Shown here: one piece after another, positions 1 to 56,650 of the stretch | Layout: each line of letters opens with the position of its first letter | How positions within the stretch are numbered: the first letter of the stretch is position 1 | Notes under the pieces: generated by a model | The model's database searches: none | What the model saw: the letters and a program-made list of their open reading frames with translations, nothing else | Told to the model about the DNA's origin: nothing | Source of the DNA: Flavobacteriia bacterium | Lineage (GTDB): Bacteria > Bacteroidota > Bacteroidia > Flavobacteriales_D > Crocinitomicaceae | Assembly: GCA_016178305.1 (NCBI GenBank) | Contig: JACOTM010000112.1 | Span: 1-56,650 of the forward strand | Direction: 5' to 3' | DNA: 56,650 bases | Position numbers and translations under genes: made by a program

Positions 1-111
1 ACGAATGCTATAGCCGAAAGTGTTAATGCTAAAATTAAAGATGCTATTAGACAAAATAAAGGATCAAGAGATTTGGACTTTTTTCATTATAGGATTGCAA
101 TAATTATTTAA
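1..111 (+). mobile_element. C-terminal end of an IS transposase (partial at window edge)
   Basis: The frame is open from base 1 and encodes 36 residues before TAA at 109-111. The pattern N-A-x-A-E-S-x-N-A-K-I-K, followed by R-Q-x-x-G-x-R-D and an aromatic F-F-x-Y-R, is typical of the extreme C-terminus of DDE transposases of the ISL3/ISAon1 type common in Bacteroidota. The conserved E near the start would be the last catalytic acid. The rest lies outside the window, so I cannot say whether the element is intact. No clear terminal inverted repeat was recognised between 112 and 207. Confidence 0.6.
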
Positions 112-207
112 GCTCAGCACCTCAAAATAATTTTAACCCAAATTTCAAACACCCCTCTTTAATTCATTTAAAATATTGTAATTTTACTATTTAATAATTT
201 AATAAAA

Positions 208-1386
208 ATGAAACGAGTTGTAGTTGGACTTTCAGGTGGCGTTGATTCAAGTGTTGCAGCATTTTTACTTCAAGAACAAGGATACGAAGTAATCGGTATG
301 TTTATGCGTAATTGGCATGATGAATCTGTCACCCTATCTGATGAATGTCCATGGATAGATGATTCTAACGATGCACTCCTAATTGCAAACCAATTAAACA
401 TACCTTTTCAAGTAATTGATTTAAGTAAAGAATATAAAGACAAAATCGTTGATTACATGTTTAATGAATACGAAGCTGGAAGAACACCAAACCCAGACGT
501 GCTCTGTAATCGTGAAATAAAATTCGATGTATTTTTAAAAGCAGCATTAAATCTTGGCGCCGACTATGTTGCTACGGGACATTATTGTAGAAGAATTGAA
601 CACGAAGACGGTTCCGTTGGTTTACTTTCAGGCATAGATAACACGAAAGATCAATCTTATTTTCTTTGTCAATTAAACCAAGAACAATTGCAAAAATCAC
701 TATTCCCAATCGGCGAATTACTCAAAACCGAAGTAAGGGAAATCGCAAAAAAAATAGGACTAATCACTGCTGATAAAAAAGATTCACAAGGACTATGTTT
801 TGTTGGAAAAATAAGCCTACCACAATTCTTACAACAAAAACTAAAAATAAAGAAGGGAGAGGTAATCGAAATTCCTGCTACCGAAGAACAATTCATTCAA
901 TACAAAAACATCACCCCAATTATCGAAAATGTAGAACTGCTTGCACACCCCTTTTATTATACAAAAAACATGGGAAAACATGTTGCTACACACCAAGGCG
1001 CGCATTTTTACACAATTGGTCAAAGAAAAGGGTTGCAAATTGGCGGCAGACCACTACCGTCTTTCGTTATTGGTATTGACACAGTAAACAACCTGGTTTT
1101 CTCTGGACAAACAGACGAACATCCAGGACTAAATAAATATGCATTACTAATTAAAAATGAAGATATTCACTATATTCAATTAAAGAAAAAATTAAAAGAA
1201 AACTCACCCGAAAATTATTTCATAAGAATTAGATATAGACAAGCCTTGCAAAAAGCTACTTTAATCAAAAAAAAGGAGGGAATATATATACTTTTTGAAA
1301 AAATGCAAAGAGGAATAACTCCTGGACAATTTGCTGCTTGGTACCAAAATGATGAATTAATAGGATCTGGAGTAATTTGTTATTAA
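208..1386 (+). CDS. mnmA: tRNA 2-thiouridine(34) synthase MnmA
   Basis: MnmA activates U34 of the Lys, Glu and Gln tRNAs with ATP and inserts sulfur received as a persulfide, in the cytoplasm. The 392-residue product has the PP-loop motif SGGVDSS at residues 9-15, the catalytic cysteine C100 in the conserved [10 protein letters not shown] context, and the second catalytic cysteine C197 in G-L-C-F-V-G. Its length is slightly above the usual 360-380; extra residues lie in the C-terminal half. The ATG at 208 follows an A+T-rich stretch with no good Shine-Dalgarno, normal for this phylum. It stands alone between the transposase remnant and the convergent regulator gene. Confidence 0.95.
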
Positions 1387-1533
1387 AATCATCAATAAAC
1401 ACCCTTACCCCTTCTTTTTCATTATTAATTTACTGAAAATCTGTAAAGACAAAGCATGTTTTCTTAATAACCTCAGAGTTCGATTAATATTTTAGCCTGT
1501 GAAAAGAAACTAAATCAAGAAGACACAACAAAT

Positions 1534-1902
1534 TTATTTATTTGAATATTCCGTAAATGATAAATCAGTATAAAAAACAATAATTTTCTCAATTTTTTTC
1601 ATTGTTGAGTCCAGCGCAACCTCTTTATGTAACTTATTTTCAAAAGTAGAATCCATAGTATCATCAATCAAATTCAAGTTATCCGAATTAATTTCTTTAG
1701 AAACTTCTCCTGTAATTAACCAACCAGCATTAACACGTGGATACTTTTTCAAAGTTTTTTCTAAAAAATCTAAGCTTGGCTTATTTCTCCCATTCAAAAC
1801 ATGACTCACATTAGATCTCTGAACGCCAATTGAGTCAGCAAAATTAGAAGCTGAAATACGATGCATTTTCAACACCATTAACAATCTATTTTGAATCGAC
1901 AT
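1534..1902 (-). CDS. XRE-family helix-turn-helix regulator
   Basis: This 122-residue protein has an N-terminal Cro/CI-type helix-turn-helix at about residues 5-60, with the pattern A-S-N-F-A-D-S-I-G-V-Q-R-S-N-V-S-H-V-L-N-G-R. A short, poorly conserved tail follows. Such proteins are common single-domain repressors in Bacteroidota and are often autoregulated. Target genes cannot be read from the sequence; the upstream same-strand neighbour is a 65-residue unknown gene, with a terminator between them. The promoter region holds a TATATTTG box (minus strand, 1923-1930) and an inverted repeat TATTTACA/TGTAAATA (1937-1944 and 1973-1980) that could be its own operator, which is inference. Confidence 0.85.
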   Translation of the reverse strand: MSIQNRLLMVLKMHRISASNFADSIGVQRSNVSHVLNGRNKPSLDFLEKTLKKYPRVNAGWLITGEVSKEINSDNLNLIDDTMDSTFENKLHKEVALDSTMKKIEKIIVFYTDLSFTEYSNK

Positions 1903-1922
1903 TATGTAGCATATTTAGTTCA

Positions 1923-1930
1923 CAAATATA
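1923..1930 (-). promoter_or_regulatory. Candidate -7 box of the XRE regulator
   Basis: Read on the minus strand the sequence is TATATTTG, matching the Bacteroidota TAnnTTTG element. It lies 20 nt upstream of the ATG at 1902. No clear -33 TTTG was found at the right spacing. Confidence 0.4.
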
Positions 1931-1983
1931 AACAAATATTTACACATTTACACCCATTTATTTATTCACAAATGTAAATACAT

Positions 1984-2008
1984 AAAAAAAAGGAGTTATA
2001 AACTCCTT
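1984..2008 (-). terminator. Rho-independent terminator of the 65-residue gene
   Basis: A perfect 8-bp stem (1990-1997 with 2001-2008) and a 3-nt loop lie 23 nt beyond the stop of the small minus-strand gene. On the minus strand the stem is followed directly by seven T residues. This separates the small gene from the XRE regulator gene downstream. Confidence 0.8.
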
Positions 2009-2031
2009 CTATCAAACTAAATATCAAACAA

Positions 2032-2229
2032 TTAATTTGCTAATACATTATAAAATATCGGTGTACTTTTTTGATTTTTGATTGAATCACATTTAGAAAT
2101 CATATCCATAAGTTCAGCAACTTCAAAAACATTTAAATTACTTTGAATACCAAGTTCCTTGTGTCTATTTAACTTATAATAAGCTAGTTTAATTGAATTG
2201 TTTATCATGTTATTTTGTATAAAGTTCAT
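2032..2229 (-). CDS. Small protein of unknown function (65 aa)
   Basis: I do not recognise this gene. The 65-residue product is soluble in appearance, with no signal peptide or membrane segment, and is Asn/Ile/Lys-rich. A clear terminator follows the stop, which supports its being a real transcription unit. The ATG at 2227-2229 lies inside the left arm of a 16-bp inverted repeat (2223-2238 pairing with 2256-2271), so on the minus-strand RNA the start codon would be paired in a hairpin. The gene lies upstream of the XRE regulator on the same strand. The coding assignment is moderately supported; function is open. Confidence 0.5.
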   Translation of the reverse strand: MNFIQNNMINNSIKLAYYKLNRHKELGIQSNLNVFEVAELMDMISKCDSIKNQKSTPIFYNVLAN

Positions 2230-2271
2230 ATCGTTAAATTTTACTATACATCCTCTTTAACGGTATGAACT
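2223..2271 (-). repeat. 16-bp inverted repeat across the start codon of the 65-aa gene
   Basis: AGTTCATATCGTTAAA at 2223-2238 pairs with TTTAACGGTATGAACT at 2256-2271: 15 Watson-Crick pairs and one T/G mismatch, loop of 17 nt. The ATG of the small gene (2229-2227) lies within one arm. It could be an RNA hairpin controlling translation or a palindromic protein-binding site. Confidence 0.75.
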
Positions 2272-2475
2272 GATTTTTGGTTACATTTTATATACATTTT
2301 TTTTATATTGTAACACAAACAACACCAGAACAACTATTAAACACAAAACAAATCGTTGTAAATCAACTATTTAATAAAAACATATTCAAATCAAAATATC
2401 TCAATAAATCTACCCTAAGTTCATTACTTTGAAAAAAAAGCTATATTTAAAAAAAAAATATGAACACTAAAAAAA

Positions 2476-3435
2476 ATGAAAAAAACATTACTTTTAATTT
2501 TCCTTATAAAATTTCAACTACTTTTTGCTCAAGACACAAATGAACGAATCAAATACTCAGATGTTAATTTCGATATACAAATTGATGCAAACATAAACCT
2601 GGATGAAACTGAAGAATTGTTTCTATCAATTCATAATGATTCGTTAGAAATTTATCATGAATCTATTAATTTTTCAGACTACATTAAAATTAACAACTTA
2701 AAAGCTGGAAATTATTCGTTTTCTATTTATTCTTTAGATTCTATTCAAAATCGATTTCATTACTTTAACAAAGATTTTAATTTAGAAAAATTTCAATCAA
2801 AAACCATTAAAATAGATTTATCATATTATGAATCAAATATTGAAATAGATTCTTTAACCTTAGGATACTTAACTGATGAAATAACTGAATTTCAAATTAG
2901 TTTATCTATCAATCATAAAAACTGGTTTGATTTAAAATCACAAATTAACACAAATTGGAATGTTAATTTTACAGGATACAATTGGATTCCTTTAACAAAA
3001 CATATTGGAATTTTAGCCGGTGGCGGTTTTGGACTTGGTCAATATTATTTTAAAAAAAATTACTCTTCATTTGAAGAAAATTCAAAAAGTAAATTATACG
3101 AAAATTATACCTACGCTTCATTGAATATGGATTTAAAATTTAGACTAACTTTCGGTAATCAAAAAGAAATTAATTACAACTACCCCAAATTCAAACTTGA
3201 TTTCGGAATCCTTTACAACATTCCATTATACTTCAGAGATGTTGCACGATTTGAAAACAATATTCGCTTTACAAATGGAAACCTACACCAATTCACCGAT
3301 TTTCGATCTTATATTAATATTGGATTTTCAACAATGCAACTTTTTCTTGAATATCGTATTTTTGACTTCGTTTTAGGAAATTATATAGAATTACCAAAGT
3401 TTAATGCAGGAATAAAATTAATCTTCACTGAGTAA
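2476..3435 (+). CDS. Exported protein with predicted outer-membrane beta-barrel-like C-terminus
   Basis: The 319-residue product begins with a signal peptide (K-K-T then a hydrophobic run, ending near F-A-Q at residue 19). Residues about 30-115 look like a small Ig/prealbumin-like beta domain, and the remainder has alternating aromatic/polar strands with tyrosine- and phenylalanine-rich segments, ending in a hydrophobic strand with phenylalanine (L-I-F-T-E). This pattern fits outer membrane beta-barrels of Bacteroidota. I do not recognise a named family. The ATG at 2476 is chosen because the signal peptide starts there; the ATG at 2460 is out of frame. It is flanked by A+T-rich gaps and appears monocistronic. 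Confidence 0.65.
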   Translation: MKKTLLLIFLIKFQLLFAQDTNERIKYSDVNFDIQIDANINLDETEELFLSIHNDSLEIYHESINFSDYIKINNLKAGNYSFSIYSLDSIQNRFHYFNKDFNLEKFQSKTIKIDLSYYESNIEIDSLTLGYLTDEITEFQISLSINHKNWFDLKSQINTNWNVNFTGYNWIPLTKHIGILAGGGFGLGQYYFKKNYSSFEENSKSKLYENYTYASLNMDLKFRLTFGNQKEINYNYPKFKLDFGILYNIPLYFRDVARFENNIRFTNGNLHQFTDFRSYINIGFSTMQLFLEYRIFDFVLGNYIELPKFNAGIKLIFTE

Positions 3436-3779
3436 CTCCTAAATTTATTATGATTTCAATATTTTAAGTCTTTTCCTCTCAAAACGCGTTAAGTTTTTAA
3501 GAAATAAAGATCTATTATTACTGAAAATCTTGCCTTTTTTGAATAAAAAAATCCAATAAAATCTTTTTATCAAATAATTTTAGATAGTTACTGAATAACA
3601 TGAATATCTTTTCACATTTTCTAAATTACATCTAAACCAGAATTATAAATCTTCACAAACTTTAAAGTAATATTTTTTTTTTAACAAATAAATTAATAAA
3701 CGTTAATCTATAAAACATTCTATTAAAATTCAAACTTATTTTAACTAATATCACTATCTTTGAATACAAATTAATAACA
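3436..3779. other. Intergenic region without a gene
   Basis: I see no coding potential in these 344 bases. They contain the gcvT promoter box near the right end, several A- and T-runs, and at 3434-3446 one copy of a short motif (ACTCCTAAATTT) that recurs at about 14922 and 21548. Confidence 0.6.
3755..3762 (+). promoter_or_regulatory. Candidate -7 box of gcvT
   Basis: TATCTTTG matches the Bacteroidota TAnnTTTG consensus exactly and lies 17 nt before the gcvT ATG. No convincing TTTG at -33. Confidence 0.5.
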
Positions 3780-4862
3780 ATGAAAAATACAGCATTAGTA
3801 AATAAACACATAGCTTTAGGTGCAAAAATGGTTCCTTTCGCAGGGTATAATATGCCTGTTCAATACGAAGGAGTAAACGCAGAACATGAAACAGTTAGAA
3901 ATTCAGTTGGTGTATTTGATGTTTCTCACATGGGTGAATTCGTATTAAGAGGACCAAAAGCATTGGAATTAATTCAAAAATTTGCTTCTAATGATGTTTC
4001 TGTAATCGCAGATGGAAAAGCACAATATTCTTGTATGCCCAATGGAAAAGGTGGAATTGTAGATGATTTAATTATTTACAGAGTTAATTCAGAAGAATTT
4101 TTCATTGTCGTTAACGCTTCAAATATTGAAAAAGATTGGAATTGGATTTCATCATTAAATAATTTAGGTGTTGAAATGGAAAACCTGTCAGATCATTATT
4201 CTTTATTAGCAATACAAGGTCCAAAAGCCGCTGAAGCAATGCAATCATTAACCAATGTTAATTTACAAAACATGGTATATTATACATTTCAATACGGAAC
4301 ATTTGCTGGAATTGAAAATGTAATGATTTCTTCAACAGGCTATACTGGATCTGGAGGTTTTGAAATTTATGTTAAAAACGAAGATGTAAACCAAGTTTGG
4401 GATAAAGTTTTTGAAGCAGGAGCTTCTTTTGGTATTAAACCTATTGGTTTGGCTGCAAGAGATACTTTACGTTTAGAAATGGGATTTTGTTTATACGGAA
4501 ATGATATTGATGATACAACTTCCCCGATAGAAGCTGGATTAGGGTGGATTACAAAATTCACGAAAGAATTTACAGATGCTGAATTATTGAAAAAACAAAA
4601 GGAAAATGGTGTTTCAAGAAAATTAGTAGCTTTTGAAATGATAGATAGAGGTATTCCTCGTCATGATTATTTAATCAAAAATGCAGGTGGCGAAACTATC
4701 GGCAAAGTAACTTCTGGAACAATGTCACCCTCTATGAAAGTTGGTATCGGCTTGGGTTATGTTACTGTTGACAATGCTGCTTTAGATTCTGAAATATTTA
4801 TCGATATTCGTGATAAAGGAATTAAAGCTAAAGTTGTAAAATTACCTTTTTACAAAAAATAA
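3780..4862 (+). CDS. gcvT: Glycine cleavage system T protein (aminomethyltransferase)
   Basis: GcvT transfers the methylene group from the aminomethyl-lipoyl arm of GcvH to tetrahydrofolate, releasing ammonia. The 360-residue length is that of the family. Seen in the sequence are the N-terminal [13 protein letters not shown] motif, the V-F-D-V-S-H-M-G-E segment, [11 protein letters not shown], and the folate-domain R-D-T-L-R-L-E-M-G motif. The C-terminal barrel has [11 protein letters not shown]. It is a single gene with its own promoter box and terminator; gcvH and gcvP are not in the window. Assignment is secure. Confidence 0.96.
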
Positions 4863-4881
4863 TAAAATAGAATATAATTTC

Positions 4882-4913
4882 AAACCTTGGCATTTAATTG
4901 TCAAGGTTTTTTT
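4882..4913 (+). terminator. Rho-independent terminator after gcvT
   Basis: An 8-bp stem (4882-4889 with 4902-4909) with a 12-nt loop is followed by a run of T to 4913, 20 nt after the gcvT stop. Confidence 0.85.
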
Positions 4914-5069
4914 ATGCTCAATCCTTTTTAAGTAGAAATAGATATTGCCAATCTGCCTATTATCAACTTTTATTTACCCAATCCTAATATTTCCATGAAA
5001 GATATTGTTTTAACAAATGAAGAAGAATCTTTATTAAATGAAATTCTAGAACGTGAAAAAAAACAATAA

Positions 5070-5864
5070 TTAATTTAATTCTAGATATATTTCTTTAAAA
5101 TATGCTGTAGCCTTTAATAATCTTGAACCATACCATGAAAACATTTCCCCATCAACTAGAATAATTTTAGATTTAGGATAAATTAAATTTAACTCATCTA
5201 TATGTTTTTCTTTAAATGGATAAGGTTCCGAACTTAAAAAAATATAATTTGGAGATTTTTTTGAATTCATAACAATTTCAGGATAGCGATCTTCATGAGT
5301 GAAATTCGAAAATCCACATTCTGATAAAATAGAATCGATAAAAGTATTTTTACCAGCCGATAAATAAGGATTTCTCCATATCAAATACAAAACAGATGGT
5401 GATTCGCCGCTAAATCTTTCAAAATTTTCTGATTTAAATTGCGCAAATGAATCTTTTATTTGAGCCGATATTTCCAACGCTTTCACCGTTTTCCCTACTA
5501 ATTCCCCAACTTTTTCAATCATTTCAATTGCATCCGAAAGGGAACAAATATCACTCATCCAAGTAGGTACATGTGACTTTAAATTTTCTATATTCTCCTT
5601 TTCGTTTTCTTCTTTATTTCCAATCAATAAATCTGGTTGTAAACTTAAAACTTTTTCTAGCGAAATGTTTTTCGTTCCACCCACTCTATTTTTAGTCCGA
5701 AACCATTCTTTAGGATGGATGCAAAATTTGGTTATTCCAACAACTTCTTCTTCTAATCCTAAATCGTAAAGTAATTCAGTCTGCGATGGTACTAATGAAA
5801 CAATCCGTCTTGGTGGAGCACTAAGACGGATTGTATGATTCATTTGATCTTTATATTCTTTCAT
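5070..5864 (-). CDS. Helical-backbone metal-receptor / BtuF-like binding protein without signal peptide
   Basis: The 264-residue protein resembles the periplasmic binding component of vitamin B12/iron-siderophore importers: R-R-I-V-S-L-V-P-S-Q-T-E-L-L-Y at residues 19-33, the V-G-G-T-K-N-I-S and L-Q-P-D-L-L-I-G segments, and a C-terminal lobe. The ligand is unknown. It has no signal peptide or lipobox, so if it binds a substrate it may do so in the cytoplasm, or export is by another route. Its ATG directly abuts the stop of the upstream cystathionine beta-synthase-like gene with zero spacing, so translation is probably coupled. No permease or ATPase is adjacent. A short fold-related enzyme is the alternative. 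Confidence 0.75.
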   Translation of the reverse strand: MKEYKDQMNHTIRLSAPPRRIVSLVPSQTELLYDLGLEEEVVGITKFCIHPKEWFRTKNRVGGTKNISLEKVLSLQPDLLIGNKEENEKENIENLKSHVPTWMSDICSLSDAIEMIEKVGELVGKTVKALEISAQIKDSFAQFKSENFERFSGESPSVLYLIWRNPYLSAGKNTFIDSILSECGFSNFTHEDRYPEIVMNSKKSPNYIFLSSEPYPFKEKHIDELNLIYPKSKIILVDGEMFSWYGSRLLKATAYFKEIYLELN

Positions 5865-7226
5865 TTAAGAAAGTGAAGAAATAATATCGTAACGTGTAAT
5901 AATGTGATGTTTACCATTCTCCATTTCAACTAATACTGCATGTGTATTTTTATTGATTAATTTCGAAACTTCTTCTACTGAAGTTGAAGTTTTCACAATC
6001 GGAAAAGGCTCTTGCATCACACTTGAAATTGGTGAATCTTTCAATTCTGGATTATCTATTAACAATTGAAACAAATGACTATCATCCAATGAACCTGCGA
6101 ATTTATTATCTTTCATTACTGGAATTTGAGAAATACCAAATTTTCTCATTTTTGCAATCGCATGTGACAACAACTCTTCAGCGTATAATGAAACTAATGG
6201 TTCATCTCTATGGCTAGCGATTAAGTCTCCAGCTGTTTTAACTTCTTCATCTAAGAAACCTCTTTCACGCATCCAATCATCATTGAAAATTTTACCAACA
6301 TAACGGCTTCCATGGTCATGAAAAATAACAACAACTAAATCTCCTTCTTTGAATTGATCTTTTAATTGTAAAATCCCACCAATAGCAGATCCAGCAGAAT
6401 TTCCAACAAAAATCCCTTCTTCTCTTGCTAACTTTCGAGTTAGTACGGCAGCATCTTTATCTGTTACTTTTTCAAATTGATCAATCACATCAAAATCAAC
6501 GTTTGCTGGAAGAATATCTTCTCCAATACCTTCAGTTATGTATGGATAAATTTCATTTTCATCAAAAATCCCAGTTTCTTTATATTTTTTGAAAACAGAA
6601 CCATACGTATCAATTCCGACAATTTTAATATTTGGATTTTTTTCTTTCAAATATTTACCTGTTCCCGAAATTGTTCCACCCGTACCAACACCAACAACTA
6701 AATGTGTTATTTTACCATCTGTTTGTTCCCAAATTTCAGGCCCTGTTTGTTCGTAATGAGCTTGTCTGTTTGATAAATTATCATATTGATTAACATACCA
6801 AGAATTCGGAATTTCAGCAGCCAATCTTCTTGAAACAGAATAATAAGAACGTGGATCGGTTGGTTCAACAGCAGTTGGACAGACAACAACTTCAGCACCT
6901 ACAGCTCTTAAAATATCCATTTTTTCTTTCGACTGTTTATCATTTAAAACACAAATTAATTTGTATCCTTTAATAATTGCTGCTAAAGCTAATCCCATCC
7001 CAGTATTTCCGGATGTTCCTTCAATAATTGTTCCTCCTGGCTTTAAAACTCCTGATTTTTCAGCATCTTCCACCATTTTTACAGCCATTCTATCTTTAAT
7101 AGAATTTCCAGGATTCGTTGTTTCAACTTTAGCTAAAATAGTTGCTTTAACTTCACTTGTTATTTTATTTAATCTTACTAAAGGTGTATTCCCTATAGTT
7201 TCAAGGATGTTGTTGTAAATTTTCAT
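5865..7226 (-). CDS. Cystathionine beta-synthase / cysteine synthase with CBS-domain pair
   Basis: This PLP enzyme condenses serine or O-acetylserine with homocysteine or sulfide in sulfur amino acid metabolism. The 453 residues comprise a fold-type II catalytic domain (1 to about 320) with I-G-N-T-P-L-V-R-L at residues 11-19, the PLP lysine K44 in N-P-G-N-S-I-K-D-R, the S-G-N-T-G loop at 72-76 and the phosphate loop G-T-G-G-T-I-S-G-T-G. A C-terminal pair of CBS modules (about 330-453), of the kind that bind adenosyl ligands, follows. That domain order is characteristic of cystathionine beta-synthase rather than CysK, but the substrate cannot be decided by eye. It is followed without a gap by the binding-protein gene. 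Confidence 0.88.
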   Translation of the reverse strand: MKIYNNILETIGNTPLVRLNKITSEVKATILAKVETTNPGNSIKDRMAVKMVEDAEKSGVLKPGGTIIEGTSGNTGMGLALAAIIKGYKLICVLNDKQSKEKMDILRAVGAEVVVCPTAVEPTDPRSYYSVSRRLAAEIPNSWYVNQYDNLSNRQAHYEQTGPEIWEQTDGKITHLVVGVGTGGTISGTGKYLKEKNPNIKIVGIDTYGSVFKKYKETGIFDENEIYPYITEGIGEDILPANVDFDVIDQFEKVTDKDAAVLTRKLAREEGIFVGNSAGSAIGGILQLKDQFKEGDLVVVIFHDHGSRYVGKIFNDDWMRERGFLDEEVKTAGDLIASHRDEPLVSLYAEELLSHAIAKMRKFGISQIPVMKDNKFAGSLDDSHLFQLLIDNPELKDSPISSVMQEPFPIVKTSTSVEEVSKLINKNTHAVLVEMENGKHHIITRYDIISSLS

Positions 7227-7257
7227 TTGTTGTTAATAGTAGTAATTTGTTTGTTTC

Positions 7258-7749
7258 TTATTTTACAAGTTTATCTAATTCAATATGTAAACCTAAACCT
7301 CTTAAAGCTTGACCTTGTGCAATTATTTTACCTTCTTGATCAATCAGAACTCCAAATGGAATTGAATTAGCGCCATAAGCTCTAGCAGCAATACCTTCTT
7401 TATCCCAACCATGATGAGACCATGTTAACTTATCATCTTCAATAGCTTTTTTCCAAGGTTCTTCTTGACGATCCAAAGAAACACTAAAGATTTCAAAACC
7501 TTTTGCATTTTTAAATTTTTTCTTATTGTATTTTGCATACGCCTCAACAACATTTGGATTCTCTCTTCTACATGGTCCACACCAAGATGCCCAAAAATCT
7601 ATTAAAACAATTTTACCTTTTAATTCCGATAATTTTATTTTTTTACCTTGTGGATTGATTAATTCTATTTCTGGTGCTATTGAACCATTTGAAGGGCTTA
7701 CCAAAAATGCAAAACTTGATAATAGAATAAATGCTGCTAATAATTTCAT
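7258..7749 (-). CDS. TlpA-like exported thioredoxin-fold protein
   Basis: The protein (163 residues from the ATG at 7749) has a signal sequence of about 20 residues, then a redoxin/AhpC-TSA domain with the active site W-A-S-W-C-G-P-C-R-R. The segment I-A-P-E-I-E-L-I-N-P-Q-G-K is typical of the TlpA/ResA family, which reduces disulfides in envelope proteins or supports cytochrome c maturation. A longer reading from a TTG at 7788 would put basic residues ahead of the signal peptide and is less likely. It lies 45 nt after murA and 31 nt before the CBS-like gene on the same strand. The redox partner is unknown. Confidence 0.87.
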   Translation of the reverse strand: MKLLAAFILLSSFAFLVSPSNGSIAPEIELINPQGKKIKLSELKGKIVLIDFWASWCGPCRRENPNVVEAYAKYNKKKFKNAKGFEIFSVSLDRQEEPWKKAIEDDKLTWSHHGWDKEGIAARAYGANSIPFGVLIDQEGKIIAQGQALRGLGLHIELDKLVK

Positions 7750-7794
7750 AGTTATTTTTTTCTTTGATTTAATCCAAAATAATGCCAAGAAAAA

Positions 7795-9102
7795 TTAATT
7801 AATTCTACGAATATCAGCACCTAAATTTCTTAAACGAATATCAATATCCTGATACCCCCTATCGATTTGTTCAATATTGTGAATCGTACTTTTCCCTTTT
7901 GCTGATAACGCTGCAATTAACAATGAAACTCCTGCACGAATATCGGGTGAAGTCATTGAAATTCCTTTCAAAGTATGTTCATTATTTAATCCTATAACTG
8001 TTGCTCTATGCGGATCACACAAAATAATTTGTGCTCCCATGTCTATTAATTTATCAACGAAAAACAAACGTGATTCAAACATTTTTTGATGAATTAACAC
8101 ACTACCTTTTGCTTGAGTTGCAACTACTAAAACAATTGATAATAAATCAGGCGTAAATCCTGGCCATGGTGCATCAGCAATTGTCAAGATTGAACCATCA
8201 ATAAAAGTATCTATTTCATAATGATCTTGAGCAGGAACAAAAATATCATCCCCTTTTCTTTCAACTACTATTCCTAATTTTCTGAAAACATCAGGAATAA
8301 TTCCTAAATCATCGTAACTAACATCTTTGATTGTAATTTCAGATTTAGTCATAGCAGCTAAACCAATAAAACTACCTATTTCAATCATATCGGGAAGAAT
8401 TCGATGAAAACACCCTCCAAGTTCTTTTACACCTTCAATAGTTAACATATTAGATGCGATACCACTAATTTTTGCCCCCATTGAATTCAACATTTTACAT
8501 AATTGTTGTAAATATGGTTCACAAGCTGCATTGTAAATAGTAGTTGTACCATCTGCTAAAACCGCAGCCATCAATACATTTGCAGTTCCGGTAACTGAAG
8601 CCTCATCTAAATGAATATATGTTCCTGTTAATTTAGGCGCATCAACTGCGTAAAAATGAGCCCCAGCGTCGTAATTAAAAGTTGCTCCAAGTTTTACAAA
8701 ACCTTCAAAATGAGTATCTAAACGGCGACGACCAATCTTATCTCCTCCAGGTTTAGGTATATAACCTCTTCCAAAACGAGCTAATAAAGGACCAACGATC
8801 ATAATTGAACCTCGTAAAGAAGCAGCTCTTTTTTTGAAGTCTTCAGACTCTAAATAATCTAAATTAACATCTTTGGCTTGAAAAATATAGGTTCCTTTTT
8901 CAACTTTCTCAACCTTCACCCCCATTGTTTGCAATAAATCGATTAATTTATTTACATCAATAATATCAGGAATATTTGAGATAGTCACTTTTTCAGGAGT
9001 CAATAAAACAGCACACAAAATTTGTAATGCTTCATTTTTTGCTCCTTGAGGAACTAATTCTCCTTTTAAAGGTTTACCACCATGAATTTCAAATGACGCC
9101 AT
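7795..9102 (-). CDS. murA: UDP-N-acetylglucosamine 1-carboxyvinyltransferase MurA, Asp-type active site
   Basis: MurA adds enolpyruvate from PEP to UDP-GlcNAc, the first committed step of peptidoglycan synthesis. The 435 residues show the EPSP-synthase fold hallmarks: Q-G-A-K-N-E-A at residues 19-25 (the family's PxSGAKN-like substrate loop), the K-R-A-A-S-L-R-G-S-I segment, P-D-M-I-E-I-G-S-F near 235, and S-P-D-I-R-A-G near the C-terminus. The active-site loop reads P-K-P-G-G-D-K-I-G, so the usual cysteine (Cys115 in E. coli) is Asp121. That variant is active and insensitive to fosfomycin in other bacteria. The gene starts 5 nt after the DUF4290 stop, indicating an operon. Confidence 0.95.
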   Translation of the reverse strand: MASFEIHGGKPLKGELVPQGAKNEALQILCAVLLTPEKVTISNIPDIIDVNKLIDLLQTMGVKVEKVEKGTYIFQAKDVNLDYLESEDFKKRAASLRGSIMIVGPLLARFGRGYIPKPGGDKIGRRRLDTHFEGFVKLGATFNYDAGAHFYAVDAPKLTGTYIHLDEASVTGTANVLMAAVLADGTTTIYNAACEPYLQQLCKMLNSMGAKISGIASNMLTIEGVKELGGCFHRILPDMIEIGSFIGLAAMTKSEITIKDVSYDDLGIIPDVFRKLGIVVERKGDDIFVPAQDHYEIDTFIDGSILTIADAPWPGFTPDLLSIVLVVATQAKGSVLIHQKMFESRLFFVDKLIDMGAQIILCDPHRATVIGLNNEHTLKGISMTSPDIRAGVSLLIAALSAKGKSTIHNIEQIDRGYQDIDIRLRNLGADIRRIN

Positions 9103-9107
9103 GTAAT

Positions 9108-9734
9108 TTATTTTTTATGTTTCTTCTTAGATTGTTGTTGTTGTTTGTTCTTGTTGTTTTTATTTGATTGAATACCATAAGCTTTTAAAATGGAATTGGT
9201 ACTCATCAAATCATCTGGGTTTTCTAAAATCAAAACTTTTTTAGATAATTCTGATAATTGATTTGCAATCACATGATTTTCAACAGCATCATTATTGTAA
9301 ACTAAAAATTGCTTCTTCATGAAGTTTGCCATCGAACGTTTTAAATATTCTTTCTCTCCTTCATCTGTTACTTCAGCAGCTCCTTCTAAAATTTTTTGAG
9401 TGTATTTTCCATAATGTCCAAAACGAATTTTACTTGATGGGTATTCTAATCTTTCTGGTTTTGTTGCTAACTCTTCAGCCTTTGGGATTTCATACGGAGA
9501 ATCGACATCCAATTTAAAATTAGACATCACAAATAAATGTGTCCATAATTTATGTCTATAATCATCAACATCCCTTAAATGCGGATTTAACTGCCCCATT
9601 ACTTCTATAATTGCTTGAGCTGCACGATTACGTTCATCTCTATCTGCAATTTCCATAGCATGCCCGATCATATTTTGCACATTACGACCATACTCTGGTA
9701 AAATCAATTTATTTCGCGTTGTGTTATATTCCAT
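9108..9734 (-). CDS. DUF4290 family protein
   Basis: This 208-residue cytoplasmic protein matches the Bacteroidota-specific DUF4290 family: M-E-Y-N-T-T-R-N-K-L at the start, then L-P-E-Y-G-R-N-V-Q-N-M, and a Lys/Gln/Asn-rich low-complexity tail. Function is unknown. In this phylum it is commonly beside murA, as here (5-nt gap), which suggests a role linked to cell-wall synthesis or cell division, an inference from position. The ATG at 9734 is preferred; an upstream TTG at 9791 would place the start inside an A+T-rich inverted repeat. Confidence 0.88.
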   Translation of the reverse strand: MEYNTTRNKLILPEYGRNVQNMIGHAMEIADRDERNRAAQAIIEVMGQLNPHLRDVDDYRHKLWTHLFVMSNFKLDVDSPYEIPKAEELATKPERLEYPSSKIRFGHYGKYTQKILEGAAEVTDEGEKEYLKRSMANFMKKQFLVYNNDAVENHVIANQLSELSKKVLILENPDDLMSTNSILKAYGIQSNKNNKNKQQQQSKKKHKK

Positions 9735-9740
9735 TAAATA

Positions 9741-9815
9741 CAATTTTGAATTTTGAATTTTAGATTTTAGATTTTGACTAATTAGAATCAAAAATTCAAA
9801 ATCTAAAATTCATAA
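9741..9815. repeat. A+T-rich tandem/inverted repeat in the purL-DUF4290 gap
   Basis: Short units of the type TTTTGAA and TTTTAGA are repeated, and TGAATTTTAGATTTT (9754-9768) is matched perfectly by its reverse complement at 9798-9812 with a 29-nt loop. The element almost fills the gap between two same-strand genes. Confidence 0.75.
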
Positions 9816-9820
9816 TTAAA

Positions 9821-12058
9821 TTATGCTTCTAGTTTTTTACCTAAAGCGTTATTGAACATTTCTTTTATTTCAGTAATAAACCCAAAATGTTCGTCATCTA
9901 CCATTAATTTTCCTTTGGTAACATGTCCTAACAATGTAAAACTTACTCCTGTTGCAATCATAAATTCTAAGAAATCTTCTTCAGATTCTTCATTTACGGT
10001 TACTACGACTCTACCTTGCCCTTCACCGAATAAAAATGCATCTTCTCTTACTTCAGCATCTGTAACGATATCAAAACCTAATTCTCTTGGCATCGACATT
10101 TCTGCTAAAGTAATGAATAAACCACCATCTGCAACATCATGAGCTGCATTAATTAGTTCATTTTGAATCAATCCTTTTACTGCATCTTGCATTGCGTATT
10201 CTTTTTCTAAATCAAAGAAAGGTGCACCTGATTCTTTAATTTTATGATAAGAAGCTAAATATTCAGAAGAACTAATGCAATCATGTGATTCTCCTAAAAC
10301 AAATATTAAATCTCCTTTTTGTTTGAAATCCAAAGACATTACTTTGTTTTTATCTTCCAAAATTCCAATCATACCAATTGTTGGTGTTGGGAAAACTGGA
10401 ACTTCAACACCATTAATAGATGTTTGATTATAAAAAGAAACATTTCCTCCTGTAACAGGTGTTTCAAATTTCAAACAAGCTGCTGACATTCCTTTAATTG
10501 CTCCAACAAATTGCCAGTAAGATTCTGGATTATATGGATTTCCAAAATTTAAACAGTTTGTAATTGCACTTGGAACACCTCCTGAACAAACAATATTTCT
10601 GGCAGCTTCTGAAACTGCAATCATCGTTCCTACTTCTGGATCAGCATTTACATATCTTGAATTACAATCAACTGTCATAGCGATTGCTTTATTTGTACCT
10701 TTTATATTTACAACTCCGGCATCCGAAGGACGATTCGTTGTCATATTTTTTGTTCCAACCATTGAGTCATATTGCTCATACACCCATCTTTTTGATGCAA
10801 TGTTGGGATGTTGTAATAAGAAATAAGCAACTTCTTTCAAATCTTCTGGTTGCTCAATAGAATCAATGTTAAATTTTTTATATTCTTGGTAATAAGCTGG
10901 CTCTTTATATTCTCTTTGATATTGAGGAGCACCTCCACCTAAAACCAATGATTCAGCTGGTACATCACCTACTAATTCACCATTCATAAAATATCTTACT
11001 TGCGTTGAATCAGTTACAACACCAATTTCTTCAGCATGTAAATCCCATTTCTCAAAGATTTCTTTAACTACTTTTTCTTCTCCTTTTTTCACAACCACTA
11101 ACATTCGTTCTTGTGATTCTGATAAAAGAATTTCATAAGGCAACATATTTTCTTGACGCGTCGGAACTCTATCCAAATGAATATCCATACCAACTCCACC
11201 ACCTGCACTCATCTCATTTGATGAACAAGTAATTCCTGCCGCACCCATATCTTGCATACCGACAACAGCATCCGTTTTCAATAATTCCATTGTTGCCTCA
11301 AGTAATAATTTCTCCATAAACGGATCTCCAACTTGAACAGATGGTAAGTCTGAAGCAGATTCTTCTGTAATATCTTTTGAAGCAAACGCTGCTCCCGCAA
11401 TTCCATCTTTACCTGTTGCAGAACCAACAATGAAAACGGGATTACCTGGACCTTTTGCTTTTGCTGAAATAATCTTTTTTGAATCAATGATACCTGCTGA
11501 GAAAGCATTCACCAAAGGATTTGTATTATAGGAATCATCAAAGAAAACTTCTCCTCCAACGATTGGAATACCGAAAGCATTTCCATAATCCCCAATACCT
11601 TTCACAACTCCTTTTACCAACCATTTTGTTCTATCTAATTCGATGTTACCAAAACGCAATGAATTTAATTGTGCAATTGGTCTTGCACCCATAGTAAATA
11701 TATCTCTGTTTATACCACCAACACCTGTTGCTGCACCTTGATATGGCTCTAATGCACTTGGATGGTTATGTGATTCTATTTTAAAAGCACAGCCCAAACC
11801 ATCACCAATATCAACCAAACCAGCATTTTCTTCACCAGCTTTTACTAACATGTGTGGGCCATCTTTTGGCAATTGTTTCAACCAATAAATTGAATTTTTA
11901 TAAGAACAGTGTTCAGACCACATTACTGAATAAACACTTGTCTCAGTGAAATTAGGTGTACGTCCTAAAATCTTTTTAATCATTTCAAATTCATCTGGGC
12001 GTAAACCCAATTCTACGGCTTGTTCTAAAGTTGCTTCTTGTTGTAATGTGCTTTCCAT
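9821..12058 (-). CDS. purL: Phosphoribosylformylglycinamidine synthase subunit PurL (short form)
   Basis: PurL is the ATP-dependent synthetase subunit that makes formylglycinamidine ribonucleotide in purine synthesis. At 745 residues this is the small type, which needs separate PurS and PurQ; neither is in the window. Motifs include S-E-H-C-S-Y-K-N near residue 50, [11 protein letters not shown] with the catalytic histidine, G-A-A-T-G-V-G-G-I, and the second-half D-V-A-D-G-G-L segment. A TACTTTTG promoter box lies 18 nt upstream. It heads the minus-strand run that continues to DUF4290 and murA, though a repeat-filled gap separates it from DUF4290. Confidence 0.96.
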
Positions 12059-12076
12059 AAATTATATAATGTGTTA

Positions 12077-12084
12077 CAAAAGTA
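12077..12084 (-). promoter_or_regulatory. Candidate -7 box of purL
   Basis: TACTTTTG on the minus strand, 18 nt upstream of the purL ATG, matches TAnnTTTG. No PurR-like operator was recognised. Confidence 0.5.
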
Positions 12085-12236
12085 ATCAATTATTTTTTTC
12101 TAAAATTGAGAATTTTTAAACGTTATGTGGTTAAATAGTAAATTAATAATGACTCTTATATAAAAACAAACAAATATAATTCTTTTTAACAATAAATTAT
12201 AGTCGATGAGCATAGATTTTTCAACCTTGCTAACTT

Positions 12237-14810
12237 TTAGAAAATATTCTTCTGAGCCAAAAACTCATCCAATTGGGTCACATCTGAAAATAATACTTCT
12301 CTTGCTTTACTTCCCTGAAACGGTCCAATAATATTAAATCCTTCTAATTGATCCACAATTCTTCCTGCGCGATTATATCCTAATTTCAATTTACGTTGCA
12401 ATAAACTTGCGGAACCTTGTTGATGAATCACAACTAAACGTGCTGCATCTGCAAACATTGGATCCAATTCATTTGTATCAAAATCACCGCTTGATTCTCC
12501 ACCTTCCCCAACATATTCAGGTAATAATAATGCTTCTGGATAAGCTCTTTGATTTCCAATAAATTCGCATATTGCTTCTACTTCTGGCGTATCCACAAAT
12601 CCACATTGAATTCGAACTAATTCAGAACCACTCATAATTAACATATCTCCTCGACCTATCAACTGATCAGCTCCTGAACCATCTAAAATAGTTCTGGAAT
12701 CTATTTTGGATAACACTCTAAATGCAATACGGGCAGGAAAATTCGCTTTAATCATTCCTGTGATCACATTTACCGAAGGTCTTTGAGTTGCAACAATCAA
12801 GTGAATCCCTACTGCTCTCGCTAATTGTGCGATACGAGCAATTGGATGTTCTATTTCTTTTCCTGCTGTCATTATTAAATCAGCAAACTCATCTATTAAA
12901 ACAACAATGTAAGGCATGAATCGATGTCCTTTTTCAGGATTTAGTTTTCGTCCAATAAATTTTGCATTGTATTCTTTAATTGTTCGTACTTGTGCATTTT
13001 TTAATAATTCATAACGATCATCCATTTCAATACAAAGTGAATTCATGGTATTGACAACTTTCGACGTATCTGTAATAATCGCATCTCCTTCTCCTGGTAA
13101 TTTCGCTAAAAAATGGCGTTCAATTCGATTAAATAATGTTAATTCCACTTTCTTCGGATCGACTAACACAAACTTAACTTGTGCCGGATGTTTTTTATAT
13201 AAAATAGATACTAAAATTGCATTTAATCCAACTGATTTTCCTTGACCTGTAGCTCCTGCAACTAATAAGTGTGGCATTTTAGTCAAATCGAACATGTACG
13301 TTTCATTTGTAATTGTTTTCCCTATCACAACGGGCAACTCATAATCACAGTTTTGAAATTTTTCTGAAGCAATCAAAGCACGCATTGGAACCATTTCAGG
13401 ATTGCTATTTGGGACTTCAATCCCAATCGTACCTTTCCCCGGAATTGGGGCAATAATCCGAATCCCTAACGCACTTAAACTTAAGGCAATATCATCTTCA
13501 AGATTTTTAATTTTTGAAATTCGAACACCTGGAGCAGGTACAATTTCATATAGTGTAACAGTTGGACCAACAGTTGCTTTTATTTTAGCAATATCAATTT
13601 TATAATGTGAAAGTGTTTCAACAATTTTATTTTTATTATCTTCTAACTCTTGTTTGTTAATGTTTATTCCAACTTTGCCAAAATCTTTCAATAAATCAAT
13701 CGGAGGTAACACATAACTTGCTAAATCTAAAGTTGGATCGTAATCCCCGTATTCAGTTCGCATATCATCTAGCTCATCTTCAGATAATTCAACTTCTGGA
13801 ACAGTAACTGAAATTGAAAAATCATCTGTATCATCCATTGAACTTGTATTTGTCAACGTTGGTTCTAAAAATGAATCTTCTGCAATTTCAATTTCAAAGT
13901 CGTCTGTTGAAACGATTGGTTCAGTTTCAAATTTAGGCTCAACTTTTTTGATTGTAATTTCCAATTCTGAATCACTTAAATCATCGTCTTCCTCGTCATC
14001 ATCATCGAAAAAAACTTGTGCTTTTGACTCTTTACGTATTTCATTATCTTTTATCGTATTCACAACATTAAAATCAGTTGGATTTACGGTATTTGAAATA
14101 CGAATTCCATTTTCTTCCGCAAGAATTTCTTGTTCATTTTTACCAAACAAACGATCGAAGTAAGCTGAGAAATTAGGATTAAACAAAATCACAACAATGA
14201 CATAGAGAAAACCTGCAATTAATAAAAATGCTCCAAAGCCACCCAATGACAACTTCAACCAATTGTTAATGTGATATCCAAATGAACCTCCTAAAAAATT
14301 AACTTGATACGCAAAAAAACCAAGAAATAATGAACTCCAAACAATAAACAATGAAGTTACAGAATAAGTTCGTTTAATAGGTAGTAAAACTATGTTAAAC
14401 AACACTTTAACTCCTGAAATAAAAATTAAAAAACAAATTCCAAATGATGAAATTCCAAACCATCTATAAACTAATAAATGAGAAGTCCATGCGCCAAATT
14501 TCCCAAGCCAATTCTCCACCGGCTCTTCACTACCATCAAATAAAAATTCAAACAATCCTTTACCAAGTACGCGATCTTGATCTATTTTCCAAGTAAATAT
14601 ATATGATAAACATGCTAAGAATAAATAAAAAGAAATCAAAACCAATCCTATTCCAAGAGATGTCTTTACTTTCTTTTTATCAAATCTTTCAGAAAAATTG
14701 CTTATTGGATTTTTAACAGAAATATTTTTTTTCTGTTTCTTATCTACCTTTTTTTCAACAACTTCTTCTGTGTTATCTTCTTTTCTTCTATATTCGTTTT
14801 CCTGAGCCAT
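12237..14810 (-). CDS. ftsK: FtsK/SpoIIIE DNA translocase
   Basis: FtsK couples division to chromosome segregation by pumping DNA at the septum. From the ATG at 14810 the protein has 857 residues: a basic N-terminus, four predicted membrane helices up to about residue 215, an acidic linker rich in Asp/Glu/Ser, then the motor with Walker A G-A-T-G-Q-G-K-S and Walker B V-V-L-I-D-E-F-A-D-L. A C-terminal gamma winged-helix domain (S-L-L-Q-R-K-L-K-L-G-Y-N-R-A) reads polar DNA motifs. Alternative starts are an ATG at 14825 and a GTG at 14852; the 14810 start gives the usual short hydrophilic N-terminus. It is divergent from trmD. Confidence 0.94.
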   Translation of the reverse strand: MAQENEYRRKEDNTEEVVEKKVDKKQKKNISVKNPISNFSERFDKKKVKTSLGIGLVLISFYLFLACLSYIFTWKIDQDRVLGKGLFEFLFDGSEEPVENWLGKFGAWTSHLLVYRWFGISSFGICFLIFISGVKVLFNIVLLPIKRTYSVTSLFIVWSSLFLGFFAYQVNFLGGSFGYHINNWLKLSLGGFGAFLLIAGFLYVIVVILFNPNFSAYFDRLFGKNEQEILAEENGIRISNTVNPTDFNVVNTIKDNEIRKESKAQVFFDDDDEEDDDLSDSELEITIKKVEPKFETEPIVSTDDFEIEIAEDSFLEPTLTNTSSMDDTDDFSISVTVPEVELSEDELDDMRTEYGDYDPTLDLASYVLPPIDLLKDFGKVGININKQELEDNKNKIVETLSHYKIDIAKIKATVGPTVTLYEIVPAPGVRISKIKNLEDDIALSLSALGIRIIAPIPGKGTIGIEVPNSNPEMVPMRALIASEKFQNCDYELPVVIGKTITNETYMFDLTKMPHLLVAGATGQGKSVGLNAILVSILYKKHPAQVKFVLVDPKKVELTLFNRIERHFLAKLPGEGDAIITDTSKVVNTMNSLCIEMDDRYELLKNAQVRTIKEYNAKFIGRKLNPEKGHRFMPYIVVLIDEFADLIMTAGKEIEHPIARIAQLARAVGIHLIVATQRPSVNVITGMIKANFPARIAFRVLSKIDSRTILDGSGADQLIGRGDMLIMSGSELVRIQCGFVDTPEVEAICEFIGNQRAYPEALLLPEYVGEGGESSGDFDTNELDPMFADAARLVVIHQQGSASLLQRKLKLGYNRAGRIVDQLEGFNIIGPFQGSKAREVLFSDVTQLDEFLAQKNIF

Positions 14811-14987
14811 ATTTATGAATATCATACGAAGATAACGAACATATAAGCTCACAATATTAAATATAAAAAGAAGTATAAACAGATTAATGTTGATTGCCTA
14901 ATTTAAAGCGATAATGAAAGAAACTCCTAAATTTAGTTGACAAATAGATTTTATTGAGTTTTTCGTATCTCTATTTACATAAAATCT

Positions 14988-14995
14988 TATTTTTG
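14988..14995 (+). promoter_or_regulatory. Candidate -7 box of trmD, 4 nt before the ATG
   Basis: TATTTTTG matches TAnnTTTG and ends 4 nt before the trmD start codon, so transcription would begin at or near the ATG (leaderless or nearly so). Confidence 0.5.
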
Positions 14996-14999
14996 CAAT

Positions 15000-15674
15000 A
15001 TGCGTATCGATATTCTTACAGTACTTCCAGAATTATTAGAAAGTCCTTTTGCTGCTTCAATTATGAAAAGAGCTCAAGATAAAGGTTTAGTAGAAATTCA
15101 CATTCATAACATTAGAGATTATTCAACCAACAAACATCGAAATGTTGACGATTATCAATATGGCGGTGGCGCAGGTATGGTTATGTCTATCGAGCCCATT
15201 GCATGCCTTATTGAAAAATTAAAAACAGAAAGATCATACCAAGAAATCATTTATATGACTCCAGATGGTGAACTCCTTGAACAACCCTTATGCAATACAC
15301 TTTCATTACAAGGAAATTTAATGATTTTATGCGGTCATTACAAAGGTGTTGATGAACGAATTAGAGAACATTATATTACAAAAGAAATCTCAATCGGTTC
15401 TTATGTTTTATCAGGAGGAGAATTAGCCGCTGCAATCGTTGTTGATAGTGTTGTCCGATTGATCCCTGGTGTATTAAATGATGAAACATCTGCTTTAACA
15501 GATTGTTTTCAGGATGGATTACTTTCCCCTCCTGTTTACACTAGACCACCTGAATTCAACGGATGGAAAGTGCCTGAAATATTATTATCAGGGGACACAG
15601 CTAAAATTGAAATGTGGCGAGAAGATAAAGCCATTGAAAGAACAAAATCAAAACGTCCTGATTTATTAAAATAA
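15000..15674 (+). CDS. trmD: tRNA (guanine-N1-)-methyltransferase TrmD
   Basis: TrmD methylates G37 of tRNAs with S-adenosylmethionine, preventing frameshifting. The 224-residue product has the SPOUT-type knot motifs: N-terminal [19 protein letters not shown] near residue 56, the [11 protein letters not shown] segment and [13 protein letters not shown]. Length is close to the family norm of about 225-255. tsaC follows 3 nt after its stop, so the two are co-transcribed. In many bacteria trmD sits with rimM and rplS; here it does not. Confidence 0.96.
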
Positions 15675-15677
15675 ATT

Positions 15678-16229
15678 ATGTTAACAAAAGCCTTTGAAAG
15701 TTTAAAAAACGGTGAGATTATTTTATATCCTACTGATACTATTTGGGGAATTGGTTGTGATGCAACCAATGAAGAAGCATGTCAAAAAATTAATAAACTC
15801 AAAAATAGAACGAGTGGTAAAAGTTTTATTATTTTGGTCGATAGCTTTCAAATGCTCGAAAAATATATACCCGATTTTCCAAATGTTTGTTACGACTTGG
15901 TTGATTTTTCTGAAAAACCTTTAACGATTATTTATCCGAATGCCAAAGGATTAGCACAATCAATTGTGGCTGAAGATGGTTCAGTTGGAATTCGAATAAC
16001 CAAAGATGTAATTTGCCTCCAATTAATACGTGCCATAAAAAAACCTATCGTCAGCACCTCTGCAAATATTTCAAATGAAAAACATCCTACCAATTACAAT
16101 GACATTTCCGAAGTAATTAAATCAAATGTCGATACAATTGTGTTAGAAAGAACTTCAGAAGTTATGAATACACCCTCTCAAATAATAAAAATAGGATTAG
16201 ACGGAACTGTAAAAATTATCCGCTCATAA
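15678..16229 (+). CDS. tsaC: L-threonylcarbamoyladenylate synthase (Sua5/YrdC family)
   Basis: The enzyme forms threonylcarbamoyl-AMP from threonine, bicarbonate and ATP for t6A37 tRNA modification. The 183 residues are the short YrdC/TsaC form. Motifs include Y-P-T-D-T-I-W-G-I-G-C-D-A near the N-terminus, K-x-R-x-x-x-K-S-F-I-I-L, and S-T-S-A-N-I-S-N-E near residue 130. It begins 3 nt after trmD, pairing two enzymes that both act at position 37 of tRNA. The stop lies 28 nt from the stop of the convergent decarboxylase gene. Confidence 0.92.
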   Translation: MLTKAFESLKNGEIILYPTDTIWGIGCDATNEEACQKINKLKNRTSGKSFIILVDSFQMLEKYIPDFPNVCYDLVDFSEKPLTIIYPNAKGLAQSIVAEDGSVGIRITKDVICLQLIRAIKKPIVSTSANISNEKHPTNYNDISEVIKSNVDTIVLERTSEVMNTPSQIIKIGLDGTVKIIRS

Positions 16230-16257
16230 AAATTTTGTTCAATTAACTTTAGATAGA

Positions 16258-17511
16258 CTAAGAAACTATTTTTATTTTGGAAGATAAACTTTCTTCAAGA
16301 GAACTTAAAAATGGATTTATTTTTTCCATTGTCACATGTTCCATTACAACTATCTTATACCATTTTGGATCATGATGATTATCAGGAACTAAACCAAATT
16401 TATAGACAATATCCATTGAAACATATTTACTCTTAATTGTTACAATATTTGAATAACTATTTCTAAAATATTCAACATTTAATTCATTTAATTTTTCACA
16501 TATTAAATCTGTTCTTTTTTGTAAAATTAACACTTTTTCGTTCCATCCATGTGGACCGTAAGTCGATAAAATCATCCAAATTGCAATTGCATTTGCACCA
16601 GATCTACTTCCAATCAAAGTACAATCTTCGCCTTCTACATAACTTGCTTCTTCAGTAGTTGCATATTGCATAAATCCTTTTCGAATCACAAAAATACCTG
16701 TACCATAGGGTGCTTGTGCCATTTTATGTGCATCTAAAGTAACAGAAGTAATTTCTGGATTTAAAAAATTTAAATCTGTTTCTAAAGCATTTGAAAATGG
16801 ATAATAAAATCCACCAAAAGCTCCATCAATATGTATTTTATAATTGACACTTTCGCTTTTTAAAATATCCGAATATTTTTTGGTTTCATCAACCGATCCA
16901 AACATAGTAGTCATCATATTAGCAACAACAATGAAGTATTTTTTCCCTTCTTCTTTAGCTGTTTGAACTTTTTCTAATATCAATTTTTCTGATAATATTC
17001 TTGTTTCTTCATTGACATCTATTTTATAAATTACCAATCCTAATAAATTCGCTCCTTTAGCCATCGAATAATGACTATCCATCGAACATATTATTGCGAT
17101 TTCATCATTTTTAGCCTGACATTCTCTTTGAAAATAATTTCGATAAATCCACAATGCTTGTATATTAGCTTCTGTTCCTCCTGAAGCTATATAACCATCA
17201 AAAGTTTCATCATTTCCCTTTAAAATATCATTCGCACAAATTTGAACAACTTCTCTCTCTATCGCTTGTGTTCCAATAAAATAACTTTCAGAACAGCCCA
17301 ATGTATGACAACCTATATGATTCGGATTTTGTAATAACGTTGATAAAAAAGGAGCCTCATTCAAATTGAATTTATCTTGGTTAAACACTTTTTCATCTAA
17401 ATAAGAGGCTGGTAATCCTATAATAGATTGATTTTGATAATTAACATTTTTACTTAAAGCATCAAAAATATGAGACCGTATTTCTTGCTGACTTTTCTTA
17501 ACCCACATCAT
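16258..17511 (-). CDS. PLP-dependent group II amino acid decarboxylase
   Basis: The 417-residue protein belongs to the glutamate/tyrosine/histidine-type decarboxylase family. PLP is held by the lysine in D-A-H-K-M-A-Q-A-P-Y-G-T-G, and the T-x-G-G-T-E-A-N motif is seen as A-S-G-G-T-E-A-N near residue 110; H-I-D-G-A-F-G-G contributes the PLP-contacting aspartate. The substrate cannot be inferred; histidine, aspartate and diaminobutyrate decarboxylases are all possible. There is no adjacent amine or amino acid antiporter, so acid resistance is not supported. A second ATG one codon downstream is an equal start candidate. A TACATTTG box lies at 17526-17533. Confidence 0.85.
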   Translation of the reverse strand: MMWVKKSQQEIRSHIFDALSKNVNYQNQSIIGLPASYLDEKVFNQDKFNLNEAPFLSTLLQNPNHIGCHTLGCSESYFIGTQAIEREVVQICANDILKGNDETFDGYIASGGTEANIQALWIYRNYFQRECQAKNDEIAIICSMDSHYSMAKGANLLGLVIYKIDVNEETRILSEKLILEKVQTAKEEGKKYFIVVANMMTTMFGSVDETKKYSDILKSESVNYKIHIDGAFGGFYYPFSNALETDLNFLNPEITSVTLDAHKMAQAPYGTGIFVIRKGFMQYATTEEASYVEGEDCTLIGSRSGANAIAIWMILSTYGPHGWNEKVLILQKRTDLICEKLNELNVEYFRNSYSNIVTIKSKYVSMDIVYKFGLVPDNHHDPKWYKIVVMEHVTMEKINPFLSSLEESLSSKIKIVS

Positions 17512-17525
17512 TTTCCATTTTTATA

Positions 17526-17533
17526 CAAATGTA
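17526..17533 (-). promoter_or_regulatory. Candidate -7 box of the PLP decarboxylase gene
   Basis: TACATTTG on the minus strand, 14 nt upstream of the ATG at 17511. Confidence 0.45.
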
Positions 17534-17596
17534 AAGTGATTCAGGGTATCTATTTTGTGATTAGAATCATGTTCATTTTTAATCGAACTCAATTTA

Positions 17597-18760
17597 TTAC
17601 TCTTCATCTTTAAATTCAAATGGATAATCACCAAAGTGTGGCGCTAATCTTTTTATTTGATATACACTTCTATTGTAAACATTAGACAGTGCAATAATGC
17701 ATACGGTATCCGCTCTTAAAGTCGCATAACAACTCGTATTTCCATGCCACCATCCTGTATGAAAAAAATAAGTTTTTTTCCCTTCTAATTCACGCATTCG
17801 AATACCAAAACCATAATTACTCATCCCAGGATGCTCATAACTATATCCTTTGAACATCAATTTTCTCATAGAATCGCTCAAGAAATTTTTGGAATAAGTT
17901 CCCATATCCATTTTCAATAAATCTCTAACTGTACTGTATAAATTTTTATCTCCATAAACAGCATCCATATAATCAAATCCTTGATTAACGTGTCTTGAAT
18001 TATAAGATTGAGAAACCTTTTGTTTATCTTGCTTATACCCTAAAACAAAAGTGTTTTTCATTTTTAAAGGGTCAAAAATTAATTCTTTCATTGCTATTGG
18101 AAATTTTTCACCAGTGACTCTTTCTACAATCAGGGCTAATAATGCAAAATTTGTATTGCAATAAGCAAAATGGGAATCTGGTGGGAAATTTAATGGGAAT
18201 TTATATTTCGCTAATAATTTCAACACATCAATATTGTGTAATTCTTTTCCTAAATGCCAGACTTTAAACGTAAAATATCCATAATAAGGAATCCCGCTTC
18301 GATGCGTCAGCAACATTTTAACAGATATTCCTGGATATGGAAATTCAGGTAAATAGGTTCTGATATCTTCATTTAATTCTAACTCTTTATGATCTATTAG
18401 CCTTAAAACAGCTAAAGATGTTGCAACCTTACTCACCGATGCAACATGAATTGGAGTTTCAGCTGTAATCTCTTCTTTTGAAATATAATTTGAACAACCA
18501 CTGTATTTCTCTAAAACAATTTTTCCATTTTTTGCAACGAGAAACATACCACTAAACCGGTCTGGATTCATAAACTCGTAATAAAAATCATTACATTTTT
18601 TTTTCTTTTCATTGATAAATGATTGCGACGGTTCATTAAATTCTGGAAGATAGTTTGTAGGACTAATTAATTCACCAATTGTATTTTTTTTGGCAGAAGA
18701 ATCACAGCTAACTAATATTAATAAACTTAATATAGAAATAATAAAGTTGTTTGTTCGCAT
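17597..18760 (-). CDS. Serine hydrolase lipoprotein of the beta-lactamase/DD-peptidase fold
   Basis: The 387-residue product has a lipoprotein signal with lipobox L-V-S-C (C19), then a class C beta-lactamase-type domain. The nucleophile motif SxxK is S108-V-S-K111, the second motif is Y200-C-N202, and H-T-G near residue 345 stands for the KTG triad. Such proteins act as peptidases, esterases or amidases on the outer face of the envelope; true beta-lactamase activity is not implied. The ATG at 18760 is preferred over a TTG at 18772, because it gives a standard signal. It lies between the decarboxylase and aminotransferase genes, all on the minus strand but with separate promoter boxes. Confidence 0.88.
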   Translation of the reverse strand: MRTNNFIISILSLLILVSCDSSAKKNTIGELISPTNYLPEFNEPSQSFINEKKKKCNDFYYEFMNPDRFSGMFLVAKNGKIVLEKYSGCSNYISKEEITAETPIHVASVSKVATSLAVLRLIDHKELELNEDIRTYLPEFPYPGISVKMLLTHRSGIPYYGYFTFKVWHLGKELHNIDVLKLLAKYKFPLNFPPDSHFAYCNTNFALLALIVERVTGEKFPIAMKELIFDPLKMKNTFVLGYKQDKQKVSQSYNSRHVNQGFDYMDAVYGDKNLYSTVRDLLKMDMGTYSKNFLSDSMRKLMFKGYSYEHPGMSNYGFGIRMRELEGKKTYFFHTGWWHGNTSCYATLRADTVCIIALSNVYNRSVYQIKRLAPHFGDYPFEFKDEE

Positions 18761-18769
18761 CGTAACGCA

Positions 18770-18777
18770 CAAATATA
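18770..18777 (-). promoter_or_regulatory. Candidate -7 box of the serine hydrolase gene
   Basis: TATATTTG on the minus strand, ending 9 nt upstream of the ATG at 18760; the 5' leader would be very short. Confidence 0.45.
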
Positions 18778-18811
18778 ATAGTTAGACTTTGAAAAAAGAA
18801 AGCATTAAAAC

Positions 18812-18844
18812 AAATAAAAAGGAACTCTATTAGAATTCCCTTTT
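18812..18844 (-). terminator. Terminator after the aminotransferase gene
   Basis: Stem 18816-18827 with 18833-18844 around a 5-nt loop, including two G-U pairs on the minus strand, followed by TTTTTATTTG. It lies 22 nt after the stop. Confidence 0.75.
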
Positions 18845-18865
18845 ATTTAACATTTTGATTTATTC

Positions 18866-20095
18866 TTAATTCTCAGCTACTGAAACAGTTGAATCAACTT
18901 CTACTCTACCTGGATATACTTTTAAAGCTTGCTCTAAACAAATCACCGCTTTTTTTAACGATTCTTGATTTAAAACGTAAGCAATACGAGCTTCTTGTAC
19001 GCCGGCATCTTTTGATGAATAAAATCCATTCGCTGGAGCCATCATTACTGTTTGTCCTTCAAATTCGAAATCTTCTAACAACCATTGACAAAATTTCTCA
19101 GCATTATCTACAGGAAATTTAGCAACACAATAAAAAGCACCACTTGGGTTCGGACAAAATACACCTGGAATTTTATTCAATCCTTCAACCATTATATTTC
19201 TTCGCTCAACATATTCTGCAACGACATTATCAAAATAGGATTGAGGTGTGTTTAAGGCCGCTTCAGAAGCAATTTGATCAATTGTAGGAGGAGATAAACG
19301 CGCTTGACCGAATTTCAACGCTGCCGCCATAACTTCTTTATTCTTAGTAATTAAAGCACCTATTCTTGCACCACACATTGAATAGCGTTTCGAAACAGAA
19401 TCAATCATGATAACATTTTCTTCAATTCCTTCTAAATTCATTACAGAAAATGGAATTGCTCCATCGTAACAAAACTCACGATAAACTTCGTCCGCAAATA
19501 AAAACAAATCGTGTTTTTTAACAATGTCTCTTAATTGTTCTAATTCGCTTTTAGAATATAAATAACCTGTTGGATTTCCAGGATTACAAATTACAATTGC
19601 TTTTGTTTTTGATGTTATTTTTTTCTCAATTTCTTCAACAGGAGGTAAAGCAAAACCAGTTTCAATGTACGAAGTAACAGGAACGACATTTACTCCAGCA
19701 GTTACAGCAAAACCATTGTAATTAGCATAAAAAGGTTCTGGAATGATAATTTCATCACCTAAATTACACGTTATCATAAACCCAAATATTAACGCTTCTG
19801 AACCACCTGTCGTAATTAAAATATCTTCCGAATTAACATTAATACCTGTTTTTTGATAATAAGCTGCCAAATTATTTCGATAGGATTCAAAACCTGCCGA
19901 GTGACTATATTCAATCACTTTTTGATCTAAATTTTTTATAGCATTTAAAGCTACTTCAGGCGTTTCAATATCTGGTTGACCAATATTTAAATGGTAAACG
20001 ATTTTTCCTTTTTTCTTAGCAACTTCAGCAAATGGAACCAATTTACGAATTGGTGAAGCTGGCATATCAATAGCTTTTGTAGAAATCTTTGGCAT
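18866..20095 (-). CDS. PLP-dependent aminotransferase, class I/II (AspC-like)
   Basis: This 409-residue fold-type I aminotransferase has the N-terminal H-L-N-I-G-Q-P-D-I-E-T-P motif, T-T-G-G-S-E-A-L cofactor loop, I-C-N-P-G-N-P-T-G, D-E-V-Y-R-E, and the PLP lysine in D-S-V-S-K-R-Y-S-M-C-G-A-R. It fits the aspartate/aromatic subgroup Ib. The amino donor is not determinable. A TAAATTTG promoter box lies 18 nt upstream and a terminator follows, so it is probably transcribed alone. Confidence 0.92.
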   Translation of the reverse strand: MPKISTKAIDMPASPIRKLVPFAEVAKKKGKIVYHLNIGQPDIETPEVALNAIKNLDQKVIEYSHSAGFESYRNNLAAYYQKTGINVNSEDILITTGGSEALIFGFMITCNLGDEIIIPEPFYANYNGFAVTAGVNVVPVTSYIETGFALPPVEEIEKKITSKTKAIVICNPGNPTGYLYSKSELEQLRDIVKKHDLFLFADEVYREFCYDGAIPFSVMNLEGIEENVIMIDSVSKRYSMCGARIGALITKNKEVMAAALKFGQARLSPPTIDQIASEAALNTPQSYFDNVVAEYVERRNIMVEGLNKIPGVFCPNPSGAFYCVAKFPVDNAEKFCQWLLEDFEFEGQTVMMAPANGFYSSKDAGVQEARIAYVLNQESLKKAVICLEQALKVYPGRVEVDSTVSVAEN

Positions 20096-20113
20096 AATAT
20101 CTTAATTTTACAA

Positions 20114-20121
20114 CAAATTTA
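20114..20121 (-). promoter_or_regulatory. Candidate -7 box of the aminotransferase gene
   Basis: TAAATTTG on the minus strand, 18 nt upstream of the ATG at 20095. Confidence 0.45.
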
Positions 20122-20175
20122 AAGAGAATGTTGGAATTCTCTTCATGTATTTTAAAGATCTTTTAAGAAAAAACA

Positions 20176-20919
20176 ATGAAACTTGAATTTTTAACATTAA
20201 TATTCGTATTAACTTTCATGTTGGGATGTGAAAACGATGTCCCTAAATCGATAAAAGAAAAAACCAAAAAAACAATTAAGGTTTCTAAAAAAAAGGAAAA
20301 ACCATTTACGTATAAAAAAAGTCTTTCTTTTCATTTGATAGATATTCAAAATCTTAATCCAAATATTCGAGTTGATTTAAAGTATGCCTCTACAGATAAT
20401 TTTATGCACCTTAAATTATACAGTAAAATCAACAAAGCTCTTTTACAAAAAGAAGTTGCTGAACGGTTAGCAAAGTGTCAAACATATTTATCAAAAAAAA
20501 ATCCGAATTATTTTCTACTTGTTTACGACGCCGTTCGACCTGTTAGTGCTCAACAAAAAATGTGGGATGCCTTGGATTCTCTATCTTATGCAGAGAGAAC
20601 AAAGTTTGTTTCAAATCCTGCCAATGGAAGCGTTCATAATTATGGTGCAGCTGTTGATTTAACAATTTGTGACAAAGAGGGAATCCCGTTAGATATGGGA
20701 GCGACGTACGATGACATTCGAAAAATTGCATATCCTCGTCACGAAGCAGTATTCCTAGCTTCAGGCGAATTAACACAAGATCAAGTGAATAATCGAATAC
20801 TTTTAAGAGAAGTTTTAGCCTCGCAAAATTTCACAAATATCCCAACAGAATGGTGGCATTTCAATGCGTGTTCACGAATAATTGCAAAGAAAAAATATAA
20901 AATTCTTGAGAAAGAATAA
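20176..20919 (+). CDS. VanX-type D-Ala-D-Ala dipeptidase lipoprotein (peptidase M15D)
   Basis: The 247-residue protein is exported as a lipoprotein (F-M-L-G-C, C18), followed by a Lys-rich linker. The catalytic domain has zinc ligands H154 and D161 in S-V-H-N-Y-G-A-A-V-D, and E225 with H228 in T-E-W-W-H-F. R121 in D-A-V-R-P matches the arginine that binds the transition state in VanX. It should hydrolyse D-Ala-D-Ala dipeptides in the periplasm for wall recycling. There is no vanH/vanA neighbour, so a glycopeptide-resistance role is unlikely. It is convergent with the acyltransferase gene, with 14 nt between the stops. Confidence 0.9.
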   Translation: MKLEFLTLIFVLTFMLGCENDVPKSIKEKTKKTIKVSKKKEKPFTYKKSLSFHLIDIQNLNPNIRVDLKYASTDNFMHLKLYSKINKALLQKEVAERLAKCQTYLSKKNPNYFLLVYDAVRPVSAQQKMWDALDSLSYAERTKFVSNPANGSVHNYGAAVDLTICDKEGIPLDMGATYDDIRKIAYPRHEAVFLASGELTQDQVNNRILLREVLASQNFTNIPTEWWHFNACSRIIAKKKYKILEKE

Positions 20920-20933
20920 CACGATGATTCGAG

Positions 20934-21476
20934 TTAATAAATTCCTTTTTCTGGATATTTACCTTTGTATTGAGAAAGAATTGTTTTAATATCTGCAATA
21001 TCTTTTTCAACATCACCAGTTGGTGTAAATAAACGTTCAAAGCCGCCTATTTTTCTACTATAATCCATATAAGCAATGTAAATTGGCACATTGGCTTTTA
21101 TTGCAATATAATAGAATCCTTTTTTCCATTTAGGGTTGTATGAACGTGTTCCTTCAGGAGTAAAAACGAGATATAAATCTTTGTACTCGTCAAATAAATT
21201 TACAGCAATCTCTGTTAAATTATTTTTTTGTTTTCTATCTACAGGTAAGCCTCCCATTGCTTTTAACATCCATCCTAAAGGAGGGAAAAACAAATCCTTT
21301 TTTATCAAAAATTTAGCATTTACACCATATTTAGCAAATGCTATCCGACCAATAATAAAATCCCAATTAGAAGTATGAGGACCTACAACGACAACACATT
21401 TTTCAACACCTACAGGAACATGTTCGTCTATTTTCCAACCTGCTATTTTTAAAATCCAGAATAAGAACTTTTTCAT
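20934..21476 (-). CDS. PlsC-like 1-acylglycerol-3-phosphate acyltransferase
   Basis: The 180-residue membrane-associated enzyme carries the acyltransferase motif I as H-T-S-N-W-D (HxxxxD family form) near residue 40 and motif III as E-G-T-R-S near 110, with a basic/hydrophobic N-terminus. PlsC-family members acylate lysophosphatidic acid or other lipids. It is shorter than classical PlsC (about 240 residues), as in a Bacteroidota subfamily. The ATG at 21476 is chosen over the TTG at 21497. A TATTTTTG box ends 4 nt ahead of this ATG, implying a nearly leaderless mRNA. Confidence 0.88.
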   Translation of the reverse strand: MKKFLFWILKIAGWKIDEHVPVGVEKCVVVVGPHTSNWDFIIGRIAFAKYGVNAKFLIKKDLFFPPLGWMLKAMGGLPVDRKQKNNLTEIAVNLFDEYKDLYLVFTPEGTRSYNPKWKKGFYYIAIKANVPIYIAYMDYSRKIGGFERLFTPTGDVEKDIADIKTILSQYKGKYPEKGIY

Positions 21477-21480
21477 AATG

Positions 21481-21488
21481 CAAAAATA
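21481..21488 (-). promoter_or_regulatory. Candidate -7 box of the PlsC-like gene, 4 nt before the ATG
   Basis: TATTTTTG on the minus strand, spaced from the start codon exactly as at trmD and uvrA. Confidence 0.45.
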
Positions 21489-21709
21489 AATAAACAATTC
21501 TGGTTAACACTCAATTTCAATTCAGAATTATATTTTTCTCTCTAAGAAACTCCTAAATTTCATCCAAATTCCCCAATTATTTAATTTTTCTCATTAATTC
21601 GCAGTAATAGGCTTGAAATACATATCAATCAAATATTTTCATAATCTATACCCTAAAATTCGAATAAAATATTTTTTTAAAAACATCCTCTAAATTTATT
21701 AAATAAAAA

Positions 21710-21741
21710 TTTGCAAATAAAACTAAAACGTTTTACCTTTG
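21710..21741 (+). promoter_or_regulatory. Promoter of small-RNA candidate 1
   Basis: TTTG at 21710-21713 and TACCTTTG at 21734-21741, 20 nt apart, match both Bacteroidota sigma-factor elements. It is the best full promoter I found in the window. Confidence 0.7.
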
Positions 21742-21745
21742 TGAA

Positions 21746-21832
21746 ACAATTTCATAGTTGTAGTTAGGTTTTATAGTTTTAACAAGGTTTACAGAAAGAG
21801 AAACACATTTTCATGAATATGTTTCTCTTTTT
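21746..21832 (+). ncRNA. Small-RNA candidate 1 (about 87 nt), upstream copy of a tandem pair
   Basis: The unit begins 5 nt after a TACCTTTG promoter box with ACAATTTCATAGTTGTAGTT (21746-21765). The first 16 of these bases can fold into a small hairpin (ACAA with TTGT plus a T-G pair). It ends with a long stem (21795-21805 with 21820-21830) and a T-run, a standard intrinsic terminator. A second copy lies 184 nt downstream with the same first 20 bases and the same overall layout. There is no open reading frame with a credible start. It may belong to a described flavobacterial RNA class (Flavo-1 is one name I know), but I cannot verify a match. Confidence 0.7.
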
Positions 21833-21917
21833 GCATTGATAAACTAGCTTTTCAATGATGCTTTAACTATTTAACATTTTTTTCGAAAAAATATTTTTTT
21901 AATTCAAACTTGTGCTT

Positions 21918-21925
21918 TAAATTTG
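21918..21925 (+). promoter_or_regulatory. -7 box of small-RNA candidate 2
   Basis: TAAATTTG, followed after 4 nt by the conserved ACAATTTC start, the same spacing as in copy 1. The -33 position reads TTTT rather than TTTG. Confidence 0.6.
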
Positions 21926-21929
21926 TCTA

Positions 21930-22017
21930 ACAATTTCATAGTTGTAGTTTTAGGTTTAAATTTTAGCAAATTTGCATGAAGAGGAACAAGTATCAGTTTA
22001 GATTTGTTCCTCTTTTT
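21930..22017 (+). ncRNA. Small-RNA candidate 2 (about 88 nt), downstream copy of the tandem pair
   Basis: The first 20 bases (21930-21949) are identical to copy 1; after a 2-nt insertion both continue with AGGTTT. The middle diverges. The terminator stem (21979-21989 with 22004-22014) has a different sequence from copy 1 with the same length and position, so the structure is kept while bases change, which argues for an RNA product. It ends 98 nt upstream of the FtsB-like gene, with a separate promoter box for that gene in between. Confidence 0.7.
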
Positions 22018-22080
22018 GTTTTTAACAATTTGGTATTTATAACAAAAAGCAGCGAATCTTTTTTTAAGAAGCAATTGAAT

Positions 22081-22088
22081 TAATTTTG
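22081..22088 (+). promoter_or_regulatory. Candidate -7 box of the FtsB-like gene
   Basis: TAATTTTG, 27 nt upstream of the ATG at 22116. Confidence 0.4.
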
Positions 22089-22115
22089 TTTAAATAAAAA
22101 ACAATTAAAAAATTT

Positions 22116-22400
22116 ATGAAGAAGTATCTTGTTTATTTTAAAAATAAATTCATTTTAGCCTCTACAATTTTTGTAATTTATGCTTTATTTTTAGATGACA
22201 ATGATATCTTTTCAATGATTGGACATTCTCGTAAATTAAATCGAATTGAAGAATCTAAAGAAATGGTTTCTGAAAAACTAGGAAAAATTAGACACACACT
22301 GAAACAATTACACTATTCTGCTGCTTTGGAAACTTATGCCCGGGAAGAAAAATTTTTCAAAAAAGATGACGAGGATATTTTTGTGATTTCAAAAGAATAA
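22116..22400 (+). CDS. FtsB/DivIC-like septum formation initiator
   Basis: The 94-residue protein has one membrane helix near residues 13-27 and then an amphipathic, Glu/Lys/Leu-rich coiled coil from about 38 to 70. A conserved short R-E-E-x-x-F-x-K-x-x-E-D-I-F segment near the end is typical of FtsB-family proteins, which bridge FtsL and FtsQ in the divisome. The length fits. uvrA starts 28 nt downstream but has its own promoter box. Confidence 0.82.
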   Translation: MKKYLVYFKNKFILASTIFVIYALFLDDNDIFSMIGHSRKLNRIEESKEMVSEKLGKIRHTLKQLHYSAALETYAREEKFFKKDDEDIFVISKE

Positions 22401-22416
22401 TTTACAGCGATTCTTT

Positions 22417-22424
22417 TATCTTTG
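22417..22424 (+). promoter_or_regulatory. Candidate -7 box of uvrA, 4 nt before the ATG
   Basis: TATCTTTG ends 4 nt before the uvrA start codon at 22429; a leaderless transcript is likely if it is used. Confidence 0.45.
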
Positions 22425-22428
22425 TTCA

Positions 22429-25218
22429 ATGCAAAAATATATTGAGATAAAAGGAGCTCGAGTTCACAACCTTAAAAATATAAGTGTTTCGATTCCTCAT
22501 GGGAAATTAACAGTTATAACTGGACTTTCTGGATCTGGTAAATCATCTCTTGCTTTTGATACATTATATGCTGAAGGTCAAAGACGTTATATTGAAAGTC
22601 TGTCTTCTTATGCCCGACAATTTTTAGGAAAATTAAACAAACCTGAAACAGATTACATTAAAGGAATTTCTCCTGCAATTGCCATTGAACAAAAAGTAAC
22701 TTCGAACAACCCTCGTTCTACTGTTGGAACAACAACTGAAATATATAATTATCTAAAAATTCTTTATGCAAAAGTTGGAAAAACATTTTCTCCAATTTCA
22801 GGAAATGAGGTAAAAAAACACACGGTTTCTGATGTAATAGACTATCTTAAATCCATTGAAAATGGTTCTAAAATAATGATCCTTGCTCCTATTCATGGAT
22901 TTGAAAAATATGGTATCGAAAGGCAATTAGCGATATTAAAAGATCAAGGATATGTTCGTCTATTAATAAACCATCAAACAGTTGATATTGAGGAATTACT
23001 TCAAAATATTCCGCATGAGGTAGAAAATGTTTTTTTACTAGTAGATCGAATTAAAACTGATTTTGAAAACGAAGAAAATGAAGGAAGATATAGCGATTCC
23101 ATTAGCTTAGCTTTTTTAGAAGGGAATGGAAATTGTCAAATTTATATACCAGATACAGAATCATATATCAATTTTTCAAATCGATTTGAATTGGACGGAA
23201 TTGAATTCCAAGAACCGAATGAACATTTCTTTACTTTTAATAACCCATTTGGTGCTTGTAAAACCTGTGAAGGATATGGTCAAGTAATCGGAATTGATGA
23301 AGATTTAGTGATTCCTAATAAGTCACTCAGTATTTTTGAAGGTGCAATTATTCCTTGGAAAGGAGAAACAATGCAAGAATATTTAAATGCGTTAATTTTC
23401 AATGCCAAAAAATTCGACTTTCCGATTCATAGACCTGTTGACGAACTAACAGAAAAAGAATACCGTACATTATGGGAAGGCAACTCTCATTTCCAAGGTT
23501 TAAACTCTTTTTTCAAATTTTTAGAAAGCCAAACCTATAAGATTCAATACCGTGTCATGCTTTCTCGTTATCGAGGAAAAACACTTTGTCCAGATTGTAG
23601 AGGAACACGTTTAAGAAAAGACACCAATAACGTATTAATTGAAGGGAAGTCTATTACAGATATTGTACTAATGCCCGTTTCTGATAGCATTCATTTTTTT
23701 AAGTCATTAGAATTAGATAAATACGACAAACAAATTGCCAAACGAATTTTTCCGGAAATAACCAACCGTTTATCTTTTTTAGAAGAAGTTGGATTGGGAT
23801 ACCTTACACTGAATAGAGCTTCTAATTCTTTGTCGGGAGGAGAATCTCAGCGCATCAATTTATCTACCTCACTGGGTTCAAGTTTAGTTGGCTCCATGTA
23901 TATTTTAGATGAACCAAGTATCGGTTTACATCCCAGGGATACCCAACGATTAATTAATGTCCTTAAAAATTTACGTGATTTAGGAAATACCGTTTTAGTC
24001 GTCGAACATGAAGAAGAAATGATGAAAGCAGCGGATGAAATTTTAGATATTGGTCCGATGGCTGGTGTTTATGGTGGAGAAGTCGTTTTTCAAGGAAACT
24101 TTGATGAATTAATAAATAGTGATCGAAGTTTAACAGCCAAATATCTAACTAAACAAGAAATTATTCCTATTCCTATTAAACGAAGGTTATCTAAAAATAA
24201 AATTACAGTAAAAGGTGCTAGATTAAATAATTTAAAAAATATTGAAGCCAATTTCCCTCTCAATAAGTTTATTTGCATCACAGGTGTAAGTGGCTCTGGA
24301 AAATCAACTTTAGTAAAAGAACTTCTTTATCCTGCAATACGTAAAGAATTAGGTTTAATTGGTGAAACGAATAATCCCACACAACTTTTAGGTGATTTTA
24401 AAATGATTAAACATGTGGAATTCATTGATCAGAATCCAATTGGAAAATCATCAAGAAGCAATCCAATCACTTATGTAAAAGCATTTGATGATATTCGGGA
24501 ATTATTTTCAAGACAACAAACTGCTAAACTTCGAGGTTATAAACCTGGATTTTTTAGTTTCAATGTAGAAGGTGGCCGCTGTGAAATATGTGAAGGCGAA
24601 GGAGAAATAACCGTCGGAATGCAATTCATGGCAGATGTCCATTTAAATTGTGATAATTGTAATGGCAAACGTTACAAACAAGAAACTTTGGAAGTTGAAT
24701 ATCGTGGTAAAAATATTGCCGATATTTTAGAAATGGACATTGAAACAGCCCTTCAATTTTTCAAAGAAGGAAAAGATAAATTGGAACAAAAAATTGTTGA
24801 AAAAATTCAACCTTTACTCAATGTTGGTTTAGGATACGTTCAATTAGGACAATCTTCCAGTACTTTAAGCGGTGGAGAAGCACAACGAATCAAACTCGCT
24901 TCATTTTTAATCAATGGAAATTCTTCCAAACCCACGCTTTTTATTTTCGATGAACCAACGACAGGATTACATTTTCACGACATTAATAAATTATTGATTG
25001 CTCTTAATGAATTAGTAAATATTGGACATTCTGTAATTGTAATTGAACATAACACAGATGTAATTAAATGTGCTGATTGGATTATTGACATCGGTCCTGA
25101 AGGAGGCGATAAAGGTGGTAATATTGTTTTTGAAGGAACTCCTGAAGATTTAATTTTAGAAAAAAACAATTATACAGCAATGTATTTAAAAGATAAATTT
25201 AATGAACCTAAAAAATGA
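22429..25218 (+). CDS. uvrA: Excinuclease ABC subunit UvrA
   Basis: UvrA scans DNA for bulky lesions and loads UvrB. The 929-residue protein has two ABC modules: first Walker A G-L-S-G-S-G-K-S-S (32-40), second G-V-S-G-S-G-K-S-T, and signatures L-S-G-G-E-S-Q-R-I and L-S-G-G-E-A-Q-R-I. Zinc-binding pairs are C-K-T-C and C-P-D-C in the first half, and C-E-I-C with C-D-N-C in the second. Length is normal (about 940). Its stop overlaps the start of the GNAT gene by 4 nt (ATGA), so the two are translationally coupled. Confidence 0.95.
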   Translation: MQKYIEIKGARVHNLKNISVSIPHGKLTVITGLSGSGKSSLAFDTLYAEGQRRYIESLSSYARQFLGKLNKPETDYIKGISPAIAIEQKVTSNNPRSTVGTTTEIYNYLKILYAKVGKTFSPISGNEVKKHTVSDVIDYLKSIENGSKIMILAPIHGFEKYGIERQLAILKDQGYVRLLINHQTVDIEELLQNIPHEVENVFLLVDRIKTDFENEENEGRYSDSISLAFLEGNGNCQIYIPDTESYINFSNRFELDGIEFQEPNEHFFTFNNPFGACKTCEGYGQVIGIDEDLVIPNKSLSIFEGAIIPWKGETMQEYLNALIFNAKKFDFPIHRPVDELTEKEYRTLWEGNSHFQGLNSFFKFLESQTYKIQYRVMLSRYRGKTLCPDCRGTRLRKDTNNVLIEGKSITDIVLMPVSDSIHFFKSLELDKYDKQIAKRIFPEITNRLSFLEEVGLGYLTLNRASNSLSGGESQRINLSTSLGSSLVGSMYILDEPSIGLHPRDTQRLINVLKNLRDLGNTVLVVEHEEEMMKAADEILDIGPMAGVYGGEVVFQGNFDELINSDRSLTAKYLTKQEIIPIPIKRRLSKNKITVKGARLNNLKNIEANFPLNKFICITGVSGSGKSTLVKELLYPAIRKELGLIGETNNPTQLLGDFKMIKHVEFIDQNPIGKSSRSNPITYVKAFDDIRELFSRQQTAKLRGYKPGFFSFNVEGGRCEICEGEGEITVGMQFMADVHLNCDNCNGKRYKQETLEVEYRGKNIADILEMDIETALQFFKEGKDKLEQKIVEKIQPLLNVGLGYVQLGQSSSTLSGGEAQRIKLASFLINGNSSKPTLFIFDEPTTGLHFHDINKLLIALNELVNIGHSVIVIEHNTDVIKCADWIIDIGPEGGDKGGNIVFEGTPEDLILEKNNYTAMYLKDKFNEPKK

Positions 25219-25664
25219 TTGATCAAATTACAATTCGTGCTTATTCCGCTTCAGATAAAAATGAAATTGTGAATTTAATCCAATTAAACACTCCCCAATA
25301 TTTTTCAATTGAAGAAGAAAGTGAACTGATTCATTATTTAGACCATGAACTAGAATTGTATTATGTTATTGAATTTAATTCTAAAATAGTTGGAAGTGGT
25401 GGTATTAATTTTTCTGACGATAAAAAAATTGGAAAAATCAGTTGGGATATTTTACATCCTGAATTTCAAGGGAAATCTTTAGGAAAAAAATTAGTTCAAT
25501 ACAGAATAGAGCAATTAAAACAAATTGAAAGTATTCAAAAAATTATTGTTCGTACGTCTCAATTAGTTTATAAATTTTATGAAAAACAAGGATTTGAATT
25601 ACAAGAAATCATCGAAAATTATTGGGCTGACGGATTTGATTTATATTCAATGACTTTAAAATAA
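25215..25664 (+). CDS. GNAT-family N-acetyltransferase
   Basis: The 149-residue product has the acetyl-CoA binding motif A in its central region (P-E-F-Q-G-K-S-L-G-K-K-L-V) and a C-terminal Y-x-F-Y-E-K-Q-G-F-E signature, both standard for GNAT enzymes. The substrate is unknown. It overlaps uvrA by 4 nt and precedes the DUF2834 gene by 7 nt. Confidence 0.87.
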   Translation: MIDQITIRAYSASDKNEIVNLIQLNTPQYFSIEEESELIHYLDHELELYYVIEFNSKIVGSGGINFSDDKKIGKISWDILHPEFQGKSLGKKLVQYRIEQLKQIESIQKIIVRTSQLVYKFYEKQGFELQEIIENYWADGFDLYSMTLK

Positions 25665-25671
25665 GTAAAAT

Positions 25672-26034
25672 ATGTATTTACGAATAAAAAAATATAGTTA
25701 TCTTTTCTATTTAATTCTATCATTATTGGGAGGATTTTATGCTTTTTATTATTCTATATTAGGTATTATTTATCATCAAGGTAATTTTAACAGTCTTGAA
25801 TTTATTCAAAGTACTTGGATTAATAATTATTACGCAAAAAGTATCACTTTTGATTTTTGGACAGGAGTAATCGCTGGAACATTTTTTATCCTTAAAGAAG
25901 GAATTCGACTTGAAATAAAACGCGTTTGGTTATTTATTTTAATGACGTTTTTTATTGGTTTTGCATTTGGTTTTCCTCTCTTTTTATTTTATCGAGAATT
26001 AAAATTAAAAAAGATTTCAAACAATAAAATCTAA
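25672..26034 (+). CDS. DUF2834-like integral membrane protein
   Basis: The 120-residue protein has three predicted membrane helices (about 10-30, 60-77 and 84-108) and a Lys-rich tail. S-I-T-F-D-F-W-T-G-V and the third-helix R-V-W-L-F-I-L-M-T-F-F-I-G motif resemble the DUF2834 family of small membrane proteins, function unknown. Co-directional with uvrA and the GNAT gene and probably in the same transcript. Confidence 0.7.
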   Translation: MYLRIKKYSYLFYLILSLLGGFYAFYYSILGIIYHQGNFNSLEFIQSTWINNYYAKSITFDFWTGVIAGTFFILKEGIRLEIKRVWLFILMTFFIGFAFGFPLFLFYRELKLKKISNNKI

Positions 26035-26106
26035 CTCAAATCAAGTTCTATTCCCTAATAATTTCTTACATTCGCAACGTTGTTAATTAGAATAAAATAA
26101 ATAGAC

Positions 26107-27285
26107 ATGATAAAAGAAGTTTTTATTGTTGCTGCTGCTAGAACTCCAATTGGAGGTTTTATGGGTGGTTTGTCAACAATTTCTGCGACTCAATTAGGAG
26201 CTGCTGCAATTAAAGGTGCATTGGATAAAGGAAACATCAAACCTGAATTAATTCAAGAAGTTTTCATGGGAAATGTATTACAAGCTGGTGTTGGCCAAGC
26301 TCCTGCTCGTCAAGCTGCTTTGGGTGCTGGATTAGGACAGAATGTTCCTTGTACAACAGTAAATAAAGTTTGTGCTTCTGGGATGAAAGCTATTATGTTA
26401 GCTGCTCAATCAATTCAAACAGGTGACAATGAGATTGTTATTGCTGGAGGTATGGAAAGTATGTCAAATACTCCGCATTATGTTGCTGGTAGAAACGGAA
26501 CAAAATTTGGGAATATCACAATGTTAGATGGTATTACAAAAGATGGTTTGCTAGACGTTTATAGTAATGTTCCTATGGGAAATTGCGCTGAATTATGTGC
26601 TACAAAATATGAAATTACAAGAGAAGCTCAAGATAATTTTGCAGTAACATCTTATACGCGATCTGCAGAAGCATGGAAAACAGGGAAGTTTACAAATGAA
26701 ATCGTTCCAGTTGCTGTTCCACAACGAAAAGGTGAGCCAGTTTTAGTTTCTGAAGATGAGGAATATAAAAATGTATTTTTAGATAAAATTCCTTCATTAA
26801 GACCTGCATTTGATAAAGATGGTACAGTTACAGCTGCTAATGCTTCAACATTAAACGATGGAGCTTCTGCTTTAGTTTTAGCATCAAAAGAAGCAGTTGA
26901 AAAATATGGTTTAACTCCTATTGCAAAAGTTATTAGTTATGCTGATGCAGCACAAGCACCAGAATGGTTTACAACAGCCCCTTCTTTAGCTGTTCCAAAA
27001 GCTTTGGATAAAATTGGCCTTTCTGTAAAAGATGTTGATTTTTGGGAATTCAATCAAGCATTTGCCGTTGTTGGATTAGCTAATATGAAAATTTTAGGTT
27101 TAGATGCTTCAAAAGTTGATGTTAATGGTGGAGCTGTTTCTTTAGGACATCCACTTGGAAATTCTGGTTCAAGAGTGGTTGTAACTTTAATCAATGTCTT
27201 GAAACAAAATGGTGGAAAAATTGGAGGAGCTGCGATCTGTAATGGAGGCGGTGGTGCATCTGCAATCATTATTGAAAATATCTAA
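26107..27285 (+). CDS. Acetyl-CoA C-acyltransferase (thiolase)
   Basis: The enzyme condenses or cleaves acyl-CoA with CoA. The 392 residues show the nucleophile C89 in N-K-V-C-A-S-G-M-K-A-I, H in G-H-P-L-G-N-S-G-S-R, and the second cysteine in C-N-G-G-G-G-A-S. Both acetoacetyl-CoA thiolase (biosynthetic) and 3-ketoacyl-CoA thiolase are possible; the length and the intact G-H-P-L-G motif favour acetyl-CoA acetyltransferase. It is a single gene with a strong terminator, and no beta-oxidation partner is adjacent. Confidence 0.94.
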   Translation: MIKEVFIVAAARTPIGGFMGGLSTISATQLGAAAIKGALDKGNIKPELIQEVFMGNVLQAGVGQAPARQAALGAGLGQNVPCTTVNKVCASGMKAIMLAAQSIQTGDNEIVIAGGMESMSNTPHYVAGRNGTKFGNITMLDGITKDGLLDVYSNVPMGNCAELCATKYEITREAQDNFAVTSYTRSAEAWKTGKFTNEIVPVAVPQRKGEPVLVSEDEEYKNVFLDKIPSLRPAFDKDGTVTAANASTLNDGASALVLASKEAVEKYGLTPIAKVISYADAAQAPEWFTTAPSLAVPKALDKIGLSVKDVDFWEFNQAFAVVGLANMKILGLDASKVDVNGGAVSLGHPLGNSGSRVVVTLINVLKQNGGKIGGAAICNGGGGASAIIIENI

Positions 27286-27306
27286 AATAAAATTAGAATC
27301 CTTTTG

Positions 27307-27338
27307 AAAAACTGTCTTTTTGAGACAGTTTTTTTTTT
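27307..27338 (+). terminator. Strong rho-independent terminator after the thiolase gene
   Basis: An 11-bp stem (27307-27317 with 27323-27333) with a 5-nt loop overlaps a T-run that continues to 27338. Confidence 0.92.
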
Positions 27339-27647
27339 GATTTAAAAACTGCCTAAAATAGATCTAATACCATTGAAAGTCTATCCGTATAAATGCTATT
27401 TTATCGATTAAACTGGTTTAATAGTCAATAAAACTTCAAATATATCCGTTTAATCAAAAAAAAATACAGTTTACATATTAATTGTAATTGAGACACTAAA
27501 AAAGGATATATTCGAATTATAGTTTAAAAAAAAGCAACAATACACCTATATGACATTACAACCTCCACCACAATCAAAAGTTCAAAATTTTGTAAAGGCT
27601 GTAAATTAAAACAGTCTTTACTTGAACATTTTCTATAATTTTACAGC
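27339..27647. other. Intergenic region with a long hairpin and no gene
   Basis: No coding potential seen. The right part holds a stem-loop at 27580-27627, listed separately. ATATATCC and GGATATAT occur as a widely spaced inverted pair near 27440 and 27504. Confidence 0.55.
27580..27627. repeat. Two-part hairpin upstream of a GNAT gene
   Basis: GTAAAGGCTGT (27592-27602) pairs with ACAGTCTTTAC (27611-27621), with one G-T wobble; after a one-sided 6-nt bulge, GTTCAA (27580-27585) pairs with TTGAAC (27622-27627). The loop is 8 nt. No T-run follows on the plus strand. Confidence 0.75.
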
Positions 27648-28124
27648 ATGAATATCGAGCGAAAAAAGTATTTATCCATAAATGAAAAAGAAGCTGTTTT
27701 TCATTTATGGAATAATGAATATCCTGTTCAAATTCAATTAGATGCTATAGAAAATTTAGAAATGTATTTAAATTCTTTAAACGAATTAATCCATTATCTA
27801 GTAAAAGATGAAAATTCCAATCTCCTTGGTTGGGCAATTGAATTTATGCGTGAGAATCAAAAATGGTTCGCTATCATTATTTCAAGAAATGCTCAAAACA
27901 CAGGAATCGGATCAAAATTATTGCATGAATTAAAGTCAAAAAATACAACATTAACTGGATGGGTAGTTAAAACAGATAAATATGTAAAAAAAGACTACAC
28001 CCAATATAATTCTCCTATCCCCTTTTATCTCAAAAATGATTTTTCAATTCTTTTAAAAGATCAAATGATTACTCCAATTATGACAACTGTTAAAATTTTT
28101 TGGTCAAATCATAAAAAATCCTAA
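27648..28124 (+). CDS. GNAT-family N-acetyltransferase
   Basis: The 158-residue product has the acetyl-CoA motif R-N-A-Q-N-T-G-I-G-S-K-L-L-H-E-L in its second half, preceded by the beta strand W-F-A-I-I-I. The substrate is unknown. It is distinct in sequence from the GNAT protein encoded at 25215. The 362-bp gap upstream carries a hairpin and no clear TAnnTTTG box. Confidence 0.82.
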   Translation: MNIERKKYLSINEKEAVFHLWNNEYPVQIQLDAIENLEMYLNSLNELIHYLVKDENSNLLGWAIEFMRENQKWFAIIISRNAQNTGIGSKLLHELKSKNTTLTGWVVKTDKYVKKDYTQYNSPIPFYLKNDFSILLKDQMITPIMTTVKIFWSNHKKS

Positions 28125-28152
28125 TAAAAGTTCTATTAATTCAAAATAATGA

Positions 28153-28160
28153 TATTTTTG
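28153..28160 (+). promoter_or_regulatory. Candidate -7 box of the DUF5916 gene
   Basis: TATTTTTG ends 5 nt before the start codon at 28166, again close enough for a leaderless transcript. Confidence 0.4.
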
Positions 28161-28165
28161 TTTTA

Positions 28166-30637
28166 ATGAAGTTTGTCAATCTCTTTTTATTCACTATATT
28201 ATTTTCAAATTGTTTCACACAACAATCTGAAAAAGATACGCTTATAATTAAAAAACAATTAATTATAACGAATTCTTTATCTATACCTAAAATTGACGGT
28301 GATTTCAATGATGAAGCTTGGAAAGGAGTAACTACAATTAGCGATTTTACACAAGCTTTTCCAAAATTTAACACTCCCGCCTCTCAAAAAACAGAAGTCA
28401 GAATTATTTATGATAATTCAGCTATTTACATTGCAGCAAAATTATATGACACTCACCCAGATAGTATCGCAAGACAACTGGGGTCTCGTGATGACAATTT
28501 AAATGCTGATAAATTTAGAATTGTTTTCGATACCTACAATAAACAACAAGATGCTTTTGATTTTACAGTTACGGCTTCTGGCGTTCAGTTAGATAGTCGT
28601 TTTTCAGATGGTAGCTTCAATGCTGTTTGGGAAAGTAAAGTTAAAATAACCGAAGAAGGTTGGAATGTTGAAATGAGAATCCCTTATTCTGCCATTCGTT
28701 TTCCTGTTACTGACAATCACATTTGGGGAATTCAAATCACTCGATCCATTAATCGAAATGGTGAATTTATTCAATGGGCATTAACTCCTCGGGCGGTCAA
28801 TAATCCTATCAAATATTGGGGTGACTTAACTGGAATTCATCATATTAAAGCTCCTATTCGTTTGTCTTTAACTCCCTTTGTTACAAGTTATATTTCACAT
28901 TACCCTACAAATTTAGCCGGAGAAAGTAATTATACTCAAAAAGTAGTTGGTGGAATGGATTTAAAATATGGCTTAAATGAATCTTACACTTTAGACATGA
29001 GTTTACTACCCGATTTCACACAAGTTCAAAGTGATAATTTGGTTAAAAATTTAGGCGCATTGGAACAACAATATGAAGAAAGAAGACCCTTTTTTCAGGA
29101 AAATAATGATTTATTCAACAAAGGTGGGTTATTTTATTCTCGAAGAATTGGAGGAAGACCTTCCAATTATTATAATATTTACGATAGCATCAAAGAAGGA
29201 GAGAAAATAATAATCAACCCTTCCAATTCTAAAATGCTAAATATCTCTAAAATTTCGGGACGATCTGAAAAAGGTCTTGGAATCGGTGTATTAAATGCCG
29301 TTGTAGATAATACGTATGCAACTTTACAAGACTCAACAGGAAATACACGTAAAATACTTACAGAACCACTATCAAATTACAATATTATAACTTTAGATAA
29401 ACAATTGAAAAACAGTTCAAATATTTATTTAATCAACACCAATGTCTATCGAACAAAAGGATACACAATAGCCAATGTTACAGGTGTTGGAGGTGTATTA
29501 AACAATAAAAAAAACACGTATTCTCTTTCTTCAAACGCTTCATTTACAAATGTTTTAAGCAAACCAACTGTTGATTCGAATTATATTAACAAATCAGGTT
29601 TTAACTGGAGTATTGGTGGAGGTAAAAGCAGTGGAAAATTTACTTTTTACACAGGCACACAAATGGTAAATGCGACTTACGACAATAACAATATTGGAAT
29701 TACAAGACAACGGAATTATATACTTAGTGAACTAAATTTAAATTACAATCAGTATGAGCCTCGTAAAAATTATCAAAATGCGGGAACCAATTTAAATTTT
29801 TTTCATGAAATGAATTTTACCACGCATACCTTAAATCAAGTTGGAGCTTCTACGAATAGTTATATAACTTTTAAAAATTATTCCAACGTTAATTTCACAT
29901 TTCATACCTCTCCGTTGGGCGAAGTTGATTATTATGAACCACGAACAGCTGGAAGGTATTTTAAACGGACTAAAAACTTCTTTACTAATTTTGATTTCAA
30001 TTCAGATTATCGAAAAAAAATAATATTTTCTGGGTATATTTGGGCTGGATCAACAGGTTTAATTTCAAAGTCTATTGGCTACAATCCTTTTTTTGGAATT
30101 GGCTCTGGCTCACAATTTAGAATTTCAGATAAATTAACTCTTAAATTAAATTTTCAATATTCTCAAGACAACAAAGATCGAGGTTTCGTAGCTAATGATA
30201 CAAATGGTGATATTATTTTCGGAGTTCGGTACTTAACAAATGTTTCCTATGATGTAACTTTACGTTATATGTTTAAAAACAACCTGTCTTTAAGCTTATT
30301 TACGAGACATTATTGGGTGAGAGGTCGATATGTTAGCTACCATAACTTATCGATGGATGGGTTACTTTTAGATGACACAAAATACAATGAAAATCATAGT
30401 TTTAATTACAATACAATTAATTTGAACTTAGCATTTGATTGGCAGTTTGCCCCAGGAAGTTTTGTAAGTTTAGCCTGGAAAAACAACATCAATTCTGATG
30501 GTAGCGAGTTAATCAATAATTATCGGAAAAACTTAAGTGAAACCTTGAGCGCAAGTCAACTCAATACGATTTCATTAAAGGTAATTTATTACTTCGATTT
30601 TCTTTATCTTCGAAAGTTCAAACAGAAAAAGATTTAG
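28166..30637 (+). CDS. DUF5916 protein with CBM9-like N-terminal domain and outer-membrane barrel
   Basis: The 823-residue exported protein has a signal peptide of about 19 residues, then a carbohydrate-binding family 9-like domain (about 40-225) containing K-I-D-G-D-F-N-D-E-A-W, I-Y-I-A-A-K-L-Y-D and W-N-V-E-M-R-I-P-Y-S-A-I-R-F. The rest matches DUF5916: a long region of beta strands with many Asn/Tyr/Phe residues, ending in a strand of outer-membrane type. Function is unknown; surface binding or transport of a ligand is often assumed. It is convergent with the FGE-domain gene, 19 nt apart, with no obvious terminator. Confidence 0.88.
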   Translation: MKFVNLFLFTILFSNCFTQQSEKDTLIIKKQLIITNSLSIPKIDGDFNDEAWKGVTTISDFTQAFPKFNTPASQKTEVRIIYDNSAIYIAAKLYDTHPDSIARQLGSRDDNLNADKFRIVFDTYNKQQDAFDFTVTASGVQLDSRFSDGSFNAVWESKVKITEEGWNVEMRIPYSAIRFPVTDNHIWGIQITRSINRNGEFIQWALTPRAVNNPIKYWGDLTGIHHIKAPIRLSLTPFVTSYISHYPTNLAGESNYTQKVVGGMDLKYGLNESYTLDMSLLPDFTQVQSDNLVKNLGALEQQYEERRPFFQENNDLFNKGGLFYSRRIGGRPSNYYNIYDSIKEGEKIIINPSNSKMLNISKISGRSEKGLGIGVLNAVVDNTYATLQDSTGNTRKILTEPLSNYNIITLDKQLKNSSNIYLINTNVYRTKGYTIANVTGVGGVLNNKKNTYSLSSNASFTNVLSKPTVDSNYINKSGFNWSIGGGKSSGKFTFYTGTQMVNATYDNNNIGITRQRNYILSELNLNYNQYEPRKNYQNAGTNLNFFHEMNFTTHTLNQVGASTNSYITFKNYSNVNFTFHTSPLGEVDYYEPRTAGRYFKRTKNFFTNFDFNSDYRKKIIFSGYIWAGSTGLISKSIGYNPFFGIGSGSQFRISDKLTLKLNFQYSQDNKDRGFVANDTNGDIIFGVRYLTNVSYDVTLRYMFKNNLSLSLFTRHYWVRGRYVSYHNLSMDGLLLDDTKYNENHSFNYNTINLNLAFDWQFAPGSFVSLAWKNNINSDGSELINNYRKNLSETLSASQLNTISLKVIYYFDFLYLRKFKQKKI

Positions 30638-30656
30638 GTGGTTATTGTCGAAATTT

Positions 30657-32066
30657 CTATTTTATTAAAGTATAAGTTATTACAACCCTAAATCCAATAT
30701 TCGGACGTCCTTCAATGATTCCTTCGTTTTTATCTTTTGCATAAATTTTCAAATCCTCTTCAGAATCCATCCAACTTCCGCCTGCAGTACCTGGATTCAC
30801 ACGATTTCCATTACTATTATATATCATTTCTGAAACATTTCCACTTAAACAATACAAACCTAAATTCGAAGGATTATAATTATTAACCTTTGTGGTGTAT
30901 TCCGAAATTCCTTGTACCGCTCCAGCAGTTGTAACTTGATTCTTATCAATATTTTTACAAGCTATGCTATCCAAACTTCCAGTATATCCTTTTAATAGAA
31001 AATTAGCTAAAAAACAATTGGATGGGTTTACTATTTTATCAGTATTCCATGGATATAAATATTTTGATCCTAGATTAGAAGCCGCGTAAATCCATTCTGT
31101 TTTCGAAGGAATTCGTACATCGTTATATTTCTTTTCATTTTTCGTACCAACATATTTTATCATCTCTGCTGTCAACCATTTCGTGTACATTTCAGCTCCT
31201 TCTCTAGAAATATTCACAACGGGATAATTATTAAAAGCTTCATGAGAAAAATACATATCTTTCATTTTGTTATCCTCTCCCCATTTCAATTTTAGCCATT
31301 GAGATTGATCAGGTTTTGCTTTTAAAAATTCGTCCTTCCTTCCTTGAATTAACAGATCAAATAAAAAAGTACGATATTCTAAATTAGAAACTTCTGTTTT
31401 CCCCATATAAAACCCTTGAACAGAAGTCTGTTTCCCATTATAATCAAAGGTACCGCTCGGTACATAAGTATAAACATCATTGTTAAATTTTGATAAGTTC
31501 TTAAGCATACTTTTCTTTTGCTTTTGATTGGCTTTGATTTCATCTTCTGTTAATTTGGGAAAAACATATCCATCCTCCTCATTTTTTATTAATTGAGGTT
31601 TAAGCGGTGGGGTAATTTTTGGCGTGTAATTTTCGTTCGGATAATTGACATCTATAAGATTTCTAAGGGTCATTGATTCATCTTCATGTGAATCATATAC
31701 CGTATTTTCACAAGGCGTAATGAACATTTGTTCACTCTGTTTTTCAACCATTTGAGTTGGTGCCTTTTGTTGTTTGAAAACAGTTTTTTCTTTCGGTAAA
31801 ACAGTTTTATTTTTATTATTTAATTCTTTATTAGATAAATGTAAATTACTAATAATCAAAAATGAAATTGCTATTGTACTTAATGTTGATATAATCATAA
31901 TTCCTTTTTTAGTAGTAAAAAAATGAACTCTTTTAGTGTTATCAAGCGAATTAATTTTTCCACTTAATGCATTCAAAAATTGTCCTTTTGTCTCGTTAAA
32001 AGAAGCCACAGGTTTTTGTTCTCTGGCGATTTTGAATAAATGATCAATATTATTTGGTTTATCCAT
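30657..32066 (-). CDS. Membrane-anchored FGE/SUMF1-domain protein paired with a sigma factor
   Basis: The 469 residues start with a cytoplasmic stretch of about 54, a single membrane helix at about 55-74, a low-complexity linker, and a C-terminal SUMF1/formylglycine-generating-enzyme-like domain (about 200-469): S-G-T-F near its start, G-K-T-E-V-S-N-L-E-Y-R-T-F-L, S-G-N-V-S-E-M and G-G-S-W-M-D with G-F-R-V-V at the end. The usual N-V-W-E-W-C catalytic region reads N-V-S-E-M-I-Y, so catalysis is doubtful. The start overlaps the sigma factor gene by 8 nt. The topology suggests an anti-sigma factor with a periplasmic sensing domain, which is inference; a gliding-motility GldJ/GldK-like role is the alternative. 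Confidence 0.75.
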   Translation of the reverse strand: MDKPNNIDHLFKIAREQKPVASFNETKGQFLNALSGKINSLDNTKRVHFFTTKKGIMIISTLSTIAISFLIISNLHLSNKELNNKNKTVLPKEKTVFKQQKAPTQMVEKQSEQMFITPCENTVYDSHEDESMTLRNLIDVNYPNENYTPKITPPLKPQLIKNEEDGYVFPKLTEDEIKANQKQKKSMLKNLSKFNNDVYTYVPSGTFDYNGKQTSVQGFYMGKTEVSNLEYRTFLFDLLIQGRKDEFLKAKPDQSQWLKLKWGEDNKMKDMYFSHEAFNNYPVVNISREGAEMYTKWLTAEMIKYVGTKNEKKYNDVRIPSKTEWIYAASNLGSKYLYPWNTDKIVNPSNCFLANFLLKGYTGSLDSIACKNIDKNQVTTAGAVQGISEYTTKVNNYNPSNLGLYCLSGNVSEMIYNSNGNRVNPGTAGGSWMDSEEDLKIYAKDKNEGIIEGRPNIGFRVVITYTLIK

Positions 32067-32586
32067 GTTGCACTTCCCCTGTTTTTAATTCGGACTCAAA
32101 AGTTAATATCTCTGTTAATTTTTCTCTTCCCCGTTTTAATCGTTGCTTGACAGCTGATTCTGAAGCATTTTGAATTTCTGCAATTTCTTTAATACTGAAT
32201 CCGGATATTTCAAAAAGAATCAAACTTTCCCTTTGATCATCTCCTAATTTTGCTAAAGATTCATACAAAAAGTAAATTTCAACTTCTAAATCTGTTTGCG
32301 CATGATTATCCTGTTTTTTGAGAATACTTCCATCAATTTCTAATCTTACTTCTGACTTCTTTCTGTTTTGATTTGCTAAAATTCGAACACTGATTGAAAA
32401 CAAAAATGATAAAAATGCCTGAGAAGATTTTAACGTCTCAAATTTCTCATAAGCAACAAGTAAGGTTTCGTTCATCAAATCTCGAAACTCCATATCCCCA
32501 TAAACTCTTGCTCTGCAGAAGCGTTCGAACCTATCATGAATCGGCTCGTAAAGTTTTAGAAATTCTTCCTGTTTAGAATTTATCAT
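32059..32586 (-). CDS. RNA polymerase sigma factor, ECF type
   Basis: The 175-residue protein has a region 2-like helix (F-R-D-L-M-N-E-T-L-L-V-A-Y-E-K-F, about residues 32-47) and a region 4 helix-turn-helix (F-S-I-K-E-I-A-E-I-Q-N-A-S-E-S-A-V-K-Q-R-L-K-R, about 130-152, written here with residues separated). It should recruit core polymerase to promoters I cannot identify. The ATG at 32586 is preferred to a TTG at 32631, which would add a His-rich extension. The stop overlaps the FGE-domain gene by 8 nt. It follows mutS2 by 67 nt. Confidence 0.88.
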   Translation of the reverse strand: MINSKQEEFLKLYEPIHDRFERFCRARVYGDMEFRDLMNETLLVAYEKFETLKSSQAFLSFLFSISVRILANQNRKKSEVRLEIDGSILKKQDNHAQTDLEVEIYFLYESLAKLGDDQRESLILFEISGFSIKEIAEIQNASESAVKQRLKRGREKLTEILTFESELKTGEVQHG

Positions 32587-32653
32587 TCGAATTAATCTGT
32601 GTTTTAAGTGTAGGTGTAAGAAGTCAGACAAAAGTTACATTCAATACTAATTT

Positions 32654-34786
32654 TTATTTTACCCACATCAATTTTTCACGCTCAACTTTCATTCTCATAA
32701 AACCAAAAACAACCGTTATTAATTGTCCGTTAATTTCTTCAACAGTTCCGCTTTGCTTTGTCGCTATTAATTTAACAGTAGAACCAATCGTAATTTTTTC
32801 ACGTTGGTATTCATCTTTTTCAAGAATAACTTTTTTCTTTTTAGTATTTTTTTTAGGAATATTTGCTTCCGATTTTAATTTTTCAATTCGAAGGTGTTCT
32901 TCAATTTTTGATTTTTCTACAGCAATATATTTCGTGATTTCATCCAATAAAGGTTTGTTAACTTCTTTTTTTCTCGATTTAGAAACATAACGTTGAATAA
33001 AAGAAACCATTTTTTTACCACTCGAAATGAATTTATTATTGATTTCATTTACTTCTTGCAGAGATTTTAACTTTTCTTCCAGTTTACTTTTTTTCTCTAA
33101 ATATTCATTTTTAGCTTTTTGAGCTGTTTCTTGTGCTTCTATATGCTCTTTATTCAAGTGTTCAAGATATGTTTTTTCTCTTTGAAGTTCATTTAATAAT
33201 TTATCCATTCGAACTTTACGATCATCCATTCTACTTTTAGCGTCTTCGATAATTTCCATCGGAATACCATTGATTTGGGCTACTTCAAATGTAAATGAGC
33301 TCCCAGGTTGTCCCAAAGAGAATTTATACAAAGGCTCCAAAGTATCAGTATCAAACAACATACAACCATTGATTGCATTTCGAAGTTGATCTGCTTTTAG
33401 TTTAATATTTGCATAATGTGTCGTAATAACACCGTAACATTTTTTATTATATAAATTTTCAAAAAAAACTTCCGCCAAAGCTCCTCCTAATTCTGGATCA
33501 GAGCCTGTTCCGAATTCATCCAATAACAATAGCGTTTTACGATTTGCTACTTGTAAAAAATAATTCATTCTTTTTAAACGGTAAGAATAGGTGCTTAATT
33601 CGTTTTCAATAGACTGATTATCACCTATATCCGTTAAAACTTGTTGAAAAAAACACATTTTACTATTTGAGTCAACTGGAACTAATAAACCTGCTTGCAA
33701 CATAATTTGTAACAATCCTATCGTTTTTAAAGTAATACTTTTTCCTCCTGCGTTTGGTCCTGAAATAACCAACATACGGGAAAATTTATCCATGTATAAA
33801 TATTGTGAAAAAGTTTTTTTACCGTGTAATTGATTATTTTTCCATAATATAGGATGAACTGCATTTATCAATTCTAAGGTTGTTTCACTTTGAATTGCAG
33901 GTAAACTACACTTTAAGTCTAAAGCTAATTTTGTTTTGGCATTAATAAAATCAAATTCAGTTAATATTTTTTGGTATTCATTGATCAATGGCAACAAGTG
34001 AGCAATATCTCGGGTCAATATTTGAAGAATTCTATAAATTTCTTTTCGCTCATCATCTAATAATAGCTCATATTCGTTATTTAATTCAACATTGCAAATA
34101 GGTTCAATAAACGTTAAACTTCCCGTTTTTGATGAGCCAACTACTGTTCCTGAAACTTTTCTTTTATGTGTTGACATTACTGTTAGCACACGTCTTTCAT
34201 TCACAAACGCTTCACGAGTGTCCCCTAATAAATTGTCTTTCGTTAATCTTCTTAATTCTTTGTCAAAATTTTTATTTATTTGATTTCGAACCGTTTTAAT
34301 TTCTTGCCTAATTTGAAATAAGATTGGTGAAGCATCATCTTTAATCGCTCCCTTTCGATCAAAAACTTTATCTATTGCATCAATAATTTCGGTTGAATAA
34401 TATGCTTCTTTTAATATTTCAGCCAATAAAGGATATTCTTTCTCTCGTTTATCAAAAAAATATATAATTGTATTGACTAAAATAGATGCCCTTGAAATTC
34501 TATAAAATCCCTCCTGTGACAATACGGCATTTCGAATTGGAAGTAATTTAATTTCAGTTAATAATTCATCAAAATCAAGGGATGGGAAATTTTCACCTTC
34601 ACTCCGAAGCATAAAAAATTCATTGACACGATTCAATTCTTTGGTAATTTCATCAAAGCGATTAGAAGGCGTTAATACTGCTAATCTTGAAGCTGAAGTC
34701 TGACCTACGGCGTATCCTGTTAACCACTCTCTAATAGTAGAAAATTCAAGATCTTTTAATGTTTGTTCATCAAATGAAGTATTCAT
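32654..34786 (-). CDS. MutS2-like ATPase lacking the Smr domain
   Basis: The 710-residue protein has the MutS2 layout: an N-terminal helical core, the ATPase with Walker A G-P-N-A-G-G-K-S and L-L-L-D-E-F-G-T-G-S-D-P-E, then a long coiled coil (about 530-610) rich in Lys/Glu. The chain ends with a KOW-like strand segment (I-G-S-T-V-K-L, F-G-F-M-R-M-K-V). MutS2 usually carries a C-terminal Smr nuclease domain of about 80 residues, which is absent here; the next 67 bases lead into the sigma gene. It may act on stalled ribosomes or recombination intermediates, but the missing nuclease limits the analogy. Confidence 0.88.
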   Translation of the reverse strand: MNTSFDEQTLKDLEFSTIREWLTGYAVGQTSASRLAVLTPSNRFDEITKELNRVNEFFMLRSEGENFPSLDFDELLTEIKLLPIRNAVLSQEGFYRISRASILVNTIIYFFDKREKEYPLLAEILKEAYYSTEIIDAIDKVFDRKGAIKDDASPILFQIRQEIKTVRNQINKNFDKELRRLTKDNLLGDTREAFVNERRVLTVMSTHKRKVSGTVVGSSKTGSLTFIEPICNVELNNEYELLLDDERKEIYRILQILTRDIAHLLPLINEYQKILTEFDFINAKTKLALDLKCSLPAIQSETTLELINAVHPILWKNNQLHGKKTFSQYLYMDKFSRMLVISGPNAGGKSITLKTIGLLQIMLQAGLLVPVDSNSKMCFFQQVLTDIGDNQSIENELSTYSYRLKRMNYFLQVANRKTLLLLDEFGTGSDPELGGALAEVFFENLYNKKCYGVITTHYANIKLKADQLRNAINGCMLFDTDTLEPLYKFSLGQPGSSFTFEVAQINGIPMEIIEDAKSRMDDRKVRMDKLLNELQREKTYLEHLNKEHIEAQETAQKAKNEYLEKKSKLEEKLKSLQEVNEINNKFISSGKKMVSFIQRYVSKSRKKEVNKPLLDEITKYIAVEKSKIEEHLRIEKLKSEANIPKKNTKKKKVILEKDEYQREKITIGSTVKLIATKQSGTVEEINGQLITVVFGFMRMKVEREKLMWVK

Positions 34787-34838
34787 AAGGTAAAAATAAG
34801 GGAAAGAAATAAATCCCCATAAATTATCCTTAAAAAAT

Positions 34839-37034
34839 CTATTTTTTTATTATTGTAACAGTTCCATTTACATCCGAAATTTCAGAAGAATTAAACTTAA
34901 CTATAAAATAATATGATCCAACAGGAAGTACTTCATTGTTAAAAGTACCATTCCATTTATTTTTTTCATAAGTCCCTTTTTCAGATTTAAAAATTAAATT
35001 TCCCCAACGATTATATATTTCAACCTCATTTTGAGGAAAATTTATATCTATATTTTTTAACTCCCAAACATCATTTGTCAAATCATTGTCTGGTGTAAAT
35101 GCCGTTGGTATTTCAAATAAGCAATTATTTACATTGTAATTGACTTGGGTCATTTCACTTTGGCAATTTCCCAATGTTTCTATCACAAAAAAAGAATATG
35201 AACCTGCTTGATTTTCAGAAATTAATGTATCTCCAATTGCTACTATAGTTGTTAATGAATAATCTATATACCAATTAATAATTCCTCCTTGATTTGGAGT
35301 CGTTGTTAAAATTATTTTTTCTGATGAACAAATCGTTGGAGAATAATTAATATTTGGAGCGGATGGTGTAATTGGAATTGTTAATATTTCTGTGGTTTCA
35401 AATGGACACATCCCCGATGTTGCATATATGATTGCATAACTACTTCCTGAAATAGCATTTTGAACTTTACCTGTAATTGTGTCTAATATTGTACCATCTG
35501 AAGGTAATGATTGAAATGAAAAAACACCTCCAACTATGCCTGTAACCGTTGCTGTTCCCCCACTACAATTCGGAGTCAATAAAAAATTGGCATCATCTCT
35601 TGGTGAAACTGTAACTGATTGAACAGATGAATTTGGACATTGACCATTTGTAGTGTAAGCAATTGAATAAGTTGAATCGTTTGAGGCATTTGTTAATATT
35701 CCATCTGAAGTATTTAATTGGGCTCCATCATTCGGTAATGTTTGAAAAGAAAACGTTCCTCCAGACAATCCTGTGATAATTGCCGTTCCTCCGTTGCAAT
35801 TAGCCATAATTGAAAAATTTGGATTGTCTTTAGGATTAATCGTTATTGAAATTGAATCAATTTGACTGCATCCCGTTCCACTAACAGTTGTCGTTACAAC
35901 ATAAATTGAATTTATCGGTCCATTGGTGTTATTAGATAATATAATCGATGGATTTGAAATAGTATCGGAATCTAAACCAATATTTGGAGTCCATGAATAT
36001 TGAAAACCAGATGTGTTTGACATCCCAATTTGTCCAGATACCAGAGAACACAAAGATGTATCATTTCCTGCGTTTGATACTGGTTGTGGATAAATTTGAA
36101 AAGAGACCGTTGAAGAAGTTGTATCATTACAATAATCAACAGCGCTAAATTTCAAAGTTATAATACCAATTTCATTAATTCCAGGGGTATAAAAAGTAGA
36201 TAAATCATTTGGTGAAGAAAATATACCTGTTCCTCCAGACCAATTTACATTGATATAATTTCCAGCTAAAACATTCCCTGTTAAAAAATAGGAATTTGTA
36301 TTACAATCAATACTACCTACTGGATTAATCGAAGTTGAAATAGGAACAAATGGAGCTTGACATCCGTTATTAAAATAAGTTGCTGTTCCATTAAATTCAT
36401 AAGCTACAGCCCCCCCATCTCCTGCGCCAGGAAGTCCTGAACTATTTAACAATAAAGACCTGTCGTATTGAACAGTGTCCGCATACCCCGTAATAGTATT
36501 GGTTAAAACTAAAGTACGAGTAGAAGATACAGCGTTGTAATTCACAAAATGTCCAGCCGTATTGCCAGCACATTGGAAAACAACATATAACGTATCGGTT
36601 AGATTGGCAAAATAAGAAGGAATAGCTGTAAAATCTGTACTGGTAATAATTAATGCTTTAGAATTTGCTGGAATAATTCCGCCTATTGGCTCTATCAATT
36701 TACCACAATGGATAATATCAGTGTTCAATAAAGCAATATTATTTGTTGAAGTTGCCGTTGTGCAAAAACCTAAAAAACTAATTCCATTCGGCCAAAAACC
36801 ATTTTGAATTACTCCAGAAGCACCTGCCCCATCAATTCGAATATTAATAATATTTAAAGGATTAGGACCATTTCTAAAAACAATCATTTCATTTTTCCCC
36901 TCATTTCCACCATCGCAACCATCAACTAATATACTTTCAATTTCATATTCAGTTGATGGAGATTGACTAAATAGATTTACTGAAATACAAGAAATTAATG
37001 CTATTAACCTCACAAACGATAAAACGTTTTTCAT
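34839..37034 (-). CDS. Secreted multidomain protein with T9SS type B C-terminal sorting domain
   Basis: The 731-residue protein has a signal peptide (1-24), a lamin-tail-like domain (about 28-225, with E-Y-E-I-E-S-I-L-V-D-G-C and S-K-A-L-I-I), Ig-like/PKD-like segments, two near-identical tandem modules (about 402-478 and 480-555, each with N-C-x-G-G-T and F-S-F-Q-x-L-P-x-D-G), and a C-terminal gliding-motility-type sorting domain (about 640-731) with F-T-P-D-N-D-L-T-N-D and Y-N-R-W-G-N-L-I-F-K. It should be exported by the type IX system and anchored at the surface. The role, perhaps adhesion, is inferred. It is cysteine-rich for this genome. Confidence 0.88.
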   Translation of the reverse strand: MKNVLSFVRLIALISCISVNLFSQSPSTEYEIESILVDGCDGGNEGKNEMIVFRNGPNPLNIINIRIDGAGASGVIQNGFWPNGISFLGFCTTATSTNNIALLNTDIIHCGKLIEPIGGIIPANSKALIITSTDFTAIPSYFANLTDTLYVVFQCAGNTAGHFVNYNAVSSTRTLVLTNTITGYADTVQYDRSLLLNSSGLPGAGDGGAVAYEFNGTATYFNNGCQAPFVPISTSINPVGSIDCNTNSYFLTGNVLAGNYINVNWSGGTGIFSSPNDLSTFYTPGINEIGIITLKFSAVDYCNDTTSSTVSFQIYPQPVSNAGNDTSLCSLVSGQIGMSNTSGFQYSWTPNIGLDSDTISNPSIILSNNTNGPINSIYVVTTTVSGTGCSQIDSISITINPKDNPNFSIMANCNGGTAIITGLSGGTFSFQTLPNDGAQLNTSDGILTNASNDSTYSIAYTTNGQCPNSSVQSVTVSPRDDANFLLTPNCSGGTATVTGIVGGVFSFQSLPSDGTILDTITGKVQNAISGSSYAIIYATSGMCPFETTEILTIPITPSAPNINYSPTICSSEKIILTTTPNQGGIINWYIDYSLTTIVAIGDTLISENQAGSYSFFVIETLGNCQSEMTQVNYNVNNCLFEIPTAFTPDNDLTNDVWELKNIDINFPQNEVEIYNRWGNLIFKSEKGTYEKNKWNGTFNNEVLPVGSYYFIVKFNSSEISDVNGTVTIIKK

Positions 37035-37340
37035 AGTAATAATAAATAAATTAGTTTTATTTTATTTTTATGAAACGGTTTCGAAAAAATCAGGTAAATT
37101 TCTCTATAGGGTTATCATTCCATAAGTAATTTAATTTTAATTCATTAAATCCAAATTACTGTACAAATATAGATTAAGAATTTTGAATAAATATTAAATT
37201 TTTGTTGCTTTTTTGTTTAATATTTAACTTAACGCATTTAGTTCAGGATAAATAATAAGAAGTTATTAATAAATTAAGTTCGATTCAGAAACGCCATTTT
37301 TATATTCCAAATCTTCATTAAAAAATGGATCAAAAAATAT
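37035..37340. other. Intergenic region without a gene
   Basis: No coding potential. It holds a TATATTTG box on the minus strand (37164-37171, about 130 nt upstream of the secreted-protein gene) and an 8-bp inverted repeat of CCATTTTT and AAAAATGG (37294-37301 with 37321-37328) just past the end of the ATPase gene. Confidence 0.5.
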
Positions 37341-38048
37341 TTAGAAACCAATTTCAACTAGTTCGCTTTTTAAAAGTTGATTTTTAGGAAAAACCTGCAT
37401 TTTTTTGGTTGATTTATTAATTATTAATATTTCAGTTTCACTCTCCAAACATAATTCCAAATCATGCGTTGAAATGATGATACATAAATTCAAAGAAGAA
37501 GCTATTTTTTTCATTTCTTCCATAACTATTTTACGATTGGCATAATCTAAAAAAGCAGTAGGTTCATCCAAGATAATAATAGCTGTTTCCTGACAAATAG
37601 CTCTGGCAATAGCTGTTAATTGTCTTTCACCATCGCTTAATTCAGTTGTATTTAAATCTGCCAATTTTTCGATATTTAATTGGTGAATTGATTTATTTAC
37701 AATTTCCATATCTAACAACGAAAGCCTTCCTAAAGCATTGGTGTATGGAATTCTACCCAACCCCACATAATCTTTCACTTTAAGATATTCAATGCCATCA
37801 AATTTTGAATTCACAAATGCAATCAGTGTTGATTTTGTATATCTATCAATCTCTAAAATATTTTTATCATCCACTTTTATCAAACCTTGAATCGCTGGAA
37901 TATTTCCCTGAATCGTTTGTAAAAAAGTTGTTTTTCCGGCTCCATTTGCCCCTATGAGAGAATACACTTTTCCTCTTTCTAAATGAATTTCTTCAATTGA
38001 AAACAAACATTTTTTATAACCAATTTTAACTTGCTTTATTTCAATCAT
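37341..38048 (-). CDS. ABC transporter ATPase, FecE/BtuD-like
   Basis: The 235-residue protein has Walker A G-A-N-G-A-G-K-T-T near residue 36, the signature L-S-D-G-E-R-Q, and Walker B A-I-I-I-L-D-E-P-T. This is the energy subunit of an iron-complex, heme or cobalamin importer. It overlaps the permease gene by 4 nt and closes the four-gene operon that starts with the P450. Confidence 0.93.
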   Translation of the reverse strand: MIEIKQVKIGYKKCLFSIEEIHLERGKVYSLIGANGAGKTTFLQTIQGNIPAIQGLIKVDDKNILEIDRYTKSTLIAFVNSKFDGIEYLKVKDYVGLGRIPYTNALGRLSLLDMEIVNKSIHQLNIEKLADLNTTELSDGERQLTAIARAICQETAIIILDEPTAFLDYANRKIVMEEMKKIASSLNLCIIISTHDLELCLESETEILIINKSTKKMQVFPKNQLLKSELVEIGF

Positions 38049-39043
38049 GCGAGTCTTTTTAAAACAATTGCAATTACAAAAGGAGCTCCTATAATAGAAG
38101 TTAATGCGTTTATAGGAATGTGAATTGAACTTTCAACCAATTGAATAATAATATCACAGCTTATTAAAAACAAACTACCAATAAAAAAACATCCTAACAT
38201 TAATATTCCATGAGATTGTGTTTTAAAAATCATTTTAACTAAATTCGGAACAGCTAAACCTACAAAAGCAATTGGCCCACAAAATGCAGTTATTACCCCT
38301 GTTAAAATTGCCGTGATTATTATTAATGCTAATCGTACATATTTTACATGTATCCCTAAAGTTAAGGCCTGACTTTCTCCTAAAACTAAAGCATTCAATG
38401 GCTTAATAACAAAAAGAGAGCTTATTGCCCCAATCATTGAAAAAAAGAGGATAATGGACAAATCTTCAAATTCTACTTGTTGCAAAGACCCCATTGACCA
38501 CATTGTAAACTGCTTTAATTCTTGAGGATCACTCAAAGATTGTAAAATCGAAACAATTGCACTCGCAAAACCGCCAAGCATAATACCAATTAACAGTAAA
38601 GAAATGTGAGACTTAACTAAATAAGAAAACGATAGGATAATCATTCCAAAAATAAAAGCCCCCAGTAAAGAACTCGAAATTGTCCCCAAATTTGAAGTCA
38701 AAAAAGGAATTCCACTCATAACACTAAATGCTACAAATAAACTCGACCCTGAATTAATTCCTAAAATATAAGGTCCTGCTAAAGGATTATTAAACATCGT
38801 CTGCATGAATAATCCTGCAATAGACAAGCCTCCACCAGCAATTACCGCTATAACCATGCGTGGAATTCGAAATTCTCTGACTATTACTTCTGATGTATTT
38901 GTATCATTAAATTGAAAAATGGCATTCCAAAAATGTTTAAACTCAATATTTATTTCACCTGAAAACAAATGAATCCCTAACAATAAAGGCAGCAAAGCAA
39001 TTAATATTAGAAAGATAATTTTATGTTTTCTATTTAAAATCAT
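38045..39043 (-). CDS. FecCD-family ABC transporter permease
   Basis: The 332-residue protein has about ten membrane helices. L-A-G-P-Y-I-L-G-I-N-S-G-S-S-L at about 92-106 and G-P-I-A-F-V-G-L-A-V-P near residue 255 are typical of the FecCD/BtuC family, which moves iron-siderophore, heme or cobalamin across the inner membrane. It overlaps both neighbouring genes by 4 nt. Confidence 0.93.
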   Translation of the reverse strand: MILNRKHKIIFLILIALLPLLLGIHLFSGEINIEFKHFWNAIFQFNDTNTSEVIVREFRIPRMVIAVIAGGGLSIAGLFMQTMFNNPLAGPYILGINSGSSLFVAFSVMSGIPFLTSNLGTISSSLLGAFIFGMIILSFSYLVKSHISLLLIGIMLGGFASAIVSILQSLSDPQELKQFTMWSMGSLQQVEFEDLSIILFFSMIGAISSLFVIKPLNALVLGESQALTLGIHVKYVRLALIIITAILTGVITAFCGPIAFVGLAVPNLVKMIFKTQSHGILMLGCFFIGSLFLISCDIIIQLVESSIHIPINALTSIIGAPFVIAIVLKRLA

Positions 39044-40146
39044 TTTGTTAACTGCTTATAAAAATAATAGTTTTTTGTTAATTTAAGTTCTGGATGTAAA
39101 ATTTGAATTAAATCGGAAAGGACATGTTGTGGTTCAATGGCACTTCTTTCCCAAAATTCATTCCCAGAATATGAATAACTGTAAATTTTATTTTGTTGGT
39201 AAGCTTGAAAATATGCAAATTTTGATTGAAAATCATACAATTCTTTTTTTGAAGCTACCCCTGGATTAAACCAAAATTCAGTTTCCCGATTATCTTTTAA
39301 TATTTGCTCAAAACTATGCTGTATGCTCCCTGTCCCTTTGGTGTTGGCATAAACGTATTTTCCACCAGCATCTTTAAATAAAATCGCATTAAAACTTTCT
39401 CCCGCAGGTGAATTCCAAACATCTCCCCCCATATTCCCACTAAATAAAGTCGGGTGTTTTTGTGCTTTTTTTGCTTTTTGAATCAAATCAGTGTATTCTT
39501 TCTCAATTTTTGTAAAATATGTATTCGCCTCTTGTTCTTTCCCAGTTAAAATTCCATATAATTTAATCCACTCCGCTTTTCCTAAAGGGTGTTTTTCTTT
39601 CCAATCATATACTGCTAAACAATAAATATTCATTTTCTCTAATTGTTTTTCATGCGGAAAAGTTGTTCCAAAACCACTATAAAACAATAAATTTGCATGC
39701 GATTGAATAATTAACTCTACAGGAATACCATTCTCATCGCCCATTTCTATTACTTTTCCTTTTTTAAAATTTTTAAGAACAGTTTGATCTTGAACATAAA
39801 TATGATTTGAAACACCAGTGACTAATCTTGTTTCTTTTAATTTTGCTAACATTCCAATTTGAGTTGCAGAAAGCGCTATGATTGATTTTATCGGTACTTG
39901 AATCGCTGTGTAACCTGTCGGAATATTATCTAAAGATGATTTCACAAAAGCAAATCGTTTTTCAATCTTTTTACTTTCAGGATTTACCAAATGAAATAAT
40001 TGAATTCCATTTTTTTCAAAAAGTTCATACGTTTCAGCATATTTTAATTTCGATTTTTCATTTAATTTTTCTGTATTATCAACTTTTGAAACGCATGCAT
40101 TTAGTAATGTTAACACCACCAAACTTTGAATAAACCTTAATCTCAT
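39040..40146 (-). CDS. Substrate-binding lipoprotein of a FecB/BtuF-like ABC importer
   Basis: The 368-residue protein has a lipobox L-L-N-A-C with C18, then a periplasmic-binding fold with A-F-V-K-S-S-L near residue 66, I-I-A-L-S-A-T-Q-I-G-M and long linking helices. It should deliver an iron complex, heme or corrinoid to the FecCD permease. Ligand contacts cannot be assigned. It overlaps the P450 gene by 4 nt. Confidence 0.88.
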   Translation of the reverse strand: MRLRFIQSLVVLTLLNACVSKVDNTEKLNEKSKLKYAETYELFEKNGIQLFHLVNPESKKIEKRFAFVKSSLDNIPTGYTAIQVPIKSIIALSATQIGMLAKLKETRLVTGVSNHIYVQDQTVLKNFKKGKVIEMGDENGIPVELIIQSHANLLFYSGFGTTFPHEKQLEKMNIYCLAVYDWKEKHPLGKAEWIKLYGILTGKEQEANTYFTKIEKEYTDLIQKAKKAQKHPTLFSGNMGGDVWNSPAGESFNAILFKDAGGKYVYANTKGTGSIQHSFEQILKDNRETEFWFNPGVASKKELYDFQSKFAYFQAYQQNKIYSYSYSGNEFWERSAIEPQHVLSDLIQILHPELKLTKNYYFYKQLTK

Positions 40147-41543
40147 CCTCTTTTTACTAATTTAATTTTATAATCGGAAGCCATCATCGTGAAAGCCATT
40201 ATTTCATGAACTTCGTCAAACGGAGTCATTAATTCAATCCTATAATGTTTTGAAATCGTTGATAATATTAATTTCATTTCCAATAAGGCTAAATTTTTAC
40301 CCGGACAAAAACGTGGTCCAGATCCAAAAGGGATATAAGCATCTAAATTATGCATCGGACAACCATGATCCGTTTTTCGCAACCATCTCTCAGGGTTAAA
40401 ATCTTTTGACGAAGAGAAATTAACGTCCTCATTTGCACCTTTGCGAGAATTTAAAATAATCTTCGCTCCTTTCTTGAATTGTAATTCTTTAACAGTAACA
40501 TCTTTAGAAGCTTCTATTAACAACAATGGAGCAACTGGTTTCATACGCATCGATTCATTAATTACCGCCTCAGTGTAGCTTAATTCAGAATGCTTTTCAT
40601 ACGTATTTAAAAATGAATCAGTACCAAGAATGGCATCTGCTTCTTCATTTAATTTATCTTGAATATCTGGACGTTGACTCAATAACAAAATAGCCCAAGC
40701 CATCGAATGAGCAGTAGTATCTTCTCCTGCCATTAACAAAGTCAATAAATTTCCTTTAATCTCTTTATCTGAAAACAAATGTTCTTCTTCTGCTGCTACT
40801 ATTATCGCTTCTAATAAATTATCAGGATTTAATTTTAAAATTGGATTTAGTTCTAACCTTTCTCTTCCTACAGCTATGAATTGATCGATTAATTTATCTA
40901 TTTCATGCACTGCTATATCAAAATCTTTGTCTTTTTTTGACCGATATATTTTATGAAAAGGTATAGGTTCATTGATGCGTTTAAATATTACAGGAAACAA
41001 TTTCTCCATGTGCTCTTGAATTATTCCTCCTTCTTGCTCCAAGGTATTCATTTCTTGTCCAAAAACTAAAGAAGTTGTAACATCAACAGTAAATCTCAAT
41101 AAATCATTTTGAATACAATATTCTTCATTTCGTGAAGCAACATTTTCCATTTTATTATAAAAACGTTCTAATGTTTTAACAATTGAAGGAAAAAACTGCT
41201 GTTGATGTTTAACATCTAATCCTTTCGCAACGATTTTACGATGAATCTTCCATTCTTCTCCTTCTGCATTAAAAACACCGTGAACCCCTTCTGCTCTTAA
41301 AACTTTATCCATTTTTTGCAATCTTAAAAAATCATCCGGGCGCGCTTTTAAAATTGCTTGAATAATATCCGGCTTTGTAATTACTGTAAATTTAGAAGGA
41401 CCTAATTTCAATTGATAAATTTCCCCGTATTGATCAACCCAATTTTCTATATATTGATGCAATTTATCAAACTTAATTTGATGAAGATTACCTATAAATG
41501 GCAGTCCTTTTGGACCTGTTTTTTTTATTTTTTCGTAACTCAT
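40143..41543 (-). CDS. Cytochrome P450
   Basis: The 466-residue protein has the heme thiolate loop F-G-S-G-P-R-F-C-P-G-K with C413, the I-helix A-G-E-D-T-T, and the K-helix E-S-M-R. There is no membrane anchor, so it is a soluble class-type enzyme that needs electrons from ferredoxin or a flavoprotein. Reaction and substrate are unknown. It is the first gene of a tightly overlapping operon with the Fec-type importer, an unusual pairing, suggesting that it modifies or uses the imported molecule. No dedicated ferredoxin gene is adjacent, though a ferredoxin reductase lies at 47780. Confidence 0.93.
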   Translation of the reverse strand: MSYEKIKKTGPKGLPFIGNLHQIKFDKLHQYIENWVDQYGEIYQLKLGPSKFTVITKPDIIQAILKARPDDFLRLQKMDKVLRAEGVHGVFNAEGEEWKIHRKIVAKGLDVKHQQQFFPSIVKTLERFYNKMENVASRNEEYCIQNDLLRFTVDVTTSLVFGQEMNTLEQEGGIIQEHMEKLFPVIFKRINEPIPFHKIYRSKKDKDFDIAVHEIDKLIDQFIAVGRERLELNPILKLNPDNLLEAIIVAAEEEHLFSDKEIKGNLLTLLMAGEDTTAHSMAWAILLLSQRPDIQDKLNEEADAILGTDSFLNTYEKHSELSYTEAVINESMRMKPVAPLLLIEASKDVTVKELQFKKGAKIILNSRKGANEDVNFSSSKDFNPERWLRKTDHGCPMHNLDAYIPFGSGPRFCPGKNLALLEMKLILSTISKHYRIELMTPFDEVHEIMAFTMMASDYKIKLVKRG

Positions 41544-41604
41544 AATGCTAAATAAGGAAGGTTAAAGGTAGTAATTTTTAAACAATAGTGGTGTTTGAAT
41601 TAGG

Positions 41605-41651
41605 CATTAGTCATTAGTCATTAGTCAATAGGCAATAGTAATAGTTAATGG
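41605..41651. repeat. Short tandem repeat CATTAGT x3 and degenerate partner
   Basis: Three exact 7-bp units at 41605-41625 are followed by CAATAGG/CAATAGT-like variants whose reverse complement partly matches them. It lies between the divergent P450 and uvrD genes. Confidence 0.7.
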
Positions 41652-41753
41652 TTTGTCGATTATAAAATTTGTTAATTATTTCATTAAATCTTAAATGTTC
41701 GTAAGTATTTTAGATTTTAATGGCTTTCAAAAAAAATATTATTTTCTTTTTCT

Positions 41754-41761
41754 TAAATTTG
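41754..41761 (+). promoter_or_regulatory. Candidate -7 box of the UvrD-like gene
   Basis: TAAATTTG, 34 nt upstream of the ATG at 41796. Confidence 0.45.
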
Positions 41762-41795
41762 TAATACGAATTTCAAAACAATTAAATTCCTTTCA

Positions 41796-44108
41796 ATGAG
41801 TTATTTAGATGAATTAAATGAAAGTCAGCGTTTGGCTGCGGAGTCTATTTATGGTCCCAATATGGTAATCGCTGGTGCAGGTTCGGGTAAAACGAGAGTC
41901 CTTACCTATAGAATTGCACACATGTTGGATCAAGGAGTTGACCCATTTAATATCATGGCTTTGACTTTTACAAATAAAGCAGCCAAAGAAATGACTGAAA
42001 GAATTGGTAAAATTGTTGGCGGATCTGAAGCGAAAAATATCACAATGGGGACTTTTCACTCTGTTTTTTCCAGAATATTAAGATACAATGCCGATCGATT
42101 GGGCTACCCTCAAAATTTTACAATTTATGATACACAAGATTCTAAAAGCGTGATTAAAGATATTGTAAAAGGATTAAGTTTGGATGATAAAGTTTACAAA
42201 CCAAGCATCGTATTAGGAAGAATATCGTCCGCAAAAAATAATTTAATTTCTCCTGAAGCCTATGCTCAAAACGAAAGTATATTGGCAGAAGATGCTATTT
42301 CAAAACGTCCTGAAATGGCACGTTTATACAAAACGTATGCGCACAGATGTTTCAAATCCGGTGCCATGGATTTCGATGATTTACTGTATATTACAAATGT
42401 ACTTTTTAGAGATTTTCCTGATGTTTTAAGTTATTACCAACAAAAGTATAAATATGTCTTAGTCGATGAGTACCAAGATACAAACTATGCTCAATATTTA
42501 ATAGTCAAAAAATTAGCGGCTGTGTACGAAAATATTTGTGTTGTTGGTGATGATGCTCAAAGTATTTATTCTTTTCGAGGAGCAAATATTCAAAATATTT
42601 TAAATTTCAGAAATGATTATCCTGATTTTAAAATGTTTAAACTCGAACAAAACTATCGTTCAACTAAAAACATTGTAGAAGCAGCGAATAGTGTTATTGC
42701 TAAAAATCAAGATCAAATTCAAAAAAATGTTTGGACTGATAATAACGAAGGAGAAAAAATAAATGTTGTTCGAACCTTAACAGATAATGAAGAAGGAAGA
42801 AAAATAGCTGATAAAATATTTGATTTAAAACAAAGTAAAGGATTATCTTATGGTGATTTTGCAATTTTATATCGAACCAATAAACAATCTCGTTCCTTTG
42901 AGGAAGCTTTAAGAAAATTAAACATCCCTTATAAAATTTACGGAGGACTTTCATTCTATCAACGTAAAGAAGTAAAAGATATGATAGCCTATTTTAGACT
43001 GGCTACAAATCCGAAAGATGAAGAAGCTTTAAAACGGGTAATCAATTATCCATTGAGAGGAATTGGAAAAACTTCAATTGAAAATATCATCATTGCAGCA
43101 GATAAATACAATACAAATATATGGGATGTAATTTCAGATTTTAACAGCTATCCAATTGCTTTAAACCAAGGTACAAAAAATAAAATTTCTGAATTTGTAA
43201 CCATGATTCAAAGTTTTCATGCACAACTTGAACGTATGAATGCTTACGATTTAGCACAACTCATCGCAAAATCTTCTGGTGTTTTGAAAGATTTGTACAC
43301 TGAAAAAGACAAAGGTCCCGAAGAAGTTGAACGATACCAAAACATAGAAGCTTTATTAGCGGGTATTAAAGAATTTTCAATTGCAGATGAAGGAAGTGAT
43401 TCTATGAAATTACTTTCCGAATTCATGCTAGATGTTGCTTTGTTAACTGATGCAGATCAAACACAAGATGAAGAAATCAATTTTGTAACGATGATGACGA
43501 TTCACTCCAGTAAAGGGCTAGAATTTAATCATGTTTATTTAGTTGGGCTGGAAGAAAATTTGTTTCCCTCACAAATGGCATTACATTCTCGAACGGAATT
43601 AGAAGAAGAAAGAAGACTGTTTTATGTTGCTGTCACAAGAGCACGTGAAACTTGTACGTTATCTTATGCCACTTCTCGCTTTATCTGGGGAAATTTGGTA
43701 ACTTCTGAACCAAGTCGATTTATTGATGAAATTCAAAAAGATTATTTACATTTTGAGACACAAGTTAGACCAGGAGGAAGATCTTTAAATAACCGAGCTA
43801 CAAGTGGATTTGATAGACCTATTTCCAGTGGATTAAATCGAAGTTTAGGTTTAAATAACAATCAAAATTCAAATACTAGCTCCCATTTAAAACCAATGTC
43901 TCAAGTTAGACCAACAGCAACCAAAGTAGCAGCAACTAGTCTTGATTTAAAAGTTGGTTACAATGTTCAGCACGCCCAGTTTGGCACAGGGAAAGTTACA
44001 GCCATTGATGGACAAGGCAATGATAAAAAAGCAACTATTTTTTTTCCTGGAAAAGGAGCCAAAAATTTATTATTAAGATTTGCTAACCTGACCGTTTTAG
44101 AAGATTAA
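41796..44108 (+). CDS. UvrD/PcrA-family 3'-5' DNA helicase
   Basis: The 770-residue superfamily 1A helicase has Walker A G-A-G-S-G-K-T-R near residue 27, motif II V-D-E-Y-Q-D-T-N, motif III G-D-D-A-Q-S-I-Y-S-F-R-G, motif VI V-A-V-T-R-A-R-E, and a C-terminal Tudor-like domain (G-Y-N-V-Q-H-A-Q-F-G-T-G-K-V) as in PcrA. Length is that of UvrD/PcrA. It serves excision and mismatch repair and removes bound RecA or polymerase. It is divergent from the P450 operon. Confidence 0.94.
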   Translation: MSYLDELNESQRLAAESIYGPNMVIAGAGSGKTRVLTYRIAHMLDQGVDPFNIMALTFTNKAAKEMTERIGKIVGGSEAKNITMGTFHSVFSRILRYNADRLGYPQNFTIYDTQDSKSVIKDIVKGLSLDDKVYKPSIVLGRISSAKNNLISPEAYAQNESILAEDAISKRPEMARLYKTYAHRCFKSGAMDFDDLLYITNVLFRDFPDVLSYYQQKYKYVLVDEYQDTNYAQYLIVKKLAAVYENICVVGDDAQSIYSFRGANIQNILNFRNDYPDFKMFKLEQNYRSTKNIVEAANSVIAKNQDQIQKNVWTDNNEGEKINVVRTLTDNEEGRKIADKIFDLKQSKGLSYGDFAILYRTNKQSRSFEEALRKLNIPYKIYGGLSFYQRKEVKDMIAYFRLATNPKDEEALKRVINYPLRGIGKTSIENIIIAADKYNTNIWDVISDFNSYPIALNQGTKNKISEFVTMIQSFHAQLERMNAYDLAQLIAKSSGVLKDLYTEKDKGPEEVERYQNIEALLAGIKEFSIADEGSDSMKLLSEFMLDVALLTDADQTQDEEINFVTMMTIHSSKGLEFNHVYLVGLEENLFPSQMALHSRTELEEERRLFYVAVTRARETCTLSYATSRFIWGNLVTSEPSRFIDEIQKDYLHFETQVRPGGRSLNNRATSGFDRPISSGLNRSLGLNNNQNSNTSSHLKPMSQVRPTATKVAATSLDLKVGYNVQHAQFGTGKVTAIDGQGNDKKATIFFPGKGAKNLLLRFANLTVLED

Positions 44109-44187
44109 AAAATTAATTTTCATCGTACATGTTGTCTGTACCGATTGAAGATAAAATATGTTTAATTCAGTTAGGGTTTAATGTTAT

Positions 44188-44598
44188 TTAATCATTTGAA
44201 GATAATGGTGCTTCTAAAAATTCACCACAACCGATATAAAATTGATTATTTTCTGTAATTAAATAAGCTTTTCCGCGATTTAATCCTTCCCCTAAATCAT
44301 GAAAACAAGGGCAACTTTCTGCACTTTCAGGATCGAAATATTCAAGAACCAACACTGCTGTTTTTCCATTTTCTCCTTTTAAAACCCACGATTCGGCAAT
44401 TTCAGTAGAAGAACCTTCAGGAGCAGGTTTACTCACTAAAGTATAAGCAAATGAATTTTCACCAACATATAATACAAAATTTTTACCTCCATCCCAATCC
44501 AAAGTCCAAGCAGGTTCTTGACCACTTGCGATAACCGTTTGTGCTTTTGCAATGATTGTAAATCCGAAAACAATAACTAATAAAAAAAATATTTTCAT
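44188..44598 (-). CDS. Small exported protein, COG3650-like
   Basis: The 136-residue protein has a signal peptide ending near A-K-A-Q at residue 20. The motif A-S-G-Q-E-P-A-W-T-L-D and a C-terminal segment with a cysteine pair (C-P-C-F) resemble the COG3650/MliC-like exported proteins of unknown role. It stands alone between uvrD and the GlmU-like gene; expression signals are not clear. Confidence 0.65.
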   Translation of the reverse strand: MKIFFLLVIVFGFTIIAKAQTVIASGQEPAWTLDWDGGKNFVLYVGENSFAYTLVSKPAPEGSSTEIAESWVLKGENGKTAVLVLEYFDPESAESCPCFHDLGEGLNRGKAYLITENNQFYIGCGEFLEAPLSSND

Positions 44599-44870
44599 GG
44601 TGTTTGATATTTGTTAGAGAAATATACGATTTAATAATTGATTTGTTTCATTGAATACGAACTATTTAACAAAGTGTTATTTTGAGATGATTAAATGTCA
44701 TTTTGAATTAACATTTTGTTATCTCAAATTTTATAATCGATAATTATGCCACAATTTTATTTATTGAATTTTATAACCTCAGTTCGATTGCCCTCATTGT
44801 AATACAGAGCAAATAGATTCCTCAATAACGTTACATCTACGTTGCGAAAAACCGATAAATTGAACACCTC
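44599..44870. other. Intergenic region with an inverted repeat and no gene
   Basis: No coding potential. TTTGAGAT (44681-44688) and ATCTCAAA (44721-44728) form an 8-bp inverted repeat, set in longer similar stretches (AACAAAGTGTTATTTTGAGAT-type) that could extend the structure. Confidence 0.5.
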
Positions 44871-46031
44871 TTAATTATTATCCAAAGCAGAAGGGTTGTA
44901 TTTTTCAGCAATTGTTTTTAGTATGTTTATTTCTGCTTCTGAAAGTGAGACTCCTCTACGAATCATCATATTATTAGCGTATTCTATTGCCTTATTAAAT
45001 CTAAAAGGCACCATTTTCACTGGCTCTCCCCAAGTAAAAGAAGGGATTAATTTGTCAGGAAATCCAGCACCATAAATATTTGAAGAAACACCTACAACTG
45101 TTGCTGTATTAAACATCGTATTGATTCCACATTTACTATGATCTCCCATGCAAACGCCCATAAATTGAATATCTGTTTTTTCTTCTTTTTCGGATTCAAA
45201 AGAATAAGTAGCTACATTTCCATAATTGTTTTTTAAATTTGAAGTATTCGTATCTGCCCCCAAATTACACCACTCGCCTATCAATGCATTTCCTAAAAAA
45301 CCATCATGTCCTTTATTTGAATATGCTTGAAAAACAACATTATTTACCTCTCCTCCTACTTTACAATAAGGCCCTAAAGTCACTGCACCATAGACTTTTG
45401 TCGCTAACTTTAAAGCACTGTGTTCACACATTGCTAAAGGACCTCGAACAACAGACCCTTCCATTATTTCAGCGTCTTTCCCTATATAAATCGGTCCTGT
45501 TTGCGTGTTCAATATCGAAGCTTCAACAACAGCTCCTTCTTCTAAAAAAAGAAGTGACTTATCTCCAATTACGATGTTTGTATCTGAAATTGGCTGTGAT
45601 TTTCTCCCTTCAGTAATTAAATCAAAATCTGCTTTTAAAACTATATCATTTTTTTGATACAAATGCCATCTATTTTCTATGACAACTGGTTCAACACCTT
45701 TAAATTCAATTTTATGAAATCCATTTCCTTTTTTTGCAATCCAAAGTCCTTTGAATTCTAGTTGCGAATTCGCTTCTAAATGACATATTGACGCTACAAT
45801 GTCTTCATTCGGAATTATTTGAACATTAACAATTGTTCCCTCTTCTAAATTCAATGGAAATTTTTCTTGTAGGTATTTTTCTGTTATAAATGAAACAATT
45901 GCATCTGGTAAAAACAGATTCCATCTTTCATTATTCGTAAAAATCCCCATTCTCAAATTTCCTAGGGGACGAGTTAATGTTAAAGGTGCAAAACGTAAAT
46001 GCAATCCATTATCATGCAATTTGATTTTCAT
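44871..46031 (-). CDS. GlmU-like sugar-nucleotidyltransferase/LbH protein
   Basis: The 386-residue protein begins with a nucleotidyltransferase-like part (F-A-P-L-T-L-T-R-P-L-G-N-L-R-M-G near residues 15-30) and continues with a left-handed beta helix of hexapeptide repeats (for instance I-G-K-D-A-E-I, V-Y-G-A-V-T-L-G-P). Bacteroidota carry this family under the name GlmU family protein; it probably makes or acetylates an NDP-sugar. True bifunctional GlmU is about 450 residues with different active-site motifs. It overlaps the symporter gene by 20 nt. Confidence 0.82.
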   Translation of the reverse strand: MKIKLHDNGLHLRFAPLTLTRPLGNLRMGIFTNNERWNLFLPDAIVSFITEKYLQEKFPLNLEEGTIVNVQIIPNEDIVASICHLEANSQLEFKGLWIAKKGNGFHKIEFKGVEPVVIENRWHLYQKNDIVLKADFDLITEGRKSQPISDTNIVIGDKSLLFLEEGAVVEASILNTQTGPIYIGKDAEIMEGSVVRGPLAMCEHSALKLATKVYGAVTLGPYCKVGGEVNNVVFQAYSNKGHDGFLGNALIGEWCNLGADTNTSNLKNNYGNVATYSFESEKEEKTDIQFMGVCMGDHSKCGINTMFNTATVVGVSSNIYGAGFPDKLIPSFTWGEPVKMVPFRFNKAIEYANNMMIRRGVSLSEAEINILKTIAEKYNPSALDNN

Positions 46032-47481
46032 TTTTCAGAGTTTGAGAATTACTAAAAGCAAAAAGAAGTGTAAATGTAATCAAGCCATTCAAAATCAACA
46101 TTTCATTTCCAAAAAGGTAACCATTGAACCATTCGACGGAATTTCTGTCAAGTAAATAGCAAATCATTGGAGAAAGTATGCAAACGATCGGAACCATTAC
46201 ATCTTTCAAAGCTCTTTTGGTTAAAATACCAAACGAGAACAAACCTAATAATGGACCATAAGTATAACCTGCTATAACAAAAATTAAATCAATGATACTT
46301 TTATCATTTTTCCATTTAAAAAAGAAAACTAAAGCTGTAAATAACACAGCAAAAGCTAAATGTATTTTTTTTCTAAGTTTTGTTTTTTGAATTTCATTTA
46401 AATCTTTTCTTCTTTGAAAACCAAGAATATCGATGCAAAATGATGATGTCAATGCGGTAATGGCTCCATCAACAGAAGGAAATAAAGCAGAAATAAGACC
46501 AATAATAAATATGATAAAAATACCTAATGGCAAATGCTGTTGCACAATTGAAGGAAACATATCATCGGGCTTAAATTCCCATCCATTTTGTTGGGCAAAC
46601 AAATACAAAATACCACCTAAAAATAAAAACAAAGCATTAACCAATAATAGAACAAATGAAAATGACAATATATTTTTTTGCGCATCTTTTAAATTTTTAA
46701 CACTGATGTTTTTCTGCATCATTTCTTGATCTAAACCTGTCATTGTAATTGTTATAAAAGCCCCCCCTAAAATATGTTTTAGAAAATAATCTTTTTTCAA
46801 AGGATCTGTTCCCCAAAGACTTGTCATGTTTTTATGTTCTAAATTTGACCATAATGTTGACCAATCCCATCCTAAAACATCTTTTATTGAAAAAATACAA
46901 ACAACCAATGCCAATAACATAAATATCGTTTGTAATGTGTCTGTCCATACAATTGTTTTGACACCTCCTTTAAAAGTATATAACACAATCATCGTCATAA
47001 TTAAACAAGTTGTGAACCAAAAAGGCAAATCTAATTCATTAAACACAAATATTTGCAAAACATTGATAACCAAATACAAACGAACTGTAGCACCTAAAGT
47101 ACGTGAAATGATAAAATAACCTGCTCCCCATTTGTAAGCTTTGAAACCTAAACGATATTCTAAATAGCGATAAATAGATGTTAAATTGTAACGGTAATAA
47201 AGCGGTAACAATACGTAAGCTACTACAAAATATCCGATAAAAAAACCTAGAACCAATTGGTAATAATGCCATCCTCCAGTTCCAACTGCCCCAGGAACAG
47301 AAATAAAAGTTACACCAGATAAAGATGTCCCGATCATTCCAAAAGCAACTAAATACCAAGGACTTTGTTTATTTCCTGAAAAAAAAGAGTCTGAATCAGC
47401 ACCTTTAGAAGTGAAAATAGAAATTCCAATTAACAAGCCGAAATAAAGAATTAAAATTGTAATAATCAATATAGAAGACAT
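46012..47481 (-). CDS. Sodium:solute symporter (SSS family)
   Basis: The 489-residue protein has about 13 membrane helices. F-S-G-N-K-Q-S-P-W-Y-L-V-A-F-G near residue 34 and G-G-V-K-T-I-V-W-T-D are signatures of sodium/solute symporters of the SGLT fold. The substrate is unknown. It is transcribed first and its stop overlaps the GlmU-like gene by 20 nt, so uptake and sugar-nucleotide use may be linked, by position only. Confidence 0.93.
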   Translation of the reverse strand: MSSILIITILILYFGLLIGISIFTSKGADSDSFFSGNKQSPWYLVAFGMIGTSLSGVTFISVPGAVGTGGWHYYQLVLGFFIGYFVVAYVLLPLYYRYNLTSIYRYLEYRLGFKAYKWGAGYFIISRTLGATVRLYLVINVLQIFVFNELDLPFWFTTCLIMTMIVLYTFKGGVKTIVWTDTLQTIFMLLALVVCIFSIKDVLGWDWSTLWSNLEHKNMTSLWGTDPLKKDYFLKHILGGAFITITMTGLDQEMMQKNISVKNLKDAQKNILSFSFVLLLVNALFLFLGGILYLFAQQNGWEFKPDDMFPSIVQQHLPLGIFIIFIIGLISALFPSVDGAITALTSSFCIDILGFQRRKDLNEIQKTKLRKKIHLAFAVLFTALVFFFKWKNDKSIIDLIFVIAGYTYGPLLGLFSFGILTKRALKDVMVPIVCILSPMICYLLDRNSVEWFNGYLFGNEMLILNGLITFTLLFAFSNSQTLKNENQIA

Positions 47482-47502
47482 ATTTTCAATTTATTTGAAT
47501 TA

Positions 47503-47510
47503 CAAATATA
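47503..47510 (-). promoter_or_regulatory. Candidate -7 box of the symporter gene
   Basis: TATATTTG on the minus strand, 21 nt upstream of the ATG at 47481. Confidence 0.45.
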
Positions 47511-47680
47511 CAAATCAAGATAATTTTAAACTTTAACTACTTTAACAAGTTGTGAGCAATAGAATGTTTAGAATTGAAAACATAATCTGAATCACATAAA
47601 TTATACAAAAAAACAAAGTCGTAACCTACTTTTCAAGACGCTGTGAGAATTTCTAAAAATGAACATAAGAAGGTTAATTG

Positions 47681-47713
47681 AAAATAAAAAGCCGATAAAT
47701 TAATTACCGGCTT
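47681..47713 (-). terminator. Terminator of the cys cluster, after the ferredoxin-NADP reductase gene
   Basis: AAGCCG (47689-47694) pairs with CGGCTT (47708-47713); on the minus strand the stem is followed by TTTTTATTTT. It lies 66 nt past the reductase stop. Confidence 0.75.
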
Positions 47714-47779
47714 CAATATTATTATTAACTCGATTAAAAATTTGCAATCAGATTTTAATCGAACTAGATTGTTTTTTAA

Positions 47780-48790
47780 TTAAAAACCATTCACTCCATT
47801 TACAGTCGTATATTTTAATACATTTTTTTTGTCCGGGTGAATTATAGCAAAAGCAGATTGAACGGCCAATGTTCCTTCGTGAAAGCCGCATAAAATTAAT
47901 TTCAATTTATTTTCATACGTATTTACATCGCCGATTGCATAGATTCCTGGGATATTTGTTGAATAATCCAAGGTATTCACTTTTATCGCTCCTTTTTCAA
48001 TTTCTAATCCCCAGTTTCCAATTGGACCAAGACTTGGTTTTAATCCAAACAAAGGAATGAAATGATCTGCATCGGTAATAATCTCACCATCTTTAGTATG
48101 ATTAATTGTGACACTTTCTAATTGAGAACCACCATTTAAACCAACTACTTCAGCTTCTGTAATTAATTTAATTTTCCCCTCTCCAGCTAAGTCTATTACT
48201 TTTTGAACAGAATCTAAGTGCCCTCTAAACGAAGAATTTCGATGCACTAAAACAACCTCTGAAGCAATTTTTCTTTCGGTTAAATAAATCGACCAATCTA
48301 ACGCAGAATCTCCTCCACCAGCTATTACACAACGTTTTCCTTTATAAAATTCAGGATCTTTAATAATATATTCCACTCCTTTATCTTCAAAGTCTTCTAT
48401 ATTTGAAATTGGTGGTTTTCTTGGTTCAAAAACACCTAAACCTCCTGCAATCATTACGATTGGTGCATGATGTTTCGTTCCTTTTACTGTTGTAACAATA
48501 AAAGTTCCATCTTCTAATTTATCAATTTCGGTTGCAGCTTCTCCAAGCGTAAATCCAGGTTTAAATGGCGCCGCTTGTTCCATTAAATTATCAATCAAAT
48601 CACCAGCTAAAACAGAAGGAAATCCTGGTATATCATAAATTGGTTTCTTTGGATAAATCTCTGAACATTGTCCACCAGGCTGAGCCAAAGAATCGATTAA
48701 ATGACATTTTAATTTTAATAATCCTGCTTCAAAAACTGTAAATAAACCTACTGGTCCAGCCCCTATTATTATGATGTCTGTTTCTATCAT
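47780..48790 (-). CDS. Ferredoxin-NADP reductase, thioredoxin-reductase-like
   Basis: The 336-residue flavoprotein has FAD-binding G-A-G-P-V-G (10-15), P-G-G-Q-C-S-E near residue 38, and an NAD(P) loop G-G-G-D-S-A-L-D. It lacks the CxxC redox pair of thioredoxin reductase, the mark of the YumC-type ferredoxin-NADP reductase. Its place at the end of the sulfate assimilation cluster suggests that it reduces the ferredoxin used by the sulfite reductase encoded at the other end. It has its own TATCTTTG box, so it may also be expressed separately. Confidence 0.9.
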   Translation of the reverse strand: MIETDIIIIGAGPVGLFTVFEAGLLKLKCHLIDSLAQPGGQCSEIYPKKPIYDIPGFPSVLAGDLIDNLMEQAAPFKPGFTLGEAATEIDKLEDGTFIVTTVKGTKHHAPIVMIAGGLGVFEPRKPPISNIEDFEDKGVEYIIKDPEFYKGKRCVIAGGGDSALDWSIYLTERKIASEVVLVHRNSSFRGHLDSVQKVIDLAGEGKIKLITEAEVVGLNGGSQLESVTINHTKDGEIITDADHFIPLFGLKPSLGPIGNWGLEIEKGAIKVNTLDYSTNIPGIYAIGDVNTYENKLKLILCGFHEGTLAVQSAFAIIHPDKKNVLKYTTVNGVNGF

Positions 48791-48869
48791 CTTATTATTT
48801 TTTACTATTAATCTTTATTAATCAAGTATTTAAACTGTAATTAATTTCAAAATTTCAAATTTCAGAGAA

Positions 48870-48877
48870 CAAAGATA
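48870..48877 (-). promoter_or_regulatory. Candidate -7 box of the ferredoxin reductase gene
   Basis: TATCTTTG on the minus strand, 79 nt upstream of the ATG at 48790. Confidence 0.45.
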
Positions 48878-48947
48878 CAAAGGAAAGAAATGAAAAACTA
48901 TAATCTTTATCATATTCTCCAACACTTCCTCAAGCTATCATATAATC

Positions 48948-50204
48948 TCAAATTACATCATTTTCAATAATTCCAGCAGCTACTGTATTGTTTGTATTTT
49001 CATTAATTAAGATGAAAGATCCCGTTTTTCTGTTTTTTTGGAAAGCATCATAACTTACTGAATCAGCTGTCTTTATCAATACCTTGCAAAAATCATTTAA
49101 GTTAATTGTCCCATCACTTTCCAAATGCTCATTGGTATGAATATTTAATTTGCCTTGAACGTCTTTAATTACTGCTTTCGTTCGAAAACTATTTTGCTGT
49201 AACAATAATTTTTGTCCATTTACAAATGCTTTATTATCCATCCAACAAATCGTTGCTTTAACTTCTCTTTCTGAAATTATTTCTTCATGAATTCGAACAA
49301 AAGTAGCTCCACGACTGACATCTAAATCATCTTGAATATGAATAATTACTGGCTGACCTTCAAATGCTTCCTTAACATCAACTAAATTACTTTCTATACG
49401 AGTAATTGTAGTAATTGCATCTGTTGGAAAAACTTTGATTTTGTCTCCTATTTTCAAACTACCACTTAAAATATTTCCAGCATAACCTCTATAATCATGT
49501 AAATCATCTGTTTGAGGACGAACTACATATTGAACTTGAAAACGCGCCTCTGTTCCTGCTACATTTCTTTCGATTTCAACTTCTTCTAAAAACTCAAGTA
49601 ATGATGGTCCTTTATACCAAATCATGTTTTCAGAACTTGAAACGACATTATCTCCCGCCAAAGCACTTGCTGGTATAAAAGATATTTTTTTCAGATTTAA
49701 TTGTTTCGCAAAAATCGAAAAATCTGCTTGAATTTGTTCATAAAGAGCTTCATTGTAATTCACTAAATCCATTTTATTTACACAAACTAAAACGTGTGGA
49801 ATACCTAATATTGATGCAATAATACTATGACGCTTCGTTTGATCAGTAATCCCATTTCTAGCATCAACTAAAATGATTGCCAATTCTGCATTTGATGCAC
49901 CTGTAAACATATTACGGGTATATTGGGCATGACCTGGTGTGTCGGCAATAATAAATTTTCGTTTATCAGTCGAAAAATATTTGTATGCTACATCAATTGT
50001 AATCCCTTGTTCGCGTTCTGCACGAAGCCCATCTGTCAACAAAGCTAAATCAATTTCAGTATCTATTCCAGTTACTTTACTCTGTTTGGTTAGCGTTTCA
50101 ATGATATCCGTTGATATTGAATTGCTATCATATAATAATCGTCCGATCAGGGTACTTTTCCCATCATCTACGTTACCTGCTGTAAAAAATCTTAATAACT
50201 CCAT
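48948..50204 (-). CDS. cysN: Sulfate adenylyltransferase subunit 1 (GTPase)
   Basis: CysN is the EF-Tu-like GTPase that drives APS formation by CysD. The 418 residues carry G1 G-N-V-D-D-G-K-S-T (10-18), D-T-P-G-H near residue 90, V-N-K-M-D-L and an EF-Tu-type barrel. There is no fused APS kinase (CysC), consistent with the APS-type CysH in the cluster. A repeat-filled gap of 80 nt separates it from cysD upstream. Confidence 0.95.
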   Translation of the reverse strand: MELLRFFTAGNVDDGKSTLIGRLLYDSNSISTDIIETLTKQSKVTGIDTEIDLALLTDGLRAEREQGITIDVAYKYFSTDKRKFIIADTPGHAQYTRNMFTGASNAELAIILVDARNGITDQTKRHSIIASILGIPHVLVCVNKMDLVNYNEALYEQIQADFSIFAKQLNLKKISFIPASALAGDNVVSSSENMIWYKGPSLLEFLEEVEIERNVAGTEARFQVQYVVRPQTDDLHDYRGYAGNILSGSLKIGDKIKVFPTDAITTITRIESNLVDVKEAFEGQPVIIHIQDDLDVSRGATFVRIHEEIISEREVKATICWMDNKAFVNGQKLLLQQNSFRTKAVIKDVQGKLNIHTNEHLESDGTINLNDFCKVLIKTADSVSYDAFQKNRKTGSFILINENTNNTVAAGIIENDVI

Positions 50205-50208
50205 TTAA

Positions 50209-50282
50209 TTAATTTTGAATTATAAATTTTGAATTTTGAATGAAAAAAATAATTCATCATCCAACATTCAACATTCATAATT
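50209..50282. repeat. Imperfect inverted repeat in the cysD-cysN gap
   Basis: TTTTGAATTTTGAATG (50227-50242) and CATTCAACATTCATAA (50265-50280) are reverse complements at 14 of 16 positions. Both arms hold two copies of a GAAT-like unit. Confidence 0.75.
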
Positions 50283-50284
50283 AT

Positions 50285-51190
50285 TTAAAAATACCCTCCT
50301 TTTTTTCTATCTTCCATTGCTGCTTCTGAGATACGATCATCCATTCGAGTAGCTCCTCTTTCGCTGATTTTCGTGTTTTTTAATTCAGCTATGATTTCTT
50401 CAACTGTATAGGCTTCACTTTCAATAGCGGCTGTACATGTCATATCTCCTACTGTTCTGTAACGAACATTTCTTGTTACTATCGTATCATCTTCATCAAT
50501 TTGAATAAATTCATTTGTTGCCATTAATTGCCCTTGTTCCGTTAAGATACATTCACGTTCATGTGTAAAATAAATTGGAGGTAATTCAATTTTTTCACGT
50601 TGAATATAATTCCAAACATCTAGTTCAGTCCAATTACTGATTGGAAATACACGAACGTTTTCACCTTTATCAACTTTACCATTGTAGATATTCCATAACT
50701 CAGGACGTTGTTTCTTGGGATCCCACTGACCAAATTCATCTCTTACTGAGAAAATGCGCTCTTTTGCTCTTGCTTTCTCTTCATCTCTTCGAGCACCACC
50801 GATACATGCATCAAATTCAAATTCCTCAATGGTATCTAACAAAGTATATGTTTGTAACGGATTTCTACTCGGAAACTTTCCTTTTCCATCTTGAAGATTT
50901 CTTTCTTTGATTGTGTCTTCTACTTTACGCACAATTAATTTCTCCCCTAACTTTTCAGCTAATTGATCTCTATATGCAATTACTTCAGGAGCATTGTGAC
51001 CTGTATCCACATGAACTAATGGAAATGGAAATTTTCCTGGACGAAATGCTTTCATTGCTAAATGAACTAAACAGATACTGTCTTTTCCACCGCTAAACAA
51101 CAAAGCAGGACGATCAAATTGACCAGCAACTTCTCGTAAAATGTAAATTGCTTCTGCTTCTAATTCATCTAAATAATTTATTTTACTCAT
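50285..51190 (-). CDS. cysD: Sulfate adenylyltransferase subunit 2
   Basis: CysD forms adenylyl sulfate (APS) from ATP and sulfate with energy from CysN. The 301-residue protein has the PP-loop S-G-G-K-D-S (33-38) and the R-R-D-E-E-K-A-R-A-K-E segment typical of the family. It lies between cysH and cysN, in the order of an assimilatory operon. Confidence 0.95.
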   Translation of the reverse strand: MSKINYLDELEAEAIYILREVAGQFDRPALLFSGGKDSICLVHLAMKAFRPGKFPFPLVHVDTGHNAPEVIAYRDQLAEKLGEKLIVRKVEDTIKERNLQDGKGKFPSRNPLQTYTLLDTIEEFEFDACIGGARRDEEKARAKERIFSVRDEFGQWDPKKQRPELWNIYNGKVDKGENVRVFPISNWTELDVWNYIQREKIELPPIYFTHERECILTEQGQLMATNEFIQIDEDDTIVTRNVRYRTVGDMTCTAAIESEAYTVEEIIAELKNTKISERGATRMDDRISEAAMEDRKKGGYF

Positions 51191-51231
51191 TTTTTTATTT
51201 TGATATTTTTTGATATTATCATTTCATGCAT

Positions 51232-51315
51232 GTGGACATGCGATTAGTGGACATGCGATTAGTGGATATGCGATTAGTGGATATGCGATTAGTGGATATG
51301 CGATTAATCGCATAT
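51232..51315. repeat. Five 15-bp tandem repeats plus a 20-bp palindrome between cysH and cysD
   Basis: The unit GTGGA[C/T]ATGCGATTA occurs five times without gaps (51232-51306); the first two have C, the last three T at position 6. The right end passes into ATATGCGATTAATCGCATAT, a perfect 20-bp palindrome (51296-51315) that ends at the base next to the cysH stop codon. Just left, GCATGT-GG-ACATGC is another inverted pair. Confidence 0.95.
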
Positions 51316-51999
51316 TTACGAGGCATGCAATCCGCATTCTTTTTTCGATTTATCTTCCCACCACCATCTTCCGCCCCTGAAATCTTCGCCTTCTTTTATT
51401 GCACGTGTACAGGGTTGACAACCAATGCTCACAAAACCTTTATCGTGTAAAATATTATATGGAATATTATTTTTTGAAATTTCAGCTTTTACATCATCCA
51501 AAGTCCAATTTAACAATGGTTGTACTTTAATTAAATTGCGTTGTTCATCCTTTTCAATCATCTCTAAATCTTGACGATTTTCAGAATGTTCAGCTCGTAA
51601 ACCTGTAATCCAGCATTTCACTCCCTCTAAAGCTCTATTCAAAGGCTCTACTTTACGAATAAAGCAACATTCTTTTCTATTTTCAAGCGACTCATAGAAA
51701 CTCAATGGACCTTTATTAGTCATCAATTCTTGAGTTGCTTCAACTTGTGGGAAAAATACTTCAATCGGTTGTTCATAACGAGCAATCGTTCTATTCAACA
51801 CATGATATGTTTCTGGAAATAAACGACCAGTATCTAACGTAAAAACACGAATTGGTAATTTATTTACAAAAATGTGATGTGTAATAACCTGATCTTCCCA
51901 ACTCAAACTCGTTGAAAAAGCAGCCTGATTAGCAAATTCATCTGCAATTGCCACTAAAATTTCTTCTAAAGAAAGTTGTTCTATGTTGTTTAGTTTCAT
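51316..51999 (-). CDS. cysH: Adenylyl-sulfate (APS) reductase, CysH family
   Basis: The enzyme reduces activated sulfate to sulfite. The 227 residues have C111-C112 (E-C-C-F-I-R-K) and C194-x-x-C197 (I-G-C-Q-P-C), the four ligands of a 4Fe-4S cluster that mark APS reductases; the catalytic C222 is in K-E-C-G-L-H. PAPS reductases lack the two pairs. This fits the absence of an APS kinase gene or domain. The tandem 15-bp repeats begin within a few bases after the stop codon. Confidence 0.93.
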   Translation of the reverse strand: MKLNNIEQLSLEEILVAIADEFANQAAFSTSLSWEDQVITHHIFVNKLPIRVFTLDTGRLFPETYHVLNRTIARYEQPIEVFFPQVEATQELMTNKGPLSFYESLENRKECCFIRKVEPLNRALEGVKCWITGLRAEHSENRQDLEMIEKDEQRNLIKVQPLLNWTLDDVKAEISKNNIPYNILHDKGFVSIGCQPCTRAIKEGEDFRGGRWWWEDKSKKECGLHAS

Positions 52000-52017
52000 T
52001 TTTTATTTTTTTTAGAA

Positions 52018-52078
52018 ATTAGATACTAGACTTTAGATACTAGAAAAAATCTAAGGTCTAAAATCTAAGGTCTAGCTT
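52018..52078. repeat. Imperfect 25-nt inverted repeat in the aldo/keto reductase-cysH gap
   Basis: Arms 52020-52044 and 52050-52074 match at 18 of 25 positions, plus two G-T pairs, with a 5-nt loop. Each arm holds two copies of a TTAGA-[n6]-TAGA-type unit. The element fills the gap between the two genes. Confidence 0.75.
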
Positions 52079-52957
52079 CTATTTTTTTGTTGAATTATAG
52101 ATTCTATGCCAATCTTCATGTGTTAACTTAATTTCACTAGCTGTTGCGGCGTTTTTGATACGTTCTTTGTTTAAACTACCTATAATTGGCAAAGCACCTA
52201 ATTTATGAATCCATGAAACTGCAATTTGCTCCACATTTGAATTGTATTTTACTGCAATATCCGTTAATACATCTCTAATCGCTAAAGCTTCATTATCATG
52301 ACCGTATAAAATTCTTCCGTCTGCTAAAGGAGCCCATGCCATAGGTTTTACGTATTTTTCTTTTGCTAAAGCTAAACGACCATCATGAACAGCTGAAGTA
52401 TTGAATAGATTCAATTCAAAATGATTTGTAACAATATCTAATGATAAATTCGATAACAATTGATGTTCAAATACGTTAAAATCAGAAATACCGATGTGTT
52501 TAACTTTCCCACTATAAACCAATTTATTCAATGCAGAAACCACTTCATCCGCTTTCATTAAAGGATCATAATCTTTTAACAACAATACATCGATATAATC
52601 TGTATTCAACTGTTTCAATGAATTCTCTACTGTTGAGTTTAAATATTTATCCGTCAATTGATTGTAAGTAATTTTCCCTGAAATCGGATTATGAGATTTA
52701 TATCCAATTTTAGAAAATAAAACTATGTCTTCACGATTTAAAGATTTACTAGCTAAAGCTTTACCAAATAATTCTTCAACTTTTCCTAAACCATAAGAAT
52801 TCGATAAATCAAAACCGTTGATTCCAAGTTCTAAACAATAATTTGTAATTTCTTTAATATTAGAAACATCTAAATGTTGTTCTTCACTCCATCTCCAAAA
52901 ACTATAAATAGAATCAGATATTACTGGTCCTGAATCACTTAAATACACTTTTTTCAT
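52079..52957 (-). CDS. Aldo/keto reductase
   Basis: The 292-residue protein is an NADPH-dependent TIM-barrel oxidoreductase with the family segments D-L-S-N-S-Y-G-L-G (catalytic Asp and Tyr), V-L-F-S-K-I-G-Y-K (Lys) and I-G-S-L-N-K-E-R (cofactor). It resembles YdhF/YajO-type reductases. Its substrate is unknown and it is not a known step in sulfate assimilation, yet it lies within the cluster, 21 nt after the permease-fusion gene. Confidence 0.88.
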   Translation of the reverse strand: MKKVYLSDSGPVISDSIYSFWRWSEEQHLDVSNIKEITNYCLELGINGFDLSNSYGLGKVEELFGKALASKSLNREDIVLFSKIGYKSHNPISGKITYNQLTDKYLNSTVENSLKQLNTDYIDVLLLKDYDPLMKADEVVSALNKLVYSGKVKHIGISDFNVFEHQLLSNLSLDIVTNHFELNLFNTSAVHDGRLALAKEKYVKPMAWAPLADGRILYGHDNEALAIRDVLTDIAVKYNSNVEQIAVSWIHKLGALPIIGSLNKERIKNAATASEIKLTHEDWHRIYNSTKK

Positions 52958-52978
52958 ATTTTTTTTATTAAATTTTTA

Positions 52979-54475
52979 TTATTTCAACACCGTCAGAATT
53001 ATAATTCTTAAACTCACAATAATTATGATAATTCCAACCATCAACATCATTGCTTTCACATTTAATTTTCTTGAAAGATATGCTGCAATTGGTGCTGCAC
53101 AAACTCCTCCTAAAATTAACCCAACAAAAGTTTGCCAATGCGACGTACCAATTAATGTGAAAAAAGTGAAAGAACTCGCCAAGGAAACAAAAAATTCGGC
53201 TAAGTTTACTGAACCAATTATCATTCTTGGGTTTTTACCACTTGCAATTAAAGTTGAAGAAACTACGGGTCCCCAACCTCCTCCTCCAATCGAGTCTAAA
53301 AATCCTCCTACAGTTGCTAACCATCCAACATGTGTCACTTTTTGACGTTTCGAACTTTTTTTTATCACTTTCCGAATAATAATCACCCCTAAAATCAAAG
53401 TATAAACACCAACTATTGGTTTGATAAACACATTATAATTTTCAAATTCAGAAAGAATATATGCCCCTAAAACAGAACCGATTACTCCTGGAATCAATAT
53501 GGTTTTAAACAGTTTATTGTTTACGTTTCCAAACCTTAAATGCATAAAACCAGAAACACCGCTAGTAAATATTTCTGAAGTGTGAACACTCATACTTGCG
53601 ACTGCTGGGGAGATTCCAAAAGAAAGTAAAAATGTTGTTGCACTTACACCATAAGCCATGCCCAATGCACCATCAATCATCTGAGCAATAAAACCGCCAA
53701 TCATAAAATAGACAAAATCAATTTCTAAAGATGAAATCAAAACATGCGATTGCTTGTAAATTGACTCTAAAGGAATAATCGTAAACAATAGATGCCCTGC
53801 CAACATTATTCCTAAGATTGAAGCCATATATCCAAACACTTTTTTAAAACTAAATAAATACCATGCTTTGCTTTGACTATCATGCAATTGACTAGTAAGC
53901 TTATCTAATTTTAAAACTTTTCTTTGAAAATCACCTTTCAAATGATTTCTTATTTTACTCAAATTTTCTAATGAATTATCTATTTCATTTGGAATATTAT
54001 CATTAAAAATCTCTTTTAATCTTTTTGCAATTGTTGGTGATTTACCATTTGTTGAAATACCAATTTTTAAATTCCCTTTAGTTACTGTAGACCCTAAATA
54101 AAAGTCACATAATTCAGGCTTATCAGCTGCATTACATAAAATTCCCTTTGCATTCACCTCCTTTTTTATTTGTTCCGATAACTCAACATTATTTACAGCT
54201 GTAATAACCAACTGAGCTTTCTCTAAATGACTCGCTGAAAAAGCTGATTCTATCAATTCTACAAAAGGATAAGATGCTGCAAATTGTTTTAATTCATCAA
54301 TAAAATTTATCGAAATAACTTTGACCTTACATAATGGTGAATTTGTAAGTATTGCTGTTAATTTTTCCAAAGCTACTTTCCCTCCTCCTACCAACACAAT
54401 TGACATTTCATTCAGCTTTAAGAAAACTGGAAACAATTCATTTTTTTCTTTTATTTTACATGCTATCGAATTCAT
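52979..54475 (-). CDS. Fusion of siroheme-synthase dehydrogenase domain and TSUP (TauE/SafE) permease
   Basis: Residues 1 to about 200 are a CysG-N/Met8-like precorrin-2 dehydrogenase and possible ferrochelatase: V-L-V-G-G-G-K-V-A-L near 28-37 (NAD loop) and N-A-A-D-K-P-E-L-C-D-F, with D118 at the family's catalytic position. A coiled linker follows. Residues about 225-498 form a TSUP permease with eight or nine helices and the repeat motif G-F-I-A-Q-M-I-D-G-A-L-G-M-A-Y-G (written separated). TSUP members export or import sulfite, sulfate or organosulfonates. The reading frame is continuous with no sign of frameshift. Context is a cobA-to-cysN operon, so the protein would make siroheme and carry a sulfur anion. 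Confidence 0.9.
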   Translation of the reverse strand: MNSIACKIKEKNELFPVFLKLNEMSIVLVGGGKVALEKLTAILTNSPLCKVKVISINFIDELKQFAASYPFVELIESAFSASHLEKAQLVITAVNNVELSEQIKKEVNAKGILCNAADKPELCDFYLGSTVTKGNLKIGISTNGKSPTIAKRLKEIFNDNIPNEIDNSLENLSKIRNHLKGDFQRKVLKLDKLTSQLHDSQSKAWYLFSFKKVFGYMASILGIMLAGHLLFTIIPLESIYKQSHVLISSLEIDFVYFMIGGFIAQMIDGALGMAYGVSATTFLLSFGISPAVASMSVHTSEIFTSGVSGFMHLRFGNVNNKLFKTILIPGVIGSVLGAYILSEFENYNVFIKPIVGVYTLILGVIIIRKVIKKSSKRQKVTHVGWLATVGGFLDSIGGGGWGPVVSSTLIASGKNPRMIIGSVNLAEFFVSLASSFTFFTLIGTSHWQTFVGLILGGVCAAPIAAYLSRKLNVKAMMLMVGIIIIIVSLRIIILTVLK

Positions 54476-54491
54476 TAAAATTTAATTTATA

Positions 54492-54499
54492 CAAAATTA
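54492..54499 (-). promoter_or_regulatory. Candidate internal -7 box ahead of the siroheme/TSUP gene
   Basis: TAATTTTG on the minus strand, 16 nt upstream of the ATG at 54475; possibly a secondary promoter within the cluster. Confidence 0.35.
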
Positions 54500-54587
54500 C
54501 TTAATTAATTTATTAATTCTATAGATTAAATAGAATATTATTTTACAAAACTTCTGTATTTCGCTAAACAAAACAGAATAAAAGTAT

Positions 54588-55361
54588 TTAGCGTAGAATT
54601 TCCTCAAATAAATAATTACTATCAGTATATATTGCTGAAATTTCAACAACTGAACCAATTACAATAATTCCTGGACCAGAATTTATATTTGCTTCAGCGA
54701 TTTCAGAAATCGAATCAATAGTTCCTATAACAGTTGATTGAGAAGGCAATGAACCATTGTAAATAATGGCAATTGCTTCATTCTCTTTTCCGTATTTTTT
54801 ATAAATCTCTACTATTTCGTTCAATTTAGAAATCCCCATTAAAATAACGACCGTACCGGAAGATTTTGTCGCTACTTTTATTTCTGGATTTAATTGACCA
54901 TTTGATAAAGTTCCTGATAAAACAAAAAAACTATTACTAACTCCTCTATGAGTTACTGGAATCCCAGCTAAAGCAGGCACTGAAATTGAACTTGATATCC
55001 CTGGAATTACTTCAGTTTCGATACCAAAAGCTTCAACGTACTGTAATTCTTCAGAGCCTCTACCAAAAACAAATGAATCTCCACCTTTTAATCGAACAAC
55101 ATTTCCACTTAAAAAAGCTTTATCTACAATTAAGCGATTGATTTCTTCTTGAGAATATACTTTAAAACCTCTTCTCTTTCCTACAAAAATCTTTTCTGCA
55201 TTTGGCGCTTCATTCAATAACTCTTCATTTACCAAAGCATCATACAATATTACTTCTGCTTTTTGAATTGCTTTCAAACCTTTAATAGTTAACAATTCAA
55301 TGTCACCAGGACCAGCACCAACCAATGTAACTTTCGGATTATTTTGTCTATTTGTATTCAT
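54588..55361 (-). CDS. cobA: Uroporphyrinogen-III C-methyltransferase
   Basis: The enzyme methylates uroporphyrinogen III twice with S-adenosylmethionine to precorrin-2, the substrate of the next enzyme in the cluster. The 257 residues have L-V-G-A-G-P-G-D near residue 13, L-K-G-G-D-S-F-V-F-G-R-G near 98, and V-I-P-G-I-S-S. It is a stand-alone SUMT rather than a CysG fusion. It follows the sulfite reductase gene by 107 nt. Confidence 0.94.
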   Translation of the reverse strand: MNTNRQNNPKVTLVGAGPGDIELLTIKGLKAIQKAEVILYDALVNEELLNEAPNAEKIFVGKRRGFKVYSQEEINRLIVDKAFLSGNVVRLKGGDSFVFGRGSEELQYVEAFGIETEVIPGISSSISVPALAGIPVTHRGVSNSFFVLSGTLSNGQLNPEIKVATKSSGTVVILMGISKLNEIVEIYKKYGKENEAIAIIYNGSLPSQSTVIGTIDSISEIAEANINSGPGIIVIGSVVEISAIYTDSNYLFEEILR

Positions 55362-55468
55362 TTTAAATCTTTTTATTTATAAAAACTAATTTTATATAGT
55401 TCTGTATATGTTATAATTAATTATTTTATTTCGCAATTTTAAACCATTTACAAAACCTAGAATGATTT

Positions 55469-56650
55469 TTATGCTTTTTCGTTTTCAACAATTGTCAATA
55501 AAGTTGAACGGTATTTTATCGCCTCATTTAAGAGGTTGTGCATTCGTTTATTATAATCAAGTGCAAAGACTTCTGAAGGTTCATTTTTATTGATTTGTAG
55601 GATAAAATCTGTAAAGTTTACATATCCCTCAAATTGAAAGTGATTTTCAAAGTTTTTATCAAAATCAGAAATAATTCCCGATTGGGTATTACAATGAACC
55701 TTTCCTTGAAGTAATAACGATTTAGCTGTTTGAATACCAGAAGCATAAGATTGATAAATTGCATCGCCAAATCGTCCTTCACTCAAAGATGTTTTAGCCG
55801 CATCCAACTTTTCTTCTGCATCATAAAACAAGGTCGAAACTAAATCAATTAATACTCCAGCACATTCTCCAACTCCAATTTCTGTCTTGAATTGCTCTGT
55901 TTGTCCCCAATCGATAAAATCTTCTGGTTTTAATGTTATTGTATTTGCCAAAGGTTTTAATAAATCATAGAAATATTTATTTCCTTGACGGTCATAATAT
56001 TCATTAAATAATTCATCTCCCTGTTGGTTTTCTGAATAATCATTCAATAAATAACGAATGCTATCTAAAACTCTTTTGCTTGGGATTTTAATTACTTTTT
56101 CAGCGATTCTTCCAAATCCATTTCCTAGTTTACCTCCACCTAATAATACTTGTAAAGCAGGAACTGTTAATCCATTTACCTTTTGAGAACTACCATGAAA
56201 TCCAATGTGTGCCAAACCATGCTGACCACATGAATTCATACAACCACTTATTTTTATTTTAATCTCTTGATTATAAATTAATTCAGGATACTCATCTTGA
56301 ATTAATTGTTCAATCACTTTTGCAACATGAGTTGAGTCTGAAATACCCAGATTACACGTATCTGTTCCAGGACAAGCTGTAACATCAGCAACACTATTAT
56401 AACCAGATTTATGTAAATTAATTTCTTTCAACCCATCATAAACAGCTTTCAAATTCTCTGGTAAGATATATTTTAACAAAACACTTTGATCAATTGTAAA
56501 TCTTGCTTCGTCTGATGTATATTTTGCTATAATTAAAGCTAATTTTCTTGCTTGTTCAGTTGAGAAATTACCAATCAATACTTTTACGAAAGCAGCAAAA
56601 TATCCAGCTTGTTTTTGTTCAACTACATTTGTTTCAACCCATTTTTTGAA
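55469..56650 (-). CDS. Ferredoxin-type nitrite/sulfite reductase with C-terminal HEPN-like region (partial)
   Basis: The reading frame stays open to the right edge, so the true start lies outside; 393 residues are visible and include K-W-V-E-T-N-V near the edge. The siroheme and 4Fe-4S ligands are seen as C-P-G-T-D-T-C and C-M-N-S-C (pattern C-x5-C and C-x3-C). The last 130 residues form an all-helical region resembling a HEPN domain (D-A-x-Y-Q-S-Y-A-S-G and a C-terminal helix with H-N-L-L-N-E). The context with CysH, CobA and a ferredoxin reductase favours sulfite over nitrite as substrate. A TTG at 56578 is not the start. Confidence 0.9.
   Translation of the reverse strand, partial: FKKWVETNVVEQKQAGYFAAFVKVLIGNFSTEQARKLALIIAKYTSDEARFTIDQSVLLKYILPENLKAVYDGLKEINLHKSGYNSVADVTACPGTDTCNLGISDSTHVAKVIEQLIQDEYPELIYNQEIKIKISGCMNSCGQHGLAHIGFHGSSQKVNGLTVPALQVLLGGGKLGNGFGRIAEKVIKIPSKRVLDSIRYLLNDYSENQQGDELFNEYYDRQGNKYFYDLLKPLANTITLKPEDFIDWGQTEQFKTEIGVGECAGVLIDLVSTLFYDAEEKLDAAKTSLSEGRFGDAIYQSYASGIQTAKSLLLQGKVHCNTQSGIISDFDKNFENHFQFEGYVNFTDFILQINKNEPSEVFALDYNKRMHNLLNEAIKYRSTLLTIVENEKA

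Follow-up and report, generated by a model that had tools for sequence, protein, structure and literature searches.

The window, as the whole analysed stretch of 56,650 nucleotides is called below, comes from a Flavobacteriia bacterium of the family Crocinitomicaceae. It contains two adjacent small-RNA-like units on the plus strand, flanked by a divergent acyltransferase gene and a small open reading frame. The features of the locus are as follows.

20934-21479, minus strand: acyltransferase gene (PF01553, domain match), the divergent neighbour
21710-21713, plus strand: -33-like TTTG of copy 1, whose TTG begins 23 nt ahead of the start of the box
21734-21741, plus strand: -7 box TACCTTTG of copy 1, read from the sequence
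21746-21833, plus strand: small RNA copy 1, ~88 nt (covariance model 89.5 bits; fold z -4.19)
21746-21761, plus strand: 5' hairpin of copy 1, stem ACAAUU/AGUUGU and loop UCAU (predicted fold)
21766-21791, plus strand: linker of copy 1, AGGTTTTATAGTTTTAACAAGGTTTA; between genera no other part is as well conserved (alignments)
21792-21833, plus strand: terminator hairpin and U tract of copy 1 (fold; covarying pairs in relatives)
21918-21925, plus strand: -7 box TAAATTTG of copy 2, read from the sequence
21930-22018, plus strand: small RNA copy 2, ~89 nt (covariance model 70.6 bits; fold z -3.44)
21978-22018, plus strand: terminator hairpin and U tract of copy 2 (fold; perfect 11-nt arms at 21979-21989 and 22004-22014)
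22116-22400, plus strand: neighbouring 94-aa open reading frame, weakly FtsB/DivIC-like (match under the Pfam cut-off)

The observation of two paired small-RNA-like units was confirmed. The 20-mer ACAATTTCATAGTTGTAGTT was found exactly at 21746-21765 and 21930-21949 (plus strand) and was absent elsewhere in the window with up to 3 mismatches allowed (shuffle expectation 0.02). This exact search bears out an earlier sequence-only reading of the DNA, which had described two units 184 nt apart with a common 20-nt start. Only 1 of 200 shuffles folded as well as copy 1, and the same proportion (1/200) was obtained for copy 2. A box upstream of each unit, also claimed in that reading, is present in both cases and ends 4 nt before the repeat. 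The further claim of a TTTG at the -33 position holds for copy 1 only, as copy 2 has no TTG at the spacing seen for the TTTG of copy 1. The terminator arms are AGAGAAACA/TGTTTCTCT in copy 1 and AGAGGAACAA/TTGTTCCTCT in copy 2; because these sequences differ and still pair in the predicted folds, the arms have changed with pairing kept, as had been proposed. The assertion that no coding frame covers either copy fails for copy 2, which lies within a mechanical 56-aa TTG-start frame on the minus strand (21904-22074); no further sign of a gene was found for this frame. The promoters and terminators of the units went unreported in a simple consensus scan, which looks for promoters of the sigma-70 type and for stems with short loops.

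Relatives of the units were collected with a covariance model (R1) from which the promoter region was left out. R1 matched 172 of 240 Crocinitomicaceae genomes, representing 18 of 24 genera. A second model, R2, was built from 77 units and tried on 31 genomes of the family with no R1 match; 8 of the 31 gave matches (E up to 0.1), of which five were accepted by reading, bringing the total to 21 of 24 genera. The R2 matches in G012, G255 and G085, together with a second match in G019, were rejected by reading. Genera g2, g11 and one more yielded no accepted member in the R1 and R2 searches, and the large genome searches were run with strict filters by which weak matches are lost. The matching genomes carried 1-4 model matches each, possibly including some antisense ones. 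Carriers include Brumimicrobium oceani, B. aurantiacum, B. glaciale and B. mesophilum, Fluviicola chungangensis and Lishizhenia tianjinensis, all of them Crocinitomicaceae in the NCBI taxonomy. A contig scan returned at least 119 stretches, all 119 with a model match; scan records with names such as Glaciecola, Chryseobacterium or Polynucleobacter look mislabelled or mis-binned.

Searches were also extended beyond the family. In a sample of the order, 92 of 299 genomes matched, 88 of them inside the family, and the four matches outside it (L105, L106, L126, L127), all in one other family of the order, were rejected as terminators directly after a gene. Four matches outside the family in a phylum sample of 345 genomes had E values of 0.001-0.006, about chance level, and were likewise set aside. 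With no member accepted outside the family, the RNA appears, as far as sequence searches go, to be found only in Crocinitomicaceae.

One of these four phylum-sample matches, a stretch from another part of the phylum (L291, ~1501-1594, minus strand), carries a TAnnTTTG box, a possible hairpin, GGGATTCGTAGTTTTAGC and a terminator, with GTAGTTTTAGC ahead of the latter. It was taken as a chance occurrence; among 11 other genomes of its genus only 2 gave strong DNA matches, both partial, and its family gave weak matches only.

The counts given below derive from two collections. In the first, 125 matches were reduced to 91 once 1 truncated at a contig end and 33 lying on the strand opposite a unit had been taken out, and to 87 by removing 4 false ones; in the second, 3 partial matches out of 120 were dropped. 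The 204 rows kept overlap, since the collections share genomes, and correspond to 142 distinct units. Individual counts use the units that contain the parts needed (140, 136, 129, 122 or 110).

Of the 140 distinct units whose upstream sequence is available, 136 kept the TAnnTTTG box, as compared with 3.9% of random 57-nt stretches that contain one. Three of the four boxless units have TTTA replacing TTTG, and one (L177) has neither. TTG was the commonest -33 element in the relatives, with a peak at 22 nt before the box start (67/136 units); the 23-nt spacing of copy 1 was observed in 11/136. The combination of TTG, ~19 nt and TAnnTTTG is what we take to be the Bacteroidota-type promoter. The covariance search that the sequence-only reading had suggested recovered homologues in which the arrangement of promoter, hairpin and terminator is conserved. 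The sequence evidence supports the claim, made in that reading, of a pair of paralogous small-RNA genes that each possess a promoter box and a terminator.

A different picture from the one proposed emerged for the 5' end, which had been described as a conserved single-stranded seed. A hairpin is predicted there instead, and its sequence is swapped between genera. Among 129 units, the predicted mean unpaired fraction of the 5' region was 0.35, and 98 of 110 distinct 5' regions equalled or surpassed 95% of their own shuffles in folding (mean z -3.3). The 5' sequence is constant inside the genus, and unrelated hairpins take its place in other genera; L027, of the same genus, is an exception with no predicted 5' hairpin. 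From the folds and the sequence turnover of this region it follows that the supposed seed is a hairpin, and the active part is likely to sit downstream of it.

The element that stays constant across genera is a linker of about GGGUUUUAUAGUUUUAGCA(A/U)GGUUUAGC, mostly unpaired in the predicted folds. Its 13-mer TATAGTTTTAGCA was exact in 122 of 142 distinct units, and the linker core was predicted to be 77% unpaired on average, with at least 70% unpaired in 107 of 129 units. The linker differs between the two copies in the window: that of copy 2 has diverged to AGGTTTAAATTTTAGCAAATTTGC with part of it lost, and in copy 1 the linker TTTAAC is predicted to pair with the GTTAGG just before it (probability ~0.9). 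Linker length shifts by one base between the copies and relatives.

Paired changes were counted in two alignments. In alignment A5, which was fitted to the structure, leans towards it and is the basis of the pair counts, 20 of 24 pairs had changed on both sides, including all seven of the 5' hairpin; none of 500 shuffles reached this number, and neither did any slid register. From alignment A3, which was not fitted, prediction gave only the terminator, 9 of whose 17 pairs had changed on both sides.

The genome of the window contains a third copy (G000:C95:39582-39672; L002:1501-1592), adjoined by an ABC-3-type permease gene before it and a short-chain dehydrogenase gene after it. Five other genomes of the genus have one sense unit each at the fetched ftsB locus. 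In a tree of 21 units from the genus, copy 1 grouped with these ftsB-locus copies with support of 90/85, which falls below the 95/80 mark, and copy 2 formed a long branch with no firm place; by identity, copy 2 is nearest to a copy beside an ABC-3 gene. A simple duplication as the origin of the pair, as had been suggested, is therefore unsupported by these placements, and judging from the sequences the pair is probably not one. G004 also has side-by-side units, as does G001, where the second one is weak, from which it follows that extra copies arose or persisted more than once in the genus.

In two other genomes of the genus, adjacent units at other loci lie at L129:2001-2093 and 2286-2378, and at L049:1320-1415 (weak, 45 bits) and 1501-1591.

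Neighbouring genes vary between loci. The 94-aa frame at 22116-22400 directly precedes a uvrA-like gene, and the same small FtsB/DivIC-like gene comes after the unit in the five other genomes of the genus. Across the 142 units, of which 6 have the upstream side cut off, the nearest of the sought families upstream (within 700 nt, same strand) was ZIP in 38, MnmC-like in 32 and ABC-3 permease in 25, so that a metal importer (ZIP or ABC-3) was present within 700 nt upstream in 63/142. When the nearest open frame upstream was considered, ABC-3 accounted for 25 of 87 units and ZIP for 16 of 87. Within 700 nt downstream, a co-directional DUF5723 gene was found in 58/142 units and a convergent NUDIX gene in 38/142, with the NUDIX gene further away in 2 more. 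ZIP and ABC-3, two kinds of metal importer with no relationship to each other, occupy the same place beside the RNA and DUF5723. The neighbours hence give hints of a metal link, one that may go back to very few events.

Taken together, the units are probably a pair of paralogous genes for a small regulatory RNA restricted to Crocinitomicaceae, which would act in trans with the linker as its active part; we hold this explanation with moderate confidence. Each would be a transcription unit of its own, running from a Bacteroidota-type promoter to an intrinsic terminator and giving an RNA of three parts: a 5' hairpin, a mostly unpaired linker and a terminator hairpin. The sequences themselves show this anatomy, how well it is conserved, the paired changes of both stems and the variety of neighbouring genes. 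The 5' hairpin would be free to change in sequence as long as its shape is kept. The hairpins may stabilise the RNA and present the linker, which, nearly constant through the family, would be the active site. Action in trans would most likely consist of brief stretches of pairing close to the starts of several mRNAs. A protein of the RRM type perhaps assists this pairing, in a genome with no Hfq match, in the manner reported for the Bacteroides pair FopS and RbpB. A role in metal uptake, to which the neighbours point, is the weaker part of this proposal.

Complementarity was searched for from several sides. Against 629 start regions, taken from 40 stretches of the genome and the window, the consensus linker showed complementarity equal to that of shuffled linkers, with no enrichment. 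A mild lean to starts was observed when start regions were compared with gene interiors (0.48 vs 0.78, s.d. 0.18, for the consensus linker; 0.15 vs 0.58, s.d. 0.24, for the copy-1 linker). The best single complementary site was equalled by 14 of 160 shuffles, and perfect complements of at least 10 nt occurred in 2 start regions vs 7.1 for shuffled linkers. Two perfect 12-nt complements, in the start regions at L251:8508 (histidine-kinase-like) and L259:14772 (murD-like), both names coming from reading of the protein, were rejected because shuffled linkers reach the same length, with complements of at least 12 in 69 of 200 shuffles. The 36 DUF5723 starts gave a marginal result, with 10 of 300 shuffles as good, for a group chosen among 29 gene groups. 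Outside the RNA genes of 32 genomes, the 12-nt linker core had 29 perfect complements vs 56 for a control pattern, and zero in 15 of the 32. Since core complements are this few, long conserved pairing is unlikely compared with short seeds or the binding of a protein; these tests would overlook seeds of 6-9 nt.

Protein binding is the basis of a somewhat unlikely alternative, according to which the GUUUUA and UAG elements of the linker bind, for example, an RRM protein, and the RNA serves as a ligand or sponge, titrating the protein or being carried by it with no conserved mRNA seed. The uniformity of the linker core across genera (122/142 exact 13-mers) and the lack of an excess of complementary sites fit such a role, as does the protein inventory: no Hfq match was obtained in the genome of the window, and two RRM_1 proteins were found (L289, L290; G000:C72:16423-16632 and G000:C55:3462-3671), which from their sequences are possible RNA-binding partners. 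UAG occurs 4.6 times per unit vs 2.8 in shuffles (122 units), largely at homologous positions, but the counts are not independent between related units, and mRNA seeds of 6-9 nt would have gone unseen in the complementarity tests. A broader version, which we regard as improbable, would be a near-universal RNA of the Crocinitomicaceae with interchangeable hairpin scaffolds, whose almost invariant ~26-nt linker docks an RRM protein, and which sits next to non-homologous metal importers because it couples RNA regulation to metal supply.

It is very unlikely that the units are merely 3'UTR elements, or bidirectional terminators of the upstream gene kept for ending two convergent genes. The upstream gene is usually close and co-directional, the NUDIX gene ends inside the terminator at some loci, and 33 model matches lay on the antisense strand, the terminator reading alike from both sides. 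Against this, 136/140 units have a promoter box of their own, conservation extends to the linker and the 5' hairpin, and at some loci, the window included, the upstream gene lies on the opposite strand. A cis-acting leader or attenuator, by which the terminator would control expression of the downstream gene, is most unlikely. Co-directional DUF5723 genes within 700 nt of 58/142 units would suit it, but in 38/142 the downstream gene is a convergent NUDIX gene, so this explanation does not fit those units, and other units have other neighbours. Moreover, two units stand in series ahead of one gene in the window, and on reading, promoter-like GTAnnTTAG strings precede many DUF5723 starts. That the units encode a small peptide and are not a non-coding RNA is extremely unlikely: short frames exist by chance, but linker length changes by one base between copies and relatives, the stems carry paired changes and no shared frame was seen on reading.

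The small trans-acting RNA favoured here was compared with known systems. Rfam 15 gave 0 matches at the gathering threshold in the window and 13 relatives' loci; around the units, a search at E up to 10 returned 14 weak matches far below the thresholds (best E 0.054). Flavo-1, an RNA motif of flavobacteria that the sequence-only reading had named and to that extent similar, had no match at its gathering score in the same window and loci and was not among the 14. Literature searches returned no small-RNA work on Crocinitomicaceae, including Fluviicola and Brumimicrobium. RyhB-type and other metal-linked small RNAs resemble the present one in so far as its neighbours hint at metals.

Kindred small RNAs are described in other Bacteroidota. 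FopS and GibS of Bacteroides are multicopy small RNAs that have canonical promoters and occur in an organism with RRM proteins; FopS has 14 members in B. thetaiotaomicron and is reported to pair through its 5' end and to act with RbpB (PMC11697453). The present RNA shares the multiple copies, a predicted canonical promoter and a genome with RRM proteins, but its genomes show 1-4 model matches, possibly with antisense ones among them. Unlike FopS as described there, its 5' end is a hairpin and its constant part an inner linker; in place of a single-stranded 5' seed common to the paralogues, a hairpin whose sequence changes between genera is predicted. Rfp18 of Flavobacterium psychrophilum, reported to be widely conserved in its genus, is a conserved small RNA newly described outside Rfam predictions that reportedly pairs through its third stem-loop (PMC9723704). 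The likeness lies in being a conserved flavobacterial RNA with no Rfam prediction, and the present RNA differs in having two predicted hairpins. The RNA is judged to be a new family, undescribed in Rfam 15, of a known kind of molecule, the small RNA. An Rfam entry could be built on its alignments and model, and named carriers such as Fluviicola chungangensis and the Brumimicrobium species make it testable. An RNA that spans the family and carries a defined constant element would offer a direct handle on RNA regulation in Crocinitomicaceae.
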